Below, piece after piece: positions 1-64,000 of a stretch of DNA of 64,000 nucleotides. The position numbers were made by a program, and so were the translations under genes. Below the pieces are notes generated by a model. That model was not told where the DNA came from and did no database searches. It worked only from the letters and a program-made list of their open reading frames with translations. The first letter of the stretch is position 1, and every line of letters starts with the position of its first letter. Location: NCBI RefSeq assembly GCF_018446385.1, contig NC_056000.1, positions 77,448,688-77,512,687 of the forward strand. Direction: 5' to 3'. This DNA is from Zingiber officinale. Taxonomy: Eukaryota > Streptophyta > Magnoliopsida > Zingiberales > Zingiberaceae.

Positions 1-659
1 ATCCGCAGCTAAGGCCACCAAAGAGCGGGAAACCAACCCTAAAGCCACAGCAGCAAGGAAAAGGAAGAAAGCTAGCAAAGAGAAGATCAGAATAGATTGG
101 AAGAGAAAAAGCATGCTAAATACGGAGTCAAAGAGCCAAAGAAGCAACAGTGGAAGGTACTCGTCGAGCTTAGAAACCCGCTCACCAAGAAACGAGAAGA
201 TAGCACACCGTCGTGGAGGAAGATCCAGCGGAGATGGCACCCCTTACTGTCGCGCGGTTGACAGGATGGCGTGAAGAGATGGTATGGGGAGAGGGAAAGA
301 AAAATGGCTTAGGGTTCGGGAATGCGAAGGGGAAAATAAGGCGCCGAAAAGATTTGCGGAGAGAGGGAAATGACGAAACGAATAAAGTTAAAGACAACGG
401 TTTTATCAAAACTGTTGTCGTAGCCCCTAAAAAAACGCTTAAAGACAACGGATTTAGAAAACCGTTGTAAAAAGTGTTGTTGATTCAAAAAGAAATCGCT
501 CAATGACAACAGTTTTTCTAAAACCGTTGTCTTTTATATTTAATGGGGAGTTCAAAGACAACAGTTTTGGCAAAAACCGTTGTCTTTGAGCAAATACGTA
601 ACGCTTTCTCTTAAAACAGTTATCGTAGGGGTGTTGTCGTTTGCATTTTTGTTGTAGTG
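1..659 (+). mobile_element. CACTA (En/Spm) transposon, right terminal part
   Basis: The right edge at 655-659 reads TAGTG, the inverse of the CACTA terminus, inside the typical end TTGTTGTAGTG. From about 390 to 640 there are at least four subterminal inverted pairs of the type GACAACRGTTTT / AAAACCGTTGTC, each able to fold back on itself, as is usual for the transposase-binding subterminal repeats of this superfamily. The presumed 3-bp target copy would be TAA at 660-662; the other end lies outside the window. No transposase reading frame is recognisable in the 1-390 part. Confidence 0.8.
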
Positions 660-750
660 TAAGGAAGTTCAGCGTCTTACCGGTCGAATAACAGTATTAT
701 CGTGATTCATCTCCCGGATCATGATGTATTGTAAATCTTACATGGCTTAC

Positions 751-1171
751 CCAATGATCAAAATACCGCGCTCATGGGCAGCAGAGACAGCTTCGATCAT
801 AGTGGGGACGATGACATCGGTGCTAGGGAGAACCACTGGGCTTCCCATATCCGGCAAGACGAAATCTTTCTGGAAATAAATCGAGAAAAAATCCCCACAA
901 AAAAAAGTTAAAGGAAAGATCACTGAACTGCAAGAGGAGGACACGAAATTGGAGATAACATAGATAGTGGACGCATGGTATCTTTGACGACGTAATGATC
1001 AAGGATCGATTCTTAAGAATTAATATAATGACCCGAGATTTATCTATATGTACCTTTCTCTAGATATATATGGAATCGATACTGAAGAATCATTAATATA
1101 ACGGAATTGGAGATATTTTGGTCGGCTTTGCCTGCATGTCGAGGACGAGCATCGCCGTCTCACTCCACTTC
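751..1171 (-). pseudogene. Nicotinamidase-like gene copy 1, exons 1-2 only (pseudogene fragment)
   Basis: On the minus strand, exon 1 (about 1132-1171) encodes KKWSETAMLVLDMQ and exon 2 (751-869) encodes KDFVLPDMGSP followed by IVPTMIEAVSAAHERGILII. These match the start of the plant isochorismatase-fold protein At3g16190 (annotated as probable inactive nicotinamidase) and copy 2 at 3733-12175. The copy has decayed: the exon 1 donor is GC instead of GT, no upstream in-frame ATG precedes the conserved Trp before a stop, and one base is missing at the end of exon 2 relative to copy 2. Exons 3-5 are absent up to the CACTA end at 659, so that transposon lies where intron 2 should be. The missing exons may lie left of the window. 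Family identity is fairly sure. Confidence 0.7.
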
Positions 1172-2395
1172 TTTGTCAAACAATGCTATCCTCTCAACTT
1201 CCACTGTCGAACTCGAGTTAGCAAAAATAAAAAAAAAATGCGCTGGCAACCACATATTTTATATGAAAATATCCATTCAGTGTTATTACAAGTTACAACA
1301 GCTACTTGTAAAGTGTTCTAATATATATGTATATATAATTTAATTAAAATTATAAATTAAAAGATTCTTAAATTAAAATATTTTTATCAACTTATAAATT
1401 TTATTAAAATTAGTTTATGTTGATGAAAATCATTTTAAAACTGTTATAATAACTATTTAATTAATTGTTATATAACTACAACTGAACTCACTCTCAATCT
1501 TAAATTATATTAAAAAAACAATAATGAATTAGATAACATGGTCCACCTAGAGAAGTTTCCACCCACCATAAATTTTAAATTGTAACAGCAGCTGATGAGT
1601 AGTCATTATTCATTGGTTATAAAAAGTAAAAAAAAAATGATTAGTTCATTTTAATGAAAATATCATATATAAAACATCATATATCAGAATATTATTTTTT
1701 AACCTAATAAAAACTATTTAAATTTAATCAAAATTATTAATTAAAATCACTTTTATGTACTAACTATTTAGCTAATTGTTATAAGATTGTAAAAAAAAAC
1801 CTTAAAATCTTATAATATAAATATTATTATATCAAAAAATAATTTTTAAAATTATTTAAACTTAAATCACTTAAGTCAAAATGACTATAATAAAGTTTAT
1901 GTTAGTTATTACATATTATAATTACTACCCATTATAACAGTTAATTAGATAAGTATTGATAGACCATTCGTCAATATAATAAATCAACTTTTTTTTAGGT
2001 AATGAATTGAATTTCTTAAATTTAGATAAATATTATTCATAAATTATAAAGTTTAAGAATACATAAGATCACTAAAAAAAATTTTAGTTATCCTATTTAA
2101 AATTTATAATAAAATCTTTAAATAAAAAAAATGATGTTACATCATCGTAATTTTACCCATTTAATGTTTTTACATTGGGCATTCAGTAAATATGACACGT
2201 CTTTTTTATTTTTACCTAGTAAATAAGACTACGTTTATTACAAAATTGATTATTTTGTTTGGTTTAATTTTAAATTTATAATATAATATAATTTGGATTA
2301 CAAAATATAATAAAATTTTGTAATCTAGATTACAAAGTAAATACTATGTAATCCGATTACATTATGATGTCATCGTTTAACCAAAATTTAAATAT
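1172..2395. other. AT-rich intergenic DNA, no gene seen
   Basis: Very AT-rich sequence with many short TA/AAT runs and no recognisable coding region. From about 2220 on, repeated TAATC...GATTAC motifs begin that match the right flank of the GC-rich block described next. Confidence 0.6.
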
Positions 2396-3232
2396 CAAAT
2401 ATTCCCCTAGTCCACCGTCGTCGCCGTCCACTACCGTCGGTCGCCGCCGACCCCGCCCGCTGGCCGTCGCCGGAGACCATCATCGGTCGCCGCTCGCGAC
2501 CACCACCGACGACCATCGCCAGTCGTCGCCGCCGACCACTGCCAGCCGTTGTCGACGACCACCGCCGATCACCGCCGGCCGCTGTCGCCGCCGCCGCCTA
2601 CGACCACCACCGGCCACTGCAAGCGACCACCGCCGCGGGTGCCCGCCGACTACCGCCACTGGCGACCACCACCGCCCGTCGCCCGCCGCCGCCGGCGACC
2701 ACCGCCGCCCGCCACCGCCGACGACTACCGCTAGCCGCCGTCGCCGGCGACCACAACCGACAGTCGTCGGCGACCACAGTCGGCCGTCGTCGGCGACCAC
2801 AGTCGACCGCCGTCGGCGACCACCGCCGGCCGTCGCCGCGACCACCGCCATCAGCGACCACAATCGACCGCTGTCAGCGACCACCGTCGGCAGTCGTCGC
2901 CGCCATCGCCAGCCGCCTTTGCCTTCGCCGCCAACGGTCGTCGCCGTCGCCGATTGCCGGTGGCGACCGTAGACGGAGGATGCCAACGGCGACGACCGCT
3001 GGTTGCCACAAGCTCCAGTAAATGTGTGACGACCGTCGGTAGAGGTCGTAGGATATTTTTGTCATTTTATAGTAATACGAATTACCTTCCTTATAAAAAA
3101 TAATGGACACCGAACAAAAGAATATAATCATCCTTATAATCAAAGATTACATACATTACATTACCAAACGTAGTAATGTAATCAAGATTACATTACACTC
3201 AACTAAACATAACTTAAAGGGGAGTGTACGCC
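2220..3232. repeat. GC-rich CGACCACCG minisatellite block inside a candidate non-autonomous DNA element
   Basis: From about 2403 to 3030 the base composition jumps to very GC-rich and consists of degenerate units built on GTCGGCGACCACCGCCG, roughly 24-27 bp long in the clearest part (2755-2890). The block is flanked on the left (2300-2370) and right (3140-3200) by AT-rich sequence rich in GTAATCNNGATTAC palindromes, suggesting ends of one inserted unit. All six frames are open for long stretches simply because the repeat lacks stops, so no protein is proposed. I could not find clean terminal inverted repeats or target duplications. Confidence 0.5.
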
Positions 3233-3367
3233 CCCTTAAAATTCCTACCAAAGTAATGGTTATCAAATGACTAAAAATAGTAATTTTAATAATAAAAGTA
3301 TCAATTTACTTCATAGTATTTTTTTTCAATTATAACATTTCACAAATGAAAATAATTTTTTTTACAA

Positions 3368-3368
<1 letters not shown>

Positions 3369-3414
<46 letters not shown>
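3369..3414. repeat. (TAA)n microsatellite
   Basis: About fifteen uninterrupted AAT/TAA units in an AT-rich stretch (3233-3730) that otherwise shows nothing gene-like. Confidence 0.95.
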
Positions 3415-3415
<1 letters not shown>

Positions 3416-4036
3416 TTCTGTTAGTAAAAAGTACATTATAAAATTAATTTTCTAAAAAATATTTTTAAAAAAAACAAGTGCAGCCTAAGTGGGTAGTAAT
3501 GTATAATCATCATCACCAATAAAATTCTATTTAGCCCACTACAAGTCGAGTCATCCACCACATAAATCTTATTCCTCCACGAGTTCTAAAAGCCAAGCTA
3601 ATCTCCAGTGCAGAACAGGAACCATACACGCTAGTTTGGACGCCGTTCTTAACCATGATGAATTAAGATGATGAACCACAGACGAAATTATGATACTGAG
3701 ACAACATGCTCTACGGAACACTTGATGAAGCATCAAAGCTGCATCCATTCTTGCAACGTTGGTGCAGCTACTCCTATATTTTTCATATCTCAGATATTTT
3801 CTGTTTCACATAGACATTTATCGTTGAGTTATGCACAACAAGAACTTGAGGAAAATATAAGAGAATTGAGTAATCAAAAGACAACCCAGAAGCATAGGCA
3901 AGAATGGACTGAGGAACTCACCTGAGTGAATTTGAGGAGTAGCAGCGGCGGTAGCATCGGATATCAGTCACAGAATGGTAATCCAGTGCAACAGCATCGA
4001 ATACAGTTTGTCTTATGCAATTTGGAGTTTGAACTC

Positions 4037-5301
4037 CTACAAATAATAATAAAGCCTATCAGAATTTTTCGAGGAAAACTTAGTAAACGGAACTAATCAT
4101 ACTGCCTCATTTAATCTTGAAGTGAAAAAAGAATTAGTAGTTTTTGATATACCGAATTTAATTACTTTCCACCAAATCCTTCAAACATACTTTTGGATTA
4201 TATAAAGAAGCATTAAGAAATGGAGAGTGATCAAATACAAAAGAGATGGTTATGCTGCACAACAGCCAAGGAGACTCGCTCAGGTTGAGGTCTCTTCTAA
4301 AGAATCTGGACAAAATTGACAACGAACTAGTAACATATCAAATCAAATTTAAATTCTACCAAGATTGTTATACCCTCCTAATAAGATAATTACCAACTCA
4401 AAACTATCTTAAATGACATGTCCTCTTAAACTTTCAAAGTTTGTCTTTGATGTTAATCCTTGAAAAGGACGTTTAATTTGGTTAACATTCTCTAAGTGTA
4501 TCTTTTTGGTTCACAAGGATAATAGTATTTCATACTGATGTAGATAGTTCTGCAAAGTTGTAAACTCCTGATTGCAAAATGACCTAAAATATCAACTCTG
4601 ACAGAATTTGGAGGTATGCTTTGTATCAGAGATAAGAATACTTAATTTGATATGTTGTAATTATTATTCCATGAACCAAACACAGAAATACATATTTCTT
4701 TTGAAATACGTACTTCTATTTCATTCTTGTCAGTTCCATTTCAAGATAACATGAAAAAAGGAACAAAAAAACTCAATGACTGAAACTGCAAGTGCCTTGT
4801 CAAACCGTAAAGTGAGAAGAACAAAAGGATTTTGCCATAATATTTTACTTTGAAAGTAGCTTTTGATAACAAGAATTCATTTTCTCCAAGCAAAAAAATT
4901 CAAATAAACTCAGTAATTACATATGGAGTCATAAGAAAGAGAATGAACATGAAAAGAAATAATCTGAGTGACGAAATAAGTTAGAGAGAGTAACTTGTGA
5001 TTCCAAAGATGAAGCCCTCAACTTTGTTAAATAAGAAAAGTTTGGAAGAATAATGTCCGATAGTTTTAATTTGGTCTGCCAATTAATTTTTAGTTTGCAG
5101 GAGAAGTTAATTGCAATCAGATTGGAAGCCAGTGTCAATGTTTGTTGATATCATTGAACAAAATTGTTTGCAAGTCCTAAGTCCTAACATATATAAGAAG
5201 CAATAATTATAGTATGCAATTGGTGCCCTGTTTTTAAGTACATTAAGCGAAAAAAAGTAGTGGAAATAAATATATCATTTCTAATATTTAACACTGCTCA
5301 C
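4037..5301. other. Intron 3 of the nicotinamidase-like pseudogene
   Basis: Ordinary AT-rich intron sequence between the exon 4 acceptor and the exon 3 donor (minus strand). No other feature recognised. Confidence 0.6.
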
Positions 5302-5655
5302 CAACAACAACCAGATTCTTGATTCCACAGCCCTGAAGAAGATGAAGATTTGTGGCAAAGAACGCACTAAAGCGTGTCTTCACCAACTTATAGTCTCCAT
5401 CTGCAATTACAAGTCCATCAGCTAGCTCCGCACCAACGCAACCCTTTACTGCTGGTCCTTCACCATTCGAATAGAAGTGCCTGCGAAAATGTTCCACGTC
5501 TCTTCCAAAACGATCATGTTCTCGAACAACCTGCAACTCTTAACATTTTCTTTCAATCCATGAGACTATAATACAAAGTCAAATTTAAGTATACATGCAT
5601 CAAAAGTTAGAGATATGACTTTCCATATAGCAATGGATTAAGATTTATGTATCTG

Positions 5656-7320
5656 TGTTGGTGCAATATCCCCTGGGTTAAGGTTGATCATGTTGACTAA
5701 GCTTGAGTTAGCTCAAGTTTGAGTTTCGATGTTTAGGTTTCGATGTTTGACAATATATGGAGATTGCAGGAGCAATCGTCCGATTGGGAAGATTGTTAAT
5801 ACAATTCCCTTCTGGTCTAGGACTGATCACTTAGATGTGAAGAAAAGTCAAGTAGGTCAAAAGTTTGACTGGATACTTGACTGGGAAAGTCCTAACTGGA
5901 GGTTAGGCAGGTGAAAGACCTAATGAGTGAAGCTAGGTAGTTGGGAAATCCTGGTGAGTGAAGCCAGGTGAAAGACCTAGTGAGTGAAGCTAGGCAGGTG
6001 AAAGTCCCAGTGAGTGAAACTAGGTGCAAGTCCCGGTGAGTGAAGTCGGACAGTGGAAAAATCCTAGTATGTGAAGCTAGGTGAAAGTCCTGATGAGTGA
6101 AGTCGGGCAATGGGAAAGTCCTGGTGAGTGAGCCAGGCAGATGGAAAGTCCTGGTGAGTGAAGCCAGAAAGTCTTGGTGAGAGAAGCCAGAAAGTCCTGG
6201 TGAGTGAAGTCAGGCAGATGGAAAGTCCTAATGAGTGAAGCTAGGCAGATGCAAAGACTTGGTGAGTGAAATCAGACACGTGGAAATCCAGGTGGAGCAA
6301 GGTTGACCGGACACTTGGTGTTGGAAAGTCCAAGTGGGGCAAAGGGTTGACCGGACACTTGGTGAAGAAGTCTCAACAGGTCAAGGTTGACCGGATGCTG
6401 GGCATGAAGAAGTCCCAACAGGTCACGGTTGACCGGATGTTGGGTTTGGGAACCTTAGACTTGAGTTAAGCAAGTCAAATGAAGGTCAATCGATCAGCCA
6501 ATCGATTGAACTGCGATTCAATCGATCAACTGATCTATTGAAGGTGGACTGCAATTGAAGGCTGGTCAATCGATCGATCAATTAGGAAGCAAAATCACGA
6601 GCACAGAATACTACCCAATCGATCAGCCGATCGATTGGGCACTGCAGTCGATCGGTCGATCGATTGGAGGCTAGTTTTCTCGCGCGATCTCAAGAAAGCC
6701 TGAATTGATCGGTCGATCGATTCAGGCAGTTTCCAATTAGCACAGAAGCGCTCTGAATCGATTAGCCGATCGATTCAAGTCTCCCCAATCGATTGGTTAA
6801 TCGATTGGAATGTGACCGTTGCGAAGGAAGCGTCGAGTTTAAAGTTGTCTTCCTCGCAGCGACTAAAAATCACTCGAAGCTCTCCTCTCTCACGATTCTC
6901 ACAGGTTCTCGTCAGTTCTTGAAGCTTCTTGGAGCAAAGTGTTGCTGCACTTCCAAGGTCAAGAGGTGTTCCACACAAGAAGAAGAAATTAGTTAGGGTT
7001 TCATTTGTGTAAAATCTTGTAAGATTTTCTTTGTATTTGCTTCTTCTTTTCTTCTTGTTGTATTGAAAGATTATACAAGGTTTCTCCGCCTTCGGTAGTT
7101 ACCGAGAAGGAGTGTTTTTCTTAGTGGAGAGTGCGTCGTGTGTGGATCCTTGGATTAGTCACCTTTTCTTGAGGTGGATACCAAGTTAAATCTACATGTT
7201 AGCGTTGTGAGTCTTGTTTCGAGTTCTTTCCACTACGTATCAACAACACCGAAGCAAGCAAACGAAGTACGACGAGCTATTCATCCCCTCCCTCCCTCTA
7301 GCTACAAATCGACCCTAACA
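5656..7320 (+). mobile_element. LTR fossil (solo LTR) of the hairpin-repeat copia family
   Basis: The unit starts TGTTGGTGCAATAT and ends CCCTAACA, and aligns along its length with the LTR at 24046-25583 and the start of the LTR at 29628. It is about 1.67 kb, inserted in intron 2 of the pseudogene. It carries a tandem array (5890-6260) of about 27-30-bp units with the core TGAGTGAAG, then an array of AATCGATN palindromic pairs (6485-6805), then an R/U5-like part with the typical TTCTCCGCCTTCGGTAG segment. No internal domain is attached. It differs clearly from the other copies, so it is older than the element at 24-30 kb. No clean 5-bp target duplication was found. Confidence 0.75.
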
Positions 7321-8465
7321 CATACTAGGATAGTTGGAACTAAAATAGCTAAATGATGATGATAATGATTATGCATGAATCAAAGAAAGAATGTATTCGA
7401 CCTCAAACAGTAGCTTTGCAAGTATTACTTATAAAGCGCTGACATCCCTGTATACCCAGCGTCATAAAAGCTACTCCGGAACTCGAGTATCATTCTACAG
7501 TTCGATGATAGAAATGTGCAAAAATCAGACCCATTATGTTAACCATGCAACTAGAAGTTCTAGTGATCATCCTCATCAATCTCAATTGTACTTTTAGCAC
7601 GGATGGTAATATCAAATAGGCTTCGATTTGCGGATAATGTCAATAATTGACACATCTTAAGCCAGAGTCCTTGTCCAACTCATTGTGAAATCTCTATCCT
7701 ATATGGGTGAGTACCTAGCTTATAGCCGACGGCCAAATGAATAGGGGGTGAAATCTCTATCCTATGGAATCACAATGGAAGAGAGTTAATAATGGAATAA
7801 AAAGTAAAATGAATGGAAGATATGAGATTATTCACGCCATTCCAACGCTAGCAGGTTATTGTCCTCAGATAGAGGAAAGTAGCCCACCACAATACTATAC
7901 CTCAATTCTTCCATCATCTATTTGACATACATTCTTGTACAAGAACTGGTTATGCATTTAATTCACAGTAGTCTGCCAAAGAAGCAACCTAATTCATGAA
8001 AACGCGTAGCAGAAGTTTCTTATCTCCATTCTTCCCCCTTTCCCCAAATAATTGAACTCACAAGAAATAAATGCTACCCTAAGGTTCAGGTATTTTTCAT
8101 CTATATACATCTCCCCGACTCGAATGTTGAGCAAACCCTTTGAATCTATACATCAGATCGTGGATAAAAAAAATTAATCAGAAGAATGGTGATATATAAA
8201 CAAACGGTGATAAACGACGACGGACCCAAATCACCAATATGCCACGCTCCCGTGCTGCTGCAACGGCCTGGATCACGGTCGGGACGATGCCCTGGCCGCC
8301 TGCGACGGGCAACGGGCTCCCTCTCTCCGCTAAAATGAAATCCTTCTGCCAATTGATCCAAATAAAACCATAAATCGAAGCAAAAGACCAAATCAAAAGA
8401 GGATTCTTCGATTGGGCTTACCTGCATATCGATGACGAGCATCGCCGTCTCACTTCATTCCGGTG

Positions 8466-11400
8466 CAGGGCCGGACCTGAGCACAGTCCCAAGAGTCAAC
8501 TGTCTCAGGGCCCATCATCTTAGGGGGCCCATTAGTTGGAGCACAATAGAGTGTTTTTATAATAATCATGCTACACTTTTCAGGACTTAATTATAATTTT
8601 AAAAACTTTATGTAAAAGTGTAAAATAATAAGTTAACCCTATTTCCCCTTTTTCTTCCATAGGTTCTCGATTTTTCATTTCCCCTGCCGCCAGCAACTAA
8701 CGCCGTCGGTCTGCACTGCTGCTGCACGCTTTACGTCGTTCGTGAGTCTTCCAAGGTGAAGGTCCTCGTCTTCCCTAAAAGATTAGTATTTTTTTTCCCT
8801 CTGCACTTTGGTGCAGGGAGACTTCTATCGCTCTCTTGACGTTTTATTTGTTTTGATGGTTGCTTTCGTCTTTTGTTTTGCAGCTATGGAAGAGGGTTTT
8901 CACGGAAACTTCTGTGGAACTTAAGCTTCTCAGGGAGAAGTGGAAGCTATTGCTAGCCGGACTCATATTTCAGGTATTTTCTTTTTTGTTGAAATCTCAA
9001 GTATTATTTTTTAGCATTTATTCTATTTTTTTCAGTGTATTCCGGTCTTGGATTGTGATACCAGAATTCACTTTTTCTTTTTCATTTTATATTTTTCTCA
9101 ATCATTTTTCTGATAGGGCAGTCTTCTTGAGTTGTGTAATCTGCTTTTTTGATTTATCGATCCTAATCAGTAATAAGATATTAGTTTTTATCTCTTGATG
9201 CAAAAACATTCATAGTTGCAGTAGTAAGAATTGGAATCTTATTTATATCTTGTATATTTGCTTACAGTTAACTAAGAGGAGCATAATATAGGTAAAAATA
9301 TCAAATTGGAAATTCTTCCCTTGAGGTGGGTTTTTCTTGTAGTTAATATAATTTCTTAGAAAATTTTTGACAACATAAGACTATAAGAGTTTTAATATTT
9401 AGATAATTCTTACATATTTTTTAGGTAAAATATAATTAATGGCTTCCAATCCCAAACATCTATCTGGCTATCAGAAAAGAAAGAGAAAGCAAAAGGAAGA
9501 AGCATTAATTCAAAGTCAAGCAGGAGATATTGATAAATATTTTTCTAGTAACAAGAGAATGATGGTAGAAGAAACAATTGATAATCCAACGAATGTGGAA
9601 CAAGAGAATGAAAGCAACATTCATGTTGAAGAACTTGATCAATCTTTGGATATAGAATTGATTCAAACCCTCAATGTAAATGAATCGAATGATGAAGATG
9701 ATGTGGATGTGGTTAATAATCAATCTGAAAATCAAGAGACTTTGTTTCCACTTAATGTTGATGATCCAGCAAATTGGGATAAGATTGATCAAAATATTCG
9801 GGATTTTTTAGTTGAAAGGGGTTCAAGTAGAGTTGATGGTGTTTTGTTTCCTAAGGACAATAATGGTAGGCATTTTGATGCATCACATTACAAGAGATTA
9901 CTACCTAATGGCGAAAAAAAAGATAGAAAGTGGCTTGTGTATTCAATTTCTTCCGACAAAGTATTTTGCTTCTGTTGCAAATTATTCAAAACTCAAAGTA
10001 CCATGTACAAAATTGGTCAATTGGCTAATGAAGGGTACAAAGATTGGCATAACTTGAGTCGTAGTCTGAAAAATCATGAAGCAAGTAAGGAACATATTGA
10101 TTGTATGATTAATTGGATTGAATTGGAGAAAAGGTTGGAAAAAAATAAGACAATTGATGATAGTATACAAGTAGAAATCAACAAAGAGAAGGAGCATTGG
10201 AGACAACTATTAAAGAGGATAATTGCTATTGTGCATAGATTGGCAAAAAACAACTTGGCATTTCGAGGAGATTATGAGAAAATTTATGCTGAAAACAATG
10301 GCAATTTTTTGCAAATGATTGAAATGATAGCAGAGTTTGATCCAATAATGAAAGAACACATTCGTCGGATACAATCAAGTGAAACTCATTATACATATCT
10401 TGGTCCTAAAATCCAAAATGAGTTGATACAGATGTTGGCACATGAAGTGAAAAAATCAATCATTGCAAAAGTTAAAAAGGCCAAATATTATGCAGTTATA
10501 CTAGATTGTACTCCAGATGCAGGTCATGAGGAACAAATGTCCCTTGTAATACGTTGTGTGGATGATTCAGCAACCTCTGCAGTGATAGAAGAATATTGGG
10601 TTGAATTTTTGAAGGTAGATGATACATCAGGACTTGGACTTTTTACTGAGTTAAAAACTGTGTTGAAAAATCTTGGACTTAATCTTGATGATATAAGAGG
10701 CCAAGGATATGACAACGGATCAAATATGAAAGGAAAACATAATGGAGTGCAGAGAAGATTATTAGATATTAACCCTAGAGCTTTCTATACTCCTTGTGGA
10801 TGTCACAGCCTAAATTTGGCATTATGTGATATTGCGAATTGTTGTCCTCAAGCTATGTCATTTTTTGGAGTAATACAACGGATATATAAATTGTTCTCAT
10901 CTTCTACCAAGCGATGGAAAATTTTCAAACATCACATGGAAGGTTTAACACTTAAGCCATTGTCACAAACCCGTTGGGAAAGTCACGTTGAAAGTGTGAG
11001 ACCAATAAAAGAACAAATTTCAAAGATAAGAGATGCTTTACTTGACTTAGCAGACATGGGTGATGATCCAACAGGAAAGAGTGAGGCTGAGTCTTTAGCA
11101 ACACATGATCTTGAAAATTTTGAATTCTTGGTTGGTTTGGTAATTTGGTATAAGTTGTTGCATTCAGTAAATATTGTAAGCAAGATTCTCCAAGCTGAAG
11201 ATGTAGATATTGATGTTGCTATTAAACATATAAAGGGTCTTATGTTGAATTTTGAAGAATATAGAGAACATGGATTTGAAAAGGCTGTTAATGAAGCTAA
11301 ACAAATGGCAAATGAATTGGGAATTGAAGCTTCATTCAAGGAAAAACGTATTATTAGAAGAAAAAAATAGTTTGATGAAACTATTACAAATGAGGTAACA

Positions 11401-12160
11401 CAATCAGCGGAGGAATCTTTCAGAGTTAACTACTTTCTCTTTTTGATTGATCAAGGGTATTCTTCTCTACAAAGCCGGTTTGAACAATTTAAAAAATATG
11501 AAGAAACTTTTGGGTTTTTATTCAGTTTGGAGAAATTAAAGTGTGTTGATGATGATAATTTGTTAAGATCTTGTGAAAATCTTGAACAATGTTTAAAGCA
11601 TAATGACAATTCTGATATTGATGGACATGAGTTATTCATGGAGTTAACTCTTTTGAAGTATTCTTTACCAACAGAAGCAAAAAGAGCAATAGACGTGTTG
11701 AATCATCTCAAAGATGTGGATGGTTGTTATCCGAATGCTTATATTGCTTACAGAATTTTGTTGACTATACCAGTTACAGTTGCAACTGCCGAAAGAAGTT
11801 TCTCGAAGTTGAAATTGATCAAAAATTATCTTCGATCAACTATGTCACAAGAAAGATTGAACGGGCTGGCCATGCTGTCAATTGAGAAGAAAATTGTGGA
11901 ATATCTTGATTACTCATGCTTAATTGATATTTTTGCATCAAAAACGACAAAACGTGTTATATTTAAGTGAGTATTGGTAATATCTATAATTTATTATTGT
12001 TTAACTAAATTACATATATTGTATATACAATTTCAAATTAATATTTTGCTTTGTATTTTGTAGGTCTTAATGAAGAATACTTTTGATTAAGAAAAATTAA
12101 TTACAGGGGCCTAATTTTGAAACTTCGACTCAGGCCTACGAAAACTCAGGTACGGCCCTG
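8466..12160 (+). mobile_element. hAT transposon, nearly complete, with perfect 8-bp target duplication
   Basis: The element is 3,695 bp. Its ends are CAGGGCCGGACCTGAG (left) and the inverse of CAGGGCCGTACCTGAG (right): 16-bp terminal inverted repeats with one mismatch. It is flanked by identical octamers TTCCGGTG (8458-8465 and 12161-12168), the hallmark of a hAT insertion. The site is in exon 1 of the nicotinamidase-like pseudogene. The intact ends, exact target copies and one long transposase frame broken only once indicate a fairly recent insertion. About 950 bp of non-coding leader precede the transposase, and about 190 bp follow it. Confidence 0.95.
9439..11970 (+). CDS. hAT transposase (TTF-type zinc finger, DUF4371, hAT dimerisation domain), one in-frame stop
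   Basis: The frame starts with MASNPKHLSGYQKRKRKQ, a lysine-rich start typical of these transposases. A TTF-type zinc-finger region covers about residues 105-225 (WLVYSISSDKVFCFCCKLF, then SLKNHEASKEHIDC). A DUF4371/RNase H-like core follows at about 270-500, with the acidic positions in AVILDCTPDAGHEEQ and GQGYDNGSNMKG. The C-terminal hAT dimerisation domain is at IPVTVATAERSFSKLK. A single TAG at 11368-11370 (codon 644) interrupts the frame; the same frame then continues without further stops to the TGA ending at 11970, giving about 843 codons. A CAG-to-TAG change is the likely cause, since Gln-Phe-Asp is usual at this place in relatives I remember. The domain order resembles ZMYM1/Tip100-like hAT proteins. 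Function without readthrough is unlikely because the dimerisation domain lies after the stop. Confidence 0.88.
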
Positions 12161-12269
12161 TTCCGGTGCCGCCATCGTGGCCCTCGCTCTCGACTGCGAC
12201 GGAGCAAGCAAGAAAGTAAGCGCACACCAAACAAACCACTCATTTATCCAAATCGAATCAAATTATTTC

Positions 12270-12273
<4 letters not shown>

Positions 12274-12345
<72 letters not shown>
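12274..12345. repeat. (TA)n microsatellite
   Basis: About 35 AT units in the 5' flank of the nicotinamidase-like pseudogene. Confidence 0.95.
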
Positions 12346-12351
<6 letters not shown>

Positions 12352-12385
12352 TTAATTTTATTTTTTATTTATTCTTCGTTTAGAA

Positions 12386-12558
12386 GAGGAGTCTTGGCGT
12401 AACGATAAAATTGTTATCATGTAACCAAAAGGTCTCGGGTTCGAATGTACTGGAAACAATCTCTTATAAAAAAAACAAGGTAAGGCTGCGTACAATTGAT
12501 CTTTCCCCGGGACCTCGCATGACAGAAGCTTCGTGCACCGGACTACTTTTTTTTTTTT
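12386..12558 (+). mobile_element. Au-type SINE (tRNA-derived)
   Basis: The 173-bp unit has the head GAGGAGTCTTGGCGTAACG (A-box-like), an internal B-box-like GGGTTCGAATG, the conserved middle AAGGTAAGGCTGCGTACAAT, the segment TTCCCCGGGACC, and the tail GCTTCGTGCACCGGACTA followed by a run of T. This is the recognised order of the plant Au SINE family. It is non-autonomous and depends on LINE machinery elsewhere. Confidence 0.88.
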
Positions 12559-12961
12559 GTTCAATTTTTTTCTAGATCAATTAGAATAGGATAAAATTGT
12601 GATTAGAGAAGGGGAGAGATGAGAAAAGGGGAGAGTATTTAACTATAACACAAACAAAGATATGATATTTAATGGTAGGTTAATGACTTACACATTTTTT
12701 ATTAACAAAACTGATCGTGATTAATCACAAGTAATACATCATATACATCACCAATGGCTAGCATCTAGCAAACATACCATGAATTGTGTACATCTAGCAC
12801 GTAGTTAATCGATTAACCTTCCATAACATCATTGGCAATCAACCTTGAGCATAGCTTGCAATCAGAATGACTGCTAATGATGTTATGCCTTCCTCCAACC
12901 CTATACCCACTGCATGGCCGCATGCATGTGAAATACTTAAGTTCCTTGCTCTCCTCCACGG
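12559..12961. other. Intergenic / 3' flank of the bHLH gene
   Basis: Nothing gene-like is seen; it would contain the 3' untranslated region of the minus-strand bHLH gene. Confidence 0.5.
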
Positions 12962-13384
12962 TCAGAATCCTCCAGCAAGAGAAGGAGCCCAGAAATCTGC
13001 ACCATCGTCGCCTCCTACGTGCATGGTGAAGGACACTGGCACAAGGCACAGCCCTCGGCTCTTCAAGTCCTTAATTTCTTCTTCTTCTTCTTCCTCTTCC
13101 TCCTCCTCCTCCTCATTATTTCCCTGTTAAATAATTGAAAACAGTGGTTCCTGTTCAGCTTAATTGTCTAATTATCCCCTGTTTAGACAGTGGTACTTTA
13201 CTTTGTGTGGAGGGGATTGCTAAGCCTAATTCATAATTATACTCACAGGCTGCTGCTGCTGCTGCTGATGATGATATTGCTGCAGGTATGGCGAGCTCAG
13301 TGCCTACAAAGATATATTATAAACAAGAGATCGATCAATCCAACCTCCTGATTTTACAAGACACCGATAACTAAAATATAGTAC

Positions 13385-13428
<44 letters not shown>

Positions 13429-14732
13429 ACAATTCTGATGTAGCTTTTACTGCGTGCGTGCTGCATGCGCACCATCAGCTTTTTGTTTTATAAAAACACA
13501 GAAACGCTTCGCTTGCTTTCAGTGTACCAGTTTAGAGAGAAAGAGAGTAGAGATTTGACCTCGATTTGACTCTGGAGGAATCTGATGTACCCAATGGCTT
13601 CTTGCAATACCGACGCTGTGTCAGTCTAAAAAGGAGTACTCTATGTCAGCTAAAATTCTTATAATCTATAATCAATTTCAAACTTTGATAATTATTGAGA
13701 GCTCCATGATGGTTGATAATTATATACACGCATAGCATTAAAAGATGCATTCAATACCTTGCCAAATGGCGACACTAACTGGTGCAGTGCTGTTATTCTA
13801 TCCCCCAGCTTCTCCTTTCTCACCTGTTATCATCACTGACCATTAATTTCCCAAAAGCAATTCTTTTAGCTAGCAGAATATCTAGAAAACTAAAACTAAA
13901 TATTTATATATGAACCTTGAGACTAGATTGTGGAGAGGAAGAGCCTTGAACCCTAGCTTTCTTCAAAGTTGGAGCAGCTTCTGTGCTGTTTCCCTGAAAT
14001 TGTGCATCACAAGTTTCAGAAATAGAGAATTTTCGTATGATCTTCCTGATGAATAATTAATAATTACCTCAGAAGAGTTATTATGGTCTGCGGGTAATTT
14101 GTGTCTACGCTTGGCTGAGAAATCCAACATGCTGTGGGTGCTGAGACTGGTGGTGACACAGGATCCGGGAGATGATGCTTGAAGAACAGTACTATTTTGT
14201 GTCCATGAGGATGGTCCATGGCTCTGCGCTTGATGATGTTGATCGTGAAATCCTGTAGCTGATGTATGTGTTGCCACAGATGAAACCATCTGCTCATGTA
14301 TCAATGGTTCTCCTCCTGCACACCTGTGGGGCCGGGCGCAGGGGGCCGCTGGGGTGGGCGGTTCCCACCTTTTGCTCCAAATGGTTCTACTCCACAGTTA
14401 TTGCTCTGATCAGTCCACTTGATCAAGCCATGCTTCTGGTCTTCTTCCCCAATTATGAACCCTCCTCTAGATCGAACACGCACAAATACATACATACATA
14501 AACAAAGAAACCAGAAACCCTAGCTAGTTAGATCTAACTCATGACTGTAAAAGAAGAGGGTTTTTTGCTATTTTCCTTACAACAAAAGTCGGCACCATGA
14601 CTCTGGCAAATCTTGGCCGCCATGATCATGGTCTTGCTGCCACATCTCAGAATTGGAAGGTTGAGGAAGAGCCATGGATGCGTTCAAGCTCCACCAAGCT
14701 GGAGCAGAACAGCCACTGGTTCCCTCCATCAT
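12962..14732 (-). CDS. bHLH transcription factor (bHLH68/112/123-like group)
   Basis: Eight minus-strand exons: 14581-14732, 14369-14466, 14068-14315, 13916-13993, 13758-13823, 13560-13625, 13247-13303, 12962-13123. All phases close, giving 308 aa. The start [14 protein letters not shown] is the usual N-terminus of this group, followed by [23 protein letters not shown] precedes the domain. The bHLH region (about 178-236) reads KKARVQ, then [20 protein letters not shown], then [20 protein letters not shown]. Its basic part lacks the His-Glu-Arg triad, as in other atypical bHLHs of this group, so E-box binding is doubtful and dimerisation is the safer prediction. After it come a six-Gln run, a poly-Glu run of about 14, and the conserved tail [13 protein letters not shown]. 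It probably acts as a nuclear regulator. Odd: the second intron would be only 53 nt (14316-14368) and 79% GC; without its removal the frame stops at a TGA just downstream. Confidence 0.85.
13388..13426. repeat. (TA)n microsatellite in a bHLH intron
   Basis: About 19 TA units within the intron between exons 6 and 7 of the bHLH gene. Confidence 0.9.
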
Positions 14733-15467
14733 CTGCCGCATGCATCACAGATTGGAGCTGGCTCTCAAACTAAACTGAACTCGAAAGGAGAACTGATTAG
14801 AATCTCCAAACTTGGAAGAATATGTTTTGCTACCGCTGCTGCACTTGATCAGTGAAGAAAAGGCTGGAGAGGAAGAAGCTGATCAATGCATAGAGGTGTG
14901 GACACTTTTGTCCTCGTGTGCTTTTCTCTTCACAACTCCTCTTCCTTTTTCGATAAGAACAATTTTGGGTGCGATTTATATAAATATATATATTTATATA
15001 ATTTCCTACTTGTGACTTTTTAAGCTGCTTTTGCTTTATGATAAAGTGGAGGAAAAGGGTGCGGCTGTGCATTCAGACATGGAGCATTGGGCTCTGATCA
15101 GTGAAGAAATAATTAGCAATATTAGTTCTTAATGATGTAATTAGAGTTAAATCAGTGAATTTCATATACTGCGCATTTATGCTCGGCATATAATTATATA
15201 AAAAGGCATACGAATTTATTCCCCGGGTTTCGTGGATACGGCAAGAACGGTTGCTCGCAAAATCCGTACCCTGCTTGCAATCTTTGTCGGCAGGCTGTTG
15301 TAGTTTCTACCTTATTATTTATTTATTATATGATTCTCATTATTGTATTATCTGTTTGTTTTTTAAAATTATTATATTTATTTATTGTCTTGTCTTGTAG
15401 TGGTCAGTGTGTTATTCCTTTCGGTTTGAGGTGGTGTAGATTGGAGTTACTCATCGTCATCGTCATG

Positions 15468-15503
<36 letters not shown>

Positions 15504-15997
15504 TTTGCTGTCGTTGGGGCAATAATTCAGTGTCGAGCCCGTGCCATTCAATTTCAACCCCCGGAAATAATGGCTCCTTTAAGGAAGTCGGTCAACTTGT
15601 TCTTGTACCTGGAGCTTAATTAAACAAAAATGGAGACAAATTCACTTTGCTCAATTTCCTCAATGACATTAATTACCATGTTTTATATTTCCTTAGGACA
15701 GGCGAGGCGAGGTGAGGTGAGAGAGATGCCATGATAAGATCAAACAATTAATGTTCGTTACATTTAATTATATTTTCAGTTCATGTCATTAGGAATCATC
15801 AATTTTGCCTCCTGTTTTTTTGGGTGCAATGCCAACAAAATAACACATTCATTTTATCTCTTATTTAATATTTGATGCTTGTGTATAATTTTATCCAAAC
15901 CTGATGAAAAATTTGATATTTAATTTGAATAGAAGAGGGTATGGAGAGATTCTTAAAACCTAATTAAATAATTGGATATAAATATTCGAGTATTTGG
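14733..15997. other. bHLH 5' flank and AT-rich intergenic DNA
   Basis: This holds the upstream region of the minus-strand bHLH gene, with TATA-rich sequence near 14970-15000, and a (TA)n run at 15469-15500. No other gene was recognised. Confidence 0.5.
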
Positions 15998-16880
15998 ATA
16001 TGCGGTCTATTAGAAGTGGTTGTAACATTGCTCTTGAAAATCTAACAACAGAATCAGTTTGAATTAAACTGTTTCTATTGTCTTAACTTTTCGAAACGGT
16101 TTTACAATCACTCTTGTTGAATAGTTTTAGTACCGATTTAAATAACCGCCACTATAAATCACTCTTAATGATATAACTATTAAAAGTAATCTTAAAAGTA
16201 CTGATATTGAGTACTTTTAGCAACACTTTTACGTCAAACGTTGCTACAAACTATTTATATTGCTCTAACTTTTAAGAACAATTATCAACATGTTCCTACT
16301 GAACACTTTTAATATCATTTTGTGTAAAGTGCTACTATAAACCATTTTTATTGCTCCATTACTTTAGAATTAGTTTTCAAACTACTTCTATTGTATAGTT
16401 TTATCATCGGTTTGAATAAACCATCACTGTAAATCGCTCTTCATGATATAACTATTAGAAATAATCTTGAAACTGTTAATATTGAGTACTTTCAGCAGTG
16501 ATTCTATGTCACATGCTAGTTATTCTATGTCAAATGCTACTACTAACTATTTCTATTACTCTGACTTCTAAGAATAATTATCAAATCATTCTTACTAAAT
16601 ACTTTTAACATCGTTTTGTACAAAATGCTACTATAAACTGTTTCTATTGCTCTATATTTTAGAATTAATTTTTAAATTGCTCATGTTGCATAGTTTGAGA
16701 ATCAATTTACATTAATTGTTGTTATAAATCACTTTTAATGATACAACCATTAAAAAATAATCTTGAAACTACTGATAATGAATACTTTTAATAGTAGTTC
16801 TTTATCAAACGTTGTTGTTAATCGCTTCTATTGTTCTAACTTCTAGAAACAATTTCCAAATTGCTCATATTGAATTCTAA
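15998..16880. repeat. Degenerate tandem repeat, period about 290 bp, about three copies
   Basis: Recurring anchors such as TTTCTATTGCTCTAACTT, ATAACTATTARAARTAATCT and GTCAAACGTTGCTACAAACT return in the same order. The spacing between equivalent anchors is roughly 275-300 bp (for example 16065, 16340, 16637 and 16245, 16545, 16825). A diverged partial copy lies at about 19325-19500. Origin unknown; subterminal repeats of a large DNA transposon are one possibility. Confidence 0.6.
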
Positions 16881-17219
16881 ATTTAATTGTGAAATATTTT
16901 GCATTTTAAATTTTCAAAAAGGATATCAAGATGATATTGAATTGCTGATTAAGATCTAAAATAGTCTATCTATATGACAATCGCTCACTGAATAAAACAA
17001 GAGCAATGGATTACAAGCAAGGTGCTCCACCTTTGATACTATTTACCATTAGATTAAAATTGGTCCAATAATTAAAAATTATTATCCCCTCTGTCCTACT
17101 CAATGCATTAAAATAGCCAATCATTGTATTTCCTTTGTTTCCTATTTAAACCACATGTTCATTCGCCCTTTTCATGGCATCCAACTCTTGATCTTCAAAC
17201 CCTAATCTTGCACTCTCTC

Positions 17220-17640
17220 TTCCTTAGTTGTGTGATGGTCAAAGTTAGATTTGATTGGTAATGTATACTTTTTTTTAATGGTCAAACTTAGCTTTGACTA
17301 ATAATGTATAATTTTTTTACTGATCAAACTTATATTTGATCAGTAATATTTAATTTTTTACTGACTAAAGTTAGATTTGACTAGTAATATTTAATTGTTA
17401 TACTTAGCTTGTTAAATCTATGTGTCGGTAATGTGTATTTTTTTACAAACTTGGACCAATAATATTTAATTTTTTTATAACCAAGGTTAGATTTGGCCGA
17501 TAATATATAATTTTTTACTAGCTAAATTTAGTTTGTTTGTAATGTTTAATTTATTGTTCATTAAAATTATATTTGAATAGTAATATTTCATTTTTTTTCC
17601 AGTGTAAGTTAGGTTTTACTGATAAATTAAAATATTTATT
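17220..17640. repeat. Degenerate tandem repeat, period about 57 bp
   Basis: Units on the theme GTCAAASTTAGATTTGACTR, then GTAATRTTTAATTTTTT, recur about seven times. No coding potential. Confidence 0.6.
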
Positions 17641-17879
17641 TATTTTTAAATTTGGACATGATATTTTTATATTTATTTTTTTATAAAATTATATTTAATA
17701 TTAAAATAGATTATTTCTCTTTAAATTTATTTCTTGGGAAAATTTACATGCATACCCCATTGGCAAATACAACTTTGCATGCACTCCCCATTGGAAAATT
17801 TTTTTTTTTTCACTCCCTAATCTAATATACTTATCTAATTGTCCCTGATATTTTAAATATAAAAAGTCTAAAAATGAGT

Positions 17880-18470
17880 ATAAATTCTCTTAAATTCAGT
17901 ACATTAAACTAGAATCTAGTATATTTTCTATCAAATTGAGTACGATTCTTTTTCACCTCAATTGGATGGAAAATATACTAGATTTTCTTTAAATGGTACT
18001 CAATTGGATGGAAAATATACTAGATTTTCTTTAAATGATACTTAATTGGATAAAAAATATATTAGATTTTTTTCAAATGATACTGAATTTAGGAGGAATT
18101 ATATTAAATAGGAAAAAAAATCATACTCAATTAAATAGAAAATATACTCAATTCTAGTTTAAAATGCTGAATTTAATAGGAATTATACTCATTTTTAGAC
18201 TATTTATACCTAAAAATATGAAGGACAATTTTAATAGAAAATATACTCGAATATGCTAGATTTTATTTAAATGATACTCAATTTGATAGAAAATATACTA
18301 GATTTTCTTTAAATGATACTTAATTGGATATAAAATATACTAGATTTTCTTTTTACATGGTGCTGAATTTAAGAGGAATTATATTAAAACAGGAAAAAAA
18401 ATATACTCAATTTAATAGAAAATATACTCGATTCTAAGGTAAAGTGCTGAATTTAAGAGGAATTATAAGA
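17880..18470. repeat. Degenerate tandem repeat with ATACTAGATTTTCTTTAAAT core
   Basis: Units of about 43 bp (GATACTCAATTGGATGGAAA, then ATATACTAGATTTTC) repeat in two blocks, at about 17945-18120 and 18240-18440, separated by related sequence. Flanking segments with GCATGCA and CCCCATTGG at 17745-17800 and 18560-18600 hint at a larger inserted unit, which I could not delimit. Confidence 0.55.
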
Positions 18471-18877
18471 GGCAATTAGGTTACAATATTTGCATGAGGG
18501 AGTTGAAGCAAATAAAACTTTGTCAGGGAGTGGAAACAAAGTTTTTTATGAGTGAGGATTGCATGCAAAATTCAAGTTATCATTGGGAATTTTTCTCTAC
18601 TTTACCGTTATTTCTTTCTTAATTTTTTTCTTTTGTTGTCAATTTTTATACTATTGTTGTTATCGTACTCTCGTTTGTCCACTAATTATTATACGCGCGT
18701 ATCTTTTGTTTATCGTAGATGCTAAAAGAGAATTAATCACTAATTAAATATATTTACCAAATAAATTTAGCTAATAACTTAGTTAAAATTAATTAATACT
18801 ATTTTTAAAAATAACAATTAAAGTGTATCAACTTGATAGACCCAACCTAAATTGATGGCTCTACTCAAAGTAATGGT

Positions 18878-19308
18878 TAGGAGTGTAAACGAATCAAATT
18901 GAGCCGAATATGAAGAAAAATCTAAAGCTTGAATGGTTCAAATTAGTTATATTTGAGTTCGAGTGTGATTCTCAAATTCGTCTCGAATCAAAGCTCGAGT
19001 TCGAGTTCGACTTCGACTCAAAAGATTCAAACATGTTCGTGAGCTATTCGAACTATTGCTCATAAATAAGTACTCAAAAGGCTCAAAATTTATTTATTTA
19101 ATATATAATTATATTATATTAATAAAATATTAAGACTCACGAGCGGCTTCCGAACTATCGAACTAAATAATTTGGGCTCGAGTTCGGCTCGAAAAAAGTT
19201 GGAACATATTTGAGTTCGACTCAAATTCAATAAGTTCAAATACAAATCAAATATTTATCGAGCCGGTTTGAAAAGCTCGTGAACCGACTCGATTCGTTTG
19301 CACCCCTA
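18878..19308. mobile_element. hAT-type MITE with imperfect 8-bp target duplication
   Basis: Ends TAGGAGTGTAAACGAATC and the inverse of TAGGGGTGCAAACGAATC form terminal inverted repeats. The flanking octamers are GTAATGGT (18870-18877) and GTCATGGC (19309-19316), matching at six of eight bases. The interior is rich in GCTCGAGTTCGAACTCG-like sequence. It is non-coding and old. Confidence 0.75.
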
Positions 19309-19540
19309 GTCATGGCGCAATGGATCACAACACTTTGATATTATCTACGTAGCAACGGTTCTATGTCAAATACTACTACTCATCGTTTTTATAGCTTAAC
19401 TTCTAGGAATAATTTTTAAATTGCTAACAACATTTTATATAAAGTGTTGCAATAAACCATTCTCTCTTTTAATGGATAAGAATTAGTGATGCAATAAACC
19501 ACTTATATTCTCTCGTCTAACGGGTAACGGGTAATTGCTC

Positions 19541-20215
19541 TGAAAATTTTCCTTCAAATGGGGTGTGCAATCAAACAATATTGGGCTTTTGAGCCGGTCG
19601 TTGCGTGCACTTCCTGATTTATCCTAGTGGTTGGTGGGAAACTTTTGTGGGATCGGACCGGTCACCCCAGGGATAGTCAAATGAGGCTAACTGTGGTTAT
19701 CATTTTTTTTTATCCCCGGGGCTATGGTGGAGAGGTAGGATATCCAGGTTGTCACCTAGACACCTACTATTTGATCCCCATCTATGGCGTATTTGTGGAA
19801 TTTTTTTCTTCAAATGGGGGACACAAATAAAGGATGCTGGGTTCTGAGCTGGCCACCGCGTGCACTTCACGATTTACGCTGGTGGTCGATGGGAAACTTC
19901 TGTGCGACCAGACCCGTCACCCCAGGGATAGTCAATGAGACTAACTGGGATTATCATTTTTTTATCCCCGAGGCTATGGTACCATGGTAGGACATCCAAG
20001 TTGTCTCCGACGTGGCTGCAGTTCGGTTCTCAGCTATGACATATTTGTAGAACTTTTTCCTCCAAATGAGACGCGCAACCAAAGGATACTAGGCTTTTGG
20101 GCTATCTGCGACGTACACTTTTCGATTTATCCCGATGATTGATGGAAAATTTCTATGGGATCTAATTACCTCAAAGATAGTCAATGAAATTAATTAGAAT
20201 TATTATTTTTTTTCT
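19541..20215. repeat. Tandem repeat, period about 256 bp, about 2.6 copies
   Basis: Copies begin near 19553, 19810 and 20063 with TTCAAATGGGGNNNGCAA-type sequence and share GCGTGCACTTC, TGGGAAACTTCTGTG, CACCCCAGGGATAGTCAATG and TATCCCCGRGGCTATGG in the same order. The third copy is incomplete and more diverged. Confidence 0.8.
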
Positions 20216-20866
20216 AATGAATAATGGTTACACCTACTTTAAATTGCACCCGCCTAAATTATACTAGTAGATAAATAAATATTATTAAAAATAATGTGTA
20301 AAAACTTGGAAAAAAAAAAACAGAAAGTGTGAGGAAAAGCGTGTAAAGAATTAAAAATGAAAACCGTGTAAATAATAAAAAAGGAAATACATTTAAAAAT
20401 AAAAAAGGGAAAACATGAAAAAATTAAAAATAGAAAAAATATGTAAAAATTAAAAAAGGAATAGTATGTAAAAATTTTAAAAAGGAAAAGTGTGTAAATA
20501 ATAAAAAAGGAATACATGTAAAAATTAAATTTTTTTAAAAAAGTAAAAATGTGTAAAAATAAATAAAAAGGAAAAAAAAAAACCGATGAGATGGATCGTG
20601 CTATTGTCATTTATTAAGTATTATTGATAATGGAGGATTTGAGTAGCATGTTTTACTGAATTGGAAAGGAAGGATTATCGCCAGGTGAAAACTAATCATG
20701 ACAGTTGGATATCTAAATTTTGCACATCATTTAACACCTTTAATTGTTCCATGCTAGCAATCCGAGTGGTGACTCATTCAATAAAATCATGTGTAAATCC
20801 TACCCATCTGGCATCCATCATTGCTGTTATTTTTTTTTTCCTATAGAATAGCTTCAATTTCTTGAG
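20216..20866. other. Low-complexity A-rich tract and intergenic DNA
   Basis: From about 20280 to 20580 short units of the form GTGTAAAAATTAAAAAAGGAAA repeat irregularly. The rest, up to the H2A.X pseudogene, shows nothing recognisable. Confidence 0.55.
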
Positions 20867-21361
20867 ATGAGTTCGACGACGGTGGGGTCGGGGGAGATGA
20901 TGAGTAAGAGTGGTCGTGGCAAGGCCAAGTGGATGAAGGTTGTTTCTTGGTCGCAGAAGGTTGACCTCCAATTCCCGATAGGTTGCATCTCTCGCTACCT
21001 TACGGTCGGTCAATATGCTCAGTGTGTTGGTTCCAGTGCACCGGTCTCTCTCTGCAGTCCTTGAGTACATATATGTTGAGGTAAATCGCTTCATTATTTT
21101 GTTCTTTCACTAGGGATCCCCTTCTCTACCTAAATTTACATTTCTTTATTGTTCAATGTGTTGGAGTTAGCTGAAAATACCGCATCATCCCGAGGCACAT
21201 TCAATTGCCCATGAAGAACAATGAGGAGCTTAGCAAGCTCCTAGCACGTTCGATGATTTCCAATGGTGGGGTCGTGCCCAACATTCACTAGGCTTTGTTG
21301 CCCAAGAAGTAAGGCGGAGGGAAGAGTGAACCAGAAATCAAATCATCCTCACAAGAATTCT
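20867..21361 (+). pseudogene. Histone H2A.X pseudogene
   Basis: The sequence reads through a histone H2A in order: SGRGKAK, then [20 protein letters not shown] (compare LQFPVGRIARYLKAGKYA), [11 protein letters not shown], then in another frame SAVLEY, an intron-like gap at about 21081-21160, [27 protein letters not shown], and [10 protein letters not shown] followed by LLPKK. It ends with SSSQEF and a stop at 21359-21361, the SQEF tail that marks plant H2A.X, the form phosphorylated at DNA breaks. There is at least one frameshift near 21050, plus in-frame stops after PNIH and after LLPKK, so it is not functional. Retention of the intron position suggests a duplicated gene rather than a processed copy. 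Confidence 0.85.
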
Positions 21362-21820
21362 AGGTTTTTTTTTCATCTTCATGTTTGATTGTAAAAGAAT
21401 TGTGATTAGAAACATCTTTCAATGGAATTATTCACAAGTATCTAATCTCAAATCATGTTGATTTATTCATCATCATGCATGATTAACATGATAATTTTGA
21501 TTTACATAATTGATCAGGTAGTTTAACTAATCTGTAAAATTATTTTGATCACTTTTAATCAATCAATAGAAATCAGATCATCCTCACAAGAATTCTAGGT
21601 TTTTTTTTCATCTTCATATTTTGATTGTAAAAAAAATCTTTAGAGTTGTAATTAGAAACATCTCTCAATGGCATTATTCATAAGTATCTAATCTCAAATC
21701 ATGTTGATTTATTCATCATCATACATGATTAACATGATAATTTTGATTTACATAATTGATCAAGTAACTTAACTAATACGTAAAATTATTTTGATCATTT
21801 TTAATCAATCAATAGATTGT
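21335..21820. repeat. Tandem duplication (about 235 bp) of the H2A.X tail and 3' flank
   Basis: The segment starting AATCAAATCATCCTCACAAG at about 21337 recurs at about 21570 with few differences, including a second copy of the SSSQEF-stop codons. The following flank TCTAATCTCAAATCATGTTG and CATGATTAACATGATAATTT is present in both. Confidence 0.85.
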
Positions 21821-21969
21821 ACTTTTAAACATAATTTGAAATAACTCTTAGAAGAACTCATAAATCTCAAGTTTTAACTGTGTTTTAAAATATTCCTATA
21901 TCCATGACATTTAGTTAGAAGTGGTTTGAAACCGTTCATATATTGTGAAAACTATTATTAAACCTTACG

Positions 21970-24045
21970 GATTCTAGGTCACACTAGGTCATTTGGTTAG
22001 AGGAAGCATGATGGTCACACTAGGTCATTTGGGCTTAGAGCCTACACCGATTGGCACTAGTGCTAGTGGGAGATTGTTAGCTAGAGCCCTAGAGCCAATC
22101 ATTTGATGATTGTATTTTGGACTTGTTGTATCATATTCTATATAAATAAAGGCATTTGGTTTTTGGTTATTATACTTACTTGTATTGGTGCCAAATAAAC
22201 TAAGTATAATAACGTCCTTGAGTAGACAGTTCTCACCTATATCAATCGGTTAGTTGAACCGATAGTGAGATGATATAGGGAACACTACTCTTAATTATTC
22301 CTAGTCGAGTATTAACATTCAGGGACAATGTTAATGCAATAAGACTAGCATGTAGGTCAACTCGATGACTTGATCTCACAAGTCATGGATATAGAGATAT
22401 CAAGTTGACACATGGGTATACATTGGAGAATGTATACTGAATGACCCGCCATGAGAAAGTATCATGGATCGTTATATGAGTGTCATATACTTTCTCATGT
22501 GACTATTAGTATGACTACTAGTCCTTAGACCTGAAGTCACCATGGTTCCCTACATAAGGAGTTATGTACTTTGGTTTCGTTAAACGTCACCCGTAACTGG
22601 GTGGACTATAAAGGCGATTACTGGGTATGTAACAAATTATGCGGAGGGATGTGAGTGACGTAGATGGGATCTATCCCTCCTATATGACGGGAGAGACATC
22701 GGTATTCTTGATAGAGTGAGACCACGAAGTGCATGGCCATGCCCAAATGAGTCAATATAAGATATTGAGCTCATTTGATTTAGTGAGTCTACTTGGAGTT
22801 CAAGATTTAGATTGATCAGAGGATGACACGGTCTATGCCTCACATTGATCAATCTAGATGTCTAGGATAGAAGGACACTTGTCATATATTGTGAGGAGTC
22901 ACAATTAGTAGTCACAAGGTGATGTTGGATCTCAACATTCTTGTAACTTGGGTAGTAATGATGTATTGCTAGATACCGCTCATTACTTATGTTTCTAAAT
23001 GAGTTTAGGGGCATTGCCAACGTTACAAGAACCTATTGGGTCACACACAAAGAACAAGTGGATGGAGATTAGGTTCATATGATGAACCAAGAGGATTAGA
23101 TTCATTTGATGAATCAAATTGGATTAAGAGTAATCCTAATTGGGCTAATTGAGTTGGACTCAAGTTGATTCATGTGTTCAATGAGTCTAATTTAGATTAT
23201 GACTCATTGAATCAATTTAATTAAATGAATTAGATTCATTATATTAAATTGGCTTGAATTAAATGGTTGGATTAGATCAACCATGAGAGAGATTAAGTCA
23301 AGTTTGACTTGACTTGAGAGGAAGATGAAGAGTCAAGTTTGACTTGACTTTATGCCACCTCATTGGTGAGTTGGCATTAAATGGACCAATGATGATGCTC
23401 CACATCATCATGGTTACTTAAGTGAAGTGCCACCTCATGGGAGTTACCAAGAGTTGTGACTCTTGGTATCCCATGGAGGTTACAAACCACTTAATTAGAT
23501 GAAAAGAGTTTTATTTTGCAAGTGTAACTCTCATTCAAGTGATCTTCCTCCTCCTAAGCTCTCTTCTTGCTCCTTCTCTTCTCTTGGTCGTGGGTTTCAA
23601 GCAAGGGAGAAGAAAGGTGAGTGAGTCTAATCCAAGAAGAAAGGTTAGTGAAAGTCACATAGAGTTTTTAGAGGAGTGTGTCCTCTTCTTTTTCCTTTCT
23701 TCATCTTCCAATCCTATCCGAGAGCATCAAGAAGTGCTAGCACACTTGTGGTGTTCTCTTCTCCATCCTTGAGTGTTAGAGAACACTTCTTGTTCGTGTG
23801 GATATCACTAGAGAGTTGTCTACGTTGACAACTTCGAGATCCGGCGTACCTTGGACGAGCGGGATACGCGAAGGGCACGCTTCAAAGGTATAAAATGTTT
23901 TTCCTTTGTAGATCTACTGTAGATCATAGTTTGAAAGTCGTACTCGTATTTTCGAAAGTTTTTCTTCGCACAGATCCAATGGCTAAGGGGTTTCGGGGTT
24001 TCCGCGACGTGAAAAAGCGGTTTTCGCGGCCCGAAAAACCCAACA
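21970..24045 (+). mobile_element. LTR retrotransposon fossil: 3' end of internal region plus 3' LTR
   Basis: A polypurine-type stretch (AGTGGGAGA) directly precedes an LTR that starts TGTTAGCTAGAGCC at 22075 and ends CCCAACA at 24045, about 1.97 kb. Only about 100 bp of internal sequence remain on the left. It is broken: no gag or pol is present. The right end directly abuts the LTR of the next element, so the two were nested or joined. Confidence 0.7.
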
Positions 24046-27000
24046 CAATATTCCCTAGGTCAAGGTTGACCTGGTTGACTAAGCTTGAGTTGGCTCAAGC
24101 TTGGGTCTTGATGTTTGAGTTTCGATGTTTGACAATACATTGAGACAATACATGGAGACTGACAGGTTATGGAGATTGCAGGTGCAATCGTCCGTGTGGG
24201 AAGTCCTGGTGAGTGAAGCCAGGCAAATGAAAATCCTAGTGAGTGAAGCTAGGTGAAAGTCCCGATGAGTGAAGCCGGGCAGTTGAAAAGTCCTGGTGAG
24301 TAAAGCCAGGCAGGTAGAAGTCCTGGTGAGTGAAGCCAGGCAAGTGAAAGTCCTGGTGAGTGAATTCGGGCAATGGAAAGACCTGATGAGTGAAGCCAGG
24401 CACGAGGAAATCCAGATGGGTCAAGGGTGACCAAACATCTGGTAGAAGGAAGTCCAAGTGAGTCATGGAGGACCGGACACTTGGCACGAGATGATAAGTC
24501 CAAGTGGGTCAAGGTTTACTGAACACTTGGCACAAGGAGAAAGTCTAGATGAGTCAAAAGTTGACCGAACTCTTAGCGATCGTAAGTCCAATAGGGAGTT
24601 GGCATGGAACTAGGAAGTTCGAACGTAGTGAGCTTCCGAAGGCCATAACTTTTGACTCGGATATCGGAATGAGGTGATCTCGGATGCGAAACGAAGATAA
24701 TTTCAAACTCTACACAGATTTCTGCTTCCCAATCGATTGGCCGATCGATTGGGGGGTTCAATCGATTGGGTGACGCGATTTTGTGCAGAAATGTTGTGAA
24801 TCGATTGGGTAATCGATTGAAACTTCCCCAATCGATCCACTAATCGATTGGGAGAGTTTCTGAGCGAACAGTAAGCTTCTGAATCGATCGATTGATCTAT
24901 TGAAACCTCCAATCGATCGACCGATCGATTGGAGCACTGGAAATCACTCGAGAAGCCTTGAATCGATCGAGCAATCGATTCAGGACAATTCCAGAAAGCA
25001 CAGAGGCACTCTCGATCGATCGGTCGATCGATCCAAAGCCTCCTCAATCGATTGGGAGCAATCCAATCGATTGGGATTCGATCGTTGGCGCGGATAAAGC
25101 CATTGGTGAGCGATTTCTTCGGCACTTCTTCCTCTCTTCTCCACAGGCGATCACAGCACAGCTCCACAGCGATCTTTTCTTCCTCACCGCCAGTTCTTGA
25201 AGGTTCTTGGAGGCTCATTCAAGTCAAGAGGCAAGTTGCAACAAGAAGAAGAAGAAGCTAGGGTTTTCATTGTAATCTTGTAAGATTCATTTGTATTTTG
25301 CTTCTTTCTTCTCATTGTTGTATTGTGAGGTTGTAAGGCTTCTCCGCCTTCGGTAGTTACCGAGAAGGAGTGTTTTTATAGTGGAGGGTGCGTGAGTGTG
25401 TGGATCCTTGGACTAGTCACCTCTTCTTGAGGTGGATACCAAGTAAATCCCTAGAGTTAGCATTGTGTGTTTGTTTTCTTGTATTTCCGCTGCACATCAT
25501 CGCAAGAGGCAAGCAACGACGAGCATGAGATCGCGTCGAGCTATTCACCCCCCCCCCCCTCTAGCTACATTTCAGTCCCAACAAGTGGTATCAGAGCGAG
25601 GCCGCTCTTCACCGGAATCATCGCCGGAATGGGCAAAAAGCTAGAGGGTGAAGAAGTTGGAGAAAATTCTACAAGTCGAAGACTTCATCAAAAGGCTCAA
25701 CTTCAAAATGGAATTCCAAGATGGACTTGGATTCGACACAAGGGTGCCTCCACCATATGTATCTACCAACTTCGATTCTTGGAAATTAAGGATCGAGAAT
25801 TTTCTTATGATGGAGATAGAGCAATGGTTTGCTCTCATGGAAGACTTCGAAGCTCCAAGAAATTCAAAGGGCAAGATCCTCAAGAGGAGCAAGTGGAGCC
25901 AAGAACAAATCCAAAGGTGCGAGGCGAATGAAAAGGTAACCAAATTATTGGTTAATTTATTGTCAAGCACAATTCTATGCAAAATTGGAGAATTTGAAGA
26001 CGCAAAGGAATTGTGGAGAAAATTGGCCAAGCTTCATGAAGAACCCTCCACTATACCAAATCAAGACAAATCCAAAGAGGGCAACTCATTGAAGCAAAAC
26101 CAAGAGCAAGAGGACTCCGAAGTTGAGAGATGCTCAACTTCCGAAGAAGAGGGTCAAGAAGTTTCATCTTCAAAGGAATACAATGAAAAGGGCAAAGAGG
26201 GAGCATACTCTTTGTTCCATGTACAAGAGGAAGATGAAGAAGCCTCCACCTCTAGGATTGAGGGGGAGAGACCTTTGTTGACATCGGATCAAGAAGAAGG
26301 AAAAGCTTCTACATCCTGGTCAAATGGAGAAGAAGACAATGCATCCTCCAAAAATCAAGAAACATCAAATGGAGGAGCAAGTGTCATCCCTACAAGCAAA
26401 GGTAAAAATGTTTCAATTATTAATAATAAAAATTATATCATATGTTTTGAATGTAGGGAACATGGGCACTACAAAACTAAGTGCCCTAACTTGGTAAAGA
26501 AGAAGGGCCAAGTGACACTAAAGGGCAAGGAGAAGCCTAAGGAGACCACCCTCACTACAAAGAAGAGTAAGGAGCACATTGTGTGCTTCTCGTGCCATCA
26601 AAAAGGACATTACTGGAGTCAATGTCCTAAGGGGAAGAAAGTGGTCAAAGCTAAAGGAGGAAGCATGGATCAAGGGGGAGCTTCAAAGGTAAAACGCAAG
26701 GTATCATTTATTGAGCCTACCTCTTTAAATTATGGTAAAAAGCATCCTAGTTCTAATTTTTATCATTTTAATGCTATTTACCACAAAAATAAGAAGCATG
26801 ATAGCATTAAGGAAAAACATGTAGCTTTTCATGCTAAAACCACTCAACCTAAGGTTAGGAAGGTAGATAACCAACTAGGAAATAATTCTTAGGGTTTTAA
26901 GCATATGCCTAAGAAAAGGAAAAAATCAAGATTTTAGTGAAAAATCTAAGGTTGAGGAACTATGGAAGGAAAATCAAGTCTTGAGGTCAAGACTTGATAA

Positions 27001-30000
27001 AATGGAAAGGATCCTTAGGAAAATCACAAATGAAACACAAGGGTCCAAAAATCATAACCTAGGTCTAGGAGTACAAAAGTCATCCAATGGTCGTAAGGGG
27101 TTGGGATACAAACCTAAAACCAAGAAGGATGCAATTTCTTACCATAGGATTCCATATACTTATGGAACTAACCTTAGGACTAGTGGTCAAGTCAAAAATA
27201 CAAGGGAAGTTATCCTTAGAAGTATTTTTGCAACAACAAACGTGACTAAGACTTCTAAGAAGTCTAAGAAAGTCACTAGGAAGGTCACAAGGGAAGAAAT
27301 CCATAGGGTTGATCTAGAAAAAGTGATCAAGGCTTCTAAGAAGCCTAACAAGGCCACTAGAAAGGTATCTAGGGAAGTTTTTCCTAGTGAGTACCTAGAG
27401 CATCCAAGGAGCACTAATAGATTTTGGATTCCTAGGAGCATTTTCTCTACCCCTTAGATGGGTTAGAGAGTGTCAACTCAAATTGAAAGGGTAGTTAACC
27501 TAATCATGATAAAGTTGACACTCAGAGAACATTTTTAAGGTTATTATTAACCTTTGAAAATGAAGTGGATTATTCATTTACTCTTAAAAGGAGTAAAATG
27601 TGCCAAAAATTTGAGGAATTTGATCAAATCTAAATTGGCACAATTTAGGAAAATCATAAGAACTACCAAGTTAGAATTTTGGTATGCTCTTAAGAAATTA
27701 AAGGCAATCCGGGCCTTAAGGTTAAAATGATTACTCTTGTGGTAAGAGTAAATTGTGCCAAAGATTTGAGGAATATGCAAAATCTTAACTGGCACAAATT
27801 AATCAAGAGTTAAAGAAATATCAAGTTGGGTTTTGACATTTTCTTGGGAAATATTGAGCAATCTAGGGTTTAAATTTAAGATTAGCTAAGGTTTAAGGAT
27901 ACTTAGATAGTTAATCTAGGTATTCTATTTATACTAATTTTTCATGCTTTGTTTGTTCATAATATGCCATGACATCATGTTTTGCATTCATGTTTTATTA
28001 TGAAAAATACAAAAATATCATATCATGTCATGTGATACATACATCATGTAGTTATAGGAAATTATCTTTTGAAAATTATTTATCTTTAATGTATGCCATA
28101 ACATCATCATGCATCATGTTTAATTCCTTTCAAATTAAGGACAAATGACATCCATTAACAAGTAATATCCTTGGTGGATGTTCATAATCTCAAAATGCCT
28201 AGATAGATATGCATGACTCCTAGATTAGGGCAAAACCAAAGTTTACATCTCACTAAAGAACTATAAGGTGACTTGTATGTGGTTTCGTACACATTAAATA
28301 CAAGTGAGATGATAGGATGATGAACCAAACTCAAGATGTTGATTTAGTACATTCTTTTGAGTTTTTAATTTCATCAAAACACATAGTTATGTGTTTTCCA
28401 ATCATTGGGAAAGCTAATGTACAAGTCATGTACATTGAGCCTAAAGAATATGGTTGGATATTGGTTTTGAAAATGGTTTTAAAATGCTTTTGGAAAACTT
28501 TGGTGAAGGCTATCTTTTGATAGTAATCATCATTGAATAGTTAGGCACAAACTTGGAAGAAAACACTAAAGTTTTTAAAAGTTTCCAAGTTTGTATCAAT
28601 ATTTGAAAATATGAAGTATTTTCTTAGAAAACTATTTTTCCATGATAATATATACCCTAAATAATGTCTACAATGATTTTCATAATTTTTGGAATTTTGT
28701 TGAATTTTCTAGGGGTTTCTGATGTTGACTGAAATGAAATTTCAACAACTTTAGACCTTCAATGGATCACCCGATTGATTGAAGGGTCTTAATTGATCAG
28801 ATCGATTTAGAGTGAGCTTCTCGCAAACAGAAGCTCACTGGATCGATCCACCTATCGATCCACACTAGCTGAATCGATCAGTGGATCGATTCAAGCAGGT
28901 TCAATAGATTGGGACCCAACTCCAATCTATTGGGGATGCTGATTTTGGCTGGGAAAGCTTATTGTCAGCATTTTTGGTCTATGTAACCATTCTTAACCTC
29001 TCAAAAACATTTTTATACCTTTAGGGGGAGTTTTCATGATGAAAACAAAGATGAATTGATTAAGGAAGATTAAGTAGAGGTTTAGGTTGAGGTTTGACTT
29101 CATTATTGACTTTTTGAACCTCAAAACTTCTAAATTTGGGTTTCCTAAAGATTTAGGGATTTCAAGTCATTGTTGGTGCAATGACAGAAGTTACGCGCAT
29201 GTCTTTAGGGGGAGTTACTCTTTAAGGACATGAAAATCTATTTTTCATACACCTTGGAAGGTGGTTAACCTTCTTTAGTGAAAATGCTCAAAGTTGGGCA
29301 TTTGAATACAATGAGGAGTGGATATCTTCATTGTTTAGTTGTACGTGCTCAAGGGTGAGCGTTGGAGATAATGAAGGGTATGAGACCTTCATTTTCGTGT
29401 TGAACACAACTAGTGAAGTTGTGAACAACGGTGAGTGACTGTTTAGGGGGAGAGTTTTTGATATGTGCCAATAGGGGGAGAATGTGTGGTTAAGTTAGGT
29501 CTTCATTACCTAAAGAGGAAGTTTGTGCCCTCTAGGAAAGGGGAAGAATGAAGGGAACCCTCATTCATATATTGGCACGGGATTAGCCTAACTTAAAGGT
29601 ATTGTCAAACATCAAAAAGGGGGAGATTGTTGGTGCAATATTCCCTAGGTCAAGGTTGACCTGGTTGACTAAGCTTGAGTTAGCTCAAACTTGGGTCTTG
29701 ATATTTGGGTTTCAATGTTTGACAATACATTGAGACAATACATGGAGACTGATAGGTCATGGAGATTGCAGGTGCAATCGTCCATGTGGGAAGTCCTGGT
29801 GAGTGAAGTCAGGCAGATGAAAATCCTAGTGAGTGAAGCTAGGTGAAAGTCCCGATGAGTGAAGCCGGGTAGTTGAAAAGTCCTGGTGAGTGAAGCCAGG
29901 TAGGTAGAAGTCCTGGTGAGTGAAGCCAGACAAGTGAAAGTCTCGGTGAGTGAATTCGGGCAATGGAAAGACCTGGTGAGTGAAGCCAGGCACGAGGAAA

Positions 30001-30612
30001 TCCAGATGGGTCAAGGGTGACCGAACATCTGGTAGAAGGAAGTCCAAGTGAGTCATGGAGGACCGGACACTTGGCACGAGATGATAAGTCTAAGTGGGTC
30101 AAGATTGACTGAACACTTGGCACAAGGAGAAAGTCTAGATGAGTCAAAAGTTGATCGAACTCTTAGCGATCGTAAGTCCAATAGGGAGTTGGCATGGAAC
30201 TAGGAAGTTTGAACGTAGTGAGCTTCCGAAGGCCATAACTTTTGACTCGGATATCGGAATGAGTTGATCTCGGATGCGAAACGAAGCTAATTTCAAGCTC
30301 TACACAGATTTCTGCTTCCCAATCGATTGGCCGATCGATTGGAGGGTTCAATCGATTGGTTAATCGATTGGGCGACGTGATTTTTTATAGAAATGATGTG
30401 AATCGATTGGGTAATCAATTGAAACTTCTTCAATCGATCCACTGATCGATTGAGAGAGTTTCTGAGCGAACAGTAAGCTTTTGAATTGATCGGTTGATCG
30501 ATTGAAGCCTCCTATCGATCGACCGATCGATTGGAGCGCTGGAAATCGCTCGAGAAGCCTTGAATCGATCGAGCAATCGATTCAGGGCAATTCCAGAAAG
30601 CACAGAGGCAAT
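24046..30612 (+). mobile_element. Non-autonomous copia-type LTR retrotransposon with gag only
   Basis: Parts: 5' LTR 24046-25583 (ends CCCAACA); primer-binding site TGGTATCAGAGC from 25586 (Met-tRNA type); a gag-like coding region at about 25640-27460 with a domain of the UBN2/gag type and two CCHC zinc knuckles (CFECREHGHYKTKCP and CFSCHQKGHYWSQCP); about 2.1 kb of non-coding internal DNA; a polypurine tract GGGGGAGA just before 29628; and the first kilobase of the 3' LTR. No protease, integrase, reverse transcriptase or RNase H is visible, so it depended on other elements and is broken now. Over the first 160 bp of the two LTRs I count about eight differences, all transitions, which points to an insertion a few million years old at most. 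Confidence 0.82.
24205..24560 (+). repeat. Hairpin-unit tandem array in the LTR
   Basis: Units of 27-30 bp with the core TGAGTGAAG are flanked by short complementary arms that differ between units but stay paired: CCTGG/CCAGG (24205-24223), CCTAG/CTAGG (24235-24253), CCCGA/CCGGG (24261-24279). Longer-span units follow, with CCAGATG/CATCTGG and CCAAGTG/CACTTGG arms. The same array occurs at 5890-6460 and 29790-30130, and in reverse orientation at 31430-31800. Confidence 0.8.
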
Positions 30613-31990
30613 TCTACGGAGAAAACGCTCCGCCCAGGCTTTTAACAATGCTCCCAATCGATCCAATTCATCCCCAATTGATTGCCACGTTAGCACCGCT
30701 TCATCATAGCCGTCCATCGCTCGTTTTCTGTGCAATGGTCAAATCCTAATCGATCGATCGATCGATTGGAAATATCTGAATCGATCGGTGGATCGATTCA
30801 AAAGGGTTCTGTGTTCTTGCACGAGAACTCCCCTGCCCAATCGATCGACCAATCGATTGGGCAGCTCCCAATCGATCGCTCGATCGATTGGAAAAGTTTC
30901 TGTGCTTGTGATTTCACATCCCAATCGATCGATCGATCGATTGGGCCTTCCCACAATCGCAGCACACACCCAATCGATTGACTGATCGATTGGACCTTGG
31001 TTCAATCGATCGTCCGATCGATTGACCAGCCTGGACTTGACTTAAACTCAAGTCCAAAGCCTCCAACCCAACTCTCGGTCAACCATGACATGTTGGGTCT
31101 CCGTGCCTAGTATTTGGCCACACCCGACCAACCTTGAACTAGCCTTCTAGCCTTCTCCATCAGCCTTGCGCCCCTCGGATATCTCTCATCCTTCACGCCT
31201 TGCCTTCAGGAGCTTCTTTTGGCCTCATCCTAGTTGTCGGATTATACAAACACACTCGACTAACCTCAAACTAGCCTTCTAGCCTCCTCCATCAGCTTTG
31301 CGTCCCTCGGATATCTCTCCATCCTTCACGCCTTGCCTTCAAGAGCTTCCTTCGGTCTCATCCTAGTTATCGAGTTCTCCTTGCCAAGTCACACTAGGAC
31401 TTACCTTACCAAGACCACATGCTTGGACTTACAACCTGTGCCAAGATCACACTTGGACTTTCCAATTGCCTGGCTCCTCACCAGGACTTTCTCACTTGCT
31501 AAGATCACACTTGGACTTTCCACCCTTTGCCAAGATCACACTTGGACTTTCCAATTGCCTGACTTCTCACTAGGACTTTCTCCTTTGCTAAGATCACACT
31601 TGGACTTTCCAATTTGCCTAACCTCCAGTTAGGACTTCCACTACTGCCTAAAATCCAGTTAGGACTTCCACCACTGCCTAAACTCCAGTTAGGACTTCCA
31701 CCACTACCTAAACTCCAGTTAGGACTTCACATACGCCTAACCTCTAGTTAGGACTTCCATACACCTAATCTCTAGATAGGACTTTCTCAGTCAAGTCTCC
31801 TGTCAACCTTGACCTACTTGACTTGTATTCTCATCAACCTGGTCACCCTTTGACCATCTCCATAAGTGGACGATTGCCCTAGAAATCTCCATATATTGTC
31901 AAACATCAAAACTCAAACCCCGACTCAAGCTTGACTCAACTCAAGCTTAGTCAAACTGGTCAACCTTGACTAAGGGAAATTGCCCCAACA
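29628..31990. mobile_element. Two LTRs of the same family joined tail to tail
   Basis: The plus-orientation LTR beginning TGTTGGTGCAATATTC at 29628 matches the 5' LTR until about 30612. A second, more diverged LTR of the same type runs on the minus strand: its start is at 31990 (read inward as TGTTGGGGCAATTTCC), its hairpin array is at about 31800-31430, and its AATCGAT palindrome array is at about 31020-30730. Both lack their 3' parts at the junction near 30612-30640. No internal region is attached to the minus copy. Confidence 0.75.
30650..31025. repeat. Cluster of perfect or near-perfect AATCGAT palindromes
   Basis: At least seven inverted pairs occur, for example GAATCGAT...ATCGATTC (30778-30799), CCCAATCGAT...ATCGATTGGG (30836-30861) and a fully palindromic unit at 30920-30945. 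They are separated by 15-40 bp of unrelated sequence. Similar clusters lie at 24725-25080, 30315-30600 and 6485-6805. Confidence 0.85.
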
Positions 31991-32389
31991 ATTACCTTTG
32001 TGTTTGCTTCTATGTCTTTAGTGGATTGCCTTAGTGTTATGTTGCAATCGAAGTCATTCATCATTACGAAGTATTCCATTTGATGCTTCCATACTTTGTA
32101 GTAGTCCATTTCGTATGGAGGCGGTTCGTTGGCATTTCACTCGTTCGTCTCTTTGTGCACCATGTTTTTATACAAAATATTTAAAAAGAAATTCCAAGAC
32201 TAAGTCTTGGGGTAAGTAGTGTAGAAGGAAAGGAAATAAAGGTGTTTTACTAATTTTAAGAAAAAATAATAAAATAATAAAAATAAAAAATATTACGATA
32301 AATTTTGTCAAATGTGATATTTCACTAATTATGACTAATGGTGAAAAAATAAAAAGGAAAAAAAATGTAAGAATAATTTTTAATAAAAA

Positions 32390-32461
<72 letters not shown>

Positions 32462-32521
32462 GAACCCCCTGCTCAATTAATGGTTTCACCAATTTAGAGC
32501 CAACTTGGTTCTAATACCATG
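31991..32521. other. Unassigned intergenic DNA with (TA)n microsatellite
   Basis: No gene seen. A (TA)n run spans 32392-32458. The stretch just before 32521 contains, on the minus strand, a primer-binding-like TGGTATTAGAACC (32507-32519) belonging to the LTR that follows. Confidence 0.6.
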
Positions 32522-34304
32522 TGTAGGACCGTAAATATGCTAGAAGAGAGGGTGAATAACGTTAATAGAAAATCACGTTTGAAAACAAGTTACGCAGCGG
32601 AAAAGAGAGAGAACAAAAACATATGCTAAAACAAGTAGTTTTACTTGGTTGAAGTTTTTGTCGATTCCTACTCTAAGGCTCGCATATGAGAGTGCTTTCG
32701 ATGGGTAATCACTATCAATTTAAAATAGATTTATAAAGTTAAGTACAATAGTTGAAATGTAAATGTTACCGACAAATAGAAAGGAAATATGAAGAAGTCT
32801 TCGTTCTTCGAACTTTGGAGTAGGGGTGTCAAAAATGAACCCGACCCGACGACCCAACCCGAGTCGACCCGAAAAAAATCAGGTTCGGGTTGGGCATTTT
32901 CGGGTTCGGGTCGGGTTCGGGTCGGGTTCGGGTTGGAGGGTTAAATATTTTCGGGTTGGGTCGGGTCGGGTTCGGGTTGACTCGGGTTGACTTAAATATA
33001 GGGTTTTGTGGGATTTTTTGGGGTTAAATCAAATTTTATTTTAAAAATTTAGATGTTTTTATGTATATTAATATCATGTTTGTATGATAATGATGGAGTA
33101 TTGAGATAAAAGTGAAGAATTATAGGGAAAATAGCCCAAAAAAGTCGTTTTGAATCAGATTTTCGGGTTATATGGGTCGGGTTCGGGTTGATCGGGTTGG
33201 TCGGGTTCGGGTTCGGGTTTAGGTGTTTTGGGTTGAAGTCGGGTTCGGGTCGGGTTCAGGTTGGGTTAAAAAAAATAAAAATAAAATCCAACCCGACCCA
33301 ACCCGACCCGACACACCCGAATTGACACCCCTACTTTGGAGCAACCTTTCGGTGTCGTCAGAGCCTTTCTAGAGCAACGTGCGAATATGGAAATCGTAGC
33401 AAAAATTGTTCTGAAGCTGTTGGTCGAAAACTGCTTTTATAGGCCTGTCCAGGCACATGGACTGTGCTGACATGGCAAACTCTCGTCGAACTGCATCCGT
33501 GATGTTTATCCACCTCTAGGCATTTGGATCCCCTCTGGGCGCTTGGACCATTGACATGAGATCGGTCAGTCGACATGCTCTAACTCAACTTTTGGATAAT
33601 TTTTCTAGTATGGGCGCTTGGACCAGCTCTGAGTGCTCGGACCGTTCGGGTACCTAGCCAAACACCCGCGCGGGCGAAGTTGGTCCGAGCGCTAGAATCC
33701 CTTCAAGGCGCTCAAACACTCTTTTTCAGCCACTTCTTTCCTGCAAAAAGGAGTTAGTATAGGCAACCAAAAATATGTTTATCCTGTAAAATAAAGTTAG
33801 CATAATACAATAAGATATTAGTAATAATTAGATCCTGTCTTCCCAATATCAAGATCTAGTCAAGGTCTCAGCTTATGTTTCATAAATGGAACTAAGTTGG
33901 ACTGACACCTACTATTCCCTCAACCGGGAACGCATCCTTACTGGATCTCTCTTCCAGTTGCTTACCTTTTACTTACCAACTACAGTTGCTCGACTTGCCT
34001 TTGACCCACCAGGTCTTCCCGCCGGTTGTTAGGTCCGTAGATCCAACTGGATTTCAGCTGGTTGTCAGGTCCCACGGACCCAACCGGACTTCCCCCTAGA
34101 TATCGGGTCCTGCGAACCTATCTGGACTTCACACCATCCATCAGATCTCACGAACTTAGCTAGATTTCAGCCTGGTGTCAGGTCCTCCAGACCCGTCAAC
34201 TCCTGCACACTTGGTAAAACAATTAGATCACAATCACTCTAACTTTAATATACTTGTCATTCATCAAGACCTGAGTTAAATTATTAGTACAAATTGTACT
34301 AACA
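32522..34304 (-). mobile_element. LTR fossil in reverse orientation, with a nested MITE
   Basis: Read on the minus strand it starts TGTTAGTACAATTTG at 34304 and ends GGTCCTACA at 32522, immediately followed by a Met-tRNA-type primer-binding site, so it is a 5' LTR with its internal region lost. Its first part matches the LTR start at 63034 (shared GATGAATGACAAGT, GTGTGCAGG, GTAGGTGTYA and GAGACCYTGACTAGAT). A hAT-type MITE (32821-33333) is inserted in it. Broken; older than the MITE. Confidence 0.7.
32821..33333. mobile_element. hAT-type MITE with perfect 8-bp target duplication
   Basis: The terminal inverted repeats are TAGGGGTGTCAAAAATG and the inverse of TAGGGGTGTCAATTCG. The flanking octamers are identical, CTTTGGAG (32813-32820 and 33334-33341). 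The interior is made of GGGTCGGGTTCGGGTTGG-like repeats on both sides, so that the 513-bp element can fold into one long hairpin. Non-coding. Confidence 0.92.
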
Positions 34305-35596
34305 TTTAGGGTTAGTTTAGATGATTAAGTTTCGATAATTAGGATATTGTTGGAAGCTTTTTGATATTAAGCAAAGGGGGAGAAGTAAGGTTTAAGTGAA
34401 AACCTTAAATACCTTTGCGGTGAGAAATTCCTAACTCAATGGGGAGCTTAGGTGTAGAAGGAGCCTTGTGATAGGTTCCAATGCATGTTGCATATTTCAT
34501 TAGCATGGTTGATTGCTATTATGTTTTCCTTAACTTAAACGTATTACCAAACATCAAAAATGAGAGATTGTTGAAAACAATCTTAAGGGTCCGATGTGAC
34601 CATGAGTTTTGATGTTTGGACAAAGGGTTTATGTTATGTCTACTTCTGTATTTGATATATGTATTTGAGTTATGCAGGTTTGCAGGATACACATATGACT
34701 TAACTTGATGGCTTCGGATCCGGTGAAGGATGGAGCGTCTGAGTGACCATGGACAAGACAACAATGATAAGTCGAGAGAAGTACACTTCGAGACATACAC
34801 GAAAGATAACATTGGGACAAGCCGCATACTTGAATGCATCTGAGGGATGAGAGCTAAAGGAAGGAGACTTTAAGGCAAGAGGTCAAGGTAGCGAGGAAGA
34901 GTCAAGTGAGTCATGAGGGTCCGAGTGTGAAAGAAATGTACTCGGGAAGGAAAATCCTAGGTTTAGGGCTTTACTAGTCGATTGACAATTGGACCAATCG
35001 ATTGGGGCAGGACACAGAATGTTTCTATGCCTAACGACTGAGGCACCAATCGACTTGTGTATAGATCAGTCGATTGGTAAAGAGTCATTGCATAATTGTA
35101 AATTTTGCGGAGTGTCGTTAGGTGTATCCAACGCTAACACCAGTCGACTGATGGAGACACTAGTCCATTGGTAATGAGAAAAATAGTCTATGTGTTTTCC
35201 CCAAGCTCTATATAATCGAGCTTGGGGTGGTTAGCTTGGGTGATGAAATTAAACTTGGTTAAAGCCTAATTAGAGTCTCTAAGTTCCTGTGTGATCCAAG
35301 CGTCTTGATCGAGTTGTGGTGAGGTTTCTCTACCGATAAGGAGGCTTGAGCTAGCAAGAGATTCTGGGGACTAACCCACTGACGGATAGACATCGTTCAC
35401 CTTTTAGACAACCATGGAGTAGGAGTTTTAATCTCCGAACCACATAAACAAACGTGTTAGCGATTTGCTTGTTATTTTCTTGTCTTTAGATTTCGTATTT
35501 GTATATTTTTCACTACACTAACGAATACGTAGGAAAGTGAACGATTAAGCTAACGACTATTTAACCCCCCTTCTAGTCAATCAAAGATCCTGAACA
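34305..35596 (+). mobile_element. LTR retrotransposon fossil: internal 3' tail plus 3' LTR
   Basis: A short internal remnant (34305-34568) contains AAAGGGGGAGAAG and ends in a purine-rich tract. The LTR starts TGTTGAAAACAATCTT at 34569 and ends near CCTGAACA at 35596. The LTR contains ACCAATCGACT/AGTCGATTGGT-type inverted pairs at 34975-35175, similar in style to the other families here. Broken: no gag or pol. Confidence 0.65.
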
Positions 35597-36015
35597 CATG
35601 CGGCTCGGTACGTACGTGATTTATCCTTGTTTATTTTACTATGAGACCGATGACGAGAGATTATCTGGGGGAACGAATCACCTTTTTTTTTCTTTCCTTG
35701 AGATGAGTTTTGTTAATTTATCGATCGATTTTGAGGATTTTATTTTTTGGAAAATTGTTACGAAAAGAAAATAATTACACGAACCTTATTTAGATAATCG
35801 ATTAGTGGACTCCTTAGTTAATGTAGGTCCTTAAACTAAGCACGACCGAACACATTAATTCTATATATATTCGACTCCACTCCATGCATGTCCAATCTAA
35901 TTTAGTCAACGGTGAGCCAATGCCAATGGTATTCAATAAATAACCATCCGCACCGAAAATTTATAGAGGCGGAGGGGATGAGAAAAAAATAACTAGCATA
36001 CTATAGCGAAAAATC
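35597..36015 (+). promoter_or_regulatory. Upstream region of the glyoxal-oxidase-like gene
   Basis: AT-rich flank with a TATA-like TCTATATATATTC near 35862-35874, about 145 bp before the ATG. Nothing else is recognisable. Assignment as promoter rests on position only. Confidence 0.35.
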
Positions 36016-36467
36016 ATGAATAATCCTCCAATTTGTTTGCTTGGTATTTTCTTCTTTCTTCTCTCCCTCTCAACTAATCTCGCCGCTCCCTTGTTGCACG
36101 TCGATGATACCATTAATGGCTTGTTTGGAAGCGTATCCGTTAATATTGATGCATCAACTGTGGCACCGCCACCGATGGCGAATGAAAGGAGAAATCCTAA
36201 CTTCGAGACCACGTTCCTGGGCACTTGGAAGCTCCTACGTAGTAGCTCAGGGGTGTCGGCGATGCACATGGCGATCACCAAAGAGAACAAGGCCATCCTA
36301 TTTGATGCCACAAACTACGTCCCCACCCAAATGCCCTTGCCGGCGGGGAATTGCCGTCCTATCCCTAACAACAGCGCTGCCCCGGAGGACTGCTGGGCTC
36401 ACGCCGTCGAATACGACTTTGTGAACGATCTACTTCGTCCGCTCAAAGTAATTAATTATTTGAGAAC

Positions 36468-36513
<46 letters not shown>

Positions 36514-38072
36514 GAGGATGGTGCAGGTTTTGACCAACACTTGGTGTTCGTCGGGAGGATTCGCGGCGGACGGGACGCTGGTGCAGGCGGGAGGCTTCCG
36601 CGACGGCGGCGTCGCGGTCCGGTACCTCGAAACCTGCCCTACTTGTGACTGGGTCGAGTACCCAACCGCTCTCTCCGCTCCCAGATGGTAGGGAACAGTT
36701 TGCCTTTTTTTTTATTATTAAAAAATATTTCATTTAATTTTTTTCAAATTATATATATATATATATGTAAGACAGTTATTGATGAGGTGCAACTGGTTGA
36801 TTTCCGAGTTCCGACGAAAATTAATACTATAATTTATTATTAGATTTTACGAATTTAATCCGCGCATGCAGGTACGCGACCCAACAAATCCTACCCGACG
36901 GCAGTTTCATCGTGGTGGGCGGCCGCCGGCAATTCAGCTACGAGTTCATCCCCGCCCGCGGTCAGTCCAACCCTTCCAACTACAAACTCCGCTTCCTCGT
37001 CGCCACCACCGACGACGTCGAGAACAACCTCTATCCGTTTCTCCACCTCTCCTCCGACGGCAACCTCTTCATCTTCGCCAACAACCGCTCCATCCTCTTC
37101 GACCCCCGCTCCAACGCCATCCTCCGCGAGTTCCCTCCTCTCCCCGGCGGCTCCCGCAACTACCCGGCCTCGGCCGCTTCCGCCCTCCTCCCCATCCGCC
37201 TCCGTGGCTCCTCCGCCGCCGTCCAAGCAGAGGTCATCATCTGCGGCGGAGCCGCCCACAACGCCGCCTCCGTCGCAGCCAACCGCCAGATCTTCCTCCC
37301 TGCCATCGCCACCTGCAGCCGGCTGGTCATCACCAGGCCCAACGCCGCGTGGCACACGGAGAGCATGCCCACGTCGCGCGTCATGGGGGACCTCCTCATC
37401 CTCCCAACCGCCGACCTCCTCCTTCTCAACGGCGCCAAGAGCGGCACCTCCGGATGGGGCTGGGGCGAGGAGCCCAACCTCGAGCCGCTCATCTACCGTC
37501 CGGCAGTCAAGCGAACCCCTCAACGCAGCCGGTTCCAGCCACTGACGCCGTCGACGATCTCCAGGATGTACCATTCGACCAGCGCGGTGCTTCCGGACGC
37601 CACCGTGCTCGTCGCCGGAAGCAACCCGAACCCGTCCTACAACTACACGGCCAAGTACCCGACGGAGTTCCGGGTGGAACGGTTCGAGCCGCCGTACCTC
37701 GACCCTGCGCTGGCGGTCCACAGGCCGAAGATTTCGGAGGGATCTACTCCGGCGTCGGTGAGTTACCAGCAGGGATTCTCGGTACAGTTCGAGTTGCAGG
37801 GGGGTGAGTCGGGTGTGGAGGCGGCGGACGTGAAGGTGACGATGTACGCGCAGCCGTTCACGACGCATGGGTACTCGATGGGGCAAAGGCTGCTCGTGCT
37901 GTGGGTGGCGGAATTGACGTCGGCTGGAGAGGGGAGGTGGCAGGTGTCGGTCACGGCGCCTTCCTCGGGGGCCGTGGCGCCGCCGGGGTACTACCTGACG
38001 TTCGTGGTGTATCGTGGGGTGCCCAGTGAGGGTGTGTGGATTCAAGTTGGTGGGGCCGCCGGTGGTAATTGA
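36016..38072 (+). CDS. Secreted glyoxal/galactose oxidase-like protein (aldehyde oxidase GLOX type)
   Basis: Three exons (36016-36447, 36527-36687, 36872-38072) give 597 aa. A signal peptide (IFFFLLSLSTNLAAP, about 1-25) points to the cell wall or apoplast. The glyoxal oxidase N-terminal beta-propeller domain and the C-terminal DUF1929 (Ig-like) domain cover the rest. The copper-radical site of the galactose oxidase family is complete: Cys151 (NTWCSSG) and Tyr199 (PRWYATQ) for the thioether cofactor, Tyr431-His432 (SRMYHST) and His530 (TTHGYS) as ligands. Family members oxidise aldehydes or alcohols with release of H2O2; plant ones are linked to pollen, wall and defence roles, but the substrate here cannot be read from sequence. 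Intron 1 carries a (TAA)n run from 36469. Exon 3 is extremely GC-rich, so long antisense and off-frame reading frames there are shadows. Confidence 0.93.
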
Positions 38073-38583
38073 TTTTTTTCTTCAAATTTGAAAAAGAGAG
38101 AAAATATTATTAGTTTCTTATTTATTTAATGAAATAAAAAATAAATGAGAATTGTGATCGATTTCCTTTTTCTTATATCGTCAATGTAAAAACTTAAAAA
38201 ACCATTAATAAATATTTTATTTCTATGAGAAAAATACGACAAAGGTAGATAAATATAAAACCGCCTTCATGCCAGATTTTTCCTATATAATTAATTATAC
38301 GCTGTCAGCTCAGCAAAAGTGAAAACAAACCGGAAAGATCGGTGATAGGCACAAGGAGCGGTTCGGTCCGGCGCTGGATCGCCTCTCGTCGAGTCGGGTA
38401 ACGAGTTTCCTGACCTTCTCGTCATCGCGGGCGACACTAATTACCCGAAATGCCCTGGCGTCGTCTTCACCGACTAGTCCATGGCCCTACCCATCCCTGG
38501 GGACCTCTCTCGCGATTTCTCGTCCCCAATTCAAAACCAGTTCATCGATTCCATTTCGGGATAGAGTGGGCGAGGACTGCGCC
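38073..38583. other. Intergenic spacer between the GLOX-like and CK1 genes
   Basis: AT-rich 3' flank of the first gene, then a GC-rich 5' leader (from about 38330) of the kinase gene. No separate feature seen. Confidence 0.5.
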
Positions 38584-44063
<5,480 letters not shown>

Positions 44064-45689
44064 CCGGTAATTCTGTTGTATGAGTAGCTGCCATGTATGT
44101 TCAGTCCCAGTTCACTGCATGGGACTTCTCAGGTTGAGCGTCTGTTCTTTATGGGCTCTTCAGGTGTAAATTCAAAGTGGTTGGGTCCAACAACACGATA
44201 ACACAGTAGCTGCACTGTTATTGCTCAGGTCACTTACTCCTGTTAAGGTGACTATTAAGTGTGTTACATAATTAATGCTTTTCGGTCTAACATTCTATTT
44301 CCCATTTAAATTGGATAAAATGAAATTGTTTTATTTCATTAATGTTGATAAGTCTATTTAGTAGAGGGATATCATGTAATAAAATGCCTCGTGGATTCAT
44401 CTATCCTGGCTTCTCTGCTCCTTGTTTAGTTTTGTATTCTATTCCTTTGGTTCAGGTGCCAGGCTCTCGTCTTTAATGCTTGTTACCAGATTGCAATACC
44501 ACCTTATCTGTAAGTTGAGTCATTAACACACGCTTTTGAACATAATGTGCATGATTAATGACCAACTTCACATTCATCAACTTACCACAACTAAATGTTG
44601 CTGTTATTGTAGAGGACAAGACATTGGCCTTTGAAGATTTTAGACATGGAATCTGGATCATCTTAGATAGTATCTACGTCCATAAAGAGAGATGATGAAC
44701 AGGTTTTACGTTTTCTCAGCTTGGAAAAAATGGTAGATTCGAGATAGTTTGTTTTCCTTGTTTTTTAAGTAGTTATGTATATGGTTTCATCGTGTGCATT
44801 TGTCTATGTTTTAGGGTTTGTTTACTGAGTAAATAAGTTAAAGGGTGAATTACGAGCAAAGGATGAAGCGATAGAAGAATCGCTTCTTTTTCCCCTTTTT
44901 TTAGCATTGCTTTCACTGATAAATAAACATGGTTTTAGTGAAACGTGTGTAAAAATTTGTTGAAATTTTTTCTTTTCCATTCATTTCTTTAATTTTATTT
45001 TTATGCCTTTCTCGTGCGACCCTTTTTCTACTCCTAATTTACCATACCTTTACGGTCAACAAATTGTTTTTAATCAATATTTTTTCCTTTATATTTCTCA
45101 TTCTTTTAATCTCTTCCTCTCTTCTTGTATTGTCTGAATATAACGTTGCCATATGATTATATCCCTATCTAATATTATTCTAATCAATCAAATCTTGTTC
45201 TATTGGAATGACAATGGATATCGGATGTCAAAAATAAGATTTAAAAAATAATTTAATATGTTTTTAAATATGTAAAAAGGTCATATAGTTATTTATTGCG
45301 TTCAATTAATTTCAAAGAAGTTTATTTCACCGATTGCGTAAAAGTTGATTTTGAATTGTTGTGGGAACACGATTGATCTGCGGGTACTTGTCAGTTTGTT
45401 TCTAGTTTGGGTTAAACTTGTGGGTGCCGGGTGCGCGTACGATTATGAAATTAATATCGATTTTGAGTTTAACATCCAATTTGGGATAGCGAGTAGTGAG
45501 TTGGGTTGGAATTGGTCAGTGGAGGAAAGTAGTGAATCTCATCAATTATTCAACGATATCAAATATCTCAGTCCACGTGCGCCTCACGCATTCACGCGAG
45601 CACGCGACGGGCTTCCGTTCGTTTTCCTCTCCGATGAATCCAACCCCAAGTGGCGGCGCGACTGCTCTCTTTCTGCTAGACGATTCCAG
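44064..45689. other. CK1 3' flank and ASCC1 upstream region
   Basis: The left part should contain the kinase 3' untranslated region; the right part is the 5' flank of the ASCC1 gene. A short upstream reading frame (MNPTPSGGATALFLLDDSR, 45634-45693) overlaps the ASCC1 start in another frame. No other gene seen. Confidence 0.5.
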
Positions 45690-48600
45690 ATGATCGCCTC
45701 ATGCTATTCACTCTCGAGGTGAAGATCTTTCAGTTAATTCTCCGATTGAGATCATCCTAATCCCCTTTGATCTGCATCGCTTCCTCCTCCGTTTTGCCTA
45801 AATGCAGTCGTTTGGTTCCTTCCTGACTCGACTGCTGATTCTTGTGCAGAATAGATCGCCTCCTCAAAGTTGTGCGTCCGCTGAACGGTCTCGCGAATCC
45901 TTCAAGTCAGAATCAGGTTAATTTCTCTAACTTTTGCTTGGAATTGAAATTCTATTTCTGACATTGCACTAGATTCCTGTGTTTTACCAGCAAACAAAAA
46001 GGAACTAGTCTCTATTATCTTTACCAATTTGGGTTCTGGAACGCTAATCAAAATTGGTTGTGGTGGTGATTTAGAAAAAAACCATGAACTCTATATTTTA
46101 GTTTCTTCAAACTGAATGCCCATTCTCATATTCTCACTTAAGTCTGAAAACAAGAATTCAAATTCGAACCCTCACAAATTTCTTTTCTAGTAAAGAAACA
46201 AAATTCCTTTTTCAAACAAGAATTGGTTCCAAACAGGCTGACAGGATTTGGCTTACATGTTTAGGTTTGGGCTCGTGGTCAGATATTGAGCTGCAAATGG
46301 AAAATATCTAATTCTATGAATGAAGTAGCTAAGATGGATCGGCATAAAAAGCGGAAAGAAATTATGCATGTATGGAGACCAATCTCTACTCAGTCAACTT
46401 CACATGAAGGTTTTTCCTGATTCAATGAATTCTGCATATTTTTGAGTTTCATACTGAGCTAATATCCAATTCTTCTAAATAGAACCTTTCTTTTACTTTG
46501 GATCCTATTTTTTTATTTCCTAACCATGACTCATGAGCATTCCAAATGACTTCATCTGTTTAGAAAGGTCTGAGACATATTGGCAAATATGCTACTCCTA
46601 TTATACATAATTCTAGAAAGCACTCTCTATGCTTTTTAACTTAATTCCAAGTCATTTTCCAAGATTCGGTGGCTTTCAAAAAAAAACAAATCTTAGCTAG
46701 GTATGTAGCAAATATATGAGAGCCCATTTAATATGAACTAGATTTATTTCCTTTTGTTGGGGATAAGGCCTCAAGCAAACTAATTCATTATGGTTCTTTT
46801 TTAAGTTTTTGCCTTTCCTTCCACTTGATTTTGAGGGTGTGTCTACATGAGGGGGAGGGAGCTCGAGACGCAGGAAAGAGCAGAGCAGAGCAGTCAATTT
46901 CCTTGTCTACTTCAGTAGAAGAAACCCCAAAGGGGGGAAGGGAACAATTTGAAGCTCCTTTGCCCACATCTGTTTCAGACCAAAAGTGGATTAAAGAGGG
47001 GAAAGAATGTTGTAAGGATTGGTTTAACTGTTCATGTCTTAGAAATGACAAAATTGAAGGGCTAATTTTATCATTTGCTCTCAAATTGTTTCCTTTCCTC
47101 TATCTTCAAGTAGACAGTACAAAGGAAACCTCTCTCCTAAGTTTCTGCCTTTCCTTCCACTTGATTTTGAAGGTACTGTAACTTCCCAGGAAACCAAAAT
47201 CATGGCCAGGAATTTACTAGTATCTGAACAATAAGATAATGTGGCTACTGATTTGTTTTTGTATCCTGAAGCTATGAACTGAATTGTTAATTTGTATTCA
47301 CTTCAATATGATTAGTTGAGAATCATCTAATCCTTATCCTGAGAGTCATGTAATTTAGGTTGATATATGCACCTAATAATTTTCGTGTGCTTCTCATAAT
47401 AAGCTTATTCGTATTTATAGTTAAACTAGGAAAACAATTTTATACCTTATTTCTATTGTCTATTGAAAATCTGCAAGAATTTTCATGCAGCAAATTCTTC
47501 TACGACTGGAAGATCAGTCAGTGCTCATGTACTATTGTTCTTGTTGTCTGCTATGCATTGTAGAAAACATTTTTCAATAATAATAAATCTGTAGATGCAG
47601 GACAAACTGCAATGGGCTGAATGTATCGTTGAAGCTTTATACATTCAGGATAACCATGCATTCAACTGCTATTGGAAATGTTTTGCGAATATTTAAAAAA
47701 AAAATCTAAAAGGCCATGTAACTACTCTCTACTTTTTATTATATGCTCTTTAGGGAATGACTCCTTGCTATCTAAGAGACAATTGCAACTATATGTATGC
47801 TTTGAGTTTACGAAGCCATAGTTACATTTTTGTTCTCTCTAAATAATTGTCAAACATCAATTGGGAGTTTGTTTCATATTTAGTGGTACAATGGAAAATC
47901 ATCTTGTTTTGTAAAGACAAGTTTAGCTAGGTGTACTATAGCCTTGGTAAATCACAATGTTTATTCTAGAAGCTGTTGAATTGCAAGTCTATGTTTAGGA
48001 AATGGAAGCTTATCGAAATTATAAAGGATTTTTTAGGAACTCTAAAGAACCTTTGAAGAATTTAGAAGTCTTCTTTCATTTGAAGCTTAAAAGGAGTTTC
48101 TTGGGACTTTGTCCATCTAATTATTCTAAGATATCATTTAATACAGTTGACTATGATAAAGGATCAGATCTTCAATGCCAACAGCCTGAAGGACAAAAGA
48201 ACAAGCCTACAGGTGATTCGGATGAGCAGGTCTTCACCCAGGATGAGTCTACGTCTGACACTTCAATGACATTAACCACAAGTTCTAACATAGTGGATCA
48301 TGATAACCATTTGGAAAAATTAACTACAAGTTCTAGCATAGTCGATCATGCGAGCCATTTAGAAACCATAGCAGGAACTTTCTCCAAAAGTCATGATTCT
48401 ACTACCGCTTCCATATCTCGTGAAAACCCTGAACAGATTACAGTTGAGAAGGGTGCTGATTTAGGAAGCCAAGATAAAAGTTCTTCAGTTTCTATTGAGG
48501 TATCTCTTGAGATTCTTCTCTTTCTGTTCAATGAATGTATATCTTGGTTCACACCCTCAATTTATAGTCTCCTATTCTTGGTTTTTCTTTTCTTGCAAGT

Positions 48601-51600
48601 TTTGGTGGATAATTTAATGTAAGTTATATTGCAAGACAACCGGAATTCATTTACAAATCTAAAATAATTTCTACAGGTAGATGCTTCTTTGATTCGCTTT
48701 ATTAAAGGAAGAGGGTATGACCTTCAGAATTCTCTATGCATTGTTTGTTTCATCTAGTATAATGCTTTTATTCCTCACTTTTATCGAAAAATCTCTAGTA
48801 GTCTTGAAATACAAAATTTTCTATCTTTTAGTGGTTCAACGCAAAAACAGATTGAGGGAGATTTTGGCGTTAATATTGTGCTGCCTTCCTCTAAAGAGGA
48901 TTGCAGTATTGGTGAGTTAGTATTTAACAATTGGACTTTCTTTCCTCAGAAACCTTTTGTTCTTATTGTCACATAGCTTTCACTATTAAGTTTTCTTAAT
49001 GTGCTGGTCTACTTCTAGTGTTTGTTGTTATTTCTCCTCCACATTGTTTGTATTAGTGTTTCCTGCATGGCTAGATTCTACTGAAGCCGACTTCAAAGCA
49101 AATACTGGCCCTTATAGTTCCCTATCGTTACAGTTTTTTAATCTCCGAGAAAGATTTCTTTAATGAGAATGATATACTTAACATATTTTGGTTGTATTTT
49201 TGAAATGACATATTCAACAGTCCATATATTTATCATTCAAGGAAACACAAATGAGAGATAAATTTCTGTATATTTTCCCCTTTAACTTTATTTCCCTACT
49301 CTGATACTCTGATTCTCTCCCCTGCAATTTTCCTTCCTCAGGAAACACAACCGAGAGTAAAACAAGAAGAATTCCTTTTTGCAAGGATTTCAAACCTACT
49401 TTAGTTAATAATTAACAAACACGTGCTTGATCAACTTGTAATTTGCCTCATCTGTACTCAATGAAGAATAAGTTTTTTTTTTAAAAGATGTATCCTTTAT
49501 ACTTGTTTTGTTAAGCAGTGAGGCCAATGCATGCTCTTTTGTTCTCTTAATCTGTTTTTCTAATTGATGTGTACTTTTGTTTTGGCATGGCTCTTTATTG
49601 GAGTCTTATTGCTGTATAAAAGAATATAAAAAATACATGACCTACAACTATCAACATATATGATATTGAATGTTCACTGACACTACGCTTGTACCTGTTG
49701 CCAGTTTTGGCTTCCATGAAGAAAATTAATTATTTGTCAGTCTTTTTTTATTGTTTATATTATTTTTTGATTTTGTTCTCATTGGGTAATTGGATCAAAA
49801 TTTCCCCTTTTGCAGTTGTTGAGGGCTCAATTGGAAGTGTTGCTAAAGCTTCAGAAAAGATAACTAGGATAATTGAAGAGGTTAATCAACTTGATTAGTT
49901 AATTAGGAAATTTTATATTAGTTACTGTCTAATGGTTATGAGGAACAGTCCTCTCATAATTGTACGCTAGTTGCCATGAAATGGTTGTGAAGAATAATTC
50001 TCTCATCTAGACGTTGGGTTCAAATATCTTGGTTATTACAGTATAATGTTTTTACATTAATTTAATATTTGTGCAGGCTGCAGCAAACTAATTTATCATA
50101 TCAATGTCATTTTAGTTGAGTAAAAGTAAATTTCATTTGGTCAAATTAATTTGATGCCATCGTTTATAAAGCTGCTTTAGTTTATTATGCAGCTCTTGTG
50201 GAATAGTTAACTTTCAGTTGTCATTTACAGGCCGTGAAAAGCCCAAGGCTTGATTATTCTCACTTTATATCCCTACCATTGGCTCTCCACCCGGAACTGG
50301 TGGAAAAGCTAATTCGTTTCCAGAAGTCTATTCTTGGAGATGCTGCAGTTGGGCCTGAGGATGACCTGGAACATGAATCAAATGAAGATGCTACAGATGA
50401 GGAGGATAACCAATCAATAAATCAGAAAGTTTCTGTTCAGCTTGAAGTTGGGGAAGAAAACAAACATGTGAAAGTAAAGATGGATTCTATAGGATATAAA
50501 TCTACTTCTAAAGCTTCTATTTTGTCAGGTAGGAAAATGTTAGTCCTTTGTCCTTTCCTAAGTCATTCTTCATGTGACTGATTTGTGTGATTATTGTATT
50601 TCTATAAACTATGAGACTTGCAAATTCTTTATTTATATCATACATCCAATATTTTTTTATTTGTTTGTTCTTTCTAATTTTGCCAGTTAAATATTGTTGA
50701 TCATCCTTGTTGAATAATACAGATATGGGCATTGAGAAATCCATCTTTATAAAACCAAAAACATTCCATCTAACTGTTCTAATGCTGAAATTATGGAACA
50801 AAGAACGGATCGCTATGGCTGCTAAGGTTCTGCAGGTAAACTATCTACTCACGGGTATTCTGGGAATTGGTTGATTGATAGTTGGATATTTTCCTTGTCG
50901 ATCACAGAAAATATCATCAAAAGTGCTGGATGCTTTGGAAAACCAGCCTGTTTCCGTAAGACTTAGAGGATTGGTATGTCACTTTTGTTCCTCTATTTTG
51001 ATCATTGTAGTCTTCATTCTGTCACTGTTATATCTCCACTTGAAATCTTGAGGTCCAAAATATGATCTATTTTAGATGATCAACTACATTTGCAGGCAGT
51101 TGTTTAATCAGCAATTTTTCTCATTGAAATTCCTGATGGTTCTCTCAAAGAAACCAAAATCTTTTGATTTGGCATTTTCCTTGTAATAAAACTGGTTCCG
51201 AGTATTCAGATTAATTCTTGTACTTCCATTGTTAACTACTTCATGTTGGATGCGCATTATGTAACTATTGATGATTTTGGTTGTAGCTAGTTCTTTTGAT
51301 GGTTTATGCCTTGCCTGTAGATCTTAATTTTGTCGGGCAAGATTCCTGAGTTTTTTGTGGTGCTTTGCTACTCAAGCTAAGATGTGTGCAGTGTGCATAT
51401 CCGAACCATATTATAGCGAAGTTTGATGATTTTGCTATTGATCCTTTTAGTGTATTTCTATCAATCTCAATCTGCTTAGGGAATATGTAGTGTGTGTAAG
51501 CCAACCAGGACCTTAGCTACAACTTCCACGGTCCTTTCCAAAAGTACAAAGGAAATATTTGATTTTGGATCTTGTTTGCAGGCGTGCATGAAAGGTTCGC

Positions 51601-52352
51601 CTGCTAAGGCCCGAGTTGTGCATGCCCCAGTCAAGGAAATTGATGAAGAGGGACGGTTGTTGCGTGCTTGCCGTATCCAAACATTTTCCAACTTCACAGA
51701 TATTCGAATGCTAGAAAACACAAACTTTTTGATGCCAAAATGTTCACACTTGACCTTTTGCAACCCCCACAGAGGTTATTATTGATGCTTATGTTGAAGC
51801 TGGTCTCGTTCTCGAAAAGGATGCTCAACAATCACTGAAGGTAATTCTTTTCTAATCCCACATATTGAAATTGCAAGCTAGTAGGTGTGTGGTTTGTTGT
51901 TAGTTAGAGGATGCCAAATCTCAGCGTCTCAGTTGCTATTATTGCATTTAGACCATAATTTTGCACTAGGAAAATCTCAAAAGCACTAGGAAAGCAAGAA
52001 TAAGTTCTTGTTCACTACTAAATTCCAATTCCTAACACTCTAAATGCAGCTACATGCAACTGTGATGAATGCTCGACACAGGAAAAGGTGCTCACTATTC
52101 TCCTGTTATTTGCAACTATTTTGCTGTGAAAATTTTTGTTTCCAAGTACGAAGGCAAATTGTTTTCAGGACAAGTAGGAGAAAGATACAGGATTATTTTG
52201 ACGCGCGACACATTTTCAGAGTTTATGGTTCCGAGGACTGGGGGGAATACCACATTCCGCAGGTGCATTTGTCCCAGAGATTCAAGCATGATGAAGGTGG
52301 ATACTATCATTGCTGCACTTCAATTCCCTTGCCTGAAAAAAATGCGGACTAA
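45690..52352 (+). CDS. ASCC1 homologue (KH domain plus 2H phosphoesterase-like domain)
   Basis: Fourteen exons: 45690-45718, 45850-45916, 46265-46409, 48147-48499, 48677-48714, 48832-48911, 49816-49880, 50231-50528, 50723-50835, 50908-50973, 51582-51672, 51773-51840, 52050-52087, 52169-52352; phases close, 544 aa. A KH domain lies at about 199-259 with the loop GRGG (209-212). The AKAP7/2H phosphoesterase-like domain (about 262-535) keeps both HxT/S motifs: HFIS (270-273) and HLTV (374-377). The segment EGRLLRACQVIIDAYVEAGL, then LHATVMNARHRKR and FDARHIF...GSEDWGEYHIP, is diagnostic of ASCC1, a subunit of the activating signal cointegrator complex, which in animals works in alkylation repair and has partners in ribosome quality control. 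Residues 80-198, encoded by exon 4, are Ser/Thr-rich and unconserved. The start Met is the first in frame with exon 2; it is the least certain part. Confidence 0.88.
46800..47180. repeat. 35-bp direct repeats bounding about 300 bp in ASCC1 intron 3
   Basis: AAGTTTTTGCCTTTCCTTCC followed by ACTTGATTTTGAGGGT (46803-46838) recurs at about 47139-47176 with two or three differences. The bounded segment is less AT-rich than the intron around it and open in one frame, but I recognise no protein. A small duplication or inserted unit is the likely explanation. Confidence 0.6.
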
Positions 52353-55290
52353 TAGACTCAGGTACATAAAACTAAACACACAGTTTTCGTGTACTTCAAC
52401 TCCAAGTTGATGCCAAGACTTCAGTTACAGTTCTCCTTGTGACTATAGCCAGGTAGCAGATGGTACATCTGATGTCTGCTAGTGTCATCATGTACTATGT
52501 GATTTCCAAGTTAATGCGAAGACTTCAGTTATAGTTCTTACGATGAGCCAGGACACAGACGTTCTTATGATATTTGTGCTTGGGACACATTTTGTTTGGC
52601 AGTTTTCTGGATGTTGAATGCTGTTCGGTTGGTATTTCCCTTAACTCGAACACAATGCTGACTACTAGATTCAGATAACATGAAACTCAGCTTGGTTTTC
52701 ATTATAATTCAATTCCCTTATTCGGAACAATGTTGATCAATGGCTAGACTTGGTTTTCACGTACTTCTTAAACTTACTGGGAAGATATATTAAGTAATAG
52801 ATTCAAGTACATAAAACTCACCTTGATCTTCATGCCCCAGTTAATCATGCTTGATCAATAGATTGCTGAGTTGAGGGAAACTCAAAAAGTTTCCTCCAAC
52901 TTTTCTCATCATTTTATGTCTCCCATCGTAACTGCATTCCTTTTGATGAATTCAGCTTGAGCTCATTTTAAAGCCATGGTTTCTGCTTTTTGGAAAGTCA
53001 AGCATGATGCAGTGGGAAGATGAACATAGACTATCCAAGTATGTACAGTTCGAACTATGACGGACTGTAATATATATTTTGCTCGTGGGATAAAAAATCT
53101 AAAACGTTGACTACTGAACGAAAAATCACTCGTACTTTCAGATTTATCCCAAGGATGAGCCCGGGAAAGGCCACTGAAAAATCACTCGTACTTTCATATT
53201 TTTCCTAGGGGTGAGCCCGGGAAAGGTCACCAGGCCGTCTCAAGATTCCAAGATTCTTCGAGGTCTTAGTTAAAAATAAATTAATTTTTTAAATATATTT
53301 TTAAAAGGAATTTAAATTTTTTTTCATTTGAATTTGGATTAAGAATCATCATTTAAAAAAAATAATTTATTTTTAAAAAATAAAATATTATTTAAATATA
53401 AAATTTAATTTTCTCATTAATATTTAGATAATTTTCTTAACTGTTAAATTATTTAATCTTTTTGAGATATCGAAAAGTAAATAAAATTTTATTAATTTTA
53501 ATTTTATTTTTTTTTTGTGAAACATTTTACCAGATATGTAATTAAATAGAATAAAATCCTGATTAAGTGGGAAATAAGATTAAATAAAATAAAATCTTGA
53601 CTAATTATAATTATGAGAAAGTAATGTGAAAATAGAAATAATGAATTAATTAATAAGATGTTATTAATATTAATTAGCATATATTTATTAATGTGTATAT
53701 TATTATTAATTAATATTAATGATTCAATTTAATTTTTTTAATACCTTTACTTAATTATTTAATCAATAGGTTTCAATAATATTTGAACTCTAGACATAAA
53801 TTTTAATGATATGTGCCTTGAGCCGGGCCTGAAGGCTACCGTCCTAAACTTTAAAATAAACCTTTATATAAACATCACATATATGTACCCTGTACGATTT
53901 TCAGCCCATTAGTTATTTCCTGAATAAAAAAAATATATAAAAACGGCGATTTGGAAATCACTTTTTTTTTTGAAAATAAGCATACATCTTCATCTATAAC
54001 AGTGCTCACGAGCGGTTCGATACGAATCCAAAACGCCCGATTTTGGGTGGATAATTTTTTTTCAACAAATCACGAATAGGTTCACAATTAATCCATCTAT
54101 TCTTTCGCAAGTAAACAACTAAAAGATAAACAATCCATCCTTTTTTACAAAACAATTAATGAAAAGTTTTCCATATAAAAAACTTGGTTTTTGAATTAGC
54201 CTACATACAGAAAGTGCAGATAGATAGCTTATAGAATGTTGTTGCCAAAAAAAAAAAAATCTACTCAAAAACTTTCCCAACAGCGGCACAATCACACCAG
54301 ATATATTGGGAAAAAAAACCCAAGGTTTCAATAATAAATACAAAAACAAAATTTCAAATATGTGATACATAATAAGTGACGTCAAGAAAAGAACACTGAT
54401 ACAATTTAGACATGCCCACAGCAACATCCACCAATAAAATACTATCACTGTTATCTAAATATCAACTTGACCAGTAATAGTCTATTCCCGAGTAGGCTCA
54501 CAATAACCAGGAAAGCAGCATCTTATGTTTCTTCATGAAGCATTGAGGAAAAGACTGAGTCTACTGCCTGCGGTAATGAATTGTTTGCCAGAGAAGTTTC
54601 ATCTTCAGGATGAAAAAGGAGAGCGAAGATGAATGCGTCTGCAAGCAATGTAGCTCAGTGTGGTAGAATTGTGTTTTCTTTGAGAAGGAACAAAAAAAAA
54701 TTACATGGATTGTTGAATGGAAAACATGAACAGTTGAAAGCAAATAATATACAAACAACCATGACATGTTCAAAACATAATATCAGATCTGATTGCACAA
54801 TGGGATCAGATCTGCACTTGACCAGGATAAAAACCAGATTAACCAGAACGATTCTTATCTACTTCAATATTAGATGGATAATATATTTTACAATTTTGAC
54901 ATAACAATAACAAATTTATGTACTTTAATATTGGATTAATAGATATATTTTCGTCAATACTTATTTTTTTACGTTCTAGTATATTAGATATATTTAGATT
55001 GGCTAATGTATCAGATGAATTTTTGTAACTAAAATGTAGGATTATTGTGATATTTATGCAATTGAATTTGCTCAATCAAAGGTTGGTCAATTAGTCAGCT
55101 TGTCTGGGTGGGTCAGTTCTTGATTTGATATGCAATTGCAGTTCAAGCAGTTGAGTTCAACTAGTCGAGCAGTGTTCAGGAGCTTTCCAGTTTGATTTTT
55201 GAACCAATTTTTAATGATGATATGAAGAACAAGAAGACAGTGCACAGGTAGAGGGAATGAACCTGTATGTAGCGGAGCAAAAGAATTTGA
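52353..55290. other. Convergent intergenic region between ASCC1 and ABCE
   Basis: Contains the 3' flanks of both genes. At 52380-52560 segments with ACTCCAAGTTGATGCCAAGA and TTCCAAGTTAATGCGAAGAC form a diverged duplication. At about 53118-53230 a 60-bp unit with AATCACTCGTACTTTCA and TGAGCCCGGGAAAGG is directly repeated. 53280-53870 is AT-rich filler. No gene recognised. Confidence 0.55.
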
Positions 55291-58200
55291 TTAATCATCA
55301 AGGTAGTAGTAAGATCCAGCAGCTTTCTGATCTCGATCTTTGGTAGAGTCCAACTTATTTATTCTGGGCCTGTAGTTGGTTGGATCTCGACGGAAAGTAA
55401 TGTCAAGATGCTGCAAGGAAAGTCAAGAAATGAAACAGCATCTTCTTTTGCCAAAAGCGAAGATAATGAAAAATGTGATCCAGAACATTGAAATCAATAA
55501 GCAAATAATTTATAAATGCCAAAGGCTGAAGAGCTGATGATTGATTCTAAAAGAACTCCATCAATCACCGACAGATCCAGCAAAAGACTTATTTAGAGGG
55601 AAGAAAAATAATTAAAGATGATGGAAACTAAATATTTCTGTACTCACAGATAAGAATAGGTTCATCCCAGATACCAAAGACTGAGGCGCATTAGCGACAC
55701 AATCAATAGAAGGCCGCCCCTCATAAACGATGACTTTATCAGCCAAGTAGGTTGCCATGATGAAATCATGCTCAACAATGAAAGCTGTTTTCTTGGCATG
55801 CAGGATGAACCTTTTAATCACCTTTGAGGCAACGATACGCTGCTCTGAATCAAGATAAGCACTTGGTTCATCTATCAGATAAATATCTGCAGGCTGGATA
55901 AAGATTCAGGAATTAATATCTCATAAAAAAATATCACAGATGTTATTCAAGTCCACAAGTCATACCATTTGAATAATAGTCAAAATGCAACTTAATGAGA
56001 ATATAAAGGAAAAACAAGATTCAAAGATTATGGATTATTTAAGGCATTTATATGAGTCCTCTCTAGTACTGAATTATTCAACACTAAGTCACACAGTATA
56101 CATATAATTTATCCAACAATCAATTTAATATAAGAACAGAAAAATACTAGAAAGACAAACCTTCCCAAGACACAAACATATTGCAACTCGTTGTAATTCT
56201 CCACCAGAAAGATTCACAACTTCTTGGTCCATTAATTGCTCGATTTGCAATGGTTTCATGACATCACTCACAAATTGCGGATGCAAATATGAATCCCGTA
56301 TTTTCTGATGCAGCAAGTGCCTTACGGTTGATTGAAATTTTGGACTAATTTTCTGAGGCTTGTATGAAACATTAAATTCAGGTATTTCAACATCTGAATC
56401 TTCCACAGTATCAGGCTTCAGTAATCCTGCCTGGAAATTGCCAAACACAAACAAGATGAGTAAAGTGAAACGATGGTTTCTAGCTTGTGTGTCACAACCA
56501 AATGGCGAAACTCTAGCAAAAGAAGGAAATTAACACCAGGTTCATATGCTGCAGGAATGATTCCTAAAGCATCCACAGAAGAAATCACAAAAGCACACAA
56601 AATATTGCATACAATCATTATTAACCTAAAGAATTTACATACATGCCATTTAGTATTTAGATAGGCATCAAAATATTGCTAAATTCTAATAAACTTATGT
56701 AGTTGATGCCACAAGAAACTTGCAGTAACCTCATTTAGAATATGGTCCGTAGAAATATAAAAACTCCATAATTTAGTATGCTCATGTAGGAATACAATAA
56801 CTATATAATTTTAGGGACCAATTCATATACATAATGTTGTGTTGCCTGGCAATTATTAGACAGTGCAACAAGGAAACATGAAAGCAGAGAAGTGAGGGAT
56901 GTTAATTACCAGCATCCTTATAAATGTCGTCTTTCCGGTTCCATTCTCACCCAGCATCACAATTATCTGCGAATCAGTAAATTCACCCTCAAACACTTTA
57001 AGCTTGAAATTCCCTTGGGTTTTAGTCATGGTAGGATATCGATAACGTTGGTATGTCTGTATATCCTCAGCGCTTTCTTGGGGAGTCTCAGCGACCTAAA
57101 TGATGCAACAAATTTAGAGTAGAGTTTCTCATGCCATATGTTCTCCATTAACACAAGGATCTACCTTAAATGTAAGTGATTCATCTCTAAACCGGAGATT
57201 TTCTGTTGGAACAAAGCCAGCCAAAAAAATGTTGATTCCTTCTCGCACAGAGAAGGGTAATGTAACAACTCCATAAGCACCTGGCTTCCCATACAAGCAA
57301 CAAATGAAATCGGACAAGTAGTCCAGTACACTCAAGTCGTGTTCAACAACAATAACATAGCTGAAAAAAACAAATAAGAGAGTTGGGGACTTTTGATGTT
57401 AGACCACAAAAACCACTTAAAACAACAGACCCAGATACCTGTTAGGCCTAAGGAGGGAGCGAACAACTTGTGCTGCTTTAAGCCTCTGCTTCACATCAAG
57501 ATAGCTTGAAGGCTCGTCAAACATATATATCTCTGCATTTTGTATAGCAACTACTGCAATAGCAAATCTTTGCAATTCCCCACCAGACAAATCCCCCACA
57601 TTTCGATCAATAACTTGATTTAACTCCAGATCAGCACATAGTTCAGCCTTCATCTCTCTCTCATTTTTTTGGTCTAGAACCTGACCTACGTTCCCTTGAA
57701 CAGCTTTTGGAATGTGATCCACATATTGGGGTTTGATGATTGCCTGCATTATACAAAAGAAATAAAGTTAGCATGAAGAGACAAGCTGCTAATTGTATAT
57801 ATTATTATATTATATGTAATCAATAAAGCAGATACATACTGAAATATGAGAAAATATTTCATTGTTAAAATAATAAGCATATAAAAGACTTGATAATCAG
57901 AAACCAAGGTATTTTACATGCCTTTGTAAATGACTAAAAATTTGGTGTGAAATTTGAGTACCAGAAGACTAAATATGACCTGAAATCTAATGAACCATCA
58001 TAGGCAACTTGTGTGGTCCAATATACATATGCAACAGAAGCCAGTATATACGAATACATGATAAACGTATATACGTGAAAACAAATATAATTAACTGAAT
58101 AAGAAACTCTTATTATTTATACTTATTGCATCAGGGAAACCAGCACCCGAAGCAAGCACATAATTGAATTTTTATGTTCAGATTTTCATCATTCTGTCAT

Positions 58201-59954
58201 TATCTTGATTTTGACATGTGTATCAACCGCAACAGCTTAATTTTTTACAAATAAACCACAGAAATTGTGTCCCTTGCATGAATCTTCACAAACACCATAA
58301 AAATGGCTAGAAATTTTGACTATTAATATTGTTGCCTTATGCAAATCAGTCGAATACATGATGTTCAATTATATGATGAACAATTGAATGCACAATGGAG
58401 AAACTTGGCCTAAATTCTTTTTGAGGGTAAAAAAAAATTATTTGAGAAACTTAGCTGGATGACAAATGTCTCAACCAAAACTAAATGAAACAGTCTATTA
58501 GGTTATCAAGTGCATATATTGAAGTAATCATCTACCAGGTATCTAGCCTACTACAGAATAAGGATAGAAAGAGGCAAAACATGCTTTTGAGAACCTTTAG
58601 ATTATCCTCCAGTATACGAGTGAAATAATTCTGAAGCTCTGAGCCACGGAAATATGTCAAAATCTCTTGCCAATCAGGAGGATTCTGCAAAAGAGAAAAA
58701 TTAAATAACACTAATATATACTCCAAAGGAAACTAGAAAATTAGTTAATTACGTTGAATCGGCCCAAGTTAGGCTTCAACTTCCCAGCCAGTACTTTGAG
58801 TGCAGTAGACTTCCCTATACCATTTGTCCCAACCAGGCCCAGAACTTGTCCAGGTCTTGGAACTGGCAATCTGTATAAGCATACATCCATTATGCAAAAT
58901 AAATAAATATTAGTAAAAAAAAAGAAGAAGACCATATTACAACATACAAATTTCACTTACCTATGCAGTTTAAATGTGTTTGGTCCATAACGATGGGTTG
59001 TATCTTTATCCAAGTCCTTTGGTAGGTTGATAATCTGAATGGCCTCAAACGGGCATTTCTACCATCAAAGAATAAATAGTAACAAAAGTCAGAGATATAT
59101 TAAGTCTCTAAGATGATCAATGTCAAAAAAATATAATTAAATCCAAAAGGAAGACCAGGATACCTTGACACAGATACCACATCCAATGCATAACTCCTCA
59201 GAAATGAAAGCAATTTTTGAGGCAGAAGTCACTTCTATACATAGTTTTCCTGTTAAAAGCAAATGATAAATTGAACAACATAATTCCTCTAGACAAATAA
59301 GTACATAATACAATAAAAAAAATGATATTCAAATCAAAGTAGAACTAAACAGATAATAGCATCAAATCTCATGGTCTGCTATAAAAGTTGTAAAGTCGAA
59401 GAAAAATACCTTTTTGATATAAACATTAAATTATATTAATTTTTTATCACTGTAATAATGTTTAGCATGTCCATGTATCTAGCGATGAAAAATAAGAAAG
59501 TTTCCCACGTCTCATTTTGTAATCAAATCTAGACACTTATCTTTGAAAGAAATGAAAATAACATCTGATTTTATAAATTTGTTAAACCAAGGAACACGCT
59601 GAACCATATTCAATGTTTTGCCTCAATAAATTGTTTAGCCCCTTGGATATCCTAAACATTGAAAAACTTTAATTAATCTAAATAGAACTACAAATCTAAC
59701 AAAAGGTATATTCGAGATGCAAATGCCAAATGAATAGTACAAAAATTATGTTGAATTAGGAACGGCATCCATAAATAACTATAAAAAAAGAGAAAGATTT
59801 GAAATAAAATAATAAATAGCGCTTCCTAAATGTAAGCAAGGATATGCAGACCAGTTTTGACAACCGGGCAGCTCTTCTTGCACTCCTGGCGGCACTTCTT
59901 CGGTTTGCATCGATCAGAGCTGACGATAGCGATACGTGTCAGTCGATCCGACAT
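55291..59954 (-). CDS. RLI2: ABCE-type ATPase, RNase L inhibitor / ribosome recycling factor
   Basis: Eleven minus-strand exons: 59852-59954, 59164-59249, 58961-59058, 58753-58870, 58595-58684, 57439-57743, 57165-57360, 56910-57095, 56161-56430, 55648-55893, 55291-55410. All phases close to 605 aa, the usual plant length for the family. The N-terminus holds the iron-sulfur cysteines (16, 21, 25, 29, then [12 protein letters not shown] at 55-66). NBD1 has GTNGIGKST (110-118), LSGGE (217-221) and FDEPSSYLD (from 240). NBD2 has GENGTGKTT (381-389), LSGGE (468-472) and IDEPSAYLD (from 491). It lacks membrane segments and is cytosolic: it splits ribosomal subunits after termination or rescue and supports initiation; in plants it also affects RNA silencing. 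The gene symbol is by family; which of the plant RLI paralogues this is cannot be decided here. It appears fully intact. Confidence 0.96.
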
Positions 59955-60858
59955 GATTGAATACGAAGACCTACTACTGCAAGGTAACGCGAGCCCTGAT
60001 CCATGAGAAGAGAACGGAGACCAAGTTAGACGGAATCAACAAATCGAGAGCTCATAAAGGTACCGAAAACAAAACCGGAGCTAGAGAAGAGGAGAAGGCG
60101 CCGGAAACGTACCTCGACTCCCTTCAGATGCTCGCTGAGGAAGATGGCGGAAACCCTAGCGTCCGAAGCAAGCGACAAGCAATATATATCACGGGGGAAA
60201 CGTGTGGGAGACACGGAGAGGGAGCCGGATGCTCTATCGGGTCGGGTGCGTCGGGCTTCGGGTTGATGAGCTTCACGAAAGAAACCCTTTATGGAAAACT
60301 GTTTCTAAAATAATTGTAATAATGTTTTTTTGTTGATTTTAGAAATAATATGAATAAGTATTTAAAAAAAAATAGTTTTTTACTTTTAAAAAATTATGGG
60401 CAATAATAAATGGTTAAAATATGGTGAATTAGAATAATTTTTTAAAAAATAATTAATCAGGCTAATTTTTTTTTATAATTTTTAGGATATTATCAAGGGG
60501 TCTAATTAATATTATATTTTATGAGACAATTATATTCTCTTTCACCTATTTTCATATTTAATTTTTAAAACTAATACCTAATTAATTTTTATTAATAATA
60601 CTTAATTAATTTTTTAACTAGCTTAATTATTTTTTAACTAGATAAATTCATTTTCTAATTGACTGATTCTGACTATTAAGATTTATCGAAAATTATTAAT
60701 AAAATAATTTAAAATGATTTTTTGGGTAACCAGGATCTTGTGACCACCCATAAATTCCTTCGATGATCCTACGAAGCCTATTCTTATAGCAACTACCTCG
60801 CCTCCTCACCGGCAAAACTCCCCCCCCCCCCCCAAGGTGTTCTTCTGGAGATCGATTA
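59955..60858. promoter_or_regulatory. Divergent spacer between ABCE (-) and IQD (+)
   Basis: About 0.9 kb separates two start codons facing away from each other. The ABCE side (59955-60300) is GC-richer and likely includes its 5' untranslated region; the middle is very AT-rich; a C10-12 run occurs near 60821-60833 just before the IQD ATG. Promoter function is inferred from position only. Confidence 0.4.
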
Positions 60859-60931
60859 ATGGGTAAGAAGACGAGTTGGCTGTCGACAGCGAAGAGGGTC
60901 TTCAAGTCCAAGGAGGCTTCCCACTCGCCAG
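60859..60931 (+). CDS. IQD (IQ67-domain) protein, first coding exon only
   Basis: MGKKTSWLSTAKRVFKSKEA followed by SHSP and a split codon at a GT donor (60932) is the characteristic N-terminus of plant IQD calmodulin-binding proteins, which tether signalling to microtubules and membranes. In this family the next exon is usually close. Here intron 1 is filled with retroelement fossils (from 60987 to the window end), and no further IQD exon appears before 64000. The gene therefore either has a very long first intron or is truncated. Identification rests on 24 residues. Confidence 0.6.
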
Positions 60932-60986
60932 GTAATGATTTTCTTCTTCTCCTAGCGAGCTCGATTTATCGCCTTCAATCTATGAA

Positions 60987-63033
60987 TGTAATTAATAGAT
61001 AGAGAAAAGAAATAGAATAGAGAATAAATTTTTTTGATCATATTATTACTAAAGTCAATAGACTTATTTATACAAGTTATCCAAATAATAATGGAAAGAT
61101 TAAATATGACATACAATCATAATATTTATAAGTACAGTAATATAATAGATTTAGAAATATTATCTGAATCATATCAATCTTGATTGTGATGTCAAATATA
61201 ATAAATCTTAATTGATTGAAATTAATTAAAGATTATTTTCCATTATTGTCATTACCCCCTAAACAAAATTAATGGGTTGAGTTTTAATGCTAACTTAGTG
61301 AAACATTGTTTAGATAATGACTTGGTAAATATATCAGCAATTTGATCTTCTGTAGAGATGTAAAAATCGAAAGTTGGCGAGTTGTCGTACGCTTGCGAAC
61401 AAAATGAAAATCAATCTCTACATGCTTAATATGAGCATGAAAAACAGGATTTGTCATAAGATAAGTTGCACCAATATTATTACACTAGATTTTGAGCTTA
61501 GCAATTGGGGAAAAGTGTAATTCTGAAAGAAAAGATTGTAGTCAAATAATTTCTGATGTTGCGTTAGCTATAACTTTATATTTAGCTTCAGTGCTTAAAA
61601 GAGATACTATATGTTCCTTCTTTGAAAGCTACGAAACAAGATTTTGCTCAAGAAATATAGCATATCCACTAGTAGAACGTCTATCTTAGGAAGATTCAAC
61701 CAAATCTGCATCACTATAAGCAATCAACTCACGTGATGACCGACAATATAAAAGAAGACCATGTAGAATAATGTCATTGAGTTATCAAAGAATTCTCTTA
61801 ATACCTTCCCAATGGCCTTCAGTAGGAGCATGCATAAATTAATAGGTACGATTGACAGCAAAAGCAATACCAGGTTGTGTAATAGTGACATATTGTAGGA
61901 CACTAACAATGCTTTGGTAGATCTGGGGGTCAGCTATTGAAGAGGAGGATGAAGATGTAGTGAAACCACCTTTAATGATTGATGTGGATATAGGATGTGC
62001 ACCATCTATTTTATCTCATTATAGAAGTCCAGTAATATATTTGCTTTGAGAGAGAAGACAACCCTTAAAATGTGAAAGAAACTCTATGCCAAGGAAAAAA
62101 TGAGCTTTACCAAGATCCTGAATAGGAAACTCTTGATAAAGAAGATTGAGTAAAGTAGTAATGTCATTTTGATCACTACAGTTATTAAAATATTATCCAC
62201 ATAAATCAGAACAAATATTGAAAATTCCTTGTTACATTTGTAGAATAGTGAAGAGTTAGTTTTTAAGCTAGAAAATCCCTGAGTATGAAGCCATGTAGAT
62301 AGACAATGAAACCATGCATGAGGTGCTTGCCGAAGACCATATATAGACTTCTGAAGTTGACACACATGTATTGGAAATTGTGGATGGATGAATCCAGGTG
62401 GTTGCTCTATAAAAATTATTTCTTCAAGGTGTCCGTGAAGGAAAGTATTGGAAACATCTAATTGTCGTATCAACCAATTGGAGCTAACAACTATAGATAG
62501 TAGCAATCTAATAGTTGTAATTTTGATGACTGGACTAAAGGTATTATTGAAGTCAATACCTAGTTGTCGATTAAAGCCTTTAGCAACAAGACAAGCTTTG
62601 TGATATTCAATATATTCATATGCACAATATTTAATTCGGTAAACTCATTTAGAATCCACAATATTCATAGATGGAGTACGAGGAACTAAGCTCCAGGTTG
62701 TATTGCAAAGAAGAGCATCAAACTCTGTAATCATCGTAGCACGCCAATTTAGATGTTTGATTGCTTGTGTAAAGCTAGAAGGTTCAACAAAATTTGAAGA
62801 AGTAATAAAAGCATGTAGAAGAGATTAATGAGTAGAAAGTGGTTGACATTGTGTATAAATATCACTTAGAGGAAGCATTCTCTAAAGAGTATCATCATCA
62901 TAGCTACTTGGAGATGAGTGGTTAGACAGATGAGAATTAGAAGTAGAGAGTGGATCACCACTAGCTGTTGAGTATACAGGAATTGTGAAGATGGACCAAG
63001 ACCCAAGATACCAACCCCCCCCCTTACACTTTC
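60987..63033 (-). mobile_element. Truncated Ty1/copia retrotransposon fossil
   Basis: Minus-strand element. Its 3' LTR is short (about 60987-61251, starting TGACAATAATGG), preceded by a polypurine tract TTTAGGGGG. Upstream are RNase H remnants (61260-61500) and a copia reverse transcriptase region (about 62080-62980) with QLDVSNTFLHGHL, EQPPGF, YGLRQAPHAW and the YVDN catalytic-box region. The 5' half (gag, protease, integrase, 5' LTR) is missing at the junction with the next LTR. It is broken in several places and old. Confidence 0.85.
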
Positions 63034-64000
63034 TGTTGGTGCAATTTACACTAACAGTCTAACTTAGATTTTGATGAATGACAAGTGAGTTAAGTTAGGT
63101 GTTATCGTGATCTAATACATTTACCGAGTGTGCAGGGTTGACTAACTTGATGGGTCAAGAGAACCTGACACGAGGCAGGAAGTCCAATCGGGATATACGA
63201 TTCCTGATTAGTGAAGTCCAGATATGGGATTCTAGCAGGAGGTCGGGATGTTCGATTCTCGATGGGTGGAAGTCCGAATGTACGATTCCAGTATGAAGAC
63301 CTGGTAGGTCAGATTAGATGTCAAGGAGGCAACTCGACACTTAGTAAGTGAAGGTAAGTCACGGGAGGAAAGTGACTAAGTGAGGACGCGTCCTGGTTGA
63401 GAGGACAGTAGGTGTTAACCAATTTAGGTTCATTTCGGAAACCTAAATTGAGACCCTGACTAGATCCTAGTCTGGATGATAGGGTATAAGTCCTAAATTA
63501 AATCATATTATTATTGTGCTAACCTTGTTTTGCAAGTAGATATTATTGTGTTGGACTAACCTACCTTGTAGGAAAAAAGGAGCAAAAAGGTCTCGGGTGA
63601 ACAGTACCTGAGGCGCCTTCAAGCCATTGGAAGGCACCTTCAGTACTATTCATGGAAGGTGCCTTCAGTGCTATGGAAGGCATCTTCCATCAAATAAAAT
63701 TTGACTTCATCAACGATAAGGAGCAACATTTTTGGGATCGACTTTTGTCTATAGAAGGTGCCTTTAGGGCTATTAAAGGTGCCTTCCACACTCCTTAAAA
63801 GAGCATTTCGACCAAGTCATTGAGAACATCTCTTCTACGAGCTTCTACACGTTCATTTAAAGTTCTGACTACTTTGGCTTCCTGCTATTGCTCTATTATA
63901 ACATTGCTGCGTCCGTCTATTGCTGAGGAGCCACCCGACACCAAGCCTAAGCCAATAATCTTCTAAAGTGTTGGGTAACGAACTTAAATTTTGTATTTGC
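63034..64000 (+). mobile_element. LTR of another retrotransposon, cut by the window end
   Basis: It begins TGTTGGTGCAATTTACAC and shares its first several hundred bases with the reverse LTR ending at 34304. It contains AAGTCC-spaced short repeats (63180-63310) and GAAGGTGCCTTC / GAAGGCACCTTC inverted pairs (63640-63790). The 3' end is beyond the window, so whether an internal region follows is unknown. Confidence 0.65.

Follow-up and report, generated by a model that had tools for sequence, protein, structure and literature searches.

The window, a 64,000-nt stretch of contig NC_056000.1 from Zingiber officinale, carries a Sirevirus-like Copia element on its plus strand. Because positions 24046 to 25583 and 29628 to 30610 are 94% identical over 975 aligned columns (the match to the former covers 29636 to 30610), they represent the two LTRs of one element, the 5′ LTR (B) and its truncated 3′ partner (C). 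The homology of B to the 3′ LTR starts at 24046, so that B seems to lack its first bases. Two further families, which use the same frame of repeat units as B and C, are represented by LTR A (5656 to 7320, plus strand) and by the 5′ part of LTR D (31402 to 31990, minus strand). A gag-like open frame with zinc knuckles (25645 to 26892, plus strand) scored 21.4 with PF00098 against a cut-off of 20.8, and 20 with the Copia gag model PF14223 (Retrotran_gag_2), under the cut-off of 27. Scanning of four other frames revealed no Pfam domain, pol domains included. From B to C the element spans about 6.6 kb (24046 to 30610), short of the 8.5 to 14 kb or so of full-length Sireviruses. This short span, together with the truncated 3′ LTR, indicates that the copy is deleted.

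The element carries most of the non-coding hallmarks of Sireviruses (Ty1/Copia), as they are given in the portion of PMC2829016 drawn on throughout. The CA end of the 5′ LTR is followed by AGTGG and the PBS TATCAGAGC (25582 to 25597, with the intervening bases and PBS at 25584 to 25597, plus strand), in agreement with the published junction CA / A(T or G)TGG / TATCAGAGC (PMC2829016). A tract of 12 C (25548 to 25559, plus strand) lies 24 bp before the LTR end, at the position of the poly-C "integrase signal", which is found on average 21 bp from the LTR 3′ end (PMC2829016). Five AGGGGGAG polypurine octamers are clustered upstream of the 3′ LTR (29023, 29207, 29445, 29473, and 29618; 29023 to 29625, plus strand), the published average being four per linker (PMC2829016), and two more are located inside the gag-like frame (26261 and 26673). 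The terminal octamer and the attachment site read AGGGGGAG-AT-TGTTGG (29618 to 29633). Four bases ahead of this octamer lies the 14-bp left arm of an inverted repeat around the terminal polypurine tract (29600 to 29613, plus strand). Its partner is exact in the 5′ LTR (24124 to 24137) and has one mismatch in the 3′ LTR (29714 to 29727), 86 bp into the LTR, as compared to a Sirevirus average of 28 bp (PMC2829016). A mid-LTR TATA box was not found, since neither TATAA nor TATA(A/T)(A/T) occurs on the plus strand of LTRs B and A; it is also missing in Tnd-1 and ATCOPIA43 (PMC2829016). Last, Sirevirus LTRs carry 8 or more copies of palindromic repeats in their upper half, beginning 200 to 400 bp into the LTR (PMC2829016). 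In the ginger LTR, array 1 starts at 163 bp and has 11 units, which are followed by array 2. Arrays 1 and 2 are best read as the region of palindromic repeated motifs that Sirevirus LTRs contain.

Hairpin units with many stems in a common frame

Array 1 of LTR B begins with seven short hairpin units (24201 to 24407, plus strand), each consisting of AAGT, a 5-bp arm, a TGAGTGAAG-like loop of mostly 6 to 9 bases, a second 5-bp arm, and a spacer. According to the original prediction, the arms of such units change together, and we located its examples CCTGG/CCAGG, CCTAG/CTAGG, and CCCGA/CCGGG within these seven units and CCTAA/TTAGG at 5891 to 5907. The short units are followed, as they are in A and C, by long ones; the four in B (24408 to 24583, plus strand) have outer 7-bp stems around an inner sequence of about 17 bases, which in some units forms a GGTCAA..TTGACC-like stem. 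Their outer stems are CCAGATG/CATCTGG, CCAAGTG/CACTTGG (twice), and the poorly paired CTAGATG/CTCTTAG, so that both predicted long stems are present (24408 to 24540). Unit length in the window is 23 to 31 bp for short and about 42 to 46 bp for long units, a wider range than the 27 to 30 bp first proposed. Inverted TTGACC/GTGACC pairs, which we take to be W-box-like, occur in some of the long units (24419, 30009, and 6379) and at the LTR start (24058 and 29648).

Units of array 1 stand in tandem in three LTR families. The pattern recurs in the three other LTRs for which it was predicted, namely in A (5887 to 6450), C (29791 to 30173), and D (31402 to 31784, minus strand), with the reservation that C is the sister LTR of B and therefore not independent. 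The stems of D are CCTAA/TTAGG, CCAAG/CTTGG, and CCTGG/CCAGG. The loop described as nearly constant is found in A, B, and C but not in D, where the loops are CT(A/G)GAGN-like, TGTGAT, TGAGGAG, and others. Poorly pairing units had been thought to be few; however, mismatched units are common, because only 183 of 538 units of 30/31 bp and 78 of 146 units of 26 bp among the fetched copies pair perfectly.

A search of the host assembly (3,090,333,446 bases in 211 contigs) detected 118,800 exact copies of the frame AAGTCCNNNTGAGTGAAGNNNGGCA (59,260 + 59,540) and none of the pattern read backwards. A pattern search of viral contigs gave no match, and neither did a text search of the literature for the motif. 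Depending on slot and family, pair 3 of the stem is T-A, C-G, or A-T, and pairs 4 and 5 are G-C or A-T. At pair 4, a 5′ pyrimidine with a 3′ purine occurs in just 2 of the 118,800 units, which implies that paired changes at this position are transitions; G·T is found there in 4,678 units genome-wide. Pair 3 is A-T in 920 units. The 100 of these that were listed are without exception CCAAG/CTTGG and often lie in pairs 5.0 to 5.5 kb apart, suggesting that they probably constitute one amplified subfamily.

The same LTR contains a second array of a different sequence, made of tandem ATCGAT palindromes with covarying flanks (array 2; 24720 to 25080, plus strand). The flank combinations at 427 sites included CCA/TGG (135), TCA/TGA (54), TGA/TCA (51), and TGG/CCA (14), with C-G to G-C swaps among them. 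The flanks of 258 distinct units were paired in 584 of 774 positions, as compared to 434.6 ± 11.7 after re-dealing (0/2000 as high), in counts that ignore kinship.

The ginger structure is a variant of the known palindromes of Sirevirus LTRs, in that each LTR holds a pair of arrays and many stems. It resembles the elements in the portion of PMC2829016 used here in its high-copy palindromes early in the LTR, the AGGGGGAG clusters, the AT/TG and CA/AGTGG + TATCAGAGC boundaries, and the poly-C tract, and the array 2 core CAATCGATTG is similar to the Tnd-1 motif ACAATCGATTGT (Table 3 of that paper). In contrast, the elements described there have one motif each, with copies that are 66.5 to 100% identical, whereas the ginger LTR has two arrays, the first of which accommodates several different stems in a common AAGTCC..GGCA frame. 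Furthermore, the CGG-CCG core is present in some ginger units only, those of the CCCGG/CCGGG type. Maize Sirevirus palindromes (a 2016 study, as related in parts of PMC5311732 and PMC10760457) are likewise clustered in the LTR cis-region, with predicted secondary structure and high sequence variability; the sections of PMC10760457 concerned make no mention of arm covariation or compensatory change. Among the titles and abstract openings listed in literature searches, which mostly exclude subscription papers and so support no claim of absence in print, none dealt with covariation in LTR palindromes. What is new here is not the palindromes but stems that differ from unit to unit within one LTR. 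Sirevirus palindromes raise the question of whether sequence, symmetry, or nothing is selected. With many stems in one frame and one genome, and with inserted copies as a neutral control, counting can separate selection, template-switch repair, and drift.

Complementarity of the arms and shared descent

To count pairing, arms were read by position and not by complementarity. The four arrays of the window list 56 units, of which we used the 40 whose loop places the arms, leaving out 12 long units, two with no clear stem (24584 and 30174), and two D units (31430 and 31402). In these 40 units, 173 of 200 arm cells were Watson-Crick paired, as compared to 136.1 ± 4.9 after re-dealing the arms (0/5000 as high), so the predicted complementarity is well above chance. 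The excess persisted when only the 29 units with TGAGTGAAG-type loops were considered (121/145 versus 106.3 ± 3.4, 0/5000), or when the sister LTR C was omitted (22 units, 91/110 versus 80.7 ± 3.0, 8/5000). Genome copies gave a similar picture: 738 short units from 72 sequences, namely the D array of the window and 71 loci that include some LTRs of the window itself, were paired in 3006 of 3690 cells versus 2590.8 ± 18.0 (0/1000), and 321 long units, spurious matches included, in 1582 of 2247 versus 1314.6 ± 17.1 (0/2000).

Stems differ between slots and families, and slots keep their own stems across copies. The column-majority stems were paired at 65 of 65 positions in D, where 23 copies were aligned over 13 slots with three stem sequences, and at 54 of 56 in B, where 39 copies covered 10 slots with five stem sequences. 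Among the 36 unit types found in at least 5 loci, 22 were perfect by majority and 14 mismatched, one of the latter being spurious. One of the 22, CTTGG/CCAAG, was rejected as a perfect type, because a single one of its 8 members pairs perfectly. The 21 distinct outer arm pairs of the unit types were paired in 82 of 105 cells, whereas 20,000 deals averaged 59.5 and never exceeded 74.

Because units are copies of copies, such counts are strongly pseudo-replicated. We therefore applied a tree-aware null in the manner of R-scape, in which parsimony changes on a FastTree tree of unique units were re-dealt to random columns and column pairs were scored by a G statistic with average-product correction. 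When the analysis was confined to TGAGTGAAG units, 350 of which were unique among 680, pairs 4 and 3 of the stem ranked first and second of 351 column pairs, with E values of about 2.75 and 3.0. When all classes were included (326 unique of 572, 378 column pairs, 20 nulls), pair 3 ranked first with E 0.0, followed by pair 4 at rank 3 (E 0.5) and pair 5 at rank 5 (E 0.8). In five resamples (306 unique of 582, 300 pairs, 40 nulls each), pair 3 had E 0.0 every time, pair 4 ranged from 1.1 to 2.6 and pair 5 from 2.0 to 3.6, and no non-stem column pair fell under E 0.05. Thus, a covariation test of the kind suggested along with the original prediction was positive for pair 3, which exceeded every tree-aware null value in the all-classes run and the five resamples. 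Pairs 4 and 5 did not pass (E 0.5 to 2.6 and 0.8 to 3.6), though they were among the top six, and pairs 1 and 2 showed no covariation. Since only pair 3 of the five is significant, the events behind the pattern appear to be few and old and to have been copied many times. The covariation is real, although the old events that underlie it are limited in number. In a separate comparison, 14 apparent double changes at pair 3 of slot 24205 were discarded, as they came from alignment units out of register.

These results bear on the possibility that there is no constraint at all, and that chance double changes, mostly C-to-T and G-to-A in both arms, were multiplied by amplification of LTRs and units. 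The strong relatedness of the units would allow this, as would the AAG/CTT stems that resemble one subfamily, the weak E values of pairs 4 and 5, the nearly exclusive transitions at pair 4, and the neutral-like decay in inserted copies described below. However, drift and amplification account poorly for pair 3, which beats every null value, for majority pairs that match at 65/65 positions in three D stems and 54/56 in five B stems, for restoration of pairing on internal branches beyond shifted controls (see below), and for the complementary flanks of array 2, a different sequence in the same LTR that includes C-G to G-C swaps. We thus consider the absence of constraint unlikely.

Pairing in replicating and inserted copies

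To follow the arms after insertion, LTRs were matched as partners when they lay at a suitable spacing on the same strand of a contig. In six clean pairs (L001/L003, L002/L005, L006/L007, L010/L011, L020/L023, and L031/L034), we counted 41 one-sided and no two-sided arm differences, and the resulting mismatches were 17 G·T, 18 A·C, and 6 others. A seventh pair, L013/L038, with 10 one-sided and 4 two-sided differences, was left out because of its 38 gap columns. Departures from the column majority were also mainly one-sided, with 89 versus 10 two-sided (5 paired) in D and 141 versus 9 (8 paired) in B without two mixed-register slots. The two-sided counts exceed the 2.1 (D) and 3.6 (B) expected under independence, an excess that may represent replaced units or subfamily states in the aligned copies. 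Divergence in inserted copies was much alike at stem and other sites (0.059 versus 0.050 in D, and 0.046 versus 0.050 in B without the same two slots), while a regression of mismatch on divergence was uninformative (r 0.35, −0.07, and 0.06).

Changes along branches were reconstructed by parsimony on unit trees of at most a few dozen columns. On internal branches, the ratio of regain to loss of pairing was 3.6 with the all-column tree and 12.6 with a noisy tree lacking the arm columns, as compared to 0.4 to 1.1 in four shifted controls per tree. On tip branches, the stem ratios were 1.5 and 2.4, and the controls ranged from 0.4 to 2.1. One-step double changes from one Watson-Crick pair to another amounted to 1.6 internal and 4 tip events on the tree with arms, and to 35 and 84 on the noisy tree. 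Together, the branch and LTR-pair patterns fit maintenance of pairing while the element replicates and decay after insertion. Selection on pairing, as originally predicted, is thus favored in part, by pairing above chance, the majority stems, and the internal-branch regain, and weakened by pseudo-replication and by the significance of pair 3 alone.

The main rival is that template switching or the correction of quasi-palindromes, while the element is reverse transcribed or replicated, would copy one arm onto the other and thereby create and mend palindromes without any selected function. Such a mechanism has been described for RNA genes (PMC8794818), where it likewise leaves small hairpins with perfect stems and compensatory changes. 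Whatever their sequence, stems in both arrays of one LTR would come out perfect, with no need for a preference of G·T over A·C. The parts of that work used here concern RNA genes and DNA replication and do not mention retrotransposition or reverse transcription. However, the lack of two-sided post-insertion changes in the six LTR pairs leaves no sign of the process once copies have inserted, the arm-inclusive tree has few one-step double changes, and arm copying agrees poorly with the near absence of pyrimidine/purine combinations at pair 4 (2 of 118,800 units). We regard template switching as a rather unlikely explanation.

Our preferred reading, which we hold to be probable by a modest degree, is that symmetry or pairing is kept in the replicating lineage of an element whose arrays 1 and 2 form the Sirevirus repeated-motif region. 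In this scheme, a one-sided transition, giving A·C or G·T, would be tolerated for a time while the element replicates, and would then either be lost or be followed by a second change that restores pairing. In this way, symmetry could be held as a dyad or hairpin at the DNA level, and possibly in RNA too, while the stem sequence drifts. The joint change of the arms and its decay in inserted copies suggest that symmetry itself matters in the active element.

RNA folding, DNA symmetry, and protein binding

The prediction further proposed that folding of the LTR RNA was under selection, a possibility that overlaps with maintenance of pairing in the replicating lineage. As the premise of our test, we assumed that RNA folding would make G·U the tolerated intermediate. 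In the 738 short units, the five pairs together contained 278 G·T and 292 A·C, and thus G·U was not tolerated above A·C in sum. Comparable or lower G·T counts were obtained in a further tally (75 versus 92), in D (26 versus 40), among losses on internal branches (37.6 versus 55), in the 30/31-bp units (211 versus 248), and in array 2 (83 versus 81). Individual classes deviated in both directions: G·T was in excess at pair 5, which adjoins the loop (131 versus 49), and in the 26-bp units (50 versus 27), while pair 1 showed the opposite (21 versus 117). Because neither G·T nor A·C clearly prevails in sum, RNA folding is not favored. Comparing the two mismatches offers a cheap test of RNA versus DNA, which could be applied again to maize and to any other genome rich in Sireviruses.

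Predicted folding gave a mixed result. The z score of array 1 was −2.63 on the plus and −2.14 on the minus strand (−3.51 as DNA), with cross-pairing between units, and was no better than the −2.81 of the adjoining 3′ part of the LTR. Array 2, in contrast, reached −9.09 (24715 to 25090), which is in line with RNA hairpins. Perfect single units on the plus strand had predicted energies of −4.6 to −9.7 kcal/mol and long units of about −14.5. When 250 short units were sampled, hairpin energies averaged −3.22 for the plus strand, as compared to −2.10 for the minus strand and −2.42 after the arms were re-dealt, a modest gain that points in the same direction, as do pair 5 and the 26-bp units with their excess of G·T. 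Work on maize Sireviruses, in the parts of PMC10760457 and PMC5311732 cited here, also ties such regions to small RNAs. Nevertheless, with no overall excess of G·U and array 1 folding like its surroundings, we find it quite improbable that selection acts on the folded transcript.

A further possibility is that the LTRs are selected for symmetry itself and keep two tandem arrays of hairpins, with the stem sequence largely free, complementarity being what counts, action at the DNA level, and A·C and G·T tolerated about equally. Symmetry could then act, for example, when replication or transcription exposes single-stranded cDNA or extruded DNA. We put this forward tentatively and think it rather unlikely; if true, the 118,800 exact copies of the frame would document how hairpins in DNA evolve by compensatory change in nature.

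The proposed protein that reads a fixed loop does not agree with the loops of D, which differ. Alternatively, the units could be dyad-symmetric sites bound by a dimeric protein that recognizes one fixed DNA sequence, in keeping with the comparison of Sirevirus repeats to stress-related factor sites in the available part of PMC2829016. The inverted TTGACC/GTGACC pairs in some long units and at the LTR start would also fit. However, arm sequence and spacing vary between units of one LTR, which a fixed site would forbid, making dimer sites distinctly unlikely as an account of the array; they may apply to the inner stem of the long units rather than to the covarying outer arms.

Units with CCAAG/CTTGG stems

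Genome-wide, 920 of the tandem LTR hairpin units carry A-T at the third of the five stem pairs within the TGAGTGAAG frame, and among the matches listed, these units are often spaced pairwise, 5.0-5.5 kb apart. Those among the matches listed, from position 1820251 onward of G000:C1 (contig C1 of the searched genome), have CCAAG/CTTGG stems. Such units seemingly form one amplified subfamily.

Inverted pairs and LTR structure

Within the LTRs, GGTCAA is followed by TTGACC or GTGACC as inverted pairs at 24058, 24419, 29648, 30009, and 6379, which are W-box-like. Each of the four LTR stretches contained 4 to 7 TTGACY motifs per strand, as compared to fewer than one expected under uniform base composition. 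At 24026-24046, the 5′ LTR of the Sirevirus-like Copia element (B) appears to lack its first bases and is preceded by CCCAACA, which resembles the terminus of a further LTR of this type. Inside the minus-strand LTR D, a 122-bp segment is present twice (31119-31372; copies 89% identical).

Other features of the window

Another LTR start, TGTTGGTGCAAT, lies in 63034-64000, where small units of a different type (AATCG..CGATT) and GAAGG(T/C)(G/A)CCTTC repeats (63610-63800) occur; this LTR seemingly represents a separate family bearing a palindromic motif of its own. Elsewhere, a long plus-strand open frame (9436-11370) matches DUF4371 (PF14291) and perhaps belongs to a hAT-like transposon. An open frame at 36825-38072 (plus strand) matches the glyoxal oxidase N terminus and a galactose-oxidase-like early set domain.
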